From: Neopusillimonas maritima
Lineage (GTDB): Bacteria > Pseudomonadota > Gammaproteobacteria > Burkholderiales > Burkholderiaceae_B
Length of the DNA stretch: 64,000 nucleotides
Direction of reading: 5' to 3'
Assembly: GCF_003576595.1 (NCBI RefSeq)
Contig: NZ_NQOU01000001.1
Span: 188,337-252,336 of the forward strand
The notes below the pieces were generated by a model. That model saw nothing but the letters and a program-made list of their open reading frames with translations. It ran no database searches and was not told where the DNA came from. Of this stretch, positions 1-64,000 are shown piece after piece. Within the stretch, counting starts at the first letter, position 1. Every line of letters begins with the position of its first letter. The position numbers were made by a program, and so were the translations under genes.

Positions 1-858
1 ACCTGGAAACGCCCAATAGGTTACGTTTTCCAGGAAGCCAGCCTGTTCGAGCACCTGAACGTACAAGGCAATCTTGAATACGGCTTACGACGCTCAGGCA
101 AAAAACACGATCGGCACGCGTTGGATGAGGCGGTGGAACTATTAGGTATTGCTCATCTATTGCAGCGTGCGCCCCAGGCCCTGTCGGGCGGCGAGCGTCA
201 GCGCGTCGCCATTGCCCGCGCACTGGCCGCCCACCCTCAGTTATTGTTGCTCGACGAGCCGATGGCCTCGCTGGATTTGGCGCGCCGCCACGAAATTTTG
301 CCCTGGCTTGAGCGCCTGCGCGACCAATTAGCCATTCCCATGCTGTATGTTACCCACTCGTCCGATGAACTAAGCCGCCTGGCTGACCACGTTGTGGTGA
401 TGGACAAAGGCCAGGCCATTGCAACGGGCTCAGTAGAAGATATTCTGACCTCAACACAATACCCGGCACTGACGGGCGACGAAGCCAGTGCGGTTCTAAG
501 TGGCGTGGTTAAGGAAAAGGAAACTCAATGGCATTTGGCCAAAATTGCTGTTCGCGGCGGCCTGCTATGGGTGCGCGACGATGGCTTTAATATCGGGCAA
601 GTCGTTCGTCTGCGCATTATGGCCAGGGATGTCAGCTTATCCACCAACACCTCCACGCACACCAGTATCCAAAATCATCTTCAGGCCACGGTTGAGCACA
701 TTATTAATGACATTCACCCGGCCCAGAAACTGGTGCGCCTGAACTGCGCCGGCCAAGCCCTGCTTGCGCGCATCACCAGCAAAGCAGCCCACGATCTTGG
801 GCTGACTACAGGCAGCACAGTATGGGCTCACGTGAAGGCCGGGGGTGTGGGTACTTAA
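1..858 (+). CDS. modC: Molybdate ABC transporter ATP-binding protein ModC (5' end outside window)
   Basis: ATPase subunit that would power molybdate import through ModB with the binding protein ModA. The reading frame is open from base 1, so the N-terminus with the Walker A motif lies outside the window. Visible are the Q-loop region (GYVFQEASLFEHL), the ABC signature LSGGERQ, Walker B LLLLDEP and the switch histidine in VTHSSDE. The last ~130 residues form the TOBE/Mop-type molybdate-binding domain that separates ModC from other ABC ATPases. The first ATG-like start inside the window (TTG at 121) is internal and not the true start. The gene converges with the GNAT gene that follows. Confidence 0.9.
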   Translation, partial: TWKRPIGYVFQEASLFEHLNVQGNLEYGLRRSGKKHDRHALDEAVELLGIAHLLQRAPQALSGGERQRVAIARALAAHPQLLLLDEPMASLDLARRHEILPWLERLRDQLAIPMLYVTHSSDELSRLADHVVVMDKGQAIATGSVEDILTSTQYPALTGDEASAVLSGVVKEKETQWHLAKIAVRGGLLWVRDDGFNIGQVVRLRIMARDVSLSTNTSTHTSIQNHLQATVEHIINDIHPAQKLVRLNCAGQALLARITSKAAHDLGLTTGSTVWAHVKAGGVGT

Positions 859-884
859 CAGGCGTTATTCACACCCACCCACAT

Positions 885-1340
885 TCAGAATACCAGCCGC
901 ATGGCAATATGCTCAATGCCCGCTTCCATATAAATACCGCCCTCTGCTTGAAAACCCATGTCTTCATAGAAGGAACGGGCATGGTACTGGGCCGACAATT
1001 CAACCCCTGGCAAACCTTGTTGTCGGGCTTGTTGCATAAGTGCCTGCATTATCTGTCGGCCAATACGCCGCCCTCGCCACACCTTCAATACTGCCACCCG
1101 GCCAATATGGCCATCTGGCAATAAGCGCCCGGTACCCACTGACTGACCGTCTTCAGAATAAGCAACAACATGAGTTGCAACTGCATCGAATTTATCAAGT
1201 TCTAACTCTGGCGGCACGTGTTGTTCAACAATAAATACGTCGTGCCGAATCGGCATGGCATCTTGCCGGCACTGCTGCCAGACTCCAACCACAACACGAA
1301 TAGACTCAGGCACCAGATTTTCTTTCATGTACGGGCCCAT
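885..1340 (-). CDS. GNAT family N-acetyltransferase
   Basis: Protein of 151 residues with the GNAT fold, expected to move an acetyl group from acetyl-CoA to an unknown amine. The acetyl-CoA-binding segment is VAVLKVWRGRRIGRQIMQAL (about 84-103), followed by the C-terminal ARSFYEDMGFQAEG pattern typical of the family. The start at 1340 is supported by a GAAAGAAG Shine-Dalgarno-like sequence about nine bases upstream. A second ATG lies at 1328. The gene overlaps the end of the upstream MscS-type gene by 35 bases, so the two are probably translated from one message. The substrate cannot be told from sequence. Confidence 0.8.
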   Translation of the reverse strand: MGPYMKENLVPESIRVVVGVWQQCRQDAMPIRHDVFIVEQHVPPELELDKFDAVATHVVAYSEDGQSVGTGRLLPDGHIGRVAVLKVWRGRRIGRQIMQALMQQARQQGLPGVELSAQYHARSFYEDMGFQAEGGIYMEAGIEHIAMRLVF

Positions 1341-3750
1341 TAGACAATTCTTCTTTCACCGCTGAACCCTGTGGAGGGTAGTCCAGCGTTTCGCGCATCT
1401 CGGCCTTATCTTGCCAAGCGAAATCGGGAAATGGCAACTTGCCTTCTTCTCTCCATTGATGCACCTGCGCTTCACTGGCCTGCACTCGATCGGCGTCCGG
1501 CAGGCTATCGGCAGCGTTGTAATGCACCATCGAGGGCACGGCGAGCTTGGTGCCCGCCTCACTCACAATCTGCATCATGCGCAAATAGATATCTTCACGA
1601 ATTCCCAGGTATTCGGAATAATCAACCGACATCACATAAGCAAAGACAGAAATATCAAGTGAATGGGAGCCGAACCCACCAAACCGAACCCGTAAAGGGT
1701 CAGCTGCAACCTTGGGATGACTTAACAGCATCTTGCGCAATTCGGCCAAAACATAGCGCAATTGATCCGGCGTGGTTTCATAACGCAAACTAATGGTCGG
1801 ATTCAAAAACATGCTGTCGCGCTTTGCATAATTTTCAATCTGCATATTTGAAAACTCGCTGTTCGGAACCGTAAGCAAAGTACGATCAAGTGTCCTAATT
1901 CGAGTCGAGCGCATCCCGATAAACTCTACCGTGCCGGTTTTGTCTCCGAACCGGCAATAATCGCCCACTGCAATCGGCTTATCGAAATACAAGGTAATGC
2001 CGGATATAAAGTTCTGCAAGGTTGACTGCGCAGCCAGCGCAACGGCCAAACCACCGATCCCCAAACCCGCCAAAACACTTTGGTAAGGCACTTGCAACAC
2101 ATCGGCCAGCATCAAAATAGCAAACACAATGACAATAATACGCAGAATCCCGGCAATAAAGGACACCAACGTAATATTGTTTCCTTTCAGCGTTTCAACA
2201 TTACGAATTCTGGCCGCAACTAGCTTGATAGTCAGCAATGTCAGGACCATGAGCGACAAGACAATACATGACCAGCTAATCGTTACCAACGCAACTTGAA
2301 CCAGATCAGGAAAGCTGAGCACACGATCAGCCAGACGCAATGCCACCCCCAGGCTAAACACCCGAAACGACCACAAGAAAAAACCGCGAACGACCGGGCC
2401 ATGCGCATCGCCACCACTTCGCTTCAGCACGCCGTAAAAAAACAAATTCACCAATTTGCCAACTGCGTAAGCAACCACTAATGTAAGCAGCAACCCCAGC
2501 CACTGCCACAATTCCATGACACCAACAGGCCGCACAAAGGTAGGACTCATTTCACGGATTGCATCACGCGTTCTGAAATAAAGACTTTCAGGCTGCGCTT
2601 GAAGCTCAATAATATTGTTGGCGGGCAGATTATCCAGCGCCGCATACAAACTACGGATAGTCCGAAGCGTATCAGGCGTAAATTGCCATATGACGCCCTC
2701 TTTCGTTAAGACTGGGCCAATAGCAATGCGGCCTAACGGATGTTCGAAAAAAACATACGGCTCGGAACGTATTGGATTGTCGGGCACCTCCTGCCAGGTA
2801 ATGGCACCCAACCGACGCAAAGACCTGTAAACATACCGGGCTAAACGCGGCCCTTCATACTCACGCGCCAGTGCCGATAAATCAGCCATATTTAGGGTTT
2901 CCATAGCGCGCTCTGCACCATCAACACCGCCATAGCTGAAGGAACGTACCAAAGTTTTGAGGGTATCGCGGGGCGAAAGCAAATCACCACTGCGCCCACC
3001 GAGTAAGCTTGCATGTGCAGCCTGGGCACGCATTAATACATCTTCCAACAAGTCAATTGGCAAAGCCTGAATGAACCAGTCGCCGTTTCTGCGCAAAAAC
3101 TTCAGGTCCAGCGAGACCGATGTCCCGGCTTGATTAAGAGTGGCCGTAAACGTGTCGGCATTATCATCAGACTGAATCTCCCACACTCTGAAAGTCATGC
3201 TATTTACAACGTTAAACAACAAACTGGTGTAATCCAGCTCGCTTATCGTTTGCCCAGGAAGCGTTGAAAAATCAATAAAATGTGAAGCCTCACTTTGCAA
3301 CTCCATACGACCTGGTCCGACAGCATTCATTACCGCAAGAAAATGATAGAGCGTCATTGCGGGCGACGACTGGTCTATGGAGTAACCCATAAACTCGTTA
3401 TCGTCAGATACCCGTACGGCGGTAAGCCATTCTCCGGTTCCGAATCTGGCAGTAAAGGTTCGACCATCGCCGGCCATAATGGCCACGAAGGTGCCCTCAC
3501 GGCCGCCCTCACTCCAGGTACCGTGTAACTCTTGACCTAGCGCACTTCCTTTTACGGTGCCACCGAACAGCGGATATTCCCCGCTGACCTGATCTCCTGT
3601 TTGTTCCAACGTAATACGCGCTGCGCGATGCCGCCAGGTACTATCCCACTCGCCCGACCAATTCGCCGCAACGGCCTGAGCAGACCACAAGAAAAACAGG
3701 AAGAAAAAGAAAAAATATAGCAGGATCTGCCGATTCAAAAATACAGTCAT
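1306..3750 (-). CDS. MscS-family mechanosensitive ion channel with large periplasmic domain
   Basis: Protein of 814 residues. Residues 1-29 form a signal peptide, with a run of phenylalanines and cleavage near VAA. Residues 30-400 are a periplasmic region with no domain I recognise. Several membrane helices follow from about 415 to 590. The pore helix and beta domain are clear: GLGIGGLAVALAAQ (562-575), then FISGITLYFDKPIAVGDYCR (581-600) and the VPNSEF segment. This is the MscS core, which opens a channel under membrane tension to release solutes. It is much longer than E. coli MscS (286 residues) and resembles the large MscK/YbdG-like members in plan. It is translationally overlapped with the GNAT gene. 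Confidence 0.9.
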   Translation of the reverse strand: MTVFLNRQILLYFFFFFLFFLWSAQAVAANWSGEWDSTWRHRAARITLEQTGDQVSGEYPLFGGTVKGSALGQELHGTWSEGGREGTFVAIMAGDGRTFTARFGTGEWLTAVRVSDDNEFMGYSIDQSSPAMTLYHFLAVMNAVGPGRMELQSEASHFIDFSTLPGQTISELDYTSLLFNVVNSMTFRVWEIQSDDNADTFTATLNQAGTSVSLDLKFLRRNGDWFIQALPIDLLEDVLMRAQAAHASLLGGRSGDLLSPRDTLKTLVRSFSYGGVDGAERAMETLNMADLSALAREYEGPRLARYVYRSLRRLGAITWQEVPDNPIRSEPYVFFEHPLGRIAIGPVLTKEGVIWQFTPDTLRTIRSLYAALDNLPANNIIELQAQPESLYFRTRDAIREMSPTFVRPVGVMELWQWLGLLLTLVVAYAVGKLVNLFFYGVLKRSGGDAHGPVVRGFFLWSFRVFSLGVALRLADRVLSFPDLVQVALVTISWSCIVLSLMVLTLLTIKLVAARIRNVETLKGNNITLVSFIAGILRIIVIVFAILMLADVLQVPYQSVLAGLGIGGLAVALAAQSTLQNFISGITLYFDKPIAVGDYCRFGDKTGTVEFIGMRSTRIRTLDRTLLTVPNSEFSNMQIENYAKRDSMFLNPTISLRYETTPDQLRYVLAELRKMLLSHPKVAADPLRVRFGGFGSHSLDISVFAYVMSVDYSEYLGIREDIYLRMMQIVSEAGTKLAVPSMVHYNAADSLPDADRVQASEAQVHQWREEGKLPFPDFAWQDKAEMRETLDYPPQGSAVKEELSNGPVHERKSGA

Positions 3751-3861
3751 TACTTGCCGCTAATGTTCATATACGGCGCAACTATACTTTAATACGCATT
3801 AAAATAACGACGAAAGCAAGAATCAACGTACGTCGAATGCCGCCCTGACAGAAGCATCCTA

Positions 3862-4059
3862 TTAATCATTATCCGACGGGTCATCATCCTCATCGGCCTT
3901 CAACAAATCGGCATGATGGTCACCCTGATAGCGCAACACCCTTCGCCCCCCTTCAGACGTGCCCTGGTCAAAGACATCGTCGGTTGCATCCAGCAACCAA
4001 TGCGCCGTGCGACGGCGCTGATGATACATACGTAAATTAAGAAGCTGGAAACGGTTCAC
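3862..4059 (-). CDS. Small hypothetical protein
   Basis: Predicted 65-residue protein. I choose the GTG at 4059 because an AGGAGA sequence lies five bases upstream. A longer frame opens at 4104 but has no comparable ribosome binding site. The N-terminal half is rich in arginine and aromatic residues (LRMYHQRRRTAHWLL) and the C-terminus is very acidic (ADEDDDPSDND). No domain recognised. It lies alone between the MscS-type gene and the divergent glutamate-synthase-like gene. The good ribosome binding site is the main argument that it is real. Confidence 0.5.
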   Translation of the reverse strand: MNRFQLLNLRMYHQRRRTAHWLLDATDDVFDQGTSEGGRRVLRYQGDHHADLLKADEDDDPSDND

Positions 4060-4203
4060 ATCGGTCTCCTGATTAGATAAGCCAAGTGCCCCGAGTGCAC
4101 GCAAAACAGTTTGTTAGCCTACGCTATTACACATGAAGATGACAACACTTTCTGCTATGGTTAGTACCTGCCGCGATTCATACTGCCTGCTTCGGAGTAC
4201 CGC

Positions 4204-5853
4204 ATGAACAAATTTCTTACCCGCCATACCGCGTTTTATATTGTTATTGTGCTGGCCCTGTTCTTTTCCTGGCTTGCGCTGGTGGTACATTTTGCCTGGT
4301 GGCCGGTTGCGCTTGCATTCATCGGGCTCACAGTTCTGGGCATTTACGACCTGAATCAAACACGTCATGCCATTCGCCGCAATTACCCCGTTATCGGCAA
4401 TCTGCGCTATTTGTTCGAATTCATCCGCCCCGAAATTCGCCAGTACTTTATAGAAAGCGACAAAGACGAACTACCGTTTTCCCGCGCCGAACGTTCGTTA
4501 GTGTATCAACGCGCCAAACACGACATAGACAAACGACCGTTTGGCACCCAAAACGACGTTTACGGCAACGATTACGAATGGATCAACCATTCCATGGTGC
4601 CCACGCATCTGGCCGACACCAATTTCAGAATACAAGTGGGCGGAGAAAACTGCACCCAACCCTACGCCATGTCGGTGCTGAACATTTCAGCCATGAGTTT
4701 CGGGGCGCTATCGGCCAACGCCGTACGTGCATTGAATAAAGGCGCGCAAATAGGCGGTTTCGCGCATGATACCGGCGAAGGCGGTATTAGCCTTTACCAC
4801 CTGGAACACGGCGGTGACCTTATCTGGAATATTGGCTCCGGCTATTTCGGCTGCCGTGATGCCCAAGGCAATTTCTCGGAAGAGGAGTTTACGAAACGCG
4901 CCACGCAGCCGAGCGTAAAAATGATTGAACTCAAGCTGTCGCAAGGGGCTAAACCCGGCCACGGCGGCATGCTGCCGGCGGCAAAAGTTACGCCGGAAAT
5001 CGCCCGCGCAAGGGGTATCCCCGTTGGCGAAGACTGTATTTCTCCCGCCCATCACAGTGCATTCTCTACACCCGTTGAAATGATGGAGTTCATCGCCCGT
5101 CTGCGCGAATTATCCGGTGGCAAACCTGTGGGTTTCAAAATGTGTATTGGTCACCCCTGGGAATGGTTTGCCATTGCCAAAGCCATGCTGAAAACAGGTA
5201 TTACGCCGGACTTTATTGTGGTCGACGGTGCAGAAGGCGGTACCGGCGCCGCCCCCATTGAGTTTGTTGACCACGTGGGTACCCCACTGCGTGAAGGGCT
5301 GCGACTGGTACATAACACCCTGGTTGGAGTTGGCCTGCGCAAGAAAATCAAACTGGGCGCATCGGGCAAAATCATCAGCGCTTTCGACATGGCACGCATT
5401 ATGGCACTGGGCGCCGACTGGTGTAACAGCGCCCGTGGCTTTATGTTCGCGGTAGGTTGTATACAAGCCCAGGTTTGCCACACAGGCCAATGTCCAACCG
5501 GCGTCACAACCCAAGACCCGAAACGGCAGGCCGCTATCGTGGTGGGAGACAAATCGGAACGGGTAGCCCATTTTCACGACAACACCCTGAGCGCACTCGG
5601 AGAGTTACTGGGTGCCGCCGGCCTGACCCACCCTGGCGACCTGCGCCCGCACCATATTGCGCGGCGCATTTCGAACCTGGAAGTTCGTATGCTGTCGGCC
5701 ATTTTCCCCGATATGCATGAAGGTGAAATTCTGGAAGGCAAATTCCGCCAAACGATCTTTCGTGTGGGCTGGCCCATGGCGCAGGCGGAATCATTTGAAC
5801 CCTTATACAGCCTAAGCGAAGCCATGTCGGAAATTGATGCGCGAGCAGCATAA
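4204..5853 (+). CDS. FMN-binding glutamate synthase family protein, membrane-anchored
   Basis: Protein of 549 residues that matches the central FMN domain of the glutamate synthase large subunit without its amidotransferase part. Two hydrophobic helices (about residues 8-55) precede the domain. Family signatures include MSFGALSANAVRALNKGA, GEGGIS, GAKPGHGGMLP and DGAEGGTGAAP, which shape the FMN/2-oxoglutarate site. A cysteine cluster CIQAQVCHTGQCPTG matches the iron-sulfur cluster motif of GltB. Stand-alone proteins of this family are common in proteobacteria and their reaction is not established, so glutamate synthase activity is an inference. The gene stands alone with a hairpin terminator at 5996-6019. 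Confidence 0.85.
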   Translation: MNKFLTRHTAFYIVIVLALFFSWLALVVHFAWWPVALAFIGLTVLGIYDLNQTRHAIRRNYPVIGNLRYLFEFIRPEIRQYFIESDKDELPFSRAERSLVYQRAKHDIDKRPFGTQNDVYGNDYEWINHSMVPTHLADTNFRIQVGGENCTQPYAMSVLNISAMSFGALSANAVRALNKGAQIGGFAHDTGEGGISLYHLEHGGDLIWNIGSGYFGCRDAQGNFSEEEFTKRATQPSVKMIELKLSQGAKPGHGGMLPAAKVTPEIARARGIPVGEDCISPAHHSAFSTPVEMMEFIARLRELSGGKPVGFKMCIGHPWEWFAIAKAMLKTGITPDFIVVDGAEGGTGAAPIEFVDHVGTPLREGLRLVHNTLVGVGLRKKIKLGASGKIISAFDMARIMALGADWCNSARGFMFAVGCIQAQVCHTGQCPTGVTTQDPKRQAAIVVGDKSERVAHFHDNTLSALGELLGAAGLTHPGDLRPHHIARRISNLEVRMLSAIFPDMHEGEILEGKFRQTIFRVGWPMAQAESFEPLYSLSEAMSEIDARAA

Positions 5854-5904
5854 ACCTAGTAGAAACACTAGGTTGAAGACAGGCAGCGGTAGCGTTAAAT
5901 TGAA

Positions 5905-6021
5905 CTTACTGCCCCATAGGGGCGGTTCCACCGCTCTCCGAAGCGGTGCCCACACCGGCCCGCAAAGCCGTGTGTCAACTGCCGCAAGGGCAGTAAGGCC
6001 TCACCAGAAGGTGAGGCCTTT
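5905..6021 (+). ncRNA. Candidate structured RNA ending in an intrinsic terminator
   Basis: A dense run of complementary segments between the glutamate-synthase-like gene and the tRNA. A 10-bp long-range stem pairs 5905-5914 with 5988-5997. It encloses a hairpin 5929-5935/5942-5948 and a hairpin 5951-5959/5967-5974 with one bulged base. The 3' arm of the long-range stem can instead pair locally, 5978-5983 with 5989-5994. A 10-bp terminator hairpin (5996-6005/6010-6019) follows directly and shares two bases with the closing stem. This looks like a small RNA or a switch-like 3' leader. I could not match it to a named family, and no promoter is clear. Confidence 0.35.
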
Positions 6022-6022
6022 T
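5996..6022 (+). terminator. Intrinsic terminator
   Basis: Ten-base-pair GC-rich stem (5996-6005 with 6010-6019), loop AGAA, followed by TTTTC. It would end transcription from the glutamate-synthase-like gene or the candidate RNA before the tRNA gene. Confidence 0.75.
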
Positions 6023-6121
6023 CATTGGATGGCCGTCAAAGAATCTGCGTCAAGTAAAGCACCCCCATAGCGCCAATAAAATTTTTTGCTGCGACTCACG
6101 TAACAACGAAAAAACTTATGG

Positions 6122-6127
6122 TATAGT
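6122..6127 (+). promoter_or_regulatory. -10 element of the tRNA promoter
   Basis: TATAGT at 6122-6127, 16 bases before the mature tRNA 5' end, is a near-consensus -10 box. I see no good -35 hexamer at the usual spacing. Confidence 0.4.
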
Positions 6128-6142
6128 AGCGGTCTTCCGAGC

Positions 6143-6219
6143 GGCGCATTAGCTCAGCTGGTTAGAGCGACGGAATCATAATCCGCAGGTCCCCTGTTCG
6201 AATCAGGGATGCGCCACCA
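6143..6219 (+). tRNA. tRNA with CAT anticodon (Met, or Ile2 after lysidine modification)
   Basis: Complete 77-base tRNA with encoded CCA. The acceptor stem GGCGCAT/ATGCGCC pairs fully. The D-loop (AGCTCAGCTGGTTAGAGC) and T-arm (GTTCGAATC within CCCTG/CAGGG) are canonical, and the 7-base anticodon loop ATCATAA holds CAT at 6177-6179. The outermost anticodon-stem pair (6170-6186) is an A-C mismatch. I cannot decide between elongator Met and Ile2 by eye. Its 3' part is the integration site of the genomic island that follows. Confidence 0.95.
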
Positions 6220-6220
6220 A
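6174..6220 (+). repeat. Left attachment site (attL), 3' part of the tRNA
   Basis: This 47-bp segment, from the anticodon loop to one base past CCA, is repeated without a mismatch at 31646-31692 and with five mismatches at 32570-32616. A 3'-tRNA direct repeat next to a tyrosine integrase is the classic sign of site-specific insertion. The insertion leaves the tRNA whole. Confidence 0.92.
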
Positions 6221-6226
6221 ATTTCT

Positions 6227-6254
6227 AAAGCCCTGATTTATCAGGGCTTTTTTC
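6227..6254 (+). terminator. Intrinsic terminator downstream of the tRNA, supplied by the island
   Basis: Stem 6227-6236 with 6241-6250 (10 bp), loop TTTA, followed by a T-rich tail. It lies just inside the island's left end and would replace the chromosomal tRNA terminator, which the insertion displaced to the right end (hairpin at 31709-31730). Confidence 0.8.
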
Positions 6255-6363
6255 TTTTTTGAAAGTACACAAAAGAAAATAAATACGCGGCCTTTATGCC
6301 AAGAAACTGACAAAGTACCATTGTTCGCACTGCATTTTTAAAACAAACATAGGTGTGCACCAT

Positions 6364-7497
6364 ATGGGAACAATTGTAAAAACAAACGCTGGCACTTTCC
6401 TTGGCCGAGTTCGTATGAAAGGGTACTCACTTGCCAGAACATTTGATGATCGGACTGACGCACGAGCTTGGGTTCAAAAAACCGAAGCATCGATTGTTAG
6501 CGGTCACTATCGTGACGACAAACGCGCAAAGCGCATTACACTTGGCGAGCTGCTAGAAAAATACCGAATTCATGTGGCGCCTGCCAAAAAAGGCGGCGAA
6601 CAAGAAGTGCGAAAACTGCTTTTTTTGGAAAAGCAATCATTCTGCTCGATCCGTCTAGCAGAGCTGCGGCCCATACACTTTATTCAGTATCGCGATCGTC
6701 GTCTTAAAGAAGTGAGGCCGGCGACAACAAAAAATGACTTGGCGGTCCTTTCGGCCGTCATCAATCATGCGCGAAAAGAATGGCAAATCTATCTACCTGA
6801 GAACCCGCTTGAGTTAGTCAAAAAGCCGACTGTACGTAACTCGCGGACACGTACTCTCAGCGAAACCGAGGTGCATTGGTTACGCCAGGCTATGGCTCCC
6901 CGAGAATTCAGCCACACGCCCGATGGCCGCTTTGCGTGCCAACGTATCGGCCCGGAACTATTATGGGCGTTTGAGCTTTCGATTGAGACAGGCATGCGGC
7001 GCTCGGAACTCCTAGGCCTGCGCTGGGAAGATGTACACCTAAGCCAAACTGGTTTCTGCTGGGTACGAATCATTGACACAAAGAACGGTGAAAATCGGGA
7101 CGTTCCGTTGACTCTGGCGGCCGAAAGCGTTATGCGGGAAGCCGCAGTACGGCGCGACAAGAAGAGCATAAAGGTGTTCTCCATGAGTCCGAATGCACTT
7201 CGCCTTCGCTGGCTTGATGCGCTAGAGCGAGCCAAAAAACTATATGCTGAGCACTGCCAGGAAGCTGCAGCCCAGCCGGTCTCGGCAGTGTTCGAAGACT
7301 TACGCTGGCACGACATTCGCCATTCCGCGATCACCCGATTGGCCAGCTTAGTCCCTGACAGTTTAGAGCTCTCCAGAATCAGCGGACACAAGACTTTGAG
7401 CATGCTACGCAGATATTACAACCCTTCGGCCGCCGACTTAGCTGGCCGATTGAACCGGCCACAACTGGAAAAACTAAAAGAATTTCAAGGTGAATAA
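6364..7497 (+). CDS. int: Tyrosine-type site-specific integrase
   Basis: Phage-type integrase of 377 residues that would cut and rejoin DNA at the tRNA attachment site. A SAM-like core-binding domain lies at about 55-150. The catalytic domain shows the first arginine in ETGMRRSELLGLRWEDV, lysine in DTKNG, the HDIRHS box (H-x-x-R), histidine in ISGHKTL and the nucleophilic tyrosine in RRYYNP near residue 351. I prefer the ATG at 6364, which has AGGTG eight bases upstream, over the GTG at 6355. The gene lies 144 bases from the tRNA, the usual place for an island integrase, and all catalytic residues are present. Confidence 0.93.
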   Translation: MGTIVKTNAGTFLGRVRMKGYSLARTFDDRTDARAWVQKTEASIVSGHYRDDKRAKRITLGELLEKYRIHVAPAKKGGEQEVRKLLFLEKQSFCSIRLAELRPIHFIQYRDRRLKEVRPATTKNDLAVLSAVINHARKEWQIYLPENPLELVKKPTVRNSRTRTLSETEVHWLRQAMAPREFSHTPDGRFACQRIGPELLWAFELSIETGMRRSELLGLRWEDVHLSQTGFCWVRIIDTKNGENRDVPLTLAAESVMREAAVRRDKKSIKVFSMSPNALRLRWLDALERAKKLYAEHCQEAAAQPVSAVFEDLRWHDIRHSAITRLASLVPDSLELSRISGHKTLSMLRRYYNPSAADLAGRLNRPQLEKLKEFQGE

Positions 7498-7665
7498 ATG
7501 AACACAACCTTGCATCAGACAGGCTTATCGTTCCGATCTGAGCTGCCAGAAACTTTTCTTTCCACTCTAAGGCCAGCCATACTCGGCTCACGGGCGAACG
7601 AAAAGGTCAATCAATCGATGCAAGCGGGTACATTTCTTCGTCCAAGTCCTTGGCAAGGCGCTTGA
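7498..7665 (+). CDS. Possible small ORF coupled to the integrase
   Basis: Open frame of 55 codons whose ATG directly follows the integrase stop codon. AAGGTG lies six bases upstream, so translation coupled to the integrase is plausible. It overlaps the end of the oppositely oriented excisionase-like gene by 59 bases. No domain is recognised, and the overlap lowers my confidence. Confidence 0.25.
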   Translation: MNTTLHQTGLSFRSELPETFLSTLRPAILGSRANEKVNQSMQAGTFLRPSPWQGA

Positions 7666-7873
7666 GCGCCTTGCCCTGGCGAACTAATTCCGTTTTATGC
7701 CAGCGAGTTACAGTGCTTTGCAGGACGCGACGCTGGTTGCCGACCTTTTGATGCAGTTTCACGACGCCGGATTTGACCAGCTTGGCCATGTAGGGCCGGC
7801 TAACTCCGGCCAGTTGCGCCGCCTGCTCTATGGTGAGAACCTGGTCATTATTGTCAATAGTCATATTTTGCAT
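7607..7873 (-). CDS. Helix-turn-helix protein, excisionase-like
   Basis: Protein of 88 residues with an excisionase/MerR-type winged helix: LTIEQAAQLAGVSRPYMAKLVKSG (about 13-36), followed by a short wing and the VTRWHKTE segment. Such proteins bend att DNA to favour excision, or act as antitoxin-like repressors. It faces the integrase tail to tail, and its position near the left end fits a recombination directionality factor. A related group of HTH antitoxins has the same pattern, but no toxin gene lies beside it. The charged C-terminus (KALKRLAKDLDEE) is of unknown use. Confidence 0.65.
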   Translation of the reverse strand: MQNMTIDNNDQVLTIEQAAQLAGVSRPYMAKLVKSGVVKLHQKVGNQRRVLQSTVTRWHKTELVRQGKALKRLAKDLDEEMYPLASID

Positions 7874-7944
7874 CGTAGCAAATGATCGAAATACTGCTAG
7901 GCCAAGTACTCGGGAAACCCAAACTTGGCCTAGTGCGAGGTAAA

Positions 7945-8271
7945 TTAAAGATTGTTGTGATTTTCACCTGTTAGGACAAGCAGCATGCTGTGCCTAGCCT
8001 CATTTGCTTCAAAATCATTTTTGTACCGGCCTGCAATCAAAAATATTCGGTCGTCCGAAGTTTCTGCCCAAACACTGGCGTCACGCACCACAAGCCGCAT
8101 AATCGAATGCAATGCGATGTATGCAACATTTGATGGTTCCAGTGCCACGTCGACGTCATTCAATACCCGCACGAATGAGCCGAATACCTGGGGCTCCAGT
8201 GAATCGGGATTAGGCACCACGTGGCTTTGTATGGGCTGTTTTTGTGGTTCTAGTTGAAATCCTTGCGTCAT
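7945..8271 (-). CDS. Hypothetical protein encoded at the end of mobA
   Basis: Protein of 108 residues, unrecognised. Its ATG lies inside the 3' end of mobA (62-base overlap) and has AGGAG six bases upstream, so it is probably co-translated with the relaxase. The sequence is mostly soluble. Residues 40-100 look like an alternating alpha/beta unit (VAYIALHSIMRLVVRDASVW, then RIFLIAGRY). A role in mobilisation is suggested only by its position. Confidence 0.6.
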   Translation of the reverse strand: MTQGFQLEPQKQPIQSHVVPNPDSLEPQVFGSFVRVLNDVDVALEPSNVAYIALHSIMRLVVRDASVWAETSDDRIFLIAGRYKNDFEANEARHSMLLVLTGENHNNL

Positions 8272-10267
8272 TTTTTACTCCTGGTTGCTGGGTTCTTGGC
8301 CGCGCTGAAGCGACCTGGTGGGGGTTGATCATCCGTGCAAATGACCCTTTGCCTCGCACCGAGGGAGCCTTGATCGTCTGCATCAAAAACCTCGTGCGCT
8401 GCGCCTGCAGCGCGGCCGCGACTTTAGCTTGCGCTTCTGCTCGGCGAGCCTCTTCCAGTTTGGTTTTTCGGTGGGCTAAAGCCTCCGCCTTTGGCAACCA
8501 TTTCTGCAGCTCCTCCAACTGGGGCTGGACCTCGGCTTTCCATTTGTGCTGCGCCTCGCGCTTAACATGTGCGTGAAGTTCTGCGTAGGTTCGGCGCAAC
8601 GCCGCGAGCATTTGCTTTTGCTCGGCAATCTGGACCGTCAATGACGCCTTGGCTTGCTCGATTTCTTTTTTCTTCTGTAGTGACCAAAGTCGGTTCATCT
8701 CGGCTGGATCGGCCAGTTTTTTGGCCAACGAATCGAGCTGTGTCTGCAGTTGCTGGACACGATCGAAAACAGCCTGCCCTTGTTCGTTCACCGTCGCTGT
8801 TTTTTGCTGAACAACGATATCAGGGGCCTGCTGCTTTAGCAGGTTAATACGGGCACGAATTTCCGCAGGCGTTTTCGTGTAGGCCCACGTCGGAACTGCC
8901 TCGATTTCAACCGTTTTGGTCGAAAGCAATTGACGCGCTGTGGCCAGGATCACATCCACTTGGTTCACCAGATCTTGCTTCTCGGCAAGGTCAGTCTCGG
9001 GTCGCCTGTCAAGGGAGGCTGAGTGTGCTAACTGCTCGAGTTTCTTGCTGATTTCAGCTTGGGCATGTTCGCGCCTTTGCTCGATGGACGGCAGTGCCTT
9101 TTCCGCCAAGCGGTCGAGCCTGGCCAGCTGTTTTTCGTATGTTGTAGCGGTTCTGTCTAGTTTCGACGCAGAATCATGCACCTTTGCGACCTGGGCGACG
9201 ACGTCTGGCAGGCCTCCCAGGCCTAGCCAGGCTAGCAGCCTGTGAATGAGAATTGCGGCCACGGTAATGTTCTGCGCGGCGGTTATTTTTCTCCAGTCGA
9301 GCCACATGTTTGCCGTGGCTTTTCGTTGCTCCAATTGCTCAACCAACGACACCAAATTTTTATAAGGTACCCAGCGATTTAGAGCCTCTTCCGTTCGCTC
9401 CTCGAGCAGCGTCTGTAGCCGCTGAGTGAGCAATTTCAAACGTCCAATTCGGCGATTGATGCGAGCAGCCTGAGAATTGTGTTCGGCAACAAAATCGCCC
9501 CTGTTTGACTGTCGGCCAGTTCTTTTAATACGACCGGCAGGACCTTGGTGTTTAGTGGGCACTTTCTCAACGCCCCGCTTCTCAAAACTGGCATGCTCAA
9601 CAGTGTGCTGGATGCCCGCCACGGCAAGATGTTTATTAACCAAAGAGGCCCATAACGGCCGTGCCCATTCCGCCGTGTTTTGAAGCTTGTTCCGACGGCA
9701 GTGGATTGGGTCCAGTTCGCGGACATTACGGCTTAGTGCGCCGGTTTCTGCATCAACTTTGCTTGTTGTTAAGAGCAAGTGAGCATGGTAATTGCCGTTG
9801 TTTTTCTCCCCGCCTCGCCACTTATCCTTGATGAAAAATTGGTCTTTATTTTCATTAAGATAATCGTCGGAAAAAGCTTCCGGCCGGTGTAGAAAAACAT
9901 CAACGCCAACCCCGTATTTTTTTACGACTTCTTGCGCAAACTCTGTGATCAAAGCGGCTCGCTGGTTGTCACTAAGTAGATACGGAAGAGCAATCACTGC
10001 CTCCCTTGCTGGGATGGCTGCGGCCTTGCGGTCGTGGACGTCTACTCGCGCCCAGAATGTCTCTCGATCCTCTCTCTTTCCGCCGGGCAAATAGACCTGG
10101 TCGAAGGGATTCATGACATCAGTTTTCCGGCTGAAATCGAACACCTCACCGGTGCGTTCGCAGGTAATTTTTTGCCCAGAACGGTACGCAACCCGCGCGG
10201 CCAAAGGCGCGTCGAGTCGGCGCATTGGCTTCAAGGAAAAATGGATTTCAGTTTGCACTGGAGACAC
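8210..10267 (-). CDS. mobA: MobA/MobL family relaxase
   Basis: Relaxase of 685 residues that would nick oriT and lead the transferred strand. The N-terminal ~240 residues match the MobA/MobL domain: RVAYRSGQKITCERTGE (25-41) near the expected active-site tyrosine, and the metal-binding histidines in NYHAHLLLTTS (159-169). Residues about 260-640 are long charged helices, likely coiled coil, in place of the primase domain of IncQ MobA. The start is GTG at 10267. The gene is transcribed away from the oriT-like site at 10354-10383. It is consistent with a MOBQ-type relaxase, and the nicking partner is probably the small protein at 10570. Confidence 0.88.
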   Translation of the reverse strand: MSPVQTEIHFSLKPMRRLDAPLAARVAYRSGQKITCERTGEVFDFSRKTDVMNPFDQVYLPGGKREDRETFWARVDVHDRKAAAIPAREAVIALPYLLSDNQRAALITEFAQEVVKKYGVGVDVFLHRPEAFSDDYLNENKDQFFIKDKWRGGEKNNGNYHAHLLLTTSKVDAETGALSRNVRELDPIHCRRNKLQNTAEWARPLWASLVNKHLAVAGIQHTVEHASFEKRGVEKVPTKHQGPAGRIKRTGRQSNRGDFVAEHNSQAARINRRIGRLKLLTQRLQTLLEERTEEALNRWVPYKNLVSLVEQLEQRKATANMWLDWRKITAAQNITVAAILIHRLLAWLGLGGLPDVVAQVAKVHDSASKLDRTATTYEKQLARLDRLAEKALPSIEQRREHAQAEISKKLEQLAHSASLDRRPETDLAEKQDLVNQVDVILATARQLLSTKTVEIEAVPTWAYTKTPAEIRARINLLKQQAPDIVVQQKTATVNEQGQAVFDRVQQLQTQLDSLAKKLADPAEMNRLWSLQKKKEIEQAKASLTVQIAEQKQMLAALRRTYAELHAHVKREAQHKWKAEVQPQLEELQKWLPKAEALAHRKTKLEEARRAEAQAKVAAALQAQRTRFLMQTIKAPSVRGKGSFARMINPHQVASARPRTQQPGVKNDARISTRTTKTAHTKPRGA

Positions 10268-10569
10268 TCACTTACGGAAAAGCAACATCGTCAAAAAATA
10301 AAAACGTAGCAACCCTCACCTTCGTCGTTTTGCCCGTCCGGCCAGGACCGCACGCCAACTTGTTTGGCTCTAAGTGCGCACTTCGTGGGCCGTTACAAGC
10401 GGCGAACACTTTCGAACAAGTATATTTTTCAGTCGCCGAAGGTCAAGAAAACCGAGGTCAAAATTTTCATCCAAAGAAATTTTCCCTAAATGAAAATAAA
10501 GCTTTCCAAAACCTTGAATCTCGTTTTTAAAACGATATTCTCAATACGTTACTTAGAGAGGGAGAATCA
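10268..10569. other. Divergent intergenic region holding the oriT candidate
   Basis: About 300 bases between the relaxase and the rightward transfer operon. Besides the nic-like site it contains a T/A-rich stretch just before 10570 that should hold promoters for the rightward genes. No further gene is seen. Confidence 0.5.
10354..10383 (+). other. Candidate oriT: inverted repeat plus nic-like sequence
   Basis: A 5-bp inverted repeat (GCCAA at 10354-10358, TTGGC at 10364-10368) is followed two bases later by TAAGTGCGCACTT (10371-10383). The MOBQ nic core is recalled as TAAGTGCGCCCT, so the match is one base off, and a hairpin just before nic is the usual arrangement. The last twelve bases are also a perfect palindrome, so an operator role is an alternative. 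Confidence 0.55.
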
Positions 10570-10866
10570 ATGGATCCGAATCAACTCGAACGAGAAATCG
10601 ATGAATACAAGAAAAAAATTAAACAGATACGAGAAAGAAAGCGCGTTGAACTAGCCAAGATACGACGCGAAGAAATTAGGAGAAGAAAGAAGGAAGAGGA
10701 TCGCCGAAAAGTGTTGCTCGGCGTTGGCTTGATTGAGGCGATGCGCCACGGTCGCATTACCGAAAACCAAGTTTTTCAGTTAATCAACGAATCGATTACC
10801 AGGCGAAACGACAGAGAGTTCCTGGGTCTCCCCGTTGGCGAAAGTAACGTGGAGGTCGAACCATGA
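10570..10866 (+). CDS. TraD/MobC-like mobilisation accessory protein
   Basis: Small basic protein of 98 residues. Residues 1-45 are a very charged coiled coil (EIDEYKKKIKQIRERKRVEL). They are followed by RRKVLLGVGLIEAMRHGRIT, a pattern seen in TraD-type accessory proteins of mobilisable plasmids. It probably helps the relaxase at oriT. GGGAGA lies upstream of the ATG. It opens a rightward operon in which the next two starts overlap the previous stops. Confidence 0.5.
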   Translation: MDPNQLEREIDEYKKKIKQIRERKRVELAKIRREEIRRRKKEEDRRKVLLGVGLIEAMRHGRITENQVFQLINESITRRNDREFLGLPVGESNVEVEP

Positions 10867-11159
10867 AGTGGCATAAAGCTAGGATTTACGACAGAACAAA
10901 AGAAAAACAACGAGAACCATACTATATCGACGAGCACATCCAGGCTCAGCTAAAAATTTTTAAAAAAGAAGGTCTAGCAGGCCTTCTTAAAAAGCCGTTG
11001 GACATTGCAGAATGCCTAGCCGTGGCCTTGTTCAAAGGTCTGGGTGATGCACTGGTTCGCGGCGTTCAGATAATGCTCATGTTTTTCGTGCTCACGATGA
11101 TCATTAGTGTTTCGTTTAAATCTTTCGCATATTTACTCAACTGGACCTATGGCTCATGA
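10863..11159 (+). CDS. Small membrane protein in transfer operon
   Basis: Protein of 98 residues, unrecognised. The first 60 residues are basic and cytoplasmic in appearance. One membrane helix follows at about 65-92 (VQIMLMFFVLTMIISVSF). The ATG overlaps the previous stop (ATGA), showing translational coupling to the TraD-like gene, and its own stop overlaps the next start. Its place suggests a link between the relaxosome and the membrane, which is inference only. Confidence 0.6.
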   Translation: MKWHKARIYDRTKEKQREPYYIDEHIQAQLKIFKKEGLAGLLKKPLDIAECLAVALFKGLGDALVRGVQIMLMFFVLTMIISVSFKSFAYLLNWTYGS

Positions 11160-11665
11160 ACAAGAAAATCCTCATATCGGTTCTAGTGTTTCCTTCAGCT
11201 TTAGCCGCTGCCCCTTTGCCTGATGGTGATCAACTTTGCGTTGACTTAAAAGAAAGCAATACCCGTGCAATTTCCCAGGCCCAAACAGCTGTCGAAGAGG
11301 ACCCTTTTTTTGAAGATTTAAGCCAACAAAGAGAAGCGGATAGGGAGTGCATGCTCGATCTGTCAAAAGAGTTGGGTGGTGCAGTGAGTGCAGATAGCTA
11401 CGGTCTTGGCGCAATCATTGACGATGTGTTCAAGCAAATCAGTGAATCAATGTGCAATGTGACCAATAACAATGCCCGAAACCATGAGGGCTACGGCGGT
11501 GCTACGCCAAGTTATGTGCCGGCAGCCGCTTCCCAACAAGCGATGCCAGCGCCTGTCCCGACCCCACCACCTGTTGTTGGACCAAGTAGCAATTCAAACT
11601 CCAATGATGTCTGGTCGCGACTTAGCGAGGCGATGTCTGGTCGCTCCAGCCAACAATCTCAGTAA
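11156..11665 (+). CDS. Secreted hypothetical protein of the transfer operon
   Basis: Protein of 169 residues with a signal peptide (MNKKILISVLVFPSALAAA). The mature part is small and acidic and carries three cysteines (QLCVDL, RECMLD, ESMCNV), then a low-complexity tail rich in Pro, Ala, Ser and Gln from about 110. The cysteines suggest a periplasmic disulfide-bonded protein, which fits the DsbC-like genes in the same island. No family is recognised. It is translationally coupled to the preceding gene. Confidence 0.6.
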   Translation: MNKKILISVLVFPSALAAAPLPDGDQLCVDLKESNTRAISQAQTAVEEDPFFEDLSQQREADRECMLDLSKELGGAVSADSYGLGAIIDDVFKQISESMCNVTNNNARNHEGYGGATPSYVPAAASQQAMPAPVPTPPPVVGPSSNSNSNDVWSRLSEAMSGRSSQQSQ

Positions 11666-11686
11666 TAAGATAAGGACACATTAACT

Positions 11687-12967
11687 ATGTCTAAGAACTT
11701 GATCTCAACCGCACTCGTGTTGCTTGTGCCATTACTTTGGTCCGGTCAAGCCAATGCAATTAAATGCACGCTGTCTCAGGATTGTGTGATAGCAATAGAT
11801 CGAGCGAGAAGCTCAATCAATACCAATATCGACCAAATGGACTCCAATATCGCGCGCGAGGTGGATAAAGCCCGAGTGGATATTATCAACGCCCTGGGTC
11901 GCCAAACAAGTTCGCTTTCGGGTCAGACTGCCCAAGCGGTTGAGACGCAGACACGGCATGCGGAAGAGCTAGCAAAAGCGGGTCGAAAAATAGACTCAAT
12001 TATCAAAAGAAGTAATGTAACGTGCGGATCGGCGAGCGGCTCACAGTCATCGTCAATGACGATGGTTTCAAGAAAACAAACGACAGAGCCACTTTCAACA
12101 GGCTCAAAAATACCGCCGCGCCTAAAAAAGGCATGGGATCAATCAGATCCAAATGCGTCAGTTTTACCACCTTTCGATCAAAATGTTGCTGCGGCTGATT
12201 TCGGCTTTGGTAGTTGCCAGGGCTTTGCCGGTGACCCAAATTCGATGCGCGGCCAACTGTGTCGCAGTGTCCAGGGGCTGCAAATTAAAAGCAATAAATA
12301 TGCGGATGCGGATATCCGGGCCGAAACGTTGTTTCACGGCCCTCAAGAGAAAGAAAAAGGCCGAGTTCAATTAACGGTGACAGCCCAGCATAGTAGCGCT
12401 GAACGGGATGCGCGAAAATCGATCCTCGCCTCATTGTCACAACCAGTACCACCGCCGGGGGTTCGGCCAACCGCACTTGCCTCGCCCGAAGGCCTCGCTT
12501 ACGTTGGCCAACTAACTGAGCATCAGGCCAAAATGTCGTTAGCGACCGAGCCAATACGCGATTGGGATGTTGCGACTACTGCCTCGCCCGAAAGCTTCGA
12601 AACACTACGAGCATTGCTAAACGACAACATTACGGCAGTATTTTTGGAAAAAAAATTAAATAAAGAGTTCCCAGAATGGGCGCAGGAAGGTGTTTCTCCA
12701 CTTCACCTGAGCGCGCTTCAAGTTGAAAAACGAGCGGGCAATCCTGACTGGTACACATACATGGCTGGCGCCGATGATGTTGCCAAATCTGCCGAAGTGC
12801 CGCTTATTTTGGCTGAGCAACAGAGACTACTTTTCTCGATTCTCCTCGAGCTGAAGAAGCTGAACGTGGTTAATGGTCAGCAACTGGCCGAAGACGTCCA
12901 AGAAAACAACATGCCGCGTCTCGAACGGCTAGCCGAAGCAGCCAACCGAACCATACGTAATCAATAA
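11687..12967 (+). CDS. TraW/IcmX-like periplasmic conjugation protein (tentative)
   Basis: Protein of 426 residues with a signal peptide ending near ANA. Residues 30-110 are a coiled coil (DQMDSNIAREVDKARVDI and following). The central part has several cysteines. The C-terminal half carries ALLNDNITAVFLEKKLNKEF and a helix ending in RLLFSILLELKKL. Its size, export signal and place directly before the DotA/TraY gene recall TraW of IncI plasmids and IcmX of Legionella, but similarity by eye is weak. AAGGA lies upstream of the ATG. Confidence 0.45.
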   Translation: MSKNLISTALVLLVPLLWSGQANAIKCTLSQDCVIAIDRARSSINTNIDQMDSNIAREVDKARVDIINALGRQTSSLSGQTAQAVETQTRHAEELAKAGRKIDSIIKRSNVTCGSASGSQSSSMTMVSRKQTTEPLSTGSKIPPRLKKAWDQSDPNASVLPPFDQNVAAADFGFGSCQGFAGDPNSMRGQLCRSVQGLQIKSNKYADADIRAETLFHGPQEKEKGRVQLTVTAQHSSAERDARKSILASLSQPVPPPGVRPTALASPEGLAYVGQLTEHQAKMSLATEPIRDWDVATTASPESFETLRALLNDNITAVFLEKKLNKEFPEWAQEGVSPLHLSALQVEKRAGNPDWYTYMAGADDVAKSAEVPLILAEQQRLLFSILLELKKLNVVNGQQLAEDVQENNMPRLERLAEAANRTIRNQ

Positions 12968-12984
12968 ATAATAAAGGTGCCCAA

Positions 12985-15222
12985 ATGGCTAGAAGTCGTG
13001 CCCTTTTCCTTATTCTTTTTTTTCTCACGGCCTTATTGCCAGCAATCGCGTCGGCCCAGCTTGCTGAAGGGATCGGCACGACTTACGACGAACTGATCCT
13101 GGCGTCGCAGAGTGACGGTGATCATTCTCGCCAGATTTTAGGCAACTTGTTATCAGATTTTGCTGACAACCCCTTTATGGCTGCCGGACGCCCGGATACG
13201 CTCTTAGGCAACCTTTTCTTCCTGTTCAACAGTGGCATTTTTATTGTTGGTACGGTGCTTCTAAGTTACTTCATTCTTGCTTCGGTAGCACAAACAGCGC
13301 ATGAGGGGGAGGTCCTAGGTAAGCGGATTAATGGGCTGTGGGTACCCATTCGCGTCACCCTTGGTGTATTTGGCATGCTGCCCGTCTTTGGCGGCTTCTC
13401 GTTAGCCCAGGCGGTTGTGATGTGGTTCGTGATTCTGGGTATTGGACTAGCTAACATCATGACAAGCGCCGTGATCTCAGATACCCAAAAATTTAATGCG
13501 CTGATTCCACCGCCGGGGTTGAGTTCACCAGGGCCACAAACCGCTTTTTCCGCCGATTTGATAAAGAATATTTTCAAGATGAACGTATGCGCAGCAGCTG
13601 GTCGCAAACATCACGAGAACATGACCTGGTCGCTGAACAGAGCTCCTGTGGTTCAATTGAAAGAGACATCCGACGGCCACTTATTATCCGCACGGAACAC
13701 TAGTTGGGGTGTCGATTGCGGCGAAGTCTTGCTTGAAAGAGGCCTACTTCGAGAAGATGGGCTGCTTGAAATTGGGTATCGATCGGCCGCCGTCGACTAT
13801 GACTCAATCAACTCTATCGCCTTAGCCGGTTACAGCACAAAACTTCAGCAACTAGACCTTATCCAGCAGATAATGACAAATGAGGCCGCTCGATTCGTCG
13901 AAGCCCATTGGAATGGCGAAAGAAATAATTATCAGCTTGACCTGAGTCTTTTTGAGAAGCTAGCCAACGATGCAAATTACGATGTTTCTAATGCGATTCA
14001 GCAGTCAATCAACGCTACTGATGAAGCCGGTGCGGCCCAAAAAACGGCTTTGACGCAAAGCGCGACAGAAGCAATCAGCCAGGGCGGCTGGATGGCCCTG
14101 GGCAGTTGGCATAGCACCTACGCTGAAGTTCAGGCAGCACTTCAAACGGCGTCACATTACGGTCAATTAAAAGAGCAGCCGCTAATCATTGAACGAAGCA
14201 GAACAAGCACAAGTACCGAACGACTCATCGACATTGCAGATCATTATCTTAACCAGCCCGTCCCAGCGACAACCAAGAGTGACGGTCAGTTTAAAACTGA
14301 TCGGTCACCAGGCAGGTGGTTAACCACCTGGTTGTTTAGCGCTGCCGCTGGCGGAACTGGGGGAAGTGGCATGACAAACCCAATAACGTTAGCAAAATCA
14401 AGCGGCGATATGATGATAAATTCTGCGATTGCCGTGTACTCAGTCACGACTGTTTTGGAGAACATTCCGCTCGGCGTCGGCAAGAAAGCACTTGATCTGA
14501 TTGGTGCTGTTCCTGGCGTCGGTACCTTCGGTGGCATGGTTGGCTCCCTGTTAAGCGACGTCCAAACACTTCTTCCAGTTGTGGCTATCTTGCTTTTAAT
14601 TATCGGCGGAGTCCTATCGATTTACGTGCCACTGATTCCGTTTTTGACCTGGTTTGCGGCTCTTGTCGGTTATTTTGTCAGTGTCATCGAAGGCTTAATT
14701 GCCGCGCAAGTATGGGCATTTGGCCACTTGAGCCTTGATGGGGAGGGTATGGGTCAGAAAACAGAGAAGGGATATCAATATCTCTTCAACATGTTGCTAA
14801 GACCACCTTTGATGGTTTTGGCCTTTTTCTTTGCAAGCGCTCTTTGTATTCTGCTTGGTACGTTCCTGGTTGATTCGATTCGCACAGTAATTGAAAACGT
14901 TCAAGGAAACAGTGCCACTGGTCTAATTTCGATTTTAGGTTTTTTAATCATTTTTGCTATCCTTTTACTAACACTCATTTCGACCTGTTTCGATATGATT
15001 TTTGCCCTTCCAGACCGAGTAATTGCCTGGGCCGGTAGCGGAATGGAGTTTGTGGCAGGCCGCGAAATGAGTGGAAAAATTGAAGGACAAGCCCAGGCAG
15101 CCGGGCGTTGGGCTGGGGGTGCTGCTCACTCAGCTAACCACGCAAGAACGACGCTGAATGCAACAAGAGCTCGAAACCGACTTCAACATCAAGTAAACGA
15201 CTCGAACAAGGACCAAAAATGA
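12985..15222 (+). CDS. traY: DotA/TraY family membrane protein
   Basis: Protein of 745 residues matching the DotA/TraY family of type IVB secretion and IncI conjugation systems. A signal peptide (residues 1-24) precedes a helix at about 75-100 and the hallmark stretch TAHEGEVLGKRINGLWVPIR. A large periplasmic loop spans about 180-430. Five or so membrane helices lie between about 500 and 690 (LLPVVAILLLIIGGVLSIYVP, then PPLMVLAFFFASALCILLGT), followed by a basic C-terminal tail. In IncI plasmids TraY is needed for transfer and is the target of entry exclusion. No other core type IVB component is present here. AAGGTG precedes the ATG. Confidence 0.85.
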   Translation: MARSRALFLILFFLTALLPAIASAQLAEGIGTTYDELILASQSDGDHSRQILGNLLSDFADNPFMAAGRPDTLLGNLFFLFNSGIFIVGTVLLSYFILASVAQTAHEGEVLGKRINGLWVPIRVTLGVFGMLPVFGGFSLAQAVVMWFVILGIGLANIMTSAVISDTQKFNALIPPPGLSSPGPQTAFSADLIKNIFKMNVCAAAGRKHHENMTWSLNRAPVVQLKETSDGHLLSARNTSWGVDCGEVLLERGLLREDGLLEIGYRSAAVDYDSINSIALAGYSTKLQQLDLIQQIMTNEAARFVEAHWNGERNNYQLDLSLFEKLANDANYDVSNAIQQSINATDEAGAAQKTALTQSATEAISQGGWMALGSWHSTYAEVQAALQTASHYGQLKEQPLIIERSRTSTSTERLIDIADHYLNQPVPATTKSDGQFKTDRSPGRWLTTWLFSAAAGGTGGSGMTNPITLAKSSGDMMINSAIAVYSVTTVLENIPLGVGKKALDLIGAVPGVGTFGGMVGSLLSDVQTLLPVVAILLLIIGGVLSIYVPLIPFLTWFAALVGYFVSVIEGLIAAQVWAFGHLSLDGEGMGQKTEKGYQYLFNMLLRPPLMVLAFFFASALCILLGTFLVDSIRTVIENVQGNSATGLISILGFLIIFAILLLTLISTCFDMIFALPDRVIAWAGSGMEFVAGREMSGKIEGQAQAAGRWAGGAAHSANHARTTLNATRARNRLQHQVNDSNKDQK

Positions 15223-15470
15223 CACATAAACAGGCAAAACGAACCATTCTTTCAGCCAGCATTTACTTGCTCGGCATTTATTTGTTGGTGGTGCCTGCTT
15301 TTATATGCCTCTGGATCTTCGTGGCAATGCAGCGAAGTGCTGGCTGGCTCGATATTTTGGTTAGTTGTGGCCCGGCTGCGTTGTTCATCTTATGCTGCTT
15401 CGGCCTTCGCAAAAATACCAAAAAGATCGATCAAGCACACAAAATTGTTATGACTGGACAACAAAGCTAA
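15219..15470 (+). CDS. Small membrane protein coupled to DotA/TraY
   Basis: Protein of 83 residues with two membrane helices (about 10-35 and 43-63) and a basic C-terminus. Its ATG overlaps the DotA/TraY stop. It may be a partner of TraY. In IncI plasmids the gene next to traY encodes the exclusion protein ExcA, but I see no sequence likeness, so that is only a positional thought. Confidence 0.55.
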   Translation: MTHKQAKRTILSASIYLLGIYLLVVPAFICLWIFVAMQRSAGWLDILVSCGPAALFILCCFGLRKNTKKIDQAHKIVMTGQQS

Positions 15471-15483
15471 TAATTACACGAAT

Positions 15484-15553
15484 TTGCACATAATTGCACA
15501 TTTCAGCACACCCTCGGACCGCTGAATGTGCAAACTTGTGCAAAGTTAGCACA
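15484..15553. repeat. Phased TTGCACA repeat cluster
   Basis: TTGCACA occurs at 15484 and 15494, and a variant ending GCACA occurs ten bases further on (GCACA at 15486, 15496 and 15506). The inverted form TGTGCAA lies at 15527 and 15537, again ten bases apart. A last GCACA is at 15549. The two halves form an imperfect inverted repeat. Ten-base phasing puts the sites on one face of the helix, as expected for a cooperative DNA-binding protein. It lies between the transfer operon and the lipoprotein gene. Confidence 0.55.
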
Positions 15554-15669
15554 ACAATAATATTTAGTATCAATAGCTGAAACACTCGATATTTTGAGTG
15601 TCAGTTCTCTTTTTTGCGACCAAGCAAATTAAGTTACAAAAATAATTACGTTTGACTATTGGACGCAAA

Positions 15670-16020
15670 ATGAAATTGAAAACTATTATTCTCATCCCCG
15701 CTGTATCACTTTTTGTAGCCGGCTGCGGAAGTTCTGGCCCATCTGAGGGCGACATCGAAAAACATGTCCGCGATGCATGGAAACAGCAAGTCAAAATGTT
15801 GTCTCTATTTGCGGGGCCAGAGGGAACAAAGAAGGCCGAAAACGCAATTAAAGATGTTTCGCTAGAACAATGTGAACCACACGAAAACGAGCAAATTTAT
15901 CAATGTAAAGTTTCCGTCACGATTGAACTAGACGGGAAAAAAGATACAAACGTAATCAAACCTTTTTTCAAAAAAGAGTTTGACGAATGGGTGCCTGTCG
16001 GCAACGTCCTGAAAGACTGA
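15670..16020 (+). CDS. Putative lipoprotein
   Basis: Protein of 116 residues from the ATG at 15670. A lipoprotein signal peptide ends in the lipobox VAGC, so the mature protein should be lipid-anchored at a cysteine. The soluble part has two more cysteines (LEQCEPHENEQIYQCKV), probably a disulfide, and resembles small secreted beta proteins. The frame opens earlier at a TTG (15652) that has no ribosome binding site. Seventeen bases separate it from the DsbC-like gene, so the two are probably one operon. Confidence 0.7.
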   Translation: MKLKTIILIPAVSLFVAGCGSSGPSEGDIEKHVRDAWKQQVKMLSLFAGPEGTKKAENAIKDVSLEQCEPHENEQIYQCKVSVTIELDGKKDTNVIKPFFKKEFDEWVPVGNVLKD

Positions 16021-16037
16021 TTACTGGAACAAGAACA

Positions 16038-16805
16038 ATGCCGAAACAAGCAACGTTAGTAGCATTTTTAATGCTTGCCTTCTACGGAAAAACAGCCGGC
16101 GCGGTTAATTTTGATGCGCTAGTCAATGCTGCGGTACAAACCGCCACCCAAGAAGTGACCAAAGCAATCGGTTCTAATGATGCAAGCAATGTCATTGGCC
16201 AGGTAGTTGGATCGGCAACCGCCGGGACCAACGAAAAGCCTGGTAACTGGCCAACGAAGTTTGTGTGGTATCCCTATGACAAGATGGCGCCGCAGCCTGT
16301 TAATACTGGCAAAGTTCGTAAGTTTGACCATCCTGAATGGTTAGATGGTCTTGATTTTGATAGTCTACCTTTTCAACATGCGATTGTGCGAGTTCGCGGT
16401 GATGGATCGAAAAAAATGGCGATCTTCTCTGATCCACATTGTCCCCACTCCAAGACTCAAGAGCGAGATTTGAATAAATATGACAACGTGACGATTTATA
16501 CATTTGTAGCACCACTACTAGGCGCAGATTCTGAACCTATGGTTGAGCAAATTATGTGCCAACCAAACAACCAAGCTCGCGCACAGGCATGGGACAATTG
16601 GATTCTTAATGGACAAAGTCCACAAAAAACGTCCTCGTGCAGTACTTCTTCTCAGAAGATCATTAATTCCTTAAAAGGGCTTAGATCTGCCGAGGGTGAT
16701 ACATATCACTCAATTTCACCAACGTTAGTTTTCTCGAATAATATTGCTTTTCCAGGTGCAATTCCCGCTTATGGGCTAAAAGAAATGATTGACTTACTAC
16801 ACTAG
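16038..16805 (+). CDS. DsbC-like thioredoxin-fold protein with CPHS active site
   Basis: Exported protein of 255 residues (signal peptide about 1-21). Residues 105-250 match the DsbC/TrbB thioredoxin fold: GDGSKKMAIFSDPHCPHSKT, then a helical insert with cysteines, and the cis-proline loop SPTLVFSN. The usual CxxC is CPHS (135-138), so only the nucleophilic cysteine remains. It probably handles disulfides in the island's periplasmic transfer proteins. The start at 16038 has GGAAC upstream; the earlier frame start at 15987 lies inside the lipoprotein gene. A paralogue with the same loss lies at 22953. Confidence 0.75.
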   Translation: MPKQATLVAFLMLAFYGKTAGAVNFDALVNAAVQTATQEVTKAIGSNDASNVIGQVVGSATAGTNEKPGNWPTKFVWYPYDKMAPQPVNTGKVRKFDHPEWLDGLDFDSLPFQHAIVRVRGDGSKKMAIFSDPHCPHSKTQERDLNKYDNVTIYTFVAPLLGADSEPMVEQIMCQPNNQARAQAWDNWILNGQSPQKTSSCSTSSQKIINSLKGLRSAEGDTYHSISPTLVFSNNIAFPGAIPAYGLKEMIDLLH

Positions 16806-16925
16806 TAGAAGACAAATCTATATCTACAGAGCTTATACAGTTTTGAGTAGACGAAGTCATGCGCTCACAACTGATAAGTTCTGTTACTTACATTTTCAAT
16901 GCTTAATCGACAGTGATTAGCCGTC

Positions 16926-17087
16926 TTAATGCAATGTCGTTGCGCCATTCACGCCGGCTCCCGTTTTCCAGTTAAACACCAACCGTCCGAATACCCATTC
17001 AATGTGAAGGTCGGTCGGCTCTTCAAAGCTGTGGTAGGTAAGTTCGACGGCTTTCTCGAATAGCTCTTCGCAAAATTTTTCGTTCAT
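16926..17087 (-). CDS. Possible small protein
   Basis: Open frame of 53 codons on the minus strand, with an acidic start and a WVFGRLVFNWKTG segment. No good ribosome binding site is present. It fills most of an otherwise gene-free stretch (16806-17232) ahead of the defence-like genes. The amino-acid composition looks protein-like, but this is the only support. Confidence 0.3.
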   Translation of the reverse strand: MNEKFCEELFEKAVELTYHSFEEPTDLHIEWVFGRLVFNWKTGAGVNGATTLH

Positions 17088-17232
17088 GGCAAAATTTTCG
17101 CCTTAAAAAATCATGGGCGCTATTCGTAGTTTCCGAGTATTGATTTCATCAACGGCTTCACGTTAGTGCATCCAGTTTTGCATATCCATTTTGACGGGAA
17201 GCGGCTATTTTGAGCCGTTGGCGATCGACCCT

Positions 17233-17985
17233 TTAGGCTGGATTCAAGGTATCGCACGGTGCTAGGGCTTCGCGTAGCCTGTCCTTCATTGAATTGTTCA
17301 TATCGACGAACCACTCGGGTTTGAGTTCCGACGCTGCAGCCATCGCTTTGGCCCAATCCGGCATCACGTGCGAGTTCTGAAGAGCGTTGCGAGTTTCAGC
17401 AATAGCGGCTTGCGGATCAATGGTCGCCTGAAAGACACCTGCGTTGTTCAATGTGTCGAAGATCACCCCACCGATCACCGACTCACACTTCGTGATGATG
17501 TTCAGCACGTATTTATCGAAGGTATGGAAAGTCTTGATCTTTGCTGGATTCGTAGCGTTGTTTTGAAAACTCGGTTCCGCGATGAGCATCGGGAAATCAC
17601 CGGCCACGTGACAGGCGGACGTGATGTTGTATCCGCGATGGACGATGGCGTTCCTCAGGTACTTGATGTATTCGTAATTCGACTCGCCGTCCTGAAATCC
17701 TGGGAAGACAAATCGCGCATACAACTCAGTCTCGAAAGACTTTGGCGGTAATGGTGTCGGCTCACGCATTAGCTCAGTTGCGGACAACAGGTTTTGGAAA
17801 TAAGCGCTGTACTGCACGCGCATATCAGTGTGCATGATCGTGGTGAGTGGTGTGCGAAACGACAAGGCTGCGCGCAGCGCGGTCTTCCGTGCCGTCATGT
17901 ACCAAGTCAACGCGTGCAGCATATCGCGAGTTTCGAGGCTCAGTGTCGTCATACGCATTTCAGACGAATGATCATGCTTGGGCAT
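17233..17985 (-). CDS. Hypothetical protein with a HEPN-like R-x4-H motif
   Basis: Protein of 250 residues, mostly helical, with no family recognised with certainty. Residues 106-117 read YIKYLRNAIVHR, containing R111-x4-H116, the catalytic pattern of HEPN ribonucleases; it lies at the end of a long predicted helix as in that fold. The rest includes a stretch FHTFDKYVLNIITKCESVIGG. It lies 232 bases downstream of the AAA-TOPRIM gene on the same strand, so the pair may be a defence unit. Plain structural HEPN-like proteins without nuclease activity are the alternative. Confidence 0.45.
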   Translation of the reverse strand: MPKHDHSSEMRMTTLSLETRDMLHALTWYMTARKTALRAALSFRTPLTTIMHTDMRVQYSAYFQNLLSATELMREPTPLPPKSFETELYARFVFPGFQDGESNYEYIKYLRNAIVHRGYNITSACHVAGDFPMLIAEPSFQNNATNPAKIKTFHTFDKYVLNIITKCESVIGGVIFDTLNNAGVFQATIDPQAAIAETRNALQNSHVMPDWAKAMAAASELKPEWFVDMNNSMKDRLREALAPCDTLNPA

Positions 17986-18217
17986 TGTACTCGTAATTTG
18001 TTAACCCGTACACTCACCTAGCATCTTCGGTCGGCATGTAAGTCATTCGGGGCGTGCCAATCCCCGCGATCAGTGACAGCATTGGGTCGACAAAAGTCAT
18101 CGGTTGGAGACCGGTTTCGACCCTGAGCGGTCTCGTTAGCTGCGGAAACAGAAGCTTAACCTTTGAATCTAATTATCTGCGCGGCTTTTTGCGAAGGTCG
18201 GGTAGAATGATGAGAGG

Positions 18218-19531
18218 TTAGCCCGCTCTTTGCGCAACGGGCTCAAGAAGAAGCCGTTCAAAATCCGCGTGATGTGGTGTCGTGGTTTCAAGCATTGTGA
18301 CGATCTTCTCAGTTAAATCGTTCTTGTTGTACTCAACGCCTCCACGTGATACCCGATCGCCACGAATATCGAGCTCTCCAGCACCTGGAAATATCTTGTC
18401 AACCAGTACAGGGGGATAGAAGTGCTCAATACCGTTCAATGGCCACTTGACTATGTTCTCACGAAGAACCCCCATCTTCTCCAGCTGCTCAGGAAGCGAG
18501 GCTGAATGAACAGCATCCAGAACTACGAATATTCGATCTCGATAAGGACTTCGTTGAATGTCTGTCAGCAGACCGCCAGCAATTGTTAGAACTTCTTTAA
18601 TTCGAGAATCCGAGTTCGCTGAAATGACGCTTAGCTGGGAGTTTGGAAATCTGAGACTTGTCGCTCGCTCAATGAAGAGGTGATCGCATTTTCCCTCTAC
18701 AAGGAGGATGGCAGATGGGAGGTAGAGCGTTTCGAAGCGGTTACCCAAAAGAAAAAAGTGAACTTTGTTTAGCTCTCCTAGCGTTGAAACCGGCTTCAAG
18801 TCAATCTCATCACCTTGTTTTGATACAACGTAGTTGTTGCCAATGTGCCGCCGGTCCAAAAACACAGTTGAATGCGTCGCGAAAACTATAGTTCGGATTT
18901 TGGGGAAGTACTTAGCACGATATTCGCGGTCGAAGAGAAAATCTGCGAGCATTCCCTGTGCCTCTGGACTGACACCTAGTTCAGGCTCGTCGATTAGGAA
19001 CGTGTCGCAGTCGTTGCTAAGTAGACTAGTCAATAACGTTGCGATCAGGCGGAACCCTGAGCTTGTGTAGGAGATGTTGTGCCCGTCGCAAGAGATATAT
19101 TTCTGGGACATCGAGTTACCAGGAACTGTCTCCTTTATTTCCATCCGGGTTCCGAGAAGTAGTTCAACAATCTCGACCAACGTGTCACGCTGAGAGTCCG
19201 TTAACTCGGCAATTGCTTGCTGAAGATTGATTGGCGAGTTGTCGATGTTCTGTTTTTGTTGGTTCCACTGATTCAGGAACTCGCGATGACGCTCGTTTTT
19301 TATATCTCTTTTTGGAGTGAAATAGCCAAGGAGGTTGAAGTTCTGATAGCGCGCTGGGCCAAGATATGACGCGGTTGCCCCCCATTGTTGAGTGAGAGTT
19401 TTGAGTAGGAACGACTTTCCGCAATTGTTTCGGCCGACCAACACAGCGTAATCGCTATCGCGGATTTTTTCTAGTAAATCCTGGGCATTCTTCGTAAAGC
19501 GAGTGTTTGGACGCTGATCATATTGGTACAT
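18218..19531 (-). CDS. AAA ATPase with TOPRIM domain, OLD/PARIS-like defence protein
   Basis: Protein of 437 residues. The ATPase half has Walker A GRNNCGKS (33-40), an ABC-type signature region (SSGFRLIATL), Walker B FLIDEPELGVSP (178-189) and the switch histidine in FATHST. The second half is TOPRIM-like: LLVEGKCDHLFIE (277-289) carries the conserved glutamate, and FVVLDAVH (335-342) has the first aspartate, but the second acidic residue of the usual DxD is not evident. LNGIEHFYPP resembles the late motif of OLD-like TOPRIM proteins. OLD and PARIS proteins sense or cut DNA during phage attack. It is shorter than typical OLD nucleases. Confidence 0.7.
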   Translation of the reverse strand: MYQYDQRPNTRFTKNAQDLLEKIRDSDYAVLVGRNNCGKSFLLKTLTQQWGATASYLGPARYQNFNLLGYFTPKRDIKNERHREFLNQWNQQKQNIDNSPINLQQAIAELTDSQRDTLVEIVELLLGTRMEIKETVPGNSMSQKYISCDGHNISYTSSGFRLIATLLTSLLSNDCDTFLIDEPELGVSPEAQGMLADFLFDREYRAKYFPKIRTIVFATHSTVFLDRRHIGNNYVVSKQGDEIDLKPVSTLGELNKVHFFLLGNRFETLYLPSAILLVEGKCDHLFIERATSLRFPNSQLSVISANSDSRIKEVLTIAGGLLTDIQRSPYRDRIFVVLDAVHSASLPEQLEKMGVLRENIVKWPLNGIEHFYPPVLVDKIFPGAGELDIRGDRVSRGGVEYNKNDLTEKIVTMLETTTPHHADFERLLLEPVAQRAG

Positions 19532-20022
19532 GAAATTTCCTCGAACATTGTAGGTAGGCTAATGTTTCTCTCGGTGCACTGGTTGAAGTCTCTAATTTCA
19601 TAGACATGGCAATGCATGTCCGGAAATCGAATCGCGAGCGTGTGAATGACTACGTCATCTAGGAATGTTATGAATAACATTGCGATGTTTGTAAGATGTT
19701 GAGTACCCTGCGGACCGTGACCATAAGGGATAGTTTGTAAGAAAAACTACCGAAAGATGTTGTCGGCAGCAAGGCAATTGCTATTCCGACAATGTCAATA
19801 GCCCAGTCAATCACTAACTGCTTTCTCCCATAGGCCCCACGTAATGGATGTCGCAAACTCTACGTGTTGTTAAGTCCCGACATTGAGTGGGAGGTCCGCT
19901 ATTTGGCGTGCGCCTCGAACGGCCGCTCCTGGCCGATGGCAGAAGTTTCGATTACATCATGTAACCGTTGGTCTGTCACTCTCACTGCAAATGCTAGGAT
20001 GTTTGGACTGATTATGGTTCGG
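19532..20022. other. Stretch without a convincing gene
   Basis: About 490 bases between the AAA-TOPRIM gene and the next minus-strand gene. Short open frames have no ribosome binding site or recognisable protein features. The GC content and codon pattern change near 19880-19960, which may mark the scar of an older insertion or deletion. Confidence 0.3.
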
Positions 20023-20499
20023 TCAGCTTAAGCCAACCATACCATCCGACATTGACCTTTGCCGCTGACGTTCCATTTCCAGCTTCCGCTCATAAGCCAC
20101 ATTATTTTGAATTCTGATTTGTTCTGCACGTTCTGCAACGTGCTTGTTAAGAAAACGCTGTGACTCGTTGTATTTTCGCCATGAACAAATAGCCCATAAT
20201 CCAATGACTAGAGGTGAAACTATGAACCAGACAACCATGATAAGAAACAAAATTTCACCTAAATTGCCCATAAAATTGTCAAAGTTTGCAAATAGAAATG
20301 ACACCCTACGTTCAGTGAACACAAAACTCATAAGTACGCCGGCGATACAAAATGGTATGGATATAAAAAATAAAATAGATGATTGGACGGTATAAAGGAC
20401 ATTAGTAGCGGCTTTCCTAATTTTTTTAAATTCATCTTTTGAAACAACCTCTTTGACAAGTTCAAAGTCCTCTGCTTTGTGCTTCCCTTTTTCCATATC
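20023..20499 (-). CDS. Hypothetical protein with two membrane helices
   Basis: Protein of 158 residues. The ATG at 20499 is preceded by a run of G (GGGGGGTGAT), a better start than the upstream ATG at 20544. Residues 1-35 are charged. Two membrane helices lie at about 36-60 and 80-108, and the C-terminus is a charged coiled coil rich in Arg, Glu and Gln. No family is recognised. Two-helix membrane proteins next to ATPase genes are common effectors in anti-phage systems, but nothing shows that role directly. Confidence 0.6.
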   Translation of the reverse strand, partial: DMEKGKHKAEDFELVKEVVSKDEFKKIRKAATNVLYTVQSSILFFISIPFCIAGVLMSFVFTERRVSFLFANFDNFMGNLGEILFLIMVVWFIVSPLVIGLWAICSWRKYNESQRFLNKHVAERAEQIRIQNNVAYERKLEMERQRQRSMSDGMVGLS

Positions 20500-20603
20500 A
20501 CCCCCCAATTCCTCATTCAAATAATACTTAAAAAATGATATCAAATATTGACATTTAAAACCGAAATAGTATAATTAAAAATATAGTACATTCCTCTTGC
20601 TCA

Positions 20604-20679
20604 GTAGGGATTGAAACAACATGAACGCATGTTCAAAATGAGTTTTTTGTTACCCTTTTTCTGTAGGGATTGAAACAAC
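20604..20679 (+). repeat. Pair of 17-bp direct repeats resembling the 3' end of a CRISPR repeat
   Basis: GTAGGGATTGAAACAAC occurs at 20604-20620 and 20663-20679, 59 bases apart. GTAGGGATTGAAAC is a typical 3' end of type I/III CRISPR repeats. The upstream parts of the two copies do not match, there are only two copies and no cas gene is in the window. It may be a degenerate CRISPR remnant or a pair of operator sites about 105 bases upstream of the membrane-protein gene. Confidence 0.35.
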
Positions 20680-20734
20680 TCTTAGCCTTATATGGCTTCA
20701 AAACTTTATTTATTACCCTTTACGAGCAGAGGAA

Positions 20735-20764
20735 AAAAGGCCACAGTTTTTACTGTGGCCTTTT
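20735..20764. terminator. Bidirectional intrinsic terminator
   Basis: Stem of 13 bp (20735-20747 with 20752-20764), loop TTTT, with A/T tracts on both sides. It ends the minus-strand gene at 20786 and would stop rightward transcripts from the repeat region. Confidence 0.85.
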
Positions 20765-20785
20765 CTTTTATTATTTATTTATTTT

Positions 20786-20992
20786 TCAGTATCTTAGGGA
20801 TTTATCTATTTCAATGGCCAAGTCCTGAGCCAACCATAACAAAGATTCCTGGTCGCGGCTTCCCATTTCAATGAAAGACTGGTATCCATTTCCGCTTAAA
20901 GAGATCAGCAAAGCGCGTAACTGAGAGACATTTTTCGCCAGCTTATCGTAATCGTGCACATCGATTTTGACTTTAAAATTTCTGTTTTTCAT
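20786..20992 (-). CDS. Small hypothetical protein
   Basis: Protein of 68 residues, unrecognised. The N-terminus KNRNFKVKIDVHDYDKLAKN and a helical remainder (SLLWLAQDLAIEIDKSL) look like a compact soluble domain. It lies downstream of the Lon-like AAA gene on the same strand (52 bases) and before a strong terminator, so it is probably the last gene of that transcript. Confidence 0.55.
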   Translation of the reverse strand: MKNRNFKVKIDVHDYDKLAKNVSQLRALLISLSGNGYQSFIEMGSRDQESLLWLAQDLAIEIDKSLRY

Positions 20993-21044
20993 ATCAATAT
21001 ATTTTTTATCTAAAAAAGAAATATAGCATCGTTATCGATGTGGA

Positions 21045-22853
21045 CTATTGCATAAGCAACGCACCCGGACGTTCTTTCGCTTGGCGTGCCAGCAACCTGA
21101 TTGCTGTACGTTTTAGCTGCCGTGAGGAAAGCCCCGCCAACAACTTCCTATTTTCATCCTTAAGCTCAATAGTCCCGTCCGGCAAACCCCATTCATGCGC
21201 CAAATCGGCCAAAATGGAATTGATTAACGCGGCTTTATGTTCTGGCCCTGGCGCCGGAAAGAGGACAGGATTTAATCGATCAAGCAACGGCGCAGGAATA
21301 AGTTCCAGCGAATTTGCCGTGGCAACGTAAAGGCAGTAGCTTAAATCCACTTCGGTCATCAAGAATGAGTCTAAAAAACTACGCGAGTTAGTTGGCTCCA
21401 GAAGGTCTAGCAAAACAGCCCGTGGATCCCCGCTATTTCCTCCCCCCGCGCCGAGTTTATCAATTTCATCAAGCACAAAAAGGCATGATGCGCTGCCTGC
21501 TGCACATACTTTTTCGACAATTAATGAAGGCCGAGCACCGCTCCAACCTCTGGTCAATCCACGGAAAATTTTGTTGTCAGGCATGCCAGCACAATTAATT
21601 TTCGTGTTCTCAACGAGTAGTTTTTCACCCAATCTTTGGGCAAAACGTGTTTTGCCACTGCCGGGAGGGCCAACCAATACCAATGGCGAAAAATTAAGCT
21701 TTCGCGAACCGAGGGACGCCCGAGCCAGCAGTTCTTCAATAACCGTCTCAATGGCGCACGTGGCCCAAGGAAACTCGGTTTTTAACTCGGCTTCAATTTG
21801 CCCGATTTTCTCAGCTGAGGGCAATCGCGCAACAGGCATTGGTGACCGCAGTTTTTCAAATTTTTTTAAAAAAGCGGCGTCGTTTTTTTCTTGGGTTTCA
21901 GGAATCTCGCCCCTTACCAAAATTACCTTATCTGTAGAGTGCTGCCTCAGCATATTCTGACCATGCTCCTCTGCGGGATTCTCAGCCAACGCAAAACGCT
22001 GGGCCACGCTGAAATGCTGCTGCTCTGCTGCCTCACTTAAATGGAACAAAAAAGTCTTAACCACTGACCGCTCGCGCTCGAGTTGTTCGGATAAGTGCTC
22101 AGCACGTTCTGGATCGACATATTCATTCATACAAACAGCTGCTGCTTGATTGATGAGCCACGACCAAATTGGCTCTAACCAGGCTAGTTGGCTGTAAACG
22201 GAACGTGCACGCGCAGGCCACAGCGATTCATTTTCTTCTTTATTTTCTTGCGCCGGAAAGATAAATCTACTCTCAAAATCATTTTGATCCTGATCGAATA
22301 CTTTAATTGCTAGGATAAAGAAAAGAACAATACAGTCAATTTCTGCTTTAATTTCTTCGAGCAACCATCCCTCCAGACCCCGCTCTCGGACTCGCGGAAG
22401 ATTGATCAGATGCATCATTAATTCTTCGGCCGGCTTCATTAAATCCCGAAAAACTGCTCCTATGCCGGGTCGGACATGAATCGACGGTAGATAGCCGCGT
22501 GGTCCACGAATAATTGTGTATCCAGCGTCATCCAATAATTGTTTCGTTTCTGAGTACACAGCAATCGGGTCACCCGCCAAACATGCTAGATCCCACCATT
22601 GTTGGGCTTCCGCTCGATTACTCGATCTAGTGAACCATTGAGCAATGCAACGAGCATTTCTGGCTCGAGTAATCTTGGCTAAACGATGGTCAGTAACTGA
22701 ATGGAGCCATGTTCGTAGATCATGCAAGTAACCAGGCACATTCGGACAATCGTAGATCATGCGAAGGAACTCATTACCAAAAAATGATCTACGATCCGGC
22801 CATTTGAAACCTGCTGTTTGTTTTTTCTGCTCGAGAAATTTGTCGTAACTCAT
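21045..22853 (-). CDS. Lon-like AAA+ ATPase without protease domain
   Basis: Protein of 602 residues. The AAA+ module occupies about 385-600: Walker A GPPGSGKT (395-402), Walker B CLFVLDEIDK (457-466), sensor/arginine-finger region YVATANSLELIPAPLLDRLN, then a small helical lid. The order and wording match the Lon ATPase, but the Ser-Lys protease domain that should follow is absent. Residues 1-380 are not recognised; they include a hydrophobic helix (IDCIVLFFILAIKV, 172-185). AGGGA lies upstream of the ATG. It sits between the DsbC-like gene and a small gene on one strand. A remodelling role in transfer or replication is possible. Confidence 0.75.
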   Translation of the reverse strand: MSYDKFLEQKKQTAGFKWPDRRSFFGNEFLRMIYDCPNVPGYLHDLRTWLHSVTDHRLAKITRARNARCIAQWFTRSSNRAEAQQWWDLACLAGDPIAVYSETKQLLDDAGYTIIRGPRGYLPSIHVRPGIGAVFRDLMKPAEELMMHLINLPRVRERGLEGWLLEEIKAEIDCIVLFFILAIKVFDQDQNDFESRFIFPAQENKEENESLWPARARSVYSQLAWLEPIWSWLINQAAAVCMNEYVDPERAEHLSEQLERERSVVKTFLFHLSEAAEQQHFSVAQRFALAENPAEEHGQNMLRQHSTDKVILVRGEIPETQEKNDAAFLKKFEKLRSPMPVARLPSAEKIGQIEAELKTEFPWATCAIETVIEELLARASLGSRKLNFSPLVLVGPPGSGKTRFAQRLGEKLLVENTKINCAGMPDNKIFRGLTRGWSGARPSLIVEKVCAAGSASCLFVLDEIDKLGAGGGNSGDPRAVLLDLLEPTNSRSFLDSFLMTEVDLSYCLYVATANSLELIPAPLLDRLNPVLFPAPGPEHKAALINSILADLAHEWGLPDGTIELKDENRKLLAGLSSRQLKRTAIRLLARQAKERPGALLMQ

Positions 22854-22952
22854 TTTTGTTTTCCCTGTAAATACTCACCTTTCCTACTTCCCTGCAAAGT
22901 CTCACCTTTGCAGCTCGGCAAAGCACTTAAAAACTCCGAAACCCCACACAAA

Positions 22953-23528
22953 CTATGGCTGGTAGTCAAGTAGGAATTCAATATCGTCTGCTGGCAGTGG
23001 GCCTGGATGCGCCAAGTCATTTGAAAAAATCAAAGTTGGGGCGATGTTCCGATAAAGCCCTACACTGCTTCTCAATTGACCAAAACTTGCTCTTATTTTT
23101 TCCCCATTATTTGCTCGACAGTCTGTAATAACCTCGGACTCTTCCCCCTGAAGAACGAGCGATTTCCATGCAGCGACACGCTCCTCATTTGTCGAACGGC
23201 AAAATACTTGCTGAACCTGCGACTCTGATTTTTGTCCGCCAATAAAAGCGGCCGGAAAGACGTGTATTGTCACGTCAGTCAATTCACTCAGCTGCTCAAC
23301 AGCTTGCTTCGTGTATGGACAATTTGGGTCACCAAAAAGCGCCAATTGACGTGATCCGTCGCCTTTTATTTCTTTGATAGAGAGCTCAAAGGGCAGGGTG
23401 CTGAAATCAAGCATTTCGCGCGAATCCCAGCCAGGCACGTCAACCGACGCGGGTGTAATTTGCGCCTGTACTTGTCCAAGAAAAAGCAACGCCAAAGTAA
23501 AAAACAACTTAATGCATTTAATAATCAT
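22953..23528 (-). CDS. DsbC-like thioredoxin-fold protein with CPYT active site
   Basis: Exported protein of 191 residues (signal peptide ending near VQA). It shares its core with the protein at 16038: GDGSRQLALFGDPNCPYTKQ, two conserved further cysteines (VFCRS, ITDCRA) and the cis-proline loop APTLIFSN. The active site is CPYT (70-73), again with only one cysteine. The ATG at 23528 has AAAGGAAG upstream; the longer frame to 23570 does not. It lies next to the replication origin and upstream of the Lon-like gene. Confidence 0.75.
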   Translation of the reverse strand: MIIKCIKLFFTLALLFLGQVQAQITPASVDVPGWDSREMLDFSTLPFELSIKEIKGDGSRQLALFGDPNCPYTKQAVEQLSELTDVTIHVFPAAFIGGQKSESQVQQVFCRSTNEERVAAWKSLVLQGEESEVITDCRANNGEKIRASFGQLRSSVGLYRNIAPTLIFSNDLAHPGPLPADDIEFLLDYQP

Positions 23529-23609
23529 TTTCTTCCTTTCAGTTTCTCGCCTATCTAGTTCTACTGCCAAACAATGCCGCCTAGGCGGCTCGTTGCGCAG
23601 GGGGAGCCG

Positions 23610-23688
23610 CGCCCAATGGGCGTGGGGGACAGGCTACTGTCCCCGGGGGTCGAAGGGCCGGCAAAGCCGGACAGGGGGCAGCAGCCCC
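23610..23688. repeat. Four tandem short hairpins
   Basis: Perfect stems at 23610-23614/23618-23622, 23625-23632/23637-23644 (8 bp), 23658-23662/23666-23670 and 23675-23679/23684-23688, with loops of three or four bases. They lie between the DsbC-like gene and the iterons. They could be a single-strand initiation signal, a terminator cluster or part of the origin. Confidence 0.6.
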
Positions 23689-23836
23689 GGCCCTTATCTG
23701 CGTTTCGCCAGTATTTATTTTTGCTACTCATCTTGCGCTCTACTCTCTGTTAAATATTTAGTTAAAGTGTTAAGGCGCGCGCAGGGGTTAAACGTTGGTT
23801 TAAGCCTTTATCCATGCGCCTTACGAGTCTTTTTTT

Positions 23837-23964
23837 GCCCCCGTAACCGCGCACCCTGCGCCCCTGTAACCGCGTAGAAATGCCCCCGTAACCGCGCACC
23901 ATGTGCCCCTGTAACCGCGTAAAAATGCCCCCGTAACCGCGTGCCTAGCGCCCCTGTAACCGCG
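23837..23964 (+). repeat. Six alternating iterons
   Basis: The 15-bp core GCCCC(C/T)GTAACCGCG starts at 23837, 23860, 23882, 23905, 23927 and 23950. The C and T forms alternate strictly, and so does the spacing (23, 22, 23, 22, 23), so the array is three 45-bp double units. Iterons bind the RepA initiator to start replication and control copy number. Confidence 0.92.
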
Positions 23965-23977
23965 CGCCTTAGTCTAC

Positions 23978-23986
23978 TTATCCACA
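23978..23986 (+). promoter_or_regulatory. DnaA box
   Basis: TTATCCACA, identical to the consensus DnaA box, 13 bases after the last iteron. It indicates that host DnaA takes part in opening this origin. Confidence 0.8.
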
Positions 23987-23994
23987 GGCATGAT

Positions 23995-25011
23995 TTAGGC
24001 TTTTAGTGAACGACGCGCATACTTCCTTTGATCCTTCAAATAGAACTTCACCATTTTCACTTTCCCCCTCCCCGACGCCAAAAACTGCAGTCTGTATTCA
24101 GGTAACGCATCAACTTTAATGACATCCTTGATCTTTTCTTCGAACCGTCTCAATCGAACCACGCGACTGCCCATCTTGGACCTCAACTGCTCAAGGCCTA
24201 TGGACCACTGCGCTTGACGCCCGCAATGCTTTCGGGCAATCTCGTAGAGCCTTCGCTCGAACGAGCCAAGCGAGAAGTATTCAGGTGATACCGTTAAAAC
24301 CGTTTTCTTTTGTATACAACTGAAGAACCAATTTGAAAGCGTGATCTCTACCATTACAAACGGATTGAATGCATTTCTAGCTATCACCGTCCAATCATCG
24401 ATAAAGCCGACCTGGCGTACCGCACGCGCTTTTTCATCGTGTGTTTCCACTGTGATCAATGTTTCTTTTAATCGCTTAAGACTATCCCGGAGTCGCAAAT
24501 AGTCGTCTCCCCTGGTGCCTCTTTCTGTGCATCGCAAGAAAGACCGCGCACCGAAACGTACTGTACGGTTAGAAAGGGGAAACCCAGCGTTAAGTGCTGC
24601 AGTAATTTGGCTCACGCAGTAAACAAGTACAGCTTTATCATGCATCGTCGCCCGGCCTAGAACACCGCCACTGACCTCCAGCACGGTTTTCTTGTCGGCG
24701 CTCGTCCACCTCCAAATTTGGATGTCTTTTTTCTCAAGCGTAAACAACGGCCACTCAAGCGTCCACATATCAATTTTGAAAGAGAAGTCAACAATGTCAG
24801 CAACGAAATAATCAACTTCGCTCGGTGCATCGCGGGCCTGCACGTTCGATGTCAAGGTGGCAATAGCCCTTTGCTCCATTTGCCTTGCTCTATCTGCGGG
24901 TGATAGACACAAGGCCTCTCTTGAATCTTCAGGCACCCTAAAACAGTTTTCATCTGATGTATTTCGGTTAACCGCCGATGCAGGCTCACGCTCTGGTTTC
25001 GTACGAAACAT
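23995..25011 (-). CDS. repA: Plasmid replication initiator protein RepA (RPA family)
   Basis: Protein of 338 residues of the replication initiator protein A family found on IncW-like plasmids. The family signature is at 66-140: VDYFVADIVDFSFKID, then MEHPLF-like WPLFTLEK, and KAVLVYCVSQITAALNAG. The remainder carries the winged-helix DNA-binding regions (LRLRDSLKRLKETLITVET, RRLYEIARKHCG). It should bind the six iterons directly downstream of its stop codon. AGGGG lies nine bases before the ATG. A functional initiator with intact iterons suggests the island can exist as a plasmid after excision. Confidence 0.88.
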   Translation of the reverse strand: MFRTKPEREPASAVNRNTSDENCFRVPEDSREALCLSPADRARQMEQRAIATLTSNVQARDAPSEVDYFVADIVDFSFKIDMWTLEWPLFTLEKKDIQIWRWTSADKKTVLEVSGGVLGRATMHDKAVLVYCVSQITAALNAGFPLSNRTVRFGARSFLRCTERGTRGDDYLRLRDSLKRLKETLITVETHDEKARAVRQVGFIDDWTVIARNAFNPFVMVEITLSNWFFSCIQKKTVLTVSPEYFSLGSFERRLYEIARKHCGRQAQWSIGLEQLRSKMGSRVVRLRRFEEKIKDVIKVDALPEYRLQFLASGRGKVKMVKFYLKDQRKYARRSLKA

Positions 25012-25029
25012 GTGTCCGCAACCCCTGCC

Positions 25030-25362
25030 CTAAAAAAGCCCCTCATCATCCTTGCGCGGCCGACCTCGTCGTTTTTTTAAAGGTTGTTCATTGATAACTT
25101 CTTCAGCCCTGCGTGTGCCTTTCAACGAAGCCCTCAACTCTCCTGCTGCCCAACAGTTTCGCCTGCCAAAAGGTCCCGATCGAACCGGCTTTGGTAACAA
25201 GCCAATGGTGACGTAACGTCTAAGTGTTTGCTTGGTGCAACCACCGAACAAAATTGCAACTAAGTCAGACGGAACCAGCGAATCGGCTGGCAACGACTCG
25301 ATTTCCTTGAGAACAAGACCCGCACCTGAAATTGCGTCAGACATACTAGTGAACTTTTTCAT
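25030..25362 (-). CDS. AlpA/MerR-like DNA-binding protein with AT-hook tail
   Basis: Protein of 110 residues from the ATG at 25362. Residues about 30-75 form a winged helix of the AlpA/MerR kind (ILFGGCTKQTLRRYVTIGLLPKPV). The C-terminus carries KKRRGRPRKDDEG, an AT-hook-like minor-groove-binding motif. It lies just upstream of repA on the same strand (18 bases), so it may control replication. The same GRPRKDD motif occurs in the divergent gene at 25476. Confidence 0.6.
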   Translation of the reverse strand: MKKFTSMSDAISGAGLVLKEIESLPADSLVPSDLVAILFGGCTKQTLRRYVTIGLLPKPVRSGPFGRRNCWAAGELRASLKGTRRAEEVINEQPLKKRRGRPRKDDEGLF

Positions 25363-25475
25363 AACGATTCCCAACTTTTTTGCTTTATGTACTGTTGTTA
25401 ATCGTAAATAAATTCCATAAAATAAGGAAGGACGCGAAATTTTATACTTTTAAGTACTTACTATTAATTATTCCT

Positions 25476-26123
25476 ATGTTTGCAAAAAATCATGTTTCCT
25501 CTCATGCAGCCCAGTCTGAACGTGCTACTACCAAAAAAATGGGGCGACCTCGAAAGGACGATAGCTTACGAACCCAAAAGCAACTACTTGAGCAAATCAC
25601 GCTACTTCGGTCTATTCAATTGCGGGCTAAGATGAGCAATCCTGAGATGGAGAGGGCGTTAAAAGCCCATCGACGAATCGGTTTAAACGATGGAAATCAA
25701 GGCAAGTACTGGCGCCGATGGTCTAACGGCGAGTACCTATGCTCGCCCGCTAAACTTCGAGAGATTTGCAAGGTCGCCCGCAAACGCGGCTGGCTTAGTG
25801 ACGATATAAAAATGCCTGATCTAATCCGATTTACTCCTGCTCAATGGCAAAGAATAGTTGAACGTGAAGCAAAAATGGCTGCCAACTATCGTGACGCAGT
25901 CATTGGTTTGACAAGATATCGGGACACTCTGAAACGTATTCTAAAAGAAGGCCATGATTTGGTAGATGGATACAACAGTAACCGGATCGAACAAGAAACA
26001 ATTGAAATAGAACCAGCTTTTGTGACAACGGAGAGTATTGAGAACGTATTCAATGAAGTTCTTGCCAAAATCGAGCGAGTAGGTAGCTGGGAGCTACATT
26101 CAACTGTGCCGCTACGTATATAG
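25476..26123 (+). CDS. Hypothetical DNA-binding protein with AT-hook motif
   Basis: Protein of 215 residues from the ATG at 25476. The frame is open further upstream to 25380, but that part is AT-rich and hydrophobic and unlikely to be coding. Residues 21-30 hold KMGRPRKDDS, an AT-hook. The middle is basic with many Arg and Trp residues (GKYWRRWSNGEYLCSPAKLREICKVARKRGWL), and the C-terminus is helical. It diverges from the AlpA-like gene. It may be a regulator of the replicon or the transfer genes; no family is recognised. Confidence 0.55.
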   Translation: MFAKNHVSSHAAQSERATTKKMGRPRKDDSLRTQKQLLEQITLLRSIQLRAKMSNPEMERALKAHRRIGLNDGNQGKYWRRWSNGEYLCSPAKLREICKVARKRGWLSDDIKMPDLIRFTPAQWQRIVEREAKMAANYRDAVIGLTRYRDTLKRILKEGHDLVDGYNSNRIEQETIEIEPAFVTTESIENVFNEVLAKIERVGSWELHSTVPLRI

Positions 26124-26259
26124 AAGCCAAATGATTGCCTCCGACTTGGAAATAGTGAAGCTTTCGTAAAGTCTTACTTACATGTCCACCCTAGTCGCCC
26201 ACCACCGTCATTTGAACGTATGACTACCGTTTCAAATACAGTATAGAAATTGATAAGGT

Positions 26260-27993
26260 CTAGTGCAGAAGCCGATTTATTGTTCGCTGTACAACGTCGG
26301 CAATTTCATGCTTCCAAGCTGGCGCCTCATGTTTTATTCGCAAACTACCGCACTGTTCAAGCAGCTCTCGAATAAGGGCTACATCGACCTGTCCTGAAAC
26401 AAACTGCGCCTCAAAAACGTCTTTAAACTGCATTAAGGTAACAGGGATGATATCCAGCCGCATTTTCTCATCCGTATTGGTATACCAAACACCAATGCGG
26501 AAGGTTTCAGCGGTATTGGAGTCAATTCTGTTGGCAATGAACAAACCGTAGACTGGTTTACCCGACGTCTCTTGGTAAGTGGTTACCAGATCCGCCACAT
26601 GACGTCTTACCGACTCCCCTTCCGCTGCTTCCTGGCGCGAATTGGCTGTCAGCGTAACCTCTACGACCAACACAAAATTATCAAACTCAAAGATCAGATC
26701 CGGACCGTTGCCTGGGGCAGTACCTACCGGCAAAAAATCCTGATCGATCTTAAAGCGACGAGCCTCGTAAGGCTTGTTAACCAAGCTATTAATTGCCAAA
26801 AACGCGCGCCACAACACCCACTCGAAGTATGCAGGAGCTTCGGATTTCGGTACTTCGATTTCTTCGCCATTGGATAAAGTTCTTCTGTTGCGGCGAGCGA
26901 TGATCAGTTGCATGTAAGCAACTATCTCTTCCCATACCTCTGCCTGCCGCGCAGCGTAAACTTCCTCATTCTCCTCAGCCAGAAGCGCTTCAATTTCATA
27001 CCGAATAATCTCAATATCAGCTGGTGTCTCGGTCGATCGATCACTAACGTCAAACGGAATACCTCGTTGACTTAGTTGTGCCAACAAATCTGTTAGTACG
27101 GCCAGTGCCGAATCCTGGTTGTCTGTGGGCAAGGCCGCACCATTGCACAACGTATTGAAATAAGCTTGGTTAGACTCTGGAATATCAGTTTCAGCAACCA
27201 GCCGCTCTATGAACAAATGCTTCTCCGGCACTAACGAAAGACCACGCCCTTTGCTTTGAACAAGACCCGTCGCCTTTAGATATCGAAAATTTGCGTCCGC
27301 ATAATCATTAAACGTCTGCGTTTTATAAGAACCCCCACCTGGTTTGAGTATGTTTTTTGCGGTAGCCTCAAGCTCCTCACGGTCAAATTTATTTTTATTA
27401 AGCGTTGAGGCGGCCCTTCTTTCCCGAAAATCCAATACTTTATCTGCAATTAGGGCCAGTTCATTATCAGAGCTTGTAACTTGCACCACCGTCGCCATCT
27501 CGATGAAGTTCAGACGACTTTCGCCGGTTTTACGCTCAAGCTCAAGCATTACGGATAAAACATGCTTCAACGGCGAAAAAACAGAGCACTCAAACTCACC
27601 CTCTAAAACTGACGGAAGATAATGCGCTAGGAGTGCCCGCAAAAAACATTCCTGCATAGCAGGAACGCTTTCTGCCCTGATAAGACGCCAGCCATTCGGC
27701 GTAATTGAATCAACCGGGCCCACATCGTTTTGTACTAGATCATCAATGTCTGGTACGCGCGGAAATAGGAATCCGAGTTTAGTGAGTGCGGAACGCCATT
27801 TCCGTCCGACACTATTAGTATCGTCTCGACCCAAGGCCACGATACCGTGCTGACCCAGCAAATTACGAAATGCAATATCCTGAGCAGTTCCTCGCAAATT
27901 ACCTTGAAGTGAAGATGTAGACAACGCAACAAGTCCGTCCCGTAAGCGGAACGGACTGCGAACGGTGGTGTTGCCAAGATGCCATGGTTTCAA
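26260..27993 (-). CDS. AlwI family type II restriction endonuclease
   Basis: Protein of 577 residues. The N-terminus KPWHLGNTTVRSPFRLRDGL and the C-terminal nuclease core are those of the AlwI/MlyI family, which cut at a distance from asymmetric sites. The catalytic region reads GPDLIFEFDNFVLVVEVTLT (430-449), so the PD-(D/E)xK site has Asp432 and Glu445-x-Thr447. It is followed by SRQEAAEGESVRRHV and GLFIANRIDSNTAETFRIG. Start is TTG at 27993 with GGAAG upstream, three bases after the preceding stop. It is the last gene of the restriction-modification operon. Confidence 0.82.
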   Translation of the reverse strand: MKPWHLGNTTVRSPFRLRDGLVALSTSSLQGNLRGTAQDIAFRNLLGQHGIVALGRDDTNSVGRKWRSALTKLGFLFPRVPDIDDLVQNDVGPVDSITPNGWRLIRAESVPAMQECFLRALLAHYLPSVLEGEFECSVFSPLKHVLSVMLELERKTGESRLNFIEMATVVQVTSSDNELALIADKVLDFRERRAASTLNKNKFDREELEATAKNILKPGGGSYKTQTFNDYADANFRYLKATGLVQSKGRGLSLVPEKHLFIERLVAETDIPESNQAYFNTLCNGAALPTDNQDSALAVLTDLLAQLSQRGIPFDVSDRSTETPADIEIIRYEIEALLAEENEEVYAARQAEVWEEIVAYMQLIIARRNRRTLSNGEEIEVPKSEAPAYFEWVLWRAFLAINSLVNKPYEARRFKIDQDFLPVGTAPGNGPDLIFEFDNFVLVVEVTLTANSRQEAAEGESVRRHVADLVTTYQETSGKPVYGLFIANRIDSNTAETFRIGVWYTNTDEKMRLDIIPVTLMQFKDVFEAQFVSGQVDVALIRELLEQCGSLRIKHEAPAWKHEIADVVQRTINRLLH

Positions 27994-27996
27994 AAG

Positions 27997-29022
27997 TCAT
28001 CTTCCATTAAAACAAGGAGAGAAATCACCAAGGAGTGACGCAGCATCATGTCGACACTCAAAGTTTGCAAAATCGTCTGTCCATTCATAAGCAATAACTC
28101 GATCCCTTGCTAAGTAATCAAGCAACCATTCGTCTTTTTTAGCTATACCATGATTAGTTACAATACAAAGCCGTGCATTAGGCTCTTCATAAATATAACG
28201 ATATTCATAAAGTTGCGACACCGCTTTGCGAATCTGCGAAAGAAAATTAGCCCCCTCGGCATCAACCGACTTCATCTCATAAATTATGATATCGCCCCGA
28301 TTATCAGAATAAAGGTCAATATGCTCATTGGCATAAGGTTCGAGCCCTCGATCATCAAGAAAGGAAGACTTTGCATCCACAAGTTGCCAATGAATTTGAT
28401 TGGCGCGTTCGAGCTTTTGTAAATTAACATCCACGCGGATGCTGCCCTGCCCTGCCGTTGGAGGCAAAGAGGGTAACGACTTCTTTAGGTTGCGCCCAGT
28501 CAGGCTCCGAGTAGATGTTATCGACTTTTTAACTAAACTGCCCACATATTTTTTTACGTGGTTTTTATTACTAGATGATTGCAACAAACCGGCCTCACAC
28601 AAATAACTTATAAATGTGTGAAAGCGCCGGTCGGCAGTACTCTCCGCCCCAGGATAAAACACTCGAAACCATCGCTTCAGTTGAGCATCGTTTGGATGGT
28701 GTTGGTGGATGTAGCAAAGCGCTTCATAAAAAACGGGCGTTTCCAACAGGCAACGAGCTAAAAAGTCGATGCGTGCAGCACGACTGGACAGCGAAGCAAA
28801 CTCTTTACCCAGTGCGGTCAGGACAGCGTTGTTGTGTCGATTTACAATTAACCCTAAAACTTCAGCCGCATGACGGTAATAACGCCCCTGCCGACCGTCC
28901 GAGTCGAGACCAATAGCAGCTTCAATCTCCTCGTCAGCTCGTTTCCCGTTGGCTATGGCGATCGCTACTTGCCCCACCTGCTCTAAGCGATCCGCCTGCG
29001 GAAAGTCAGAGGTTGCCACCAT
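27997..29022 (-). CDS. PD-(D/E)xK nuclease of the restriction-modification operon
   Basis: Protein of 341 residues. Residues 1-150 look like winged-helix DNA recognition modules (GRQGRYYRHAAEVLGLIV, and RRFHTFISYLCEAGLL). Residues 200-340 contain a PD-(D/E)xK core: HIDLYSDNRGDIIIYEMKSV, with Asp236 or Asp244 and Glu249-x-Lys251, then a helix with QLYEYRYIY. The layout of recognition part plus cleavage part is that of a type IIS enzyme or of a partner subunit for the AlwI-like protein. It lies between the methylase (5 bases) and the AlwI-like gene (3 bases). Confidence 0.7.
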   Translation of the reverse strand: MVATSDFPQADRLEQVGQVAIAIANGKRADEEIEAAIGLDSDGRQGRYYRHAAEVLGLIVNRHNNAVLTALGKEFASLSSRAARIDFLARCLLETPVFYEALCYIHQHHPNDAQLKRWFRVFYPGAESTADRRFHTFISYLCEAGLLQSSSNKNHVKKYVGSLVKKSITSTRSLTGRNLKKSLPSLPPTAGQGSIRVDVNLQKLERANQIHWQLVDAKSSFLDDRGLEPYANEHIDLYSDNRGDIIIYEMKSVDAEGANFLSQIRKAVSQLYEYRYIYEEPNARLCIVTNHGIAKKDEWLLDYLARDRVIAYEWTDDFANFECRHDAASLLGDFSPCFNGR

Positions 29023-29027
29023 AAGTG

Positions 29028-30932
29028 TCAGAACCCTACGAACAGATATTCTTGGGCTACGTTATTATTATCACTAATCTTGTGCCCTTGGTTACCGAAC
29101 GAATAACGATAGTCCATTGGCACAACTTCGACATGGCGTTTGTGCTTTGCCATGATAGTAACCATCTCATCCAAAGTCGGCTGGCTGTTTGATGAATAAG
29201 ACACAACAAGCACACTATCGCGAAATCGCTTAAACAACAAATCAAAGGCCTCAGCAGCTCCTTTACGAGAAGAGAACGGCGTTGGATAGGACTTGAATTT
29301 TTTGGTCACAGTGTGCTCTTGAATCTCGAGACCTTTCCAATCGCGCGCCAAACCTTCAACAAAATGGTACCGACGCACGTACTCATTGTCTGATAACGGT
29401 GAGTAATAAGGCGGATCGATATAAACCAATCCAGACTCCTGCCGCCGCAAGGTCATAGCGTCGCCGTTTCTAGCCTTGTTCTTTTTCCCATTATCAAAAA
29501 CTGCCGCATTAACCATTTTCACAGCTTCCAAGAACTGGTCTCGGAAAGACATTAACAAGTCTTTACGTCCGTCATCATAACGGTAGCCAATATAGGTAAA
29601 AATTCCACGCGGACGCTTCTTCAGGCACGCACGCACTAACGAAGACATCGCAATTGCTCGTTTATAAGGGTTTCTAATCGCTCTGATGTTGGCGCGCAAA
29701 ATATCGATTAGCCGATTATCTTCATCAGAAAAGTAAAGGCCCTTGAATTTGGTCTCGACAAAGCCATCCACGGGCCGTCTAGGCTCACACAATGCCAAGG
29801 CCTCATCCACTCCTAGCGTGATGTCATTGTTCTCAATCATCGCCTTGGCAAAGGTAGATGACATTGCCATATAGTCGTTACTGATAACCGACTTCCCCTT
29901 CGATTTCAGCATATAACCTACAATACCGGAACCGGAGAACAGGTCTACCGCTGTTTCGAACTCAAACTGAGAAGCTACAGCCCAGATTTCGGACAATAAC
30001 TTGTTTTTGGATCCCATATAGCGAGTCGGCGGATATAGTAATGTTTGCTTAGATAACGGGGCTGGAACCAGGCGAATATCAAACGTCGGCTTCGGCGGCA
30101 CCGTTACGATGACATCTTCACCAATTCGCCCTTTTCCATTACAAGAAATATGACGTTTGGTTTGTATAACTTCGATGAAGAAAGCGCTATATTGTTCATG
30201 CACCAATGGATGGTTTGAATTGGTTAAAATGACATGGCAGCCCAGTTCATGCAGGCGCTTAACCTCGGCAGCAAGCTCAATATGATCTTCTTCGTAGAAC
30301 TGATCCTTGGTATAGCGCTTAAAGTCAGCATACTCTGACACTGGTAAATACGGTGGATCAAGAAAAATGAAGTCACCAGGTCGTGCTTGTTCTCGCAATA
30401 CGTCTTTATAATCTCCACAGAGAATAGTCGTATTTTGCAATAAACGGGAAGCCGCCCTCAATGTACTCTCATCAAGTACTTTAGGATTTTTGTAACGCCC
30501 GAACGGAACATTGAACTGCCCCTTTTTGTTGACCCGATACAATCCATTGAAGCAGGTACGGTTCAAAAAGACAGTCCGTGCAGCAGCTTCAGCACTTGAG
30601 AGCTTTGTCCAATCTTGAGCACGAACGCTATAAAAGACCTCCTCAGTGTTTTGGTACAAGCGAAGTTTTGCCAAAACCATTTCAACGTCACTTGCCACCG
30701 ATCGGTACAAGTTAACTAATTCCGGATTGCTATCAGCAATCACACCACCAACTGGTCGCACGGCAAAGAAAAGCGCCCCTCCACCGAAAAATGGCTCGAT
30801 ATAACGACCATATTTCTTTGGCATCTTAGGAAGAATTTCTCCCAATAACTGGGTCTTACCCCCAGCCCATTTTAAAAGAGGACGACAATCCTGAACGCCC
30901 CTGTGAACAACCAACTCTTTTTGAGCTAACAC
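29028..30932 (-). CDS. Fused double adenine-N6 DNA methyltransferase, M.FokI-like
   Basis: Protein of 634 residues from the GTG at 30932, which has GGAG seven bases upstream and follows the regulator stop by four bases. It holds two D12-class (Dam-type) domains. The first has LLKWAGGKTQLL, IEPFFGGGALFF and LDPPYLPVSEY. The second has RYMGSKNKLL, VDLFSGSGIVGYML and YIDPPYYSPL. DPPY marks N6-adenine methylation. Two domains in one chain are known from M.FokI, where each methylates one strand of an asymmetric site. The longer frame to 31115 overlaps the regulator and is less likely. It protects against the two nucleases encoded downstream. Confidence 0.88.
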   Translation of the reverse strand: MLAQKELVVHRGVQDCRPLLKWAGGKTQLLGEILPKMPKKYGRYIEPFFGGGALFFAVRPVGGVIADSNPELVNLYRSVASDVEMVLAKLRLYQNTEEVFYSVRAQDWTKLSSAEAAARTVFLNRTCFNGLYRVNKKGQFNVPFGRYKNPKVLDESTLRAASRLLQNTTILCGDYKDVLREQARPGDFIFLDPPYLPVSEYADFKRYTKDQFYEEDHIELAAEVKRLHELGCHVILTNSNHPLVHEQYSAFFIEVIQTKRHISCNGKGRIGEDVIVTVPPKPTFDIRLVPAPLSKQTLLYPPTRYMGSKNKLLSEIWAVASQFEFETAVDLFSGSGIVGYMLKSKGKSVISNDYMAMSSTFAKAMIENNDITLGVDEALALCEPRRPVDGFVETKFKGLYFSDEDNRLIDILRANIRAIRNPYKRAIAMSSLVRACLKKRPRGIFTYIGYRYDDGRKDLLMSFRDQFLEAVKMVNAAVFDNGKKNKARNGDAMTLRRQESGLVYIDPPYYSPLSDNEYVRRYHFVEGLARDWKGLEIQEHTVTKKFKSYPTPFSSRKGAAEAFDLLFKRFRDSVLVVSYSSNSQPTLDEMVTIMAKHKRHVEVVPMDYRYSFGNQGHKISDNNNVAQEYLFVGF

Positions 30933-30936
30933 AACT

Positions 30937-31224
30937 TTACTCCATCGGCAATTCTGTTTGCTTGCTACCGCCAAACCGTCCCTTGGCTGCCCCTCCGCGC
31001 GGTTTTTTTGGTTCAATCTCGAGGCTATTGAGAATTGAGCGGAAGTCCACCTTTTTATCTGCCATTGCGCCAAGCAATGCCGCAATGACCGCAAGATGCG
31101 ATGGGACCTCGCCAAACTTGGCGTAGTTAGTCACAGAATTGCGATGCATTTTCACCAGGTCGGCGAATTCCCGAATATTGAGTCCAGCCTTGCCAATCTG
31201 GCGCTGAAATTCATCATAGGTCAT
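30937..31224 (-). CDS. XRE-family regulator of the restriction-modification operon
   Basis: Protein of 95 residues from the ATG at 31224. It has an XRE-type helix-turn-helix (LNIREFADLVKMHRNSVTNYAKFG, about 14-37). It is the first gene of the operon, where controller proteins of restriction-modification systems usually sit, and may delay nuclease expression. Its C-terminus is basic and glycine-rich (KPRGGAAKGRFGGSKQ). An upstream ATG at 31248 is in frame. TATACT at about 31249-31254 could be the -10 element. Confidence 0.72.
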   Translation of the reverse strand: MTYDEFQRQIGKAGLNIREFADLVKMHRNSVTNYAKFGEVPSHLAVIAALLGAMADKKVDFRSILNSLEIEPKKPRGGAAKGRFGGSKQTELPME

Positions 31225-31645
31225 GGCGCTAGAAAATATAAGTTTCATACAGTATAACATCCTCAACAAGCTTTCATCCACAGATTAATGTTTTTTGCAA
31301 ATAAAATAATGTGTAAATTATTTAGCTATAACAATTATTTCTAACGTAGAAAAAACATATTTATTACATTCCTGACCCAACACTCATTAATGTACGAATA
31401 AGGCCATTTGCTTATACACTTTTCTACGAGATACACCGTAAAAAAACTTTATCATCGATAACTGTACGACTCTTGCCCAGATCGAACCTAGGAGAGTAAC
31501 CAATTAGTGTCACGGACGTGACAAAAAAGAACCGAAAAAATGTTGCGTATTTAGTTTCATGTACTCGTTATAGACGACTATTTGTTGTTTTTATTCTTTC
31601 TTAGGTTTATAGTTACCTGTACGCAGTGAATCAACGTACTTTAGA
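31225..31645. other. AT-rich gene-free right end of the island
   Basis: About 420 bases of AT-rich sequence between the restriction-modification operon and attR. It should contain the operon promoter (TATACT with the small inverted repeat ATAC/GTAT close to 31250). No protein-coding frame is convincing. Confidence 0.4.
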
Positions 31646-31692
31646 AATCATAATCCGCAGGTCCCCTGTTCGAATCAGGGATGCGCCACCAA
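31646..31692 (+). repeat. Right attachment site (attR)
   Basis: Identical over 47 bases to the 3' part of the tRNA at 6174-6220. It marks the right end of the island. Confidence 0.92.
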
Positions 31693-31744
31693 GAATATCA
31701 AGCACTTACGCCACCTTTAACCGGGTGGCGTTTTTTGCTTTCTG
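31693..31744 (+). repeat. Displaced tRNA terminator flank, first copy
   Basis: Sequence following attR with a hairpin at 31709-31715/31724-31730 and a run of T, probably a tRNA terminator. The same ~51 bases recur at 32617-32667 with only a one-base difference in the T run. The repeat thus reaches about 98 bases from the tRNA part through the terminator. Confidence 0.85.
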
Positions 31745-31781
31745 GTTAAATTTCCACGGGGTATCGAAGCACAGGATGCAA

Positions 31782-32066
31782 TCACCCAAGCGCTTCTATC
31801 ACCGCATCTGGATTACGTTCAATCACGTTCAAAAGCACCAGTGCTGGTCCGCGTGGCGTCCTGTCACCGCGTTCCCAATGCCGCAGCGTTGCCGTGGAAA
31901 AACCAAACCGTGCCGCAAACTGCTCTTGCGTCATACCCACTTTGGCGCGCACGGCCTTCACATCCACCGATCTGGGCCGATGCACCCTGACACCGATCTC
32001 TTTGCCACGCGCATGCTCAATGGCCTCTTGCAGGCCCTGCTTAATGCTGTCGAATGCTTTGCTCAT
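31782..32066 (-). CDS. HTH antitoxin of a HigBA/NadST-like module
   Basis: Protein of 94 residues with a C-terminal XRE helix-turn-helix: KVGMTQEQFAARFGFSTATLRHWERGDRTPRGPA, preceded by the VHRPRSVDVKAVR linker seen in YiaG/HigA-type antitoxins. It should bind and neutralise the toxin encoded immediately upstream and repress the operon. AAAGGA precedes two consecutive ATG codons (32069 and 32066). Toxin-before-antitoxin order is typical of HigBA. It lies between two att copies. Confidence 0.85.
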   Translation of the reverse strand: MSKAFDSIKQGLQEAIEHARGKEIGVRVHRPRSVDVKAVRAKVGMTQEQFAARFGFSTATLRHWERGDRTPRGPALVLLNVIERNPDAVIEALG

Positions 32067-32071
32067 CATTA

Positions 32072-32422
32072 TCATCCTTTCCAAATCTGTACCAACAAAT
32101 CGACCAAGCCGGCCAATTCGCTGCGCTCAGCTTTACTAAGGTTTTCCTTGTCACCTTTGGCGAACAAGGTCAACAGGTAAAGCGGCATGACATCATCATG
32201 AAAATAGTAGATGACTCGTACGCCACCACTCTTGCCCTGACCGCCTCGGCGCCAACGAAGCTTGCGTACGCCGCCCGTGCCCTGCATCAAGTCGCCCGCT
32301 TTGGGGTGTTCAGCAAGATAGCTGATTAAGTCGGAACGTTCATCCTGGCTGAGAAGCTTGTCGGCCAGACGAATGAATGAAGGCAACTCCGCAATGCCGT
32401 TTAAAGTCAGATTATAATCCAT
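32072..32422 (-). CDS. RelE/HigB-type toxin
   Basis: Protein of 116 residues of the RelE superfamily, expected to cleave mRNA at the ribosome. Recognisable segments are GDLMQGTGGVRKLRWRRGGQGKSGGVRVIYYF (47-78) and LLTLFAKGDKENLSKAE (88-104), as in the HigB2/NadT subgroup. It ends a few bases before the antitoxin start, so the two form one operon. The module would stabilise the DNA carrying it. Confidence 0.85.
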   Translation of the reverse strand: MDYNLTLNGIAELPSFIRLADKLLSQDERSDLISYLAEHPKAGDLMQGTGGVRKLRWRRGGQGKSGGVRVIYYFHDDVMPLYLLTLFAKGDKENLSKAERSELAGLVDLLVQIWKG

Positions 32423-32569
32423 TGGATTAGTTTCGTGCAGAATAATAATGCATTACCACTTCATGTTACAGGCACATAGATGCGATCATGCAAAGGTGTC
32501 TTCAGTAGCGTCGGATTTAACGACCAGCTGTTTCCCGGCTCGGCTGGTGTCCCAAATACTGTATTGGTG

Positions 32570-32667
32570 AATCATAATCCGCAGCTCCCCTATTCGAATC
32601 AGAGTTGCGCCGCCAAGAATATCAAGCACTTACGCCACCTTTAACCGGGTGGCGTTTTTGCTTTCTG
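32570..32667 (+). repeat. Third, degenerate attachment site with terminator flank
   Basis: Bases 32570-32616 match the tRNA 3' part with five mismatches. The following 51 bases match 31693-31744 almost perfectly, including the hairpin at 32633-32654. With attR it flanks the toxin-antitoxin pair at a period of 924 bases. The tRNA part has decayed more than the terminator part. Confidence 0.85.
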
Positions 32668-33345
32668 ACGCTCGTTAATCCCATGCACCAGCGCCGTAAT
32701 ATAAGCAGTAAAAATAGGGAAAGTCGTCATTCCCACCACGGCCAACACCGCAGTGCAAATTTTCCCCACAGCCGTAACTGGAATAATGTTCGACCCCACG
32801 GTGGTGACTGTCATGGAGGCCCACCAAAGCACATCCGGATAGGATTTCACCAGTGGGTTCACGCCCGATTCGAATGCGAAGAAAATGAGGGTTTGAAAGT
32901 AAGCTATGGCAATGAAGATGGCCAAATAAATAATCAGCAAACCGGAAATGAAGCTGTTCACCGCCATTTTCACTAATATCGCCAGTGCAAAACCTCCCCG
33001 GATAATAGGCAGAAAATGAATAACGTAGAAAGCTTCGCTGGAAAGGTCGACGGAAAAGTAACCTAAAAGAAAGGCATACGGTATCGACAAAATAATCAGT
33101 ACGAAATTCCTGCCAAAGAAACGCAAACGGTTGTGCGCAATAATGAATTGCAGCAGGAAGTCCAGCAAAAAGTAAATACACACACCAAACTGGATTTGGT
33201 CATAAATGGAATCGCCTACAAATGCGGCATTACTAAAGGCCTCAATCGAGATACTTGCAATCAATAAAACCGAGGCCAATACACCAAAAATATTCAGCAA
33301 TTGAATTGTTTTGTATTTCCATGGAGTGCCAGCGTGCGTTGTCAT
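32641..33345 (-). CDS. Ion channel protein (two-pore-helix K+ channel-like)
   Basis: Protein of 234 residues with about six membrane helices, a voltage-gated-like set (about 15-155) and a pore loop at 173-187. The filter reads TTVGSNIIP (181-189) in place of the usual TVGYGD, so ion selectivity is uncertain. A last helix follows (AVGKICTAVLAVVGMTTFPIFTAYI). The stop codon lies in the loop of the repeated terminator hairpin, so the gene ends inside the att-flanking repeat. It is the first clear chromosomal gene right of the island. Confidence 0.8.
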   Translation of the reverse strand: MTTHAGTPWKYKTIQLLNIFGVLASVLLIASISIEAFSNAAFVGDSIYDQIQFGVCIYFLLDFLLQFIIAHNRLRFFGRNFVLIILSIPYAFLLGYFSVDLSSEAFYVIHFLPIIRGGFALAILVKMAVNSFISGLLIIYLAIFIAIAYFQTLIFFAFESGVNPLVKSYPDVLWWASMTVTTVGSNIIPVTAVGKICTAVLAVVGMTTFPIFTAYITALVHGINERQKAKTPPG

Positions 33346-33432
33346 GCAATAAGTGGGCGTTGTTAAGAATTATTAAAAAACGAGTTCGTTGCTAGATACC
33401 GACTCAAGACAAATCAGATATTAAACGCAAAA

Positions 33433-33466
33433 AAGACCGAAAACCCCAAAAGCGGTTTTCGGTCTT
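33433..33466 (-). terminator. Intrinsic terminator of the yjfB-like gene
   Basis: Stem of 13 bp (33433-33445 with 33454-33466), loop of eight bases, with a T run on the minus strand. It lies 22 bases past the stop of the YjfB-like gene. Confidence 0.85.
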
Positions 33467-33487
33467 CCCTACTTCTTCTGAAGCAAC

Positions 33488-33688
33488 TTACGCTGTTACA
33501 TGCAAACGCGTTCCAACCGAACCACTATTCGCCAACTTGGGTTCAAGCGGCGACATAATCTGTTCAACCATTTGTTTCTGGTTATCCAGCGTTTTACGCA
33601 ACAACGCAATTTGCTGATCCTGCTGGGCGCTGGCGTTTTTCAACCCCATGTATGCGCTGACAGCAGATTCAACTGACGAAAGTTCCAT
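33488..33688 (-). CDS. YjfB-family putative motility protein
   Basis: Protein of 66 residues matching the small YjfB family: short helix, then an amphipathic coiled coil (QQDQQIALLRKTLDNQKQMVEQIM), and a C-terminal GTRLHVTA. Family members are often found in flagellated bacteria, but their function is not established. It is a single gene with its own terminator. AGGGA lies upstream of the ATG. Confidence 0.75.
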   Translation of the reverse strand: MELSSVESAVSAYMGLKNASAQQDQQIALLRKTLDNQKQMVEQIMSPLEPKLANSGSVGTRLHVTA

Positions 33689-33781
33689 AAAAAACTCCCT
33701 TGATACGGATGGCCAGAAATGGCACCCTTAAGAGGTAACGGCCAGACCACCCATAATCTTTAGTGCCACCACGCCCAAAAA

Positions 33782-34396
33782 CTAATCCCAGCGCTGATGA
33801 TACGAAAAAATAGGCAAATGCCACTGAAACCGGATAGCCAGCAACCGCAGCACTAAACCGAAAGCAAAACACACCAGCGCATTCAACTCAAAAGCCACAT
33901 CGAGCGCACGCAAACTGAGGAACAGCACGCAAACCGCCAGCGAAACACTGGCATACAGTTCTTTACGAAAAACCACGGGGACCTGATTGCACAATACATC
34001 GCGTATCACCCCGCCGCTAATGCCCGTCATCATGCCGGCAATAATAACCACCACAATGGGGTAATTGTGCTCCAGCGCTACATTGCAACCAATTAGCGAA
34101 AACGCAATCAGCCCCATGGCATCCAACAGCAGAAACAACCGCTTGATATGGTGCAGGTACCGGGCGATTAACGTGGTAATTAATCCGGCCGATACAACGA
34201 TATAAACGTATTCAGGATGCTGTGTCCAATGCACGGGGTAATGACCCAGCACCACATCACGTAAAGTGCCACCGCCCAGGGCCGTTACAAAAGCAATAAC
34301 CGACACCCCAAACACATCCATATTGCGACGCCCGGCTGCCAGCGCACCCGACATGGCTTCAGCCGTTATTGCAACCAGATAAATGACCAACAACAT
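33782..34396 (-). CDS. TRIC-type (UPF0126/YicG) membrane protein
   Basis: Protein of 204 residues with seven predicted membrane helices in two repeats. Each repeat has a GGG(T/V)(L/I)RDV motif: ALGGGTLRDVVLG (39-51) and GISGGVIRDVLCN (125-137), the mark of the trimeric intracellular cation channel family. Bacterial members form monovalent-cation channels. The gene overlaps the PepSY gene stop by one base, so they are co-transcribed. Confidence 0.88.
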   Translation of the reverse strand: MLLVIYLVAITAEAMSGALAAGRRNMDVFGVSVIAFVTALGGGTLRDVVLGHYPVHWTQHPEYVYIVVSAGLITTLIARYLHHIKRLFLLLDAMGLIAFSLIGCNVALEHNYPIVVVIIAGMMTGISGGVIRDVLCNQVPVVFRKELYASVSLAVCVLFLSLRALDVAFELNALVCFAFGLVLRLLAIRFQWHLPIFSYHQRWD

Positions 34397-34704
34397 TAAC
34401 TTTCTTTTTCTTCTTCTATGAGCTTACCGGTAACTGCGTCGACTTTAATCTCCCACTCTTGGCCTTTCGAATCAAGAATCGTGACTTTATAAACGTAATT
34501 GCCACGATTGTTTTCCAGTTCGGTATCCATGATACGCCCACGCCGCGCTTCCAGCGCTGTTTGATTCAAGCCATCGAAAGGTTTGATGATACCGTCACTG
34601 GCCAAACGATAAGCTTCGTCTACACGTACGTCATCGGCTTGAACCAAGCCACTGATCAATGTGAAGATCGTACCAACCACCAGCTTCATTGTTATTGTTT
34701 TCAC
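34396..34704 (-). CDS. PepSY domain-containing secreted protein
   Basis: Protein of 102 residues with a signal peptide (VVGTIFTLISGLVQA) and one PepSY domain, seen in the repeating YVYKVTILDSKGQEWEIKVDAVTGKLIEEE pattern. PepSY domains are thought to bind or inhibit peptidases in the periplasm. The GTG start at 34704 has AGGAG seven bases upstream; an ATG five codons later is less well placed. Confidence 0.85.
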   Translation of the reverse strand: MKTITMKLVVGTIFTLISGLVQADDVRVDEAYRLASDGIIKPFDGLNQTALEARRGRIMDTELENNRGNYVYKVTILDSKGQEWEIKVDAVTGKLIEEEKES

Positions 34705-34735
34705 GAACAGGTCTCCTTGGTATTTGAAAGTAAAA

Positions 34736-34754
34736 GGCCGCCCTAACGGCGGCC
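34736..34754 (-). terminator. Intrinsic terminator of the solute-binding protein gene
   Basis: Seven-base GC stem (34736-34742 with 34748-34754) followed on the minus strand by TTTTAC, 15 bases past the solute-binding protein stop. Confidence 0.7.
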
Positions 34755-34768
34755 CTTGCTGACACTGT

Positions 34769-36094
34769 TTATTTACCCTGCATAATGCGGGAAGCCTCCG
34801 ATTTGGCAGTGGTAAGCGCCGTCACAGCAGGATACTGCCCACCGAGCGCTTCATCCAGCTTTTTGTGAAACATTTCGCGAATTTGCGGGTAATTCTTTAT
34901 TTTGAACCCACGCCCTGTTTCAGAGGGCGGCTTGGCGTACACGGCAACCAGGTCACGCCAGGGTTCAATACCGTGATCTTTGTAATAAGCTTCACCCGTT
35001 TGCTCGAACGCTTGCTTGGTTAATGGCAGAAAACCCGTTTCCTGATACCAGCGGGCAGCGTTGTCGGGCTCCGCCAACCAGGCCAGGAACTTAACGGTTG
35101 CCTTGTGCTCTTCATCGGTATGTCCGGACGTTGCCCAAAGGCCTGTCCCATCCAGGAATGGACTACCCGGTGCTTTGGTAACCTGCGGATAATACGGCAA
35201 ACCTGTTAAGCCGAATTTCAATGTATCCAACTCAATGAAACGGCCGATATTGCTGGACTCAGACCACAATACGGAACATTCATCTGCCGCAAACAGGTCT
35301 GGGGCAAATACGTTGGGTTCCGGGTCAACAAGCAGCTCGGAGCGAACCCAGGCAATCATTAATGACAGATGTCGCACGAACGTGGTGTCGAATGTGAACG
35401 CAGCCGATTGGGCTTTTGTACCGTTGTCGGCCGACGTGAAAAACTGATTATTGACTGCGGCCAGATTTTCCAGATTCACGGAAACGGATTGATCGGTAAT
35501 GGCCGGACAATTACGCGTGGCTTTATTTGCCAGGTCGACCAGCTGTTCCTGCAAGCCGTACCACGAACGCTGTGGAACCGCCGGAGACATGCCGGCTTTT
35601 TCGAAAGCGCGGATGTTGTAAAACATAACCGGCACATCGATCATATAGGGAAACGCCAGCAACCGACCACGTGCGTCACGCATGCTTAAATTCTGCGGTG
35701 CCACAAACCACTGGGCATGCTTAATAGGATATTTCGCCAGCAAAGTGTGCAATGGCGCAATGTGTTTCTGGGCGGCCAAGGCTTCCGGATTGCGATTGTC
35801 GTCAATTTGCACCAGATGCGGTGTTTTCTGTTTATCCCTCACCCGTTCCAGCAAGGCCGGCTCGATTTCACGCGATGTATTAAACGTTTTGATCTCAACA
35901 CGAACCTCGCTTTGTTCACTATTGAAGTCGTCAACCAAATCGTCGAAAACCGCCTGGTTATGGGGGATAAGCGAAACCCAAACCTGGACGTCCGTTGCCG
36001 CTTGCGCCGCACCAAACCCCAAAACCGACACTAGCATTGCAGCCAGCCGCGTACGCAACAACCTGGGCGTACGTTCAAACGCGTGTAATTTCAT
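34769..36094 (-). CDS. ABC transporter solute-binding protein (UgpB-like)
   Basis: Periplasmic binding protein of 441 residues (extracellular solute-binding family 1). It has a signal peptide ending at AQA and family features such as DVPVMFYNIRAFEKAGM, WSESSNIG, and the C-terminal REMFHKKLDEAL. It resembles glycerol-3-phosphate or sugar binding proteins. No permease or ATPase gene is nearby, so the substrate is unknown. The ATG at 36094 is preferred; a longer frame to 36289 runs into dadA and adds a non-coding-looking tail. It follows dadA by eight bases, so they share a transcript. Confidence 0.8.
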   Translation of the reverse strand: MKLHAFERTPRLLRTRLAAMLVSVLGFGAAQAATDVQVWVSLIPHNQAVFDDLVDDFNSEQSEVRVEIKTFNTSREIEPALLERVRDKQKTPHLVQIDDNRNPEALAAQKHIAPLHTLLAKYPIKHAQWFVAPQNLSMRDARGRLLAFPYMIDVPVMFYNIRAFEKAGMSPAVPQRSWYGLQEQLVDLANKATRNCPAITDQSVSVNLENLAAVNNQFFTSADNGTKAQSAAFTFDTTFVRHLSLMIAWVRSELLVDPEPNVFAPDLFAADECSVLWSESSNIGRFIELDTLKFGLTGLPYYPQVTKAPGSPFLDGTGLWATSGHTDEEHKATVKFLAWLAEPDNAARWYQETGFLPLTKQAFEQTGEAYYKDHGIEPWRDLVAVYAKPPSETGRGFKIKNYPQIREMFHKKLDEALGGQYPAVTALTTAKSEASRIMQGK

Positions 36095-36102
36095 ACCGTG
36101 AA

Positions 36103-37356
36103 TCAACCTAGAAAAGGGAAATCGGGCTCGGGCGTTTGGCCCGAAACAAGGTCGGCCAGTACACGCCCCGACCCCACGCCCATGGTCCAGCCCAACGTGC
36201 CGTGACCGGTATTCAAATACAGGTTGGAAACGCGGGTACGACCGATTAAGGGCACATTCGAGGGGGTGGAGGGACGCAAACCCGACCAAAAAGCAACATT
36301 ATCAAAATCAAGGGCACTTGGAAATAGCTCGTGCGCCAACACAACAAGGTTTCTGCAACGGTTTGTATTCAAGGAACGACTATACCCGGCCAGCTCGGCC
36401 GTACCGGCCATACGTAAGCTGTCGCCCAATCGGCTGAAAACAACCTTATGTTCACTGTCGGTCAGGCTGACGACAGGGGCTGCATCAGGATTCACCACTT
36501 TAAAGGTAGCCGAATAGCCCTTGGCCGGATACACCGGGCAAGACACCCCTAGCGGGTTAACCAAATGCGGCGTAAAGCTGCCCAAAGCCGCGACATAAGC
36601 ATCGCCCGTGATCGTGTGAAAAGTCCCGTCGGGGTCTACCACCTCAACCCCGGTCACCTTACCGCCGTCAGCCATGAGCCGATTGATTTGGGTTGAGAAA
36701 CGAAACTCAACACCGGCCTCTTCGGCTTTCTTTGCCAACGCGGTGGTAAATAAATACACGTCGCCGCTTTCGTCCAGCTCGGTGTAATCGCCCCCGACAA
36801 TGGAATCGGCCACCGGTGAAAGGGCCGGTTCAATTTGCAATACTTCTTCTTTGCTCACAATGCGGCGATCGAGGCCGTAGTCACGCATATACCCGGCCGC
36901 CTGCTGGGAGGCGTCGAACTGTTCGCTATTACGGTAAAAATTCAAAATACCGCGACTCAGGTGGTTGTACTCAATGCCCAGCTCTTCGCGCATGCCTTTC
37001 AGGGTTTGCAAGCTATATTCAGCCAGCGCCACCATCGGGCGAATATTCTTGGGCACCCGCGCCGCGCGACATTCAAGCAAAAACTGCAGCCCCCATGCCC
37101 ATTGGCGCCAGTCGGCCTGCGGACGGAATGCCATGGGCGCGTTGTCTTTAAGCAACCACTTCAATAACTTCATGGGCGTTTGGGGGTTCGCCCAGGGTTC
37201 AGCATAAGAAACCGAAATCTGGCATCCGTTGGCGCGGCTGGTTTCCTGCGCCGGTCCGGGCTGGCGGTCGATCACAACCACGTCATGACCGGCCTGCTTC
37301 AGCCACCAGGCGGAGGCAACGCCGATTATTCCACTACCCAGTACCACGACTTTCAT
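36103..37356 (-). CDS. dadA: D-amino acid dehydrogenase small subunit
   Basis: Flavoprotein of 417 residues that would oxidise D-amino acids to 2-oxo acids and pass electrons to the respiratory chain. The FAD-binding Rossmann motif is at the N-terminus (VVVLGSGIIGVASAWWLKQAG, 3-23), and the DAO-type C-terminal signature reads LYLNTGHGTLGWTMGVGSGR. Length matches DadA (about 430). AAAGGTGAG lies upstream of the ATG. No alanine racemase (dadX) neighbour is present. Confidence 0.9.
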   Translation of the reverse strand: MKVVVLGSGIIGVASAWWLKQAGHDVVVIDRQPGPAQETSRANGCQISVSYAEPWANPQTPMKLLKWLLKDNAPMAFRPQADWRQWAWGLQFLLECRAARVPKNIRPMVALAEYSLQTLKGMREELGIEYNHLSRGILNFYRNSEQFDASQQAAGYMRDYGLDRRIVSKEEVLQIEPALSPVADSIVGGDYTELDESGDVYLFTTALAKKAEEAGVEFRFSTQINRLMADGGKVTGVEVVDPDGTFHTITGDAYVAALGSFTPHLVNPLGVSCPVYPAKGYSATFKVVNPDAAPVVSLTDSEHKVVFSRLGDSLRMAGTAELAGYSRSLNTNRCRNLVVLAHELFPSALDFDNVAFWSGLRPSTPSNVPLIGRTRVSNLYLNTGHGTLGWTMGVGSGRVLADLVSGQTPEPDFPFLG

Positions 37357-37423
37357 GAACGCTCACCTTTAGTCAATTCAAACGACGGGCCCTGTTTCCC
37401 GCAGCGGACACCACATTAAAGCG

Positions 37424-38461
37424 TTATTTGTGCGTGTCCGCCTGCGAGGTAAAGGCGTCCGCATAGAACTCATTGTCAGGCAAACCTGCCTGCCGGGTAA
37501 AGTCTTTACGCGCCGCTTCCACCATAGCCGGTGCGCCGCAGGCATATACCTGGTAGCCCGACAAATCGGGAATGTCTTCGAGCACGGCCCGATGCACAAA
37601 CCCGCTACGCCCTGTCCAGTTATCTTCCGGCAGAGCATCGGAAACAACCGGCACATACCTGAAATCAGGTAAAGTTTCAGCCCATTGCCGTGCCAGCTCG
37701 TTCATATACAGATCACCCGGGCGGCGCCCGCCCCAATACAACACGACCGGGCGAATATGACCCGTTTGTTGCATGCGCTCTACCAGCGCCTTAATAGGGG
37801 CAAAACCGGTTCCGCTGGCAAGAAACACAACCGGCTTGTCGCTGTCTTCGCGCAAGAAGAACGAACCCAACGGACCTTCCACACGCAAGATTTCCCGCAC
37901 TTTCATGGCCGTTTCACCGACGCCAAAAACGTGGTCGGTAAAAACACCACCCGGCATATGCCGAATGTGCAACTCCACCATATTATCGTCAGACGGCGGG
38001 TTCGCCATGGAATAACTGCGCCGCTCGCCGGATTTCAAAATGAACTCCAGATACTGACCGGCGTAATAGCGAAAAGGTTCAGCCGGCGGCAATTGCAACT
38101 TCACCACCATAACGTCATCACGAACGCGCTCCAAACCCATCACACGTGACGGCATTTTGCGAATCTGGATATCGCCGGCCATGCGGATTTCCTGCGCCTC
38201 AATCACCATATCTGAATCAGGCTTGGCCTGACAAAACAAGGTATAGCCGTCTTTCAATTCTTCGGGCGATAAAATCTGCGCGGGCGCGGAACCGGCCTCA
38301 AACCGACCTGACACAACCTTGCCTTTGCACGTTGAGCACGCGCCCGTGCGACAACTGTAAGGGAGAATAATATCGGCTGCCAAAGCGGCATCCAGCACCG
38401 TTTCGCCGGGCGCGACCGGGAATGTATGACCTGTAGGTTGAACCGTTACCGTAAAACTCAT
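37424..38461 (-). CDS. Ferredoxin-type NAD(P)H reductase (CDP-6-deoxy-glucoseen reductase-like)
   Basis: Protein of 345 residues from the ATG at 38461 (ATG at 38470 and TTG at 38479 are also possible). Residues 1-95 are a plant-type 2Fe-2S ferredoxin with the cluster motif CRTGACSTCKGKV and a fourth cysteine in LFCQAKP. Residues 105-345 are an FAD/NAD(P) reductase with RSYSMANPP (FAD) and FLASGTGFAPIKALVE (NAD). It passes electrons from NAD(P)H to a partner; in Burkholderiales this family is labelled after AscD, but that pathway is absent here. It is probably co-transcribed with parC upstream. Confidence 0.85.
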   Translation of the reverse strand: MSFTVTVQPTGHTFPVAPGETVLDAALAADIILPYSCRTGACSTCKGKVVSGRFEAGSAPAQILSPEELKDGYTLFCQAKPDSDMVIEAQEIRMAGDIQIRKMPSRVMGLERVRDDVMVVKLQLPPAEPFRYYAGQYLEFILKSGERRSYSMANPPSDDNMVELHIRHMPGGVFTDHVFGVGETAMKVREILRVEGPLGSFFLREDSDKPVVFLASGTGFAPIKALVERMQQTGHIRPVVLYWGGRRPGDLYMNELARQWAETLPDFRYVPVVSDALPEDNWTGRSGFVHRAVLEDIPDLSGYQVYACGAPAMVEAARKDFTRQAGLPDNEFYADAFTSQADTHK

Positions 38462-38488
38462 TGTTGTCATTACCTGCAATTTAATAAA

Positions 38489-40792
38489 TTAGGCACGCCG
38501 CAGCTGTGGTTGTTTAACCTTCACGGCCAATGAGCGGCCTTTACGCGCTCGCTTGCCTGTATACACTTCCATTTCCGCCGCATCCAATACAACATCCGTT
38601 TGTTTATTACGGTAAACACCGCTCAAACACACGCCGGCCGGGCTAACCGCACTCCACTGTTCAAGACGGTCACCCGAATCGAGTCCCATCAGGATCGTGC
38701 CGCGACCGCCCCCTGAAAGCGTCTTGAATTCGGATAAATCGACAATCAGAAAACGCCCTTTACGCGTTAACATCGCCAAGGCCTTGTCGGTTCCCTGCAA
38801 GCCAATGGGCTTAAGCATGGCATCGCCTTTTTCCAGCGTAACAAATTGCTTGCCCGCTTTCTGACGCGTCGTCATGTCTTTCAGTTTTGCCATGAAACCA
38901 TAACCCGACTGTGTGCCCAGGAACCAGGCTTGCTCGGCGTCGCCGGCCACCATATGCACCACTTGGGCGCCCTGCTCCAGGTCAATAAGCGACGTCACAG
39001 GCTGGCCATCGCCGCGGGCCGACGGCAAACCGGCAACCGGCACGGTGTACACCCGCCCGGTTGACGATAATGCCACCAAATTATCAGTGGTTCGACACTC
39101 GATAGCGTCATACAGGCTGTCACCCATTTTGAAGTTGAACTGCGCAGCATCATGGCCATGCCCTTGACGCGCACGCAGCCACCCTTTTTGCGACACAATC
39201 ACCGTGACCGGCTCGTCGACCACTTTGGTTTCCAGCACCGCCTTTTCAGCCTCTTCAATCAGGGTACGCCGATCATCGCCATACTGTTTGGTATCGGCAT
39301 CAATCTCTTTGATAATTTGGCGCTTCAAGGCCGACGGGCTTGCAAGCAGCGCCTCCAGGCGACCTTGCTCTTCTTTCTGGGCGGCCAGTTCTTTTTCAAT
39401 TTTGAAACCTTCCAACTTGGCCAACTGGCGCAAGCGCATTTCCAAAATGTCTTCGGCCTGGCGTTCGGAAAGGTCGAATCGCTCCATCAGTGCGGGACGC
39501 GGCTCATCCGACTCGCGAATAGTCTGAATCACCTCGTCAACATTCAAGTAAACCACCATACGCCCTTCCAGGACATGGATACGGTCAGTTACCTTGTCGA
39601 GACGATATTGGGTGCGCCGGGTGACCGTTTCGGTACGAAAACCCAGCCACTCAGCCAAGATATCGCGCAACGCACGCTGACCCGGACGGCCGTCTGTACC
39701 GATACACACCAGGTTAATCGACACATTGCCCTCAAGGCTGGTTTGCGCCAATAAGGTGTTCACAAATTCGTCACGATCAATACGGCTGCTCTTGGGTTCA
39801 AAAACCAAACGCACCGCGGCCTGCTTGCCCGACTCGTCGCGAACCGCGTCCAACAAACTAAGCATTAACGCCTTGGTTTGTTGCTGGTCGGCCGTGAGCG
39901 ATTTTTTACCCGTTTTCACCTTGGGATTCGTGCGGTCTTCAATCTCTTCCAGAATCTTCTGCGACGACGTACCGGGCGGCAATTCAGTGACGACCAATTG
40001 CCATTGGCCCCGCGCCAACTCTTCAAATTGCCAACGCGCTCGCGCTTTAATAGACCCTCGACCGCTGCGATACACGGCGGCGATGTCCTCCGGCGGCGAA
40101 ATAATTTGCCCGCCCCCTGCAAAATCAGGGCCGGGAATCATTTCAAACAATTCGTCATCAGGTAATTTGGGGTTACGCAACAAAGCCACGCAAGCCTGCG
40201 CCACTTCACGCAAATTATGCGAAGGCACTTCGGTGGCCATACCAACCGCAATCCCCGAAGCCCCGTTCAGCAACATAACGGGCAAGCGCGCAGGCAGTAA
40301 CTGCGGCTCTTTCTGACTGCCATCATAATTGGCAATAAACTCAACCGTCCCTTCGCCCAGTTCGTCGAGCAAGATACGGGAAAACGGCGTTAAACGGGCT
40401 TCCGTATACCGCATGGCAGCAGCGTTATCACCGTCGCGCGAGCCAAAGTTGCCGTGTCCGTCGACCAAGGGATAGCGCAGTGAAAAGTTCTGCGCCATCC
40501 GTACCATGGCATCGTAAGCCGCCTGATCGCCATGGGGGTGATACTTACCCAAAACATCGCCCACCACGCGGGCCGATTTCACAGGCTTGGCGCCCGGCCC
40601 CAAACCCATGGCGTCCATGGCATACAAAATACGACGCTGCACGGGCTTCTGGCCATCGGCCACATCGGGCAACGCCCGCCCCCGCACCACTGAAACCGCG
40701 TAATCAAGGTACGCCTGTTCGGCGTAAAGACCCAGTGTTAGCTGTTCGCCGCCTTCATCACTATCAAATAAACCTACTTGTGTGCTGTCCAT
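38489..40792 (-). CDS. parC: DNA topoisomerase IV subunit A
   Basis: Protein of 767 residues that cuts and rejoins DNA to unlink daughter chromosomes together with ParE. The active-site tyrosine is Tyr129 in [10 protein letters not shown]. The [13 protein letters not shown] and GKYHPHGD segments belong to the breakage-reunion core, and the C-terminal part is a shortened beta-pinwheel typical of ParC. The position matching E. coli Ser80 is Gln90, and that of Glu84 is Asp94. AGGAA precedes the ATG. It lies 43 bases downstream of parE. Confidence 0.95.
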
Positions 40793-40835
40793 AATTTCCT
40801 GCTAAGGCTGTCGTACAAAGTGAGTCGTGAGGCCG

Positions 40836-42857
<2,022 letters not shown>

Positions 42858-42931
42858 TCAGTAGTCAGGTTAAGCGGGCTAATGTTATGCTTAGTATAGT
42901 TTTTTCAGTAACCTGAACTTTTTCTCACATC

Positions 42932-43258
42932 ATGAGTAACCTCATCAAAACCGTAACTGACGCCAATTTTGAAGCCGAAGTGCTTCAATCCGATGTTCCC
43001 GTCCTGGTCGATTATTGGGCTGCCTGGTGCGGCCCGTGCAAAATGATTGCACCACTGCTCGACGAAGCTGCACAAACCTTTCAGGGTCGTGTTACTATCG
43101 CGAAACTGAATGTCGACGAAAACCCCGACGTCCCCGCCAAATATGGCGTACGTGGCATCCCAACGCTCATGCTGTTCAAAAACGGCGAAGCGGCGGTTAC
43201 CAAGGTAGGGGCCATGTCAAAGTCGCAACTGAACAGCTTTCTTGAAGAAGCTCTGTAA
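42932..43258 (+). CDS. trxA: Thioredoxin
   Basis: Protein of 108 residues with the thioredoxin active site WCGPCK (about 32-37), the buried Asp and the cis-proline loop RGIPTLMLF. It reduces disulfides in the cytoplasm. It lies directly upstream of rho (79 bases), an arrangement conserved in proteobacteria, and is divergent from parE. Confidence 0.97.
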
Positions 43259-43337
43259 ATAACCCTTTAATTTTGTCTTGCGCGCAGGCCTGTCTCGGCC
43301 TGCCATCAACGCATAACTTCCCTTCTCTTTTCTCTCC

Positions 43338-44594
<1,257 letters not shown>

Positions 44595-44611
44595 ACTCAT
44601 CTCCACTCTCT

Positions 44612-44635
44612 CAAGCCTCTCTTTCGAGAGGCTTG
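44612..44635 (+). terminator. Hairpin after rho
   Basis: Perfect 10-bp stem (44612-44621 with 44626-44635), loop TTTC. No T run follows, so it may protect the 3' end or work with Rho rather than act as an intrinsic terminator. Confidence 0.5.
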
Positions 44636-44734
44636 CTGCATCATAAGCCCGGCGATAACGGGCAAAAAACAATTTTTCTTTAGCCACTGTGCCGGTATTC
44701 TCGTGGCCGACACAAAACTACAGAGCAAAAACGA

Positions 44735-46075
44735 ATGAAACTACCCAGTCTTAACCAGTTCCTGGAGCAACTCCAGGTGCGCGACCCGCATCAGCCTGAG
44801 TTTATGCAGGCGGTCAGGGAGGTCATGGCATCGCTGTGGCCATTCATCGAACAAAATCCGCAATACGCGGAACAGGGCTTGCTGAACCGTCTTGTAGAAC
44901 CGGAACGCGTCATTCAGTTTCGTGTGTCCTGGGTCGACGACAAAGGCGAAGTGCAAACCAACCGGGCATTCCGTGTTCAACACAGCTCGGCCATTGGTCC
45001 CTACAAAGGTGGCATGCGCTTTCACCCGTCGGTGAATCTCTCCATTCTGAAATTCCTGGCGTTCGAGCAAACCTTCAAAAACGCCCTTACCACGCTGCCC
45101 ATGGGCGCGGGTAAAGGCGGCTCCGACTTCAACCCGAAAGGCAAGTCCGACGGGGAAGTCATGCGGTTTTGCCAGGCGCTCATTGTTGAACTGTATCGCC
45201 ACCTTGGGCCCGATACCGATGTCCCTGCAGGCGACATCGGTGTGGGCGCACGCGAAGTGGGTTACATGACCGGCATGATGAAAAAACTGTCGAACTCGGC
45301 CGCCAGCGTATTTACCGGTAAGGGCCTGGCGTTCGGCGGCAGCTTGATCCGTCCGGAGGCAACGGGTTACGGCACAGTCTATTTTGCTGAAGAAATGCTC
45401 AAACACGCCGGGCGCTCACTTGACGGCATGACCGTCTCCGTCTCGGGTTCGGGCAATGTGGCCCAGTATGCCATCGAGAAATGCATGCAAATCGGTGCCA
45501 AAGTCATTACCGTGTCCGACTCCGACGGTTGCATCGTTGATCCGGCCGGCTTTACGCCTGAAAAGCTCGCATTGCTCATGGAGATCAAAAATAATCGCCG
45601 TGAACGCCTGGCCACGTATGCCAAAGAGCTGAACCTGACGTATGAACAAGGCAAGCGTCCGTGGCACGTTCCAGTCGAAGTCGCCATGCCCTGCGCCACC
45701 CAGAACGAACTGGAAATCGACGACGCCAGGACACTCATCAACAATGGCGTTCGTTGTATTTCTGAAGGCGCCAATATGCCCACCACAATAGACGCAGCCG
45801 ATCTCTTTATCGAAGCGGGTGTGTTGTATGCGCCGGGCAAAGCCAGCAACGCGGGCGGGGTTGCAGTGTCAGGCCTTGAAATGAGCCAAAACTCGGCACG
45901 CCTGTCATGGCCGCGTGAAGACGTTGATGCCAAATTACACGCCATTATGCGAGACATCCACCAGAACTGCGTGCGCTACGGGCAACGCGGCGATACAGTG
46001 AACTATGTCGACGGTGCCAACATTGCGGGCTTCGTGAAAGTTGCCGATGCCATGTTGCAGCAAGGCGTGTATTAA
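44735..46075 (+). CDS. gdhA: Glutamate dehydrogenase, NADP-specific type
   Basis: Enzyme of 446 residues that makes glutamate from 2-oxoglutarate and ammonia. The substrate site reads KGGMRFHPSV and the catalytic lysine lies in PMGAGKGGSDFNPKG. The dinucleotide fold has VSGSGNVAQYAIEK, and the C-terminal part has ANAGGVAVSGLEMSQN. Length and motifs match the hexameric GdhA of E. coli (447). It has its own terminator. Confidence 0.95.
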   Translation: MKLPSLNQFLEQLQVRDPHQPEFMQAVREVMASLWPFIEQNPQYAEQGLLNRLVEPERVIQFRVSWVDDKGEVQTNRAFRVQHSSAIGPYKGGMRFHPSVNLSILKFLAFEQTFKNALTTLPMGAGKGGSDFNPKGKSDGEVMRFCQALIVELYRHLGPDTDVPAGDIGVGAREVGYMTGMMKKLSNSAASVFTGKGLAFGGSLIRPEATGYGTVYFAEEMLKHAGRSLDGMTVSVSGSGNVAQYAIEKCMQIGAKVITVSDSDGCIVDPAGFTPEKLALLMEIKNNRRERLATYAKELNLTYEQGKRPWHVPVEVAMPCATQNELEIDDARTLINNGVRCISEGANMPTTIDAADLFIEAGVLYAPGKASNAGGVAVSGLEMSQNSARLSWPREDVDAKLHAIMRDIHQNCVRYGQRGDTVNYVDGANIAGFVKVADAMLQQGVY

Positions 46076-46105
46076 GTAAAAGGAATACACGTGACTAAAC
46101 AGATT

Positions 46106-46148
46106 GGGTTGGCCGGTGGTTCATAACACCGCCAGAAGGCCAACCCCT
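46106..46148 (+). terminator. Terminator of gdhA
   Basis: Nine-base stem (46106-46114 with 46138-46146) with an inner GGTG/CACC stem and a short TTCTT tail. It lies between the convergent gdhA and yhdP genes. Confidence 0.65.
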
Positions 46149-46150
46149 TC

Positions 46151-49100
46151 TTATTTGAGCTCACGCAATTGTGGATCGGCCCAGGTTCCGGAAACATCGT
46201 AATGGACCGTCATTGCTTTGCTAAGCGGTGCTTTCAAAAGCCATTGCGTCAGGAACGCCCCCACACCCACAATCGGGTTAATGATACCTGCGGCCACCGA
46301 AGCGCCACTCATGTCCAGGTTGGGCACCACCATCGCCTGTAAATCGAGCGTTTCATTCACCACATTCACGTCGCCACCCAGGCTGATTGTGCCCACTGCG
46401 CTATTCACACGAAAGTTATTGGTACTCATCACGCCGCTTTGAATTTGTATCGAACCTTCCAGTAAATCAAAAGGGAAACCTTGCGCAAACGCCCCTTCTG
46501 GATTCGCATCGAACGACAGAATCCGCTGCAAAGACTGCAATGACAGTAACTCCAACACGCGGGCCGACCTTGAATTCACAGAGCTTAAACGCCCTTTCTC
46601 CAACTTAACGTTCAACTGCCCCTGCAAGTCAGACTTCTGAAAACGCCACGGCAGATTATTCCAGGTGAGTGTGCCTTCAACATAACCATGGCCGCCGGTT
46701 ACCGCCCGCTTCAACCCCACATGGTCAAGAAACCGCCCCAGGTCCTGAACGGCCAATGAGGCATTTAACGACAAACCGCGGTTGCCACCGTCCAGCCGCC
46801 ATACGCCTTTCCCATTTAGCGTTGCACCTGTATTCTTAATTTCCAATTGATCAATATTCAGAACCCGACCGGCACCCGAGGCTGAACCATTGAGTGTCAC
46901 GGCGCCCACACTTTCGCCATACACCACCAGGTCGTCCACCGTTAGATTAAGAGACGGTATTTTGAAATCTTCAAATCGTGACTCCGACGGCGGCTTGATT
47001 TCATCTGTCGTTTCGGGGGCATCCGGGTTCCCTAACGCCAGCCGGGCAAACTTACCCTCAAGTGACGCCGGTTTGCCCAAGACAGGTTCACGCCACCATA
47101 ACGTACCGGCAGTCTGGCTGGAACTGATATCCAATCGCCATCCATCGGGTTGCCTAAGCGGCGACAACGTTAACGTAGCCTTGGTCAAATCAACATCCTG
47201 CACACGCAAGCGATCAGCCTGAATACGAATTTGATTGAGTGCCGGCAACAAGCCCGGGGACGCTGAAGCTTCCTGAGACGGGGAGTCCATCAAGGCCAAC
47301 CAGGCATCCAGATCCAGCGCGGGATACCGGACGTCAATGTTCATTCCTGCATCAGGAAGCGACAGTGGTTGATTCAACGCCATCACCGCGCGGTTGAAAT
47401 ACGCTCCTTTCACGGCCGGATCGCGGCGCATGTCCATGCGAATGTCGTTACCAATACGTACTTGCAACTGAGCGCGCCCTTGCCCCAGCGGCGCCCACTG
47501 TGCCTCAAGCTCCTTGCTCTCATCGGCAAATTTGCCTAAAGGACTGGGCAAATCAATACGCATGCCCTTCAGGTTCGACGTTAAGGCGATATCGTAACGC
47601 CCGGCCGGCGTACGCTCGACCTCAACCCGATAAGCAGCCCGCCCCTCCAGGCCCACGTCATTACTTAACCCGGCGAAACGGGCAATAGCTTGGGAACTTG
47701 CTTCGCCTGCAATCACAAGGTTCTTGTTATCACCTCCCAGCCCCCCTGAGATGGCCAGTGCGCCTCCCAAAGCAGTTGCTTTAACACCCTGCGAACGAAT
47801 GCCGGTGTCTGAAAAATCGAGCTGACCGTTCACTCCTGACATAACTGGCATAACGGAATCCAGTTGGAACGTTCCACCATTGAACACGACGGACCCCGAC
47901 ACCGTTGTTTCGTCGGTATCGTAAAGTGGCACATTCAGCCATAAAGGCACATTCCAGGTGCCGTCGGCACGTGCCTCGTCCAATGCATTGTCCAGCAGTC
48001 CGCCCAGCGGCGAATGTCGATTTAACGCCAGATACGCGGTGGCCGGCGCTGATGATTGCCCCTCAACCGACAATATGGCGTTGTCTTCGATATTGGGGAT
48101 ACGTGCCAATACCCGATTAAGGGCAATAGCAGGGCCGTCGCCCGGCGTTACGCTACCCGCGTCGGCCTGCACACGAAGATCAACCCCGGTTAACGATGCC
48201 AAGCCGTTCAACCCCTCCAGGCGCGGCCACCCCAGACTATCGGGTGTTGAGGGCACATAATCGATAATGGCGTCCTTCAGCGGGCCGCCCACATAAAAGT
48301 GCCCTTTCTCCGGCTCGTCGCCAAATGGAAAAGCAGCCAGATCACCACGCAACACAAACCCGGCACCCAACAACTGGCCCTGCACCAAGCCGGTAGACAT
48401 CCAGTCGCGCGCATCGGCATCAACTTCCAGCGGCAGATAACGATGAATGGCATTCAAGCTGGCCCGGGCAAAGCGACCCTGCGTTTCCACCGCACCCAGT
48501 GACAGGGCCGGATCGTCATGCCAATGCCCCTCAAAGGAGACATCCATATCGGCATTGACGATGCGGGCGGCATGTAAATCAAGCCGCTTTAGCGCGCCCT
48601 GTCCATGGCTTAACTTTCCCCCCAACTGGATATCATCAAAAGCCAGTGGGCTGCTGAAGATCGACGGCATGTCGACATCCATGGCTTGCAAACGCAAGCC
48701 AAAAGCCAACTGCGTTGTCTCCGGGCTCAACGTTGTACCGCCAAGAAGAGGAAGCTCGCCCTGGGCAAAAACACGCATATCGTCTAACTTGATTCGGGCG
48801 TTTTCGGCACCACTCCACTGGGCATTCATGACTTTTGCGTCAAGCATCACCCGCGGTGCCTGATTACGCTGCGCTTCCACCCAGGCCTGCGTCGACACCA
48901 TGGCACTTTGCAGCGTTTTTGGCACGTCAGCCCACGGCGCCCAGGCCACAGAATTCATGTTTTGCATGTCTGCATAAGCCCGAACCCTCCAGGCGGGCAA
49001 TGAGCCCATGTGCGCAGGCATTGCTGCAGTCGTTAAGTCTTGTTCGAACTGCAATTCAACCAATAATTCCGCTGAATGCATCAGGGATTGTGCGCCGGCT

Positions 49101-49702
49101 CGCACACGCGCCTGATAGGTGCGGCCATCCCCTTCGAACTGGATATAAACGTTTTCCAATGACAATACCGGGGCATTGCGCAACTCGTCTTTCCAATGCA
49201 CCGTTGCCTGCGACAGTACCAGCGATTTCTGGCCCAGTAACCATTGCAGCGCCGGGGGCGGCGTTTTCTCATTATCATCGCCATCAAATATATCGATCTC
49301 TTGCCCGAGCACCCAAAAATTATTTTGCGAATCACGGCGCACGTCCAGTTCCAGGCCTTGGGCCTGCAAGGTGGAAAACTGAACCTGCCCACGCAACAGC
49401 GCGAGCCAACTCAGTTGGGCACGCACGCGGGGCAGGCTAAGCACCGGGTCATTGCTGTTATCGTGAATACGCAAACCGGTTATGTCGAAGCTGGGATTCA
49501 GGCCTTTCCAATCGGCCTGCAACCGCTCCAGGGAAACCTCTCCCCCCATCGTCTGCGATAGTTGCTGCTCAATAGCGGGACGCCAGGTATCAATGTTAGG
49601 CAATATCCCATAGCGCAAAATGAGAATGGCCGACGCCAAAGCGAGATAAATGAACAGGGCCAGCCAACCCAGCCAGCGTAGTATTTTAGGAAACGAACGC
49701 AC
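46151..49702 (-). CDS. yhdP: YhdP family AsmA-like envelope protein
   Basis: Protein of 1183 residues. One N-terminal membrane helix (about 9-30) is followed by a very long beta-rich periplasmic part. The C-terminus holds the AsmA-like conserved block RLSSVNSRSARVLELLSLQSLQRIL and LDLQAMVVPNLD. YhdP is thought to carry phospholipids between the inner and outer membrane, together with TamB and YdbH. Start is GTG at 49702. Length is somewhat below E. coli YhdP (about 1266). It is divergent from glnE. Confidence 0.88.
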   Translation of the reverse strand: MRSFPKILRWLGWLALFIYLALASAILILRYGILPNIDTWRPAIEQQLSQTMGGEVSLERLQADWKGLNPSFDITGLRIHDNSNDPVLSLPRVRAQLSWLALLRGQVQFSTLQAQGLELDVRRDSQNNFWVLGQEIDIFDGDDNEKTPPPALQWLLGQKSLVLSQATVHWKDELRNAPVLSLENVYIQFEGDGRTYQARVRAGAQSLMHSAELLVELQFEQDLTTAAMPAHMGSLPAWRVRAYADMQNMNSVAWAPWADVPKTLQSAMVSTQAWVEAQRNQAPRVMLDAKVMNAQWSGAENARIKLDDMRVFAQGELPLLGGTTLSPETTQLAFGLRLQAMDVDMPSIFSSPLAFDDIQLGGKLSHGQGALKRLDLHAARIVNADMDVSFEGHWHDDPALSLGAVETQGRFARASLNAIHRYLPLEVDADARDWMSTGLVQGQLLGAGFVLRGDLAAFPFGDEPEKGHFYVGGPLKDAIIDYVPSTPDSLGWPRLEGLNGLASLTGVDLRVQADAGSVTPGDGPAIALNRVLARIPNIEDNAILSVEGQSSAPATAYLALNRHSPLGGLLDNALDEARADGTWNVPLWLNVPLYDTDETTVSGSVVFNGGTFQLDSVMPVMSGVNGQLDFSDTGIRSQGVKATALGGALAISGGLGGDNKNLVIAGEASSQAIARFAGLSNDVGLEGRAAYRVEVERTPAGRYDIALTSNLKGMRIDLPSPLGKFADESKELEAQWAPLGQGRAQLQVRIGNDIRMDMRRDPAVKGAYFNRAVMALNQPLSLPDAGMNIDVRYPALDLDAWLALMDSPSQEASASPGLLPALNQIRIQADRLRVQDVDLTKATLTLSPLRQPDGWRLDISSSQTAGTLWWREPVLGKPASLEGKFARLALGNPDAPETTDEIKPPSESRFEDFKIPSLNLTVDDLVVYGESVGAVTLNGSASGAGRVLNIDQLEIKNTGATLNGKGVWRLDGGNRGLSLNASLAVQDLGRFLDHVGLKRAVTGGHGYVEGTLTWNNLPWRFQKSDLQGQLNVKLEKGRLSSVNSRSARVLELLSLQSLQRILSFDANPEGAFAQGFPFDLLEGSIQIQSGVMSTNNFRVNSAVGTISLGGDVNVVNETLDLQAMVVPNLDMSGASVAAGIINPIVGVGAFLTQWLLKAPLSKAMTVHYDVSGTWADPQLRELK

Positions 49703-49799
49703 GAAATCCCTGATTAACCTAACAACATGACAAGCGCGTTTTGCGGTATCTTGTTCGACTTATACCCGAATTTTCTGGTTGCGTCTTACACGTTTTAGC

Positions 49800-52577
49800 A
49801 TGAACCACACTACGCCGATAAAAACTGCTTCCCGTTGGTCGGGGGCACTGCGACGAAAGCTCGCAGGCAGCCCCGAGTTTGAAACCTGGCTTGAACAAGC
49901 CGCCCAAGACCCGGTTACGCCCGCCCGCATCGACCAATGGTTTCTGGATGCCACACAGGCCGAGTCGGCCGAGGCCATTGTACCGCTTGATACGCTGCGC
50001 AAAGCGCTGCGCGAAATCCGTAGCCAGGTGTTCTACACCATCCTTGTGCGCGACCTGGCAAAACTGGCCGATCTCAAAGAAGTCGTTAAAGCCATGTCGT
50101 ATTTGGCCGACCTGGCGATTGCACAAGCCTATCGCACGGTCGCAACGGAACTGGCTGAAATTCATGGCACACCGATTGACCCAAGCACCGGAAAACCCCA
50201 GGAAATGCTCATTCTGGCAATGGGAAAACTGGGCGGACGTGAACTCAATGTCTCGTCTGATATCGACCTCATTATGCTGTACGAAGAAGAAGGCGAAACA
50301 GGCGGGCGGCGCAAAATCAGCCATCACGAATTCTATGGGCGCGTAACGCAACGGATGATGCCCATTCTTTCGGAACCTGATCAGTATGGCGTCGTTTTTC
50401 GCACCGACCTGCGCTTGCGCCCCGACGGCGACTCCGGCCCATTGGCCTGGAGCCTGGACGCACTGGAAAACTACTTGGTCACTCAGGGCCGGGAATGGGA
50501 ACGATATGCCTGGTTAAAAGCCCGTGCGGTTCCTGCCAAAGCGTTCGACGACAGCGACCCGAAGCCGCAGCGTGCGCAATTGGAAGCGCTGCGCCGCCCC
50601 TTTGTCTACCGCAAATATTTTGATTTCGATGCGTTGTCGTCGTTACGCGCATTGCGCGAACGCATTCGGGAAGACTGGAACCGTCGCGCCACCCGGCGCA
50701 ACGGTATCGACGCCACACACAATATCAAACTGGGCGATGGCGGAATCCGGGAAATTGAGTTTGTGGTGCAACTGAATCAGCTTATTCGCGGCGGGCGCAC
50801 GCCTTCGCTACAAAAACGCAATCTGCTGAAAGCTTTGAAGCAACAGTTTTCGGCCGGCATCATTGAAGAAACATTGTCGCGCCGCCTCGAGGAAGCGTAT
50901 TTATTCTTGCGTCGCACAGAGCACCTTCTTCAGTACCGTGAAGACGAACAAACACACCTGTTGCCACACAATCCCGAATTACGTGAAGAACTTGCCTTTG
51001 CCATGGGCATGGCCGGTTCCGAGTTTGAGGAAACGCTGAATGCACACAGGGCTTTCGTAAATGGCACATTCCGCAACGCCTTTCGCATCGCAGGAATGGG
51101 CGAATCGCAGGAAGAGGAAAACGACAATCCCACCATGGATACCAGCCCCGATGAGCTGGAAGACGAGGTCAAAGCCTATTTTGGTGAGGCCAGCGAATCC
51201 GTTGCCCAACGGATTCAGGCCTTGATGAAAAGTCATCGTATCCGCAGCCTGCCCACCAGCAGCCGCAAACGCGTTAAAACCCTGCTACCTGCCATGCTGG
51301 AAACCGCGCACCGAACCAGCAACCCCGAACAAACCGCCATCCGCCTGTGCGATTTAGTGGAGCAAATCGCGCAACGCAGCCCGTATCTGGCCTTGCTTGC
51401 CGAGTATCCCGAAACGCTTGCACGGGTTGCCCGAATTATTGGTGCCAGCCCCTGGGCGGCGCAATACCTGCGTCAATACCCACTCCTGCTCGACAGCCTG
51501 ATCGAATGGCATTCGCTCATGGATCCGCCCAATTTCAACGAACTGGCACAACAGTTGCGCAGCGAACTCGACGCCTGCCTGCTGCCTTCGGGTCAGCCCG
51601 ATGTTGAACAGCAAATGAACTTAATGCGCGATTTGCAGCGCCAGATCAGTTTTCAATTACTGGCACAAGACCTGGGCGGTGTACTAAGCGTTGAAAAGCT
51701 GGCCGACCAGCTATCGGCGCTGGCAGATATGCTGTTGAACGAAACCATCGAGCGTGTATGGCCCATGGTGCAACCTAAAGAACAGCGCCACCAGCCCGTC
51801 CCTCCCCATCACTTTGCCGTCATTGCCTACGGCCGCCTGGGTGGCAAAGAACTCGGTTATGCGTCCGACCTCGATCTGGTGTTTCTGTATGACGACGAGC
51901 GCGAAGACGCCGCCGAAACCTACGCGAAGCTGGGGCGACGAATGGCGTCGTGGCTTTCAACCATGACGTCATCCGGCCGCCTGTACGAAATTGACCTGCG
52001 TCTGCGACCCGATGGCGATGCCGGCGTACTGGCGGTTTCCGTTGATGCATTCGAACAATACCAGCTTACCCACGCCTGGCCCTGGGAGCATCAGGCCATC
52101 ACGCGGGCCCGCTTTGCCGCCGGTGACCCCGTCGTTGGAGAACGCTTCGAAGCCACGCGTCGTAAAGTATTGCTGCTGGAGCGCGACCCTGCCACGCTTT
52201 ATAAAAATGTGAAGGAAATGCGCAGCAAAATCGCGGCCGGCCATCCAAACCGCAGTGAACTGTTCGACCTGAAACATGACCGGGGCGGCATGGTGGATAT
52301 TGAGTTTATTACGCAATACCTGGTGCTCAGCCACGCCCGCGAACACCCTGTATTACTGGAAAACCTGGGCAACATCACCCTGCTGAAACTGGCTTCCGAG
52401 GCAAAGCTTATTCCGGCCGTACTTGCCCGGGAAGTCTCTGATGCATACCGGGTCTTTCGCAAAGCGCAACATAGCTTGCGTTTGCAGGGTGCCGAAGCCG
52501 CCCGGGTTTCCCAGGATGAGTTCGTGGTTGAACGCGATGCGGTCATTGCACTTTGGAATACGGTCTTACCGGATTAA
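49800..52577 (+). CDS. glnE: Bifunctional glutamine synthetase adenylyltransferase/adenylyl-removing enzyme
   Basis: Protein of 925 residues that adds or removes AMP on glutamine synthetase under PII control. The two nucleotidyltransferase domains each show their motif: [18 protein letters not shown] in the N-terminal half (de-adenylylation) and [20 protein letters not shown] in the C-terminal half (adenylylation). The helical PII-contact region lies between. The ATG at 49800 is preferred to a TTG at 49779. With gdhA nearby it adds a nitrogen-assimilation theme. Confidence 0.95.
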
Positions 52578-52587
52578 AATACGCTTT

Positions 52588-53247
52588 ATGAGTGATTACA
52601 AACGCCCCCAACTTCAACTACCCGACAACCGCAGGAAAGTGCTGTTGCATTCGTGCTGCGCGCCCTGTTCGGGCGAAGTCATGGAAGCCATGACTGCCTC
52701 GGGTATCGAATACAGTATTTTCTTCTACAACCCGAATATTCACCCCGACCGTGAATACGAGATTCGCAAAAACGAGAATATCCGCTTTGCTGAAGAACAC
52801 AACATCGAGTTCATCGACGCCGATTACGACCGCGACAATTGGTTCGAGCGCGTGAAAGGGCTGGAAAATGAACCCGAACGCGGCGAACGCTGCACGGTCT
52901 GTTTCGATATGCGTTTCGAACGCACCGCGCTTTATGCACACGAGAACGGGTTCGATACCATTACCAGTTCGTTGGGCATTTCACGCTGGAAAGACATGAA
53001 CCAAATTAATGGTTGTGGCGAGCGTGCCGCCGCCCGCTACCCTGACCTGGCCTACTGGACTTACAACTGGCGCAAAGGCGGCGGGTCGGCCCGCATGATC
53101 GAAATCAGCAAGCGGGAAAACTTTTATCAGCAAGAATACTGCGGCTGCATTTACTCACTGCGCGACACCAATCGTCATCGTCGTGCACAAGGGCGCGAAG
53201 CCATTGAAATCGGCGTCAAGTTCTACGGGCGCGAAGAAACGCTTTAA
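52588..53247 (+). CDS. queH: Epoxyqueuosine reductase QueH
   Basis: Protein of 219 residues that completes queuosine in tRNA by reducing epoxyqueuosine. QueH (formerly DUF208) is unrelated to QueG. The cysteine motifs [12 protein letters not shown] near residue 22, [10 protein letters not shown] and EYCGCIYSL give the iron-sulfur cluster and metal ligands. The start at 52588 follows glnE by ten bases, so it is probably co-transcribed. A much longer in-frame extension lies inside glnE and is rejected. Confidence 0.93.
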
Positions 53248-53249
53248 AA

Positions 53250-53276
53250 AAAAGCCCGCCTTTTCAGCGGGCTTTT
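53250..53276. terminator. Bidirectional intrinsic terminator
   Basis: Ten-base stem (53250-53259 with 53267-53276) flanked by A and T runs, placed between the convergent queH and clpB genes and serving both. Confidence 0.9.
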
Positions 53277-53281
53277 CCCTT

Positions 53282-55879
53282 TTATTGCAATGTCCGTTCA
53301 AACACGAACTTGTCGTCGCGCCAATCCACGGGAATGACATCTTTGGGGCCGAAACGGCCTTCCAGAATCAACTTGGCGACCGGGTTTTCAATATGCTGCT
53401 GAATAGCCCGCTTCAACGGACGAGCGCCAAATACAGGGTCGAATCCCGCATGCGCCAGTTGCGCCAGTGCAGCATCAGACACTTCGAGCCGCATTTCGTG
53501 CTGTGCCAAACGCGCCTGCAAACGCTGGATCTGAATGCGGGCAATAGACTCAATATGCTTGGCCTCTAATCCGTGGAACACGACCACTTCATCAATACGG
53601 TTCAGGAACTCGGGACGGAACGAGGTCTTCAATTCTTCCCACACGACTTCCTTCACCACCTCGTAGGGTTGCCCCGCCATACTTTGGATATGATGCGAAC
53701 CAAGGTTCGATGTCATCACAATCACCGTATTGCGAAAATCCACAGTACGACCCTGGCCGTCGGTCAGGCGACCGTCGTCAAGCACCTGCAAAAGCACATT
53801 GAAGACATCCGGATGCGCCTTTTCCACTTCATCCAGCAAAATCACGCTATATGGCTTACGACGTACAGCCTCGGTTAAATAACCACCCTCTTCGTAACCC
53901 ACATACCCCGGCGGCGCACCAATCAACCGTGCCACCGAGTGCTTTTCCATAAATTCGCTCATATCGATCCGAATCATATGGTCTTCGGAGTCGAACAAGA
54001 AATCAGCCAGTGCTTTGGTCAACTCGGTCTTGCCGACGCCGGTGGGGCCAAGGAACAGGAATGAGCCATAGGGCCGTGCAGGGTCGGCCAGCCCGGCGCG
54101 GGAGCGGCGGATAGCGTCGGCCACGAGGCTCACCGCTTCGTCCTGCCCTACGACGCGGCGATGCAGATGGCTTTCCATACCCAGCAACTTCTCACGTTCG
54201 CCCTGCATCATTTTTGACACAGGAATACCGGTTGCGCGCGACACCACTTCAGCAATTTCTTCAGCGCCCACTTCCGTGCGCAACAAACGCGGCTTGTCGG
54301 ACTTCTCCTGCACTTCGCCACTTCCCGCTTCCGCCGCCTTCAGGCGCGCTTCAAGCTCCGGCAATTTCCCGTACTGAAGTTCAGCCAGCTTATCAAACTG
54401 ACCTTTGCGTTGCAGCTCGGCCATCTCGGCACGCGTGCGCTCAATTTCTTCTTTCACCGACTGTGAACCCTGCACAGCGGCTTTCTCCGACTTCCAGATT
54501 TCCTCGTAGTCGTTATATTCGCGCTGCAATTTCTCCAGTTCATCTTCAATGACTTTTAAACGACGCATGGAGCCTTCATCAGTTTCCTTCTTCACCGCCT
54601 CGCGCTCGATTTTCAGCTGAATAATGCGACGATCCAGCTTATCCATCACTTCCGGTTTGGAGTCGATCTCCATACGGATACGCGCGGCCGCCTCATCAAT
54701 CAAGTCGATAGCCTTGTCCGGCAGGAAACGGTCGGTAATGTAGCGATGTGACAACTCGGCCGCCGCCACAATGGCTGGATCGGTGATCGCCACGCCGTGG
54801 TGAAGCTCATAGCGTTCTTGCAAACCGCGCAAAATAGCAATGGTGGACTCGACATCAGGCTCGTCTACCAGCACTTTCTGGAAACGACGCTCAAGGGCTG
54901 CATCTTTCTCAATGTACTTGCGGTATTCGTCCAACGTGGTAGCACCAATGCAATGCAACTCGCCGCGCGACAGCGCCGGCTTCAGCATATTGCCGGCATC
55001 CATGGCGCCTTCGGCCTTACCGGCTCCCACCATAGTGTGCAACTCATCGATAAAGACAATAATGCCGCCCTGATCTTGCGACAGCTCTTTCAACACCGCT
55101 TTCAGGCGTTCCTCGAATTCACCACGATACTTGGCGCCGGCCAGCAATGCAGCCAGATCCAGTGACAGCACCCGCTTGCCCTTCAGTGTTTCAGGCACTT
55201 CATTATTGATAATCCGCTGGGCAAGGCCTTCCACAATCGCCGTTTTACCCACCCCCGGCTCACCAATCAACACGGGGTTGTTCTTCGTGCGACGCTGCAG
55301 AATCTGGATGGTACGACGGATTTCGTCATCGCGGCCGATCACCGGATCCAGCTTCCCCTCACGCGCGCGCTCGGTTAAATCGGTCGTATATTTCGACAAA
55401 GCCTCACGGTTCGACTCCCCTTCCGGATCGCCCACCGTAGCACCACCGCGCACCGCCTCAATGGCGGTTTCCAAAGGCTTGCGTTGCGCGCCCGCTTCAC
55501 GCAGCAAGCGGCCGGCTTCACATTTGTCGTCGACCAGCACCAGCAAAAAAAGCTCGCTGGCAATATAGGCGTCGCCGCGGTTCGAGGCTTCTTTATCAGT
55601 GCGTGCGAGAACCGATTGCAGCTCCCGCCCAATTTGTACATTCCCTGCCGAACCCGGCACTTGCGCCAAGGACTTGATGGCGGAACTAACCGCCGGCGCC
55701 AGTCGATTCACCGCCACGCCCGCTCGCGCCAGCAAACTCCCCGCCCCGCTGTCGGTGTCCGCCAGCAAAGCCGACAGCAAGTGCAACGGGTCGATATACT
55801 GATTATCGTTCTGAATTGCAAGACTTTGCGCATCGGCAAGGGCTTGCTGAAATTTGGTTGTTAGTTTGTCGAATCGCAT
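53282..55879 (-). CDS. clpB: Disaggregating chaperone ClpB
   Basis: AAA+ chaperone of 865 residues that, with DnaK, pulls polypeptides out of aggregates. Order: N-terminal Clp repeat domain (1-145), first ATPase with [13 protein letters not shown] (about 204-216), the long coiled-coil middle domain (about 400-525) and second ATPase with [14 protein letters not shown] (about 607). The middle domain separates it from ClpA and ClpC. Length equals the family norm (857-870). No heat-shock promoter was recognised by eye. Confidence 0.97.
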
Positions 55880-55962
55880 AGTCTTCTTTCAAAATTAAGG
55901 CTGAGCATCTGCTCGAATAATGATTAAATAAGGCCGCAGCGCAGCATTTCAAGATGTGAAAA

Positions 55963-56871
55963 ATGGATAAATTCAAACAACTGGAAAGTTTTGTGTCGGT
56001 CGCGACACTGGGAAGCCTTTCGGCCGCCGCCCGGGCCGAGGGGGTTGCCCCCACGATGATGGGGCGCCGCATGGATGCGCTGGAAAAACGGCTGGGGGTG
56101 AAATTGCTGGTGCGTTCGACCCGGCGTTTGTCGCTGACCACGGAAGGCACCGCCTTCCTTGAAAAAGCCCAATCCATTCTGAAAGAACTTACCGAAGCCG
56201 AGAGCCAGGTGGCGCAAGGCAGCGCCCGCCCCAGTGGCGAACTGCGCATCAGCGCGCCTGCGGGGTTTGGTCGGCGACACATCGCCCCGCTGGTACCGGC
56301 TTTTTTGCAACGCTATCCCGAAATCAACATTACGCTCGACCTGACCGACCGACTGGTCGACCTGATTGAAGAACGTTACGATTGCGCCATTCGAATCGGC
56401 GACCTGGATGACTCGCAGTTCATCGGGATGCGCCTGGCGGATAACCGCCGCGTCATTGTGGCCTCGCCCCATTACCTCAAACACTTTGGCCGCCCCCGTA
56501 CCCCCGACGACCTGATCCAGCACAATTGTCTGTCGTTCGGCAGCCAGGGAAATCAGTCGAAAGGGTGGTTGCTTCAACACAACGGTAAAGTGAGGGCGTA
56601 CAGGGTCAAAGGTACCCTTACCAGTACCGACGGGTCGGTTTTGCTGGAATGGGCGCTGGCCGGTTGTGGGTTGGCATGGCGATCGCTGTGGGAGGTACGG
56701 CAAGAAATTGAAGCAGGCCGTCTTGTAAGTGTGCTCGATGAGTACGCCGCTCCCCCAAATGGTATTTTTGCCATTCTTACAGAACGCAAACATCAACCCC
56801 GACGCCTGCGGGTCTTCGTGGAAATGCTGAAAAATACCTACGCCCAGCCCAGCTATTGGGATGGGCACTAG
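55963..56871 (+). CDS. LysR family transcriptional regulator
   Basis: Protein of 302 residues. The winged helix-turn-helix is at 1-60 (FVSVATLGSLSAAARAEGVAPTMMGRRMDALEKRLG), with the co-inducer-binding domain from about 90 (SGELRISAPAGFGRRHIAPLVPAF). It belongs to the CrgA/PecT-like subgroup by pattern. It is divergent from clpB, but such regulators do not necessarily control the divergent gene. Target unknown. Confidence 0.92.
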   Translation: MDKFKQLESFVSVATLGSLSAAARAEGVAPTMMGRRMDALEKRLGVKLLVRSTRRLSLTTEGTAFLEKAQSILKELTEAESQVAQGSARPSGELRISAPAGFGRRHIAPLVPAFLQRYPEINITLDLTDRLVDLIEERYDCAIRIGDLDDSQFIGMRLADNRRVIVASPHYLKHFGRPRTPDDLIQHNCLSFGSQGNQSKGWLLQHNGKVRAYRVKGTLTSTDGSVLLEWALAGCGLAWRSLWEVRQEIEAGRLVSVLDEYAAPPNGIFAILTERKHQPRRLRVFVEMLKNTYAQPSYWDGH

Positions 56872-57022
56872 GCCGTTCGTACTCATCACATTTGATGCGA
56901 AAATAATTTGCATAAGGTGTCAATCGTTACACAAACATGTACAATTGCCGTCAGGTCGTTCCATAAGCTTTTTGCACCGTCATATAAGCCCCCCTCTTTA
57001 CACGGCCCGCCCAGGCGCCACG

Positions 57023-57757
57023 ATGTCTATGCAGAAACGAATTCCTCTGACACCAGACTCAAGCCGTTGCTCAACCTGTATGTTGAACAACCTATGCCTG
57101 CCCGTGGGCATGTCAACCATTGATATCAGCCGTTTCGAAGAAGTAGTACAGGAACGTTTACGCATTCCAAAAGGCGAAAGCCTGTTCGAAGCGGGCGAGC
57201 GCGCCGACGCCATTTTCGGCATTCGGGTGGGGTCACTCAAAACACAACTGGAAGACGCTTCGGGCCATGTGCAGGTAACGGGCTTTCTATTACCAGGGGA
57301 AATCGCCGGGCTCGACGGCTTTCTGGAAGGCCACCAGTTATCCCATGCGGTTGCACTGGAAGATACCGAAGTGTGCGTTGCTCGCGTGGATGAAATCGAC
57401 CGCGTCGCGGCGCACATCCCGTCACTGCAGCAACAGTTACGGCGTCTGACCAGCACGGAAATGAAGCGCTCACACCAATTGGTCGTATCACTGGGCGTTT
57501 TGCGCTCAGAACAACGCCTGGCCGCCTTTCTGGTAAACATGTCACAACGGCTATCCATCCTGGGTTATTCCTCGTCTGAATTCATTTTGCGCATGAGCCG
57601 GGAAGAAATCGGGAATTATTTAGGCCTGACACTGGAAACAGTCAGCCGCCTGTTCTCCCGTTTCGCACGTGAAAACCTCATCCGCATTCACCAACGCGAA
57701 GTCAAATTGCTCGACCTGCCCGCGCTGCGCGATTTAGCCGGCACCGACTGCGGGTAA
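57023..57757 (+). CDS. fnr: FNR-type oxygen-sensing transcription factor
   Basis: Crp/FNR-family regulator of 244 residues. The N-terminal cysteines C16, C19 and C25 (SRCSTCMLNNLC) plus one near 116 (EVCVARVDE) fit the ligands of an oxygen-sensitive 4Fe-4S cluster. A cyclic-nucleotide-like fold follows, and the DNA-recognition helix has ETVSRLFSRF, the E--SR pattern that reads TTGAT sites. It sits next to the cbb3 oxidase genes, which FNR proteins commonly control. The start ATG at 57023 matches family length; the longer frame is rejected. Confidence 0.92.
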   Translation: MSMQKRIPLTPDSSRCSTCMLNNLCLPVGMSTIDISRFEEVVQERLRIPKGESLFEAGERADAIFGIRVGSLKTQLEDASGHVQVTGFLLPGEIAGLDGFLEGHQLSHAVALEDTEVCVARVDEIDRVAAHIPSLQQQLRRLTSTEMKRSHQLVVSLGVLRSEQRLAAFLVNMSQRLSILGYSSSEFILRMSREEIGNYLGLTLETVSRLFSRFARENLIRIHQREVKLLDLPALRDLAGTDCG

Positions 57758-57770
57758 CCCACCCTGTCAC

Positions 57771-58013
57771 TCAACGATCAGGCAACTGATCGACCCCTTC
57801 CGACGGGGCCATGTACAGCGTCAGCGCACTCGACAACGCAGTCATAATCCAGAATAGAAAGAAGCCTGCTGTGTACACAACCTCGCGGCTAAAATGCATC
57901 GAGCCAAACACGGCAATATCCAGCGGATCAATTAATGCAAATACCGTGGCACTGCCCGCCCCCGCAAATAAAAACGAGGGCCACAGTATCCACATTAAAG
58001 AATAGCGACTCAT
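57771..58013 (-). CDS. Small membrane protein of the cco cluster
   Basis: Protein of 80 residues with two membrane helices (about 7-28 and 45-68). It overlaps the fixH stop by four bases and is the last gene of the leftward cco transcript. I do not recognise a named family. Its coupling to fixH suggests a role in oxidase assembly. Confidence 0.65.
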   Translation of the reverse strand: MSRYSLMWILWPSFLFAGAGSATVFALIDPLDIAVFGSMHFSREVVYTAGFFLFWIMTALSSALTLYMAPSEGVDQLPDR

Positions 58014-58279
58014 GGTGATTGTCTCCTGTTATGGGCTGCCGTCTCGGCAGACGTGTTTTTAGCGTCCATCTCCGGCAACGGCGCATCTTGTATTTTTTGC
58101 ACGACCAAACCTTTACGCTGCCCACCATCGTGAATCGCTTGATCACTGTAATAATGCACTGCCAGCACAATCGTTACCACGCAGCCCACCAAGGTAATAA
58201 ACGGGCCGGCCATCAAAATCCAGGGCCAGGGCTCTTTCCACCACGGGCGCGTGTCAGTATGGTTGAAATCTTGTTTCAT
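58010..58279 (-). CDS. ccoH: FixH/CcoH-family oxidase assembly protein, short form
   Basis: Protein of 89 residues. PWWKEPWPWILMAGPFITLVGCVVTIVLAV shows the FixH N-terminal membrane helix. The rest is a short charged tail, whereas full FixH has about 150 residues with a periplasmic domain. It helps cbb3 oxidase assembly, probably in copper delivery. It overlaps ccoG by four bases and the following small gene by four. Confidence 0.75.
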   Translation of the reverse strand: MKQDFNHTDTRPWWKEPWPWILMAGPFITLVGCVVTIVLAVHYYSDQAIHDGGQRKGLVVQKIQDAPLPEMDAKNTSAETAAHNRRQSP

Positions 58280-59793
58280 TGCGGGACATAAAAACTGGTT
58301 TGCTCAACAAGCTGCGCGCCTGATCCAGAGGCCGACTCGGCACTGGCGACGAACGAAATACTGTGCACGCCGGGGCCGGCCTGGTCTGCAGGCAAGCGCA
58401 CCAACACAGGCACCAACCGATGGCTGCCACCCGCTACTTCAATTGTGCCGGTGGGTTCACCTGTGGCAGCCAGCAATTCAAGCCCCGGCAAGCCATCGGC
58501 ACGCAATGTAACGGTAAGCGCTTTATCATCCGTGTTCATAATCTGCAAGCGATAAACATTCTCGATTAAATTGCCTGGAATCTCGCGACCCAGGCTGCCG
58601 CGATCGCGAATGATATCCATTTTCAGCGTTTCGCGGGTGAACAACGAGAAAGCGAATCCTGCTGCAATAACTGCCATCAGCCCCATATAAAACAGCACAC
58701 GCGGCCGCAAAACCCGCTTACGTGCTTGCGACTGGGTAAGGTCTTCTGTTATGGCGGCACCCGAGGTATAGCGAATCAGGCCTTTCGGGTAACCCACCTT
58801 GTCCATCACCTGATCACAAGCGTCGACACAGGCGCCGCAACCGATGCACATGTACTGCAAGCCATCGCGAATATCAATGCCCGTTGGGCAAACCTGAACA
58901 CACAAAGTGCAATCAACGCAATCACCCATGCCCGCTTCTTTATGATCAATTTGCCGTGAGCGTCCTCCTCTGGGCTCACCCCGTTTGTAGTCGTACGTCA
59001 CGACAAAAGTGTCGTCATCGACCATCACGCTTTGAAAGCGGGCATACGGGCACATGTATTTGCAAACCGCCTCGCGCATGAATCCTGCGTTACCCCATGT
59101 GGCAAAAGCATAAAACAACATCCAGAACCACTGCCATGGGCCAAGCGAAAAGGCGATTAAATCGGCGCCTAACGCACGGATGGGCGCGAAATAGCCAATA
59201 AAAGTAAAACCTGTCCAAAAGGCAATAACAATCCAAACGACATGTTTGGCCGCTTTCAACCGAAATTTGCGCCACGACCAGGGTTGACCGTCGAGCCGAA
59301 TGCGCGCCAGGCGATCGCCTTCAATTTTTCGCTCAACCCACATGAAAATTTCGGTATAAACCGTTTGCGGACACGCATAGCCACAAAACAATCGCCCGGC
59401 AATGGCGGTAAACAAAAATAGGGCAAATGCCGACAAAACAAGCAAGACGGCCAAGTACACGACGTCTTGCGGCCACAGCACCATGCCGAAGATATAAAAC
59501 TTACGGGCACCCAAATCGAACAGCACCGCCTGACGATCGCCCCAGGTTAACCAGGGCAGACCATAAAAAATGGCCTGTGTGAACAGCACCATAATGACGC
59601 GCCAGCGGGCATAAAGCCCGGTCACCGCACGCGGATAAACCTTACTGCGAACATCGGTAAGCGCTTTCTCAACCTGGGGTGAAACCCCACCCCGACGCGG
59701 CGCAGGCGTCACCTTGGGAGGCTGCCATGCGGGTGCGGCACCCTGACCCGTCTGGGTCAAGTCCTCCGACTGAGCAATAGGTTTCTTATCCAT
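58276..59793 (-). CDS. ccoG: Cytochrome c oxidase accessory protein CcoG (FixG)
   Basis: Membrane ferredoxin of 505 residues that reduces copper during cbb3 oxidase assembly. Five or so membrane helices carry FCGYACPQTVYTEIFMW, and two 4Fe-4S motifs follow: CVDCTLCVQVCP and CIGCGACVDACD (about 295-335). The C-terminal 130 residues are the Ig-like domain. It follows ccoP by 39 bases in the same direction. Confidence 0.95.
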   Translation of the reverse strand: MDKKPIAQSEDLTQTGQGAAPAWQPPKVTPAPRRGGVSPQVEKALTDVRSKVYPRAVTGLYARWRVIMVLFTQAIFYGLPWLTWGDRQAVLFDLGARKFYIFGMVLWPQDVVYLAVLLVLSAFALFLFTAIAGRLFCGYACPQTVYTEIFMWVERKIEGDRLARIRLDGQPWSWRKFRLKAAKHVVWIVIAFWTGFTFIGYFAPIRALGADLIAFSLGPWQWFWMLFYAFATWGNAGFMREAVCKYMCPYARFQSVMVDDDTFVVTYDYKRGEPRGGRSRQIDHKEAGMGDCVDCTLCVQVCPTGIDIRDGLQYMCIGCGACVDACDQVMDKVGYPKGLIRYTSGAAITEDLTQSQARKRVLRPRVLFYMGLMAVIAAGFAFSLFTRETLKMDIIRDRGSLGREIPGNLIENVYRLQIMNTDDKALTVTLRADGLPGLELLAATGEPTGTIEVAGGSHRLVPVLVRLPADQAGPGVHSISFVASAESASGSGAQLVEQTSFYVPQ

Positions 59794-59832
59794 GTGCGCT
59801 CCTGCTTGAAAACGCGACGATATACGGCCTGG

Positions 59833-60741
59833 TTAACGCGGAGAGTTTGATCGCCCCCATACCCAGGCCGCCAACATACGAATCTGTTCAGGAGTCAGCA
59901 CTCCCTCTTGAGCCGGCATCTGGTTATCGCGACCATTCAGAATAGTGTTCACAATCACATCCGCCGAACTACCATAAAGCCAGACGTCATCGGTAAGATT
60001 TGGCGCGCCCAGCGCCTGGTTACCCTTGCCGTCAACACCGTGGCACGCCACGCAATTATTCTCAAAACCTTGCTTTCCTCTTACGACCTGCAACGGATCA
60101 CTGGCCAGGCCGGAAAGTGAACGAACAAATTGCGCAATATCCGCTGCCTGATTCGCACTGACTTGTGCGCTCATGGGCGGCATCACACCGTGACGCCCTT
60201 TGGTAATCGAAGTCATGATTTGATCGGGCGAACCACCATAAAGCCAATCTTTATCAGTTAAGTTCGGAAAACTGACCGATCCACGCGCATCCGACCCATG
60301 ACATTGCGCACAGTTATTCAAGAATAGACGCTCACCAATCTGCCGGGCCTGCGGGTCGGCCGCGACCTGCTCAATAGGCATGGCCTCGTAACGCGCGTAG
60401 AACGGACGAATACGTTCAGACAACGCTTCTTGCGACTGCTTAACTTCCTGAGCCGTTGAGTAATTCAAAATCCCGTTAAAAATACCCAGGCCGGGATACA
60501 AAACCAAATAACCCACGCTAAAAACACATAAGGCCAGATAAAACACGGTCCACCAGCGCGGCACGGGATTGTTCAACTCCATAAGATTGCCATCCCACAC
60601 GTGCCCGGTGTTCTTGGCTTCTTTCACTTCCTTGCCCAGCCAGCGACGCTGGGTAAACAGCAACCAGACACAGAAAATAATTCCCGCCGCCGTCATGATG
60701 GCAATGAAATAAGCCCAAAAACTGCTCACGAAATCAGTCAT
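59833..60741 (-). CDS. ccoP: cbb3-type cytochrome c oxidase subunit III
   Basis: Diheme cytochrome c of 302 residues. Membrane helices lie at about 8-30 and 60-80, and the two heme sites are CAQCH (about 143) and CVACH (about 230). It passes electrons to CcoO and the catalytic subunit. It overlaps ccoQ by eight bases. Confidence 0.95.
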   Translation of the reverse strand: MTDFVSSFWAYFIAIMTAAGIIFCVWLLFTQRRWLGKEVKEAKNTGHVWDGNLMELNNPVPRWWTVFYLALCVFSVGYLVLYPGLGIFNGILNYSTAQEVKQSQEALSERIRPFYARYEAMPIEQVAADPQARQIGERLFLNNCAQCHGSDARGSVSFPNLTDKDWLYGGSPDQIMTSITKGRHGVMPPMSAQVSANQAADIAQFVRSLSGLASDPLQVVRGKQGFENNCVACHGVDGKGNQALGAPNLTDDVWLYGSSADVIVNTILNGRDNQMPAQEGVLTPEQIRMLAAWVWGRSNSPR

Positions 60742-60934
60742 GAGAATCCCCTTTTTCTTGCGTGCCAGGTGTCTTTTTCTTGTCGTTGCTCAGGTTGTCT
60801 TCATCCGGCTGCATAAACGGCAGCATGGAAGCGTCTTTGTTGGCTTTCTTGCGGCCTTTTGAGAAGGCCCACACCACAATGGCAAGAAAGGTGACCAACG
60901 CGACCAACGTGACAATACCGTTAACAATACCCAT
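60734..60934 (-). CDS. ccoQ: cbb3-type oxidase subunit CcoQ
   Basis: Protein of 66 residues with one membrane helix (about 5-25) and the SKGRKK segment typical of CcoQ/FixQ, then a charged tail. It stabilises the oxidase. It lies between ccoO (two bases) and ccoP (overlap). Confidence 0.88.
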   Translation of the reverse strand: MGIVNGIVTLVALVTFLAIVVWAFSKGRKKANKDASMLPFMQPDEDNLSNDKKKTPGTQEKGDSHD

Positions 60935-60936
60935 GA

Positions 60937-61596
60937 CTATCGGCTCCCTTCCGCAACAGCGCGCGCCGCAGCCTCACGCCCGGCCACACCCAGACTTTGC
61001 AAATACATCACCAGGGCATCTTCTTCGGTTCGATCTTGCAATTGCTCCGGGGCTTGTGCAATTTGCTCGTCGGTATAAGGCACACCAATCGCCCTTAAAG
61101 CACGCATGCGACCCTGCACATCGACCCCTTCGACCGAGTTATGTTGAAGCCAGGGATAAGCAGGCATGTTTGATTCGGGTACCAGGTCGCGCGGATTGCG
61201 CAAGTGAATACGGTGCCATTCGTCGGAATAACGGCCGCCGACACGGGCCAGATCGGGCCCGGTGCGTTTTGAGCCCCATAAAAACGGATGGTCGTACACA
61301 AACTCACCGGCTAACGAATAAGGACCGTATCGCTGCACTTCCGATTGCAGCATACGAATTTGTTGCGAGTGACAACCCACACACCCTTCACGAATATAAA
61401 TATCGCGCCCAACCAGTTGAAGCGCTTCGTAGGGCTCGACCCCTTCCGTCGGTTCCGTTGTAGAGTGCTGAAAGTAAAGCGGCACAATTTGCACCAGGCC
61501 GGCGAAGCTCACCACCAGAATACTGGCAATAATGAGCAACCCGATATTGGTTTCCAGTGTTTCGTGACTGAAAAACTTTTTCTTTTGATTGGCCAT
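60937..61596 (-). CDS. ccoO: cbb3-type oxidase subunit II
   Basis: Monoheme cytochrome c of 219 residues. N-terminal membrane anchor at about 15-38. The heme motif is [13 protein letters not shown] (about 71-83), and the axial methionine is expected in [11 protein letters not shown]. It hands electrons from CcoP to CcoN. It starts 11 bases after ccoN. Confidence 0.95.
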
Positions 61597-61607
61597 TCAT
61601 CTACTCC

Positions 61608-63113
61608 TTAAGCCGACACCGGGCCTGTGACAGGTTTATCGGAAGGCGGCCCCACGAGCTCCGGCTGGGTGCTGTCAGGGTTATACAGATAAACCACCGG
61701 GTTGGGCTTGTCCTGCCCCTGCAACGTCTTCCAGGTGTTCCAGGCCATCACGAGCATGCCGGCCAGAAAGAAGAACCCACCCAGCAAACGAATGGCGTAC
61801 AACGGGTACGTTGCCTGCAGTGCTTCAACAAAGCTGTAAACCAGAGTGCCGTCTTCAGCCGTGGCGCGCCACATTAACCCCTGCATGACACCGGCAACCC
61901 ACATTGAGGCGATATACAGCACCACCCCGATCGTGGCCAGCCAAAAATGCAGCTCAACCTGTTTGGGACTGGCCATTTCCGAGCGGCCATACAAACGTGG
62001 AATCATGTAGTAGAAGGAACCAAAAATAGTCATCGCAACCCAACCGAGCGCGCCCACGTGCACGTGCCCCACTGTCCAGTCGGTGTAATGTGACAAGGCA
62101 TTCACCGTACGGATCGACAGCATTGAGCCCTCAAAAGTCGCCATGCCGTAGAAAGACAAGCCTGTGACCAGGAACTTCAAAATGGTATCGGTACGCAAGC
62201 GGTGCCATGCACCTGATACGGTCATGATGCCGTTAATCATGCCGCCCCATGACGGTGCCAGCAAAATCAAGGAAAAGATCATGCCCAGTGCCTGGGTCCA
62301 GTCGGGCAAAGAGGTGTAATGCAAATGGTGCGGGCCGGCCCACATATAGGTAAAAGCCAGCGCCCAGAAATGCACAATAGACAGGCGATAAGAATAGATT
62401 GGCCGGTTCGCCTGCTTGGGCACGAAGTAATACATCATGCCCAGGAAGCTGGTGGTAAGGAAAAACCCCACCGCATTATGCCCATACCACCACTGCACCA
62501 TGGCATCTTGCACACCCGAATAAACGGAATACGATTTCCACATGGAAACCGGGATTTCAATGTTGTTGAAAATATGCAGGATGGCGATGGTTAGGATATA
62601 TGAGCCAAAAAACCAATTGGCCACGTAAATGTGCTTTACACGACGTTTAAAGATGGTGCCGAAAAACACGACGGCGTAAGCCACCCAAACCAGGGTGATC
62701 AGAATATCAATCGGCCATTCGTATTCGGCATACTCTTTGGTGCTGGTATAACCCAAAGGCAAGGTTAAAAAACCGGCCAGCAAACAAACTTGCCAACCCC
62801 AGAACGTAAAGGCCGCCAGCTTATCGGAGAACAAACGCACCTGACAGGTTCGCTGCACCACGTAGTACGAGGTTGCAAACAAAGCCGTACCGCCGAAGGC
62901 AAAAATCACGGTATTGGTATGAACCGGGCGCAAACGCCCGTAACTAAGCCACGGCGTATTGAAATTCAAATCGGGCCAGATCAACTGTGCCGCGATAAGA
63001 ACGCCTACTGCCATGCCCACAACCCCCCACACAATGGTCATGACGGTAAATTGCCTGACCACCCCATAGTTGAAGGTTTCTGGCTGCTTATCCCGCGTGC
63101 CGGAATTGCCCAT
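61608..63113 (-). CDS. ccoN: cbb3-type oxidase catalytic subunit I
   Basis: Heme-copper oxidase subunit of 501 residues with about 12 membrane helices. It contains the heme and CuB ligands: [25 protein letters not shown] (CuB histidines) and [13 protein letters not shown] (heme histidines). It reduces oxygen to water at high affinity, for growth at low oxygen. AGGGGA precedes the ATG. It leads the NOQP operon, likely under FNR-type control. Confidence 0.97.
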
Positions 63114-63174
63114 AAAAATCCCCTAAAACAAAAAACACATGATTAATTTCTAACTTTTTGTCGGCTTGACTTGT

Positions 63175-63378
63175 TTATTCGCTGCTATCACGTCGTGACT
63201 CTTTCTCTTCTTCTCGCTCTTGCATCTTGGGTTCCGGCGTATCGTTATCCTCCAGAATTGATCGCGCCGCCTCGTCGGTATCTTCAAACTGCCCTGAAAA
63301 AATGGCCCACCAAAAAGCGGCACCGATTAACACGACCAATATGAGCGAAATAGGTAACAATAAATACAGCGCCCCCAT
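63175..63378 (-). CDS. ccoS: cbb3 oxidase maturation protein CcoS
   Basis: Protein of 67 residues from the ATG at 63378. One membrane helix (MGALYLLLPISLILVVLIGAAFWWAIFSGQFED) contains the family pattern WAIFSGQFED. CcoS is needed to insert heme and copper into the oxidase. It follows the ccoI stop by four bases. The longer frame to 63456 lies inside ccoI. Confidence 0.9.
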   Translation of the reverse strand: MGALYLLLPISLILVVLIGAAFWWAIFSGQFEDTDEAARSILEDNDTPEPKMQEREEEKESRRDSSE

Positions 63379-63382
63379 TGGC

Positions 63383-64000
63383 CTAACCCTGAACGGCCCG
63401 GCCCACCCACACGCCGGCCAGTTCACGGGATTGTCGGCGATACAAACGCAAAGCATTTGCCGCTACGGCAAGCGACGACACCAGCATGGTGATCGCCGCC
63501 AACCAGGGTTGCACATAACCCAATGCCGCTAAAGGTGTAAGCAATAAGTGCCATATCATGGAACCATACAAATTCTGATGCGCTACCCGCGTTGTGTCTT
63601 TGGATAATTGTTCAAGGTGGCGGGAAGAAACCTGTTGACGCTGGTACAAGCTTGCGTGCGCGGCGGCAATAGCCGTAGGCACCGACATTGCCAAGGCACA
63701 CGGGCAACTGATTACCAGCAAAGCAACCGTCACCGCTACGGCATGTTCCGGTGCGAAAACAAACCAATATGCCCCCGCCAGCGCGGCCAAAGTAAGTTGC
63801 GCAACGGTAAACCAAAGCGCAATACGGTCGGCACCCGCCGACAAAGCATGGCGTAATGATTGAATATTTTCATGAAAAGCGCCGTGCGCCATGGTTTGTT
63901 GCGCGCAAAACTCCAAGTAGCGTGCCGTGAGCAGGAAAGCCACAAACATAGTGACCGACTCAAAATACACTTCACCGTGGTTGACCCAGGTAGCGTAAAC
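63383..64000 (-). CDS. ccoI: CcoI/FixI-like P-type ATPase relic or variant lacking cytoplasmic catalytic domains (N-terminus outside window)
   Basis: The frame is open to the window edge, so only the last 205 residues are visible. They match the C-terminal half of the copper ATPase CcoI in membrane parts only: helix M2 (VYFESVTMFVAFLLTARYLE, 11-30), M3 (61-82), M4 with the metal-binding CPC (99-101), M5 (148-161) and M6 with the conserved SS..V..NALRL pattern. The actuator domain with TGE between M2 and M3, and the phosphorylation/nucleotide domain with DKTGT between M4 and M5, are missing. Each is replaced by about 30 residues in frame. ATP-driven pumping is therefore impossible by this chain. 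It lies upstream of ccoS as in normal clusters. Confidence 0.85.
   Translation of the reverse strand, partial: VYATWVNHGEVYFESVTMFVAFLLTARYLEFCAQQTMAHGAFHENIQSLRHALSAGADRIALWFTVAQLTLAALAGAYWFVFAPEHAVAVTVALLVISCPCALAMSVPTAIAAAHASLYQRQQVSSRHLEQLSKDTTRVAHQNLYGSMIWHLLLTPLAALGYVQPWLAAITMLVSSLAVAANALRLYRRQSRELAGVWVGRAVQG

Follow-up and report, generated by a model that had tools for sequence, protein, structure and literature searches.

The copper ATPase of cbb3 oxidase, CcoI (the CcoI/FixI/CopA2-type P1B ATPase), is treated as an ATP-driven exporter, and the available excerpts on R. capsulatus (PMC8475189) and C. jejuni (PMC8267372) differ on whether its loss can be rescued by copper. In R. capsulatus, as far as the excerpted report goes, ATP hydrolysis by CcoI was needed for copper movement, a CPC mutant failed even with extra copper, a ccoI deletion was rescued neither by added copper nor by more CopA, and the cytosol was considered virtually free of unbound copper (PMC8475189). 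On the other hand, the oxidase of a C. jejuni ccoI mutant was largely restored by excess copper, and a ctpA mutant of R. gelatinosus was described as largely rescuable, in the part of the second report used here (PMC8267372). In B. bronchiseptica, ccoN transcripts were the highest among the oxidase loci and a strain with cbb3 as its only oxidase could not be made, according to excerpts of another study (PMC11257404). For the CopA1-type exporter AfCopA, the available portion of a further report assigns roles in the copper path to M158, E205, D336, CPC, Tyr-Asn and MxxSS (PMC9433437).

Here, we describe a short ccoI gene that is predicted to keep the membrane helices of this ATPase and that has lost the motor. 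Its product is a pseudo-ATPase under selection, which is by descent a member of the CcoI lineage and does not show the features that define a working P-type ATPase. iRhoms, for example, are membrane pseudoenzymes that keep the membrane core of an enzyme after catalysis has been lost; compared with them, the short CcoI lacks whole catalytic domains and retains metal-site residues. Its proposed job, ATP-free copper delivery towards CcoN, would be shared with SenC/Sco1 and PCuAC, whose folds are unrelated to it.

Gene structure and loss of cytoplasmic domains

The gene lies at one end of the window (the whole stretch of DNA that was analysed, 64,000 nucleotides), which corresponds to positions 188337-252336 of a 1,020,595-base contig (1.02 Mb; C11):

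63383..64000, minus strand: final 205 codons with stop of short ccoI (motorless CcoI), an uninterrupted ORF to the window end

On the contig the gene is complete as a 321-aa ORF with an ATG start (C11:251719-252684), and since this start lies 348 bases past the window, MA, MB and M1, the helices preceding M2, are encoded by the gene as well. The initial annotation had described helices M2 to M6, the CPC motif and the NALRL motif in a single frame, which is borne out by the minus-strand frame from 63383 to the window end and by the intact ORF found past position 64000. The assembly deletion that it had named as a possible objection was not seen, as the contig is intact and a genus-mate genome (G003) carries the same gene at 99% identity. 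An assembly gap or an artefact of the window edge was also rejected, because the contig continues and the ORF is complete.

An AlphaFold2 model of the short CcoI based on 26 sequences (mean pLDDT 85.1, pTM 0.80) predicted helices at residues 15-46, 54-82, 84-93, 102-121, 129-153, 157-198, 200-213, 217-235, 242-275 and 281-320, with a helix break at 214-216 that corresponds to the CPC kink. All of the first eight Foldseek matches in the PDB were to P1B ATPases, with E<=0.001 in four cases. Fold matches to 7r0g (AfCopA) and 4bbj (LpCopA) were obtained, and the family profile matched LpCopA (3rfu) with E 5.7e-25 in three main stretches, skipping the actuator and P/N domains. These CopA1-type exporters are complete copper-export ATPases, unlike the short CcoI.

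For comparison, we used 106 collected short sequences (93 unique), 19 fetched full-length CcoI sequences, and the best 80 of 453 related stretches from a scan of named genomes (hereafter the best-80 loci). Two linkers were recognized by alignment with full CcoI:

63833..63895, minus strand: linker replacing the actuator domain, about residues 152-172
63578..63643, minus strand: linker replacing the P and N domains, about residues 236-257

The replacement of both large cytoplasmic loops by linkers, as initially annotated, was thus confirmed, with lengths of ~20-30 residues that vary with the helix boundaries chosen. Mean top-residue frequency in the first linker (residues 154-172) was 0.45. The spacing between CPC and the M5 pair was 52 in 87 of the 93 unique short forms versus 289-325 in full CcoI (14 of 19 sequences measurable by pattern), and the short protein has about 320 aa versus open frames of 672-881 for full CcoI. 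Neither TGE[SA] nor DKTG occurred in any of the short forms of the best-80 loci (0/80 each), whereas full CcoI contained DKTGT in 19/19 and the string TGE in 16/19 sequences. In Pfam, the PF00122 match of the short CcoI was confined to positions 106-178 of the 181 in the model, DUF1509 remained sub-threshold (E 0.045), and the P-type ATPase models of NCBIfam scored far under their cut-offs. The N-terminal metal-binding domain, a region outside the view of the initial annotation, is also gone: the protein begins just before its first helix and has no Pfam match for such a domain, and none of the eight genomes with PF12156 among the 268 examined from the family was a short-form genome. Unlike CcoI, the short form therefore has no N-terminal metal-binding domain, TGE, DKTGT or nucleotide domain. 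Lacking the A, P and N domains, the short CcoI would have no phosphorylation cycle, so that ATP-driven transport by it, as read from its sequence, would be excluded on established P-type biochemistry.

Residues of the intramembrane copper path

Three elements of the copper path were located in the window:

63698..63706, minus strand: CPC (C215-P216-C217) in M4, transmembrane copper site 1; 93/93 short, 19/19 full CcoI
63548..63553, minus strand: W266-H267 in M5, in place of Tyr-Asn by comparison with full CcoI
63473..63487, minus strand: MxxSS (M288, S291, S292) in M6; 93/93 short, 19/19 full CcoI

CPC and MxxSS were also present in every one of the best-80 loci (80/80 each), and the likeness to CcoI extends to MMQ in the first helix (75 of the best-80 loci) and to a NALRL-like end. 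A difference from CcoI was found in M5, where Tyr-Asn (19/19 full sequences) is replaced by Trp/Phe-His: His was invariant among the 93 unique short forms, preceded by Trp in 90 and by Phe in 3. The unusual WH pair reported by the initial annotation is hence a property of the short form as a whole. The His pattern was found in 79 of the best-80 loci, and the other one (L059) has Trp-His before Pro-Met-Ala.

In an alignment with LpCopA, M101, D130, E146, D174, C215, C217, W266-H267, M288 and S291-S292 fell on known copper-path positions; D130 is presumably the outer-side position. M101 and D/E130 were invariant (93/93 each). The cytosolic entry positions were looser, with E146 in 90 of the 93 sequences and D174 being D in 59 and N in 34, and since they are loosened rather than lost, copper could still enter from the cytosol. 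Such conservation of helices and intramembrane sites, including the entry-side M101 and the outer-side D/E130, would also fit a passive Cu(I) channel, in which the helix bundle without gating domains leaks copper down its gradient near CcoN. We regard this explanation as unlikely, as an open copper pore would be expected to be toxic and the cytosol, in the excerpted R. capsulatus work, is virtually without free copper (PMC8475189).

The most conserved helix of the short form was M2 (mean top-residue frequency 0.91). In addition, 23 positions had a fixation of 95% or more among the short sequences and below 50% among the full ones; some of them lie in the poorly alignable N-terminus, one is opposite a gap in the full set, and because the short set is less diverse than the full set, they are indicative only. 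Both features could be accounted for if the protein were a scaffold that serves CcoN, CcoS or the insertion of haem independently of copper and has kept its Cys residues for the sake of folding. This is rather improbable in our judgment, considering that the recognized ligand positions were conserved in 93/93 sequences and that the one which changed became another possible copper ligand.

Distribution, selection and descent

Among the 61 genomes nearest to the window, 26 of the 37 belonging to the same family (Alcaligenaceae, assigned from named relatives) had a match over most of the protein, with frames of 312-392 aa, and none of the 24 genomes outside the family had such a match. A profile built from these 26 sequences and run on 268 family genomes matched 202 at E<=1e-20 (180 below 1e-100, 4 between and 18 weaker), places and frames being known among the matches listed (the upper part). 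Seven of the 18 weaker matches were fetched (L134-L140), and all seven were full-length ATPases with DKTGT. One of the intermediate genomes (G267) has a whole frame of 387 aa, lengthened in a linker and followed by ccoS and ccoN, and in another (G275), whose match scored between 1e-100 and 1e-20, the locus is at a contig edge. The remaining two intermediate matches, in G139 and G124, are damaged copies described below. Titles among the best-80 loci included Alcaligenaceae bacterium, Pusillimonas, Pollutimonas, Candidimonas, Castellaniella, Alcaligenes, Paenalcaligenes, Achromobacter, Advenella, Pelistega and Bordetella (B. petrii), the genera being members of Alcaligenaceae.

Short forms in other families were also sought. 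In a sample of 399 genomes of the order (at most 386 from outside the family), there were nine matches at E<=1e-50, all within the family, and a sample of 369 genomes of the class likewise yielded no short form from other families. In this second sample, 120 genomes besides the genome of the window itself matched at E<=1e-30; the matches listed covered about residues 10-192 of 321 and lay in frames of at least 525 aa, except for a 374-aa frame running off its contig end (G941). This candidate distribution was thus rejected for both sets, which are samples and leave absence elsewhere unproved. No description of a motorless CcoI was found in the open-licence literature, the part of the literature covered by our search.

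The short form is under purifying selection. For pairs with at least 80% identity, which are not independent, dN/dS (NG86) had a median of 0.12 and a range of 0.016-0.26 (305 usable of 320 pairs), and comparison of the gene with that of G003 gave dN 0.0028 and dS 0.171. In a tree of 19 full and 38 of the 93 unique short sequences (297 columns), the split between short and full forms had an ultrafast bootstrap of 100 in the consensus and a branch of 0.59; the short clade is labelled 71 in the drawn tree after rerooting, versus 100 for the consensus split. CcoI/FixI/CopA2-type ATPases were nearest to the short form, the nearest full sequences to the short clade in the drawn tree being L135 and L136, both of genus g65. 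As judged from these sequences, the short form shares its descent with the CcoI lineage and has one origin on present evidence.

Damaged copies were few among those seen. In G139 the short gene (L213) is split by an IS481-type transposase into two pieces separated by ~1.07 kb, and the adjoining ccoN was matched in two frames. In G124, whose copy (L217, C48) is an open frame of 250 aa at the end of a contig, ~48 residues are missing from the region of M2 and the first linker, and this genome has no ccoN match. The third case is a second short copy in G100, which together with ccoS precedes a second ccoN and has its last ~34 residues in another frame. According to the portions available of two reports, ccoN is broken in B. 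pertussis (PMC13038864, PMC11257404). Although these three copies could be cited for a decaying gene or an assembly error, that explanation, to which we give a negligible probability, has already been refuted by the number of genomes with a short form scoring E<1e-100 (180 of 268), by the low dN/dS and by the common origin. The initial annotation had proposed in-frame removal of domains with selection on the membrane part rather than decay, and had named a copy full of disabling changes as a finding that would speak against it; the search in related genomes and the dN/dS analysis upheld the former and did not show the latter.

Operon context and association with cbb3 genes

The short gene is followed in the window by the genes of cbb3 oxidase:

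63175..63378, minus strand: ccoS, directly downstream of short ccoI (FixS PF03597, E 6e-18)
61608..63113, minus strand: ccoN, catalytic subunit of cbb3 oxidase (ORF; TIGR00780 in the genome, E 1.2e-220)
60937..61596, minus strand: presumed ccoO (ORF; 76 of the best-80 loci)
59833..60741, minus strand: presumed ccoP (ORF; 74 of the best-80 loci)
58276..59793, minus strand: presumed ccoG, putative cupric reductase (ORF; 72 of the best-80 loci, the remaining 8 ending before reaching it)

We take ccoO and ccoP to be so from their sequence and operon position. In the best-80 loci, the short gene was followed by ccoS in all 80 and by ccoN in 79, the exception being at a contig edge. Full CcoI preceded ccoS and ccoN in 11 of the 19 fetched full-length loci and in 5 of 7 within the family, where the other two (L137 and L140) have ccoI-ccoS placed after ccoNOP; other full-length loci were in stretches too short or differently arranged. 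CcoI thus shares its place in the cco operon with the short form in most fetched relatives, and the likeliest history is that the motor was lost inside an already existing cco operon.

The gene for ccoN was found in 203 of the 268 family genomes (E<=1e-100) and in 178 of the 180 short-form genomes, the two others being G079 and G106. Within the 203 ccoN genomes, the short form was found at E<1e-100 in 178, a two-piece match in 2 (G267 and G139), a weaker match, interpreted as a full-length ATPase, in 17, and no match at E<=1e-20 in 6. In two of these six (G199, G202), ATPase frames of 756 aa lie near ccoN, in another two (G152, G177) ccoN is at a contig start, and the last two are G206 and G208. 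In G081 ccoN occurs twice, and each ccoN has a short copy beside it (two in all).

Other ATPases, copper supply and possible function

By their motifs, the four other P-type loci of the genome are a CopA, a copper ATPase cut by an insertion sequence, a Zn/Cd type and a CPH type, and a second full CcoI was accordingly rejected. The CopA is intact and of the copper type (775-aa frame with CPC, Tyr-Asn and MxxSS), which answers the initial question of whether a full-length copper ATPase exists elsewhere. The cut gene (contig C20, ~229.0-233.8 kb, L201) is a copper-type P1B ATPase interrupted by an IS66-family transposase just before the DKTG motif, with the second half beyond the transposase. A query with the P/N domains of CcoI matched three complete ATPases and this second half; since these are whole or IS66-cut ATPases, a free-standing motor gene elsewhere in the genome was rejected. 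Three Sco1/SenC proteins over the cut-off and one PCuAC were also found in the genome.

Among the 180 short-form genomes, 41 were tested and all of them had at least one further PF00122 P-type ATPase. In eleven of the 41, PF00122 matched twice; with one match assigned to the short form, the remaining one was by motif a copper-type CopA (CPC, Tyr-Asn, MxxSS) in 10. The short CcoI might be a subunit associated with a full copper ATPase such as CopA, which would gain specificity for CcoN from it or supply it with a motor. However, CopA is common anyway, and in a metagenome-assembled genome (G217, 92% complete) the sole other P-type ATPase is by motif of the Zn/Cd type. Sharing of motors is also not known among P-type ATPases, and we consider such a partnership unlikely.

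A relay for Cu(I) in cbb3 assembly, that is, a membrane-bound hand-over for CuB insertion into CcoN, appears to us somewhat better than an even chance. The membrane domain of CcoI would have been freed from its ATP motor, with Cu(I) most likely still held at the CPC/MxxSS site and His in place of the usual Asn. Cu(I) may be taken from export by CopA or from the periplasmic chaperones SenC/Sco and PCuAC, the source thus probably being other pumps together with periplasmic chaperones. The short protein, as a membrane relay or docking protein in contact with CcoN, would then pass Cu(I) on for CuB insertion together with CcoS. We favour this role because the invariant Cys-Cys-His-Met-Ser set, the linkage to ccoS and ccoN and the copper chaperones of the same genome all fit it. 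The failure of the CPC mutant of CcoI in R. capsulatus, even with extra copper, and the inability of more CopA to take over from CcoI there also speak for it (PMC8475189). A bolder version, in which an ATP-free copper insertase with a retuned Cys-Cys-His-Met site would put Cu(I) directly into CcoN, is tentative and falls somewhat short of even odds.

Several observations count against the relay. One is the need for ATP hydrolysis by CcoI in R. capsulatus, as excerpted (PMC8475189). B. bronchiseptica presumably carries the short form, and its failure to be reduced to cbb3 alone, in the available portion of that study, would argue against efficient delivery (PMC11257404). The two short-form genomes without ccoN, together with G206 and G208, also weigh against it. 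In addition, the large restoration of the C. jejuni oxidase by copper without CcoI, as given in the part of that report used here, implies that a relay is not needed everywhere (PMC8267372).

Our results suggest that copper delivery to cbb3 is possible without the motor of the pump; if so, cbb3 oxidase would be metallated without a dedicated pump through much of one bacterial family. Motorless bacteria that keep the membrane copper site offer a natural experiment separating pumping from hand-over, and a P-type ATPase membrane domain standing without cytoplasmic domains should be useful for structural work on copper sites.

Additional genes at the end of the operon

Beyond ccoG, the window contains a further short gene:

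58010..58279, minus strand: short fixH/ccoH-like gene, 89 aa (PF05751, E 0.0015, 19.0 bits, under the 23-bit cut-off)

Genes of this kind encode 60-109 aa in 71 short-form loci. Frames recognized by eye as FixH/CcoH-like were 67-70 aa long in two relatives that have full CcoI and 167-181 aa long in four other Burkholderiales loci. FixH/CcoH is apparently a second assembly factor that has been reduced, earlier than or apart from CcoI: since the short FixH is also found beside full CcoI in the two relatives, its shortening was earlier or separate, and the stripping of both proteins as one event was rejected. Finally, positions 57771-58013 encode an 80-aa protein that had no Pfam match and was found in 63 of the best-80 loci; proteins resembling it follow ccoG/fixH in some other Burkholderiales.
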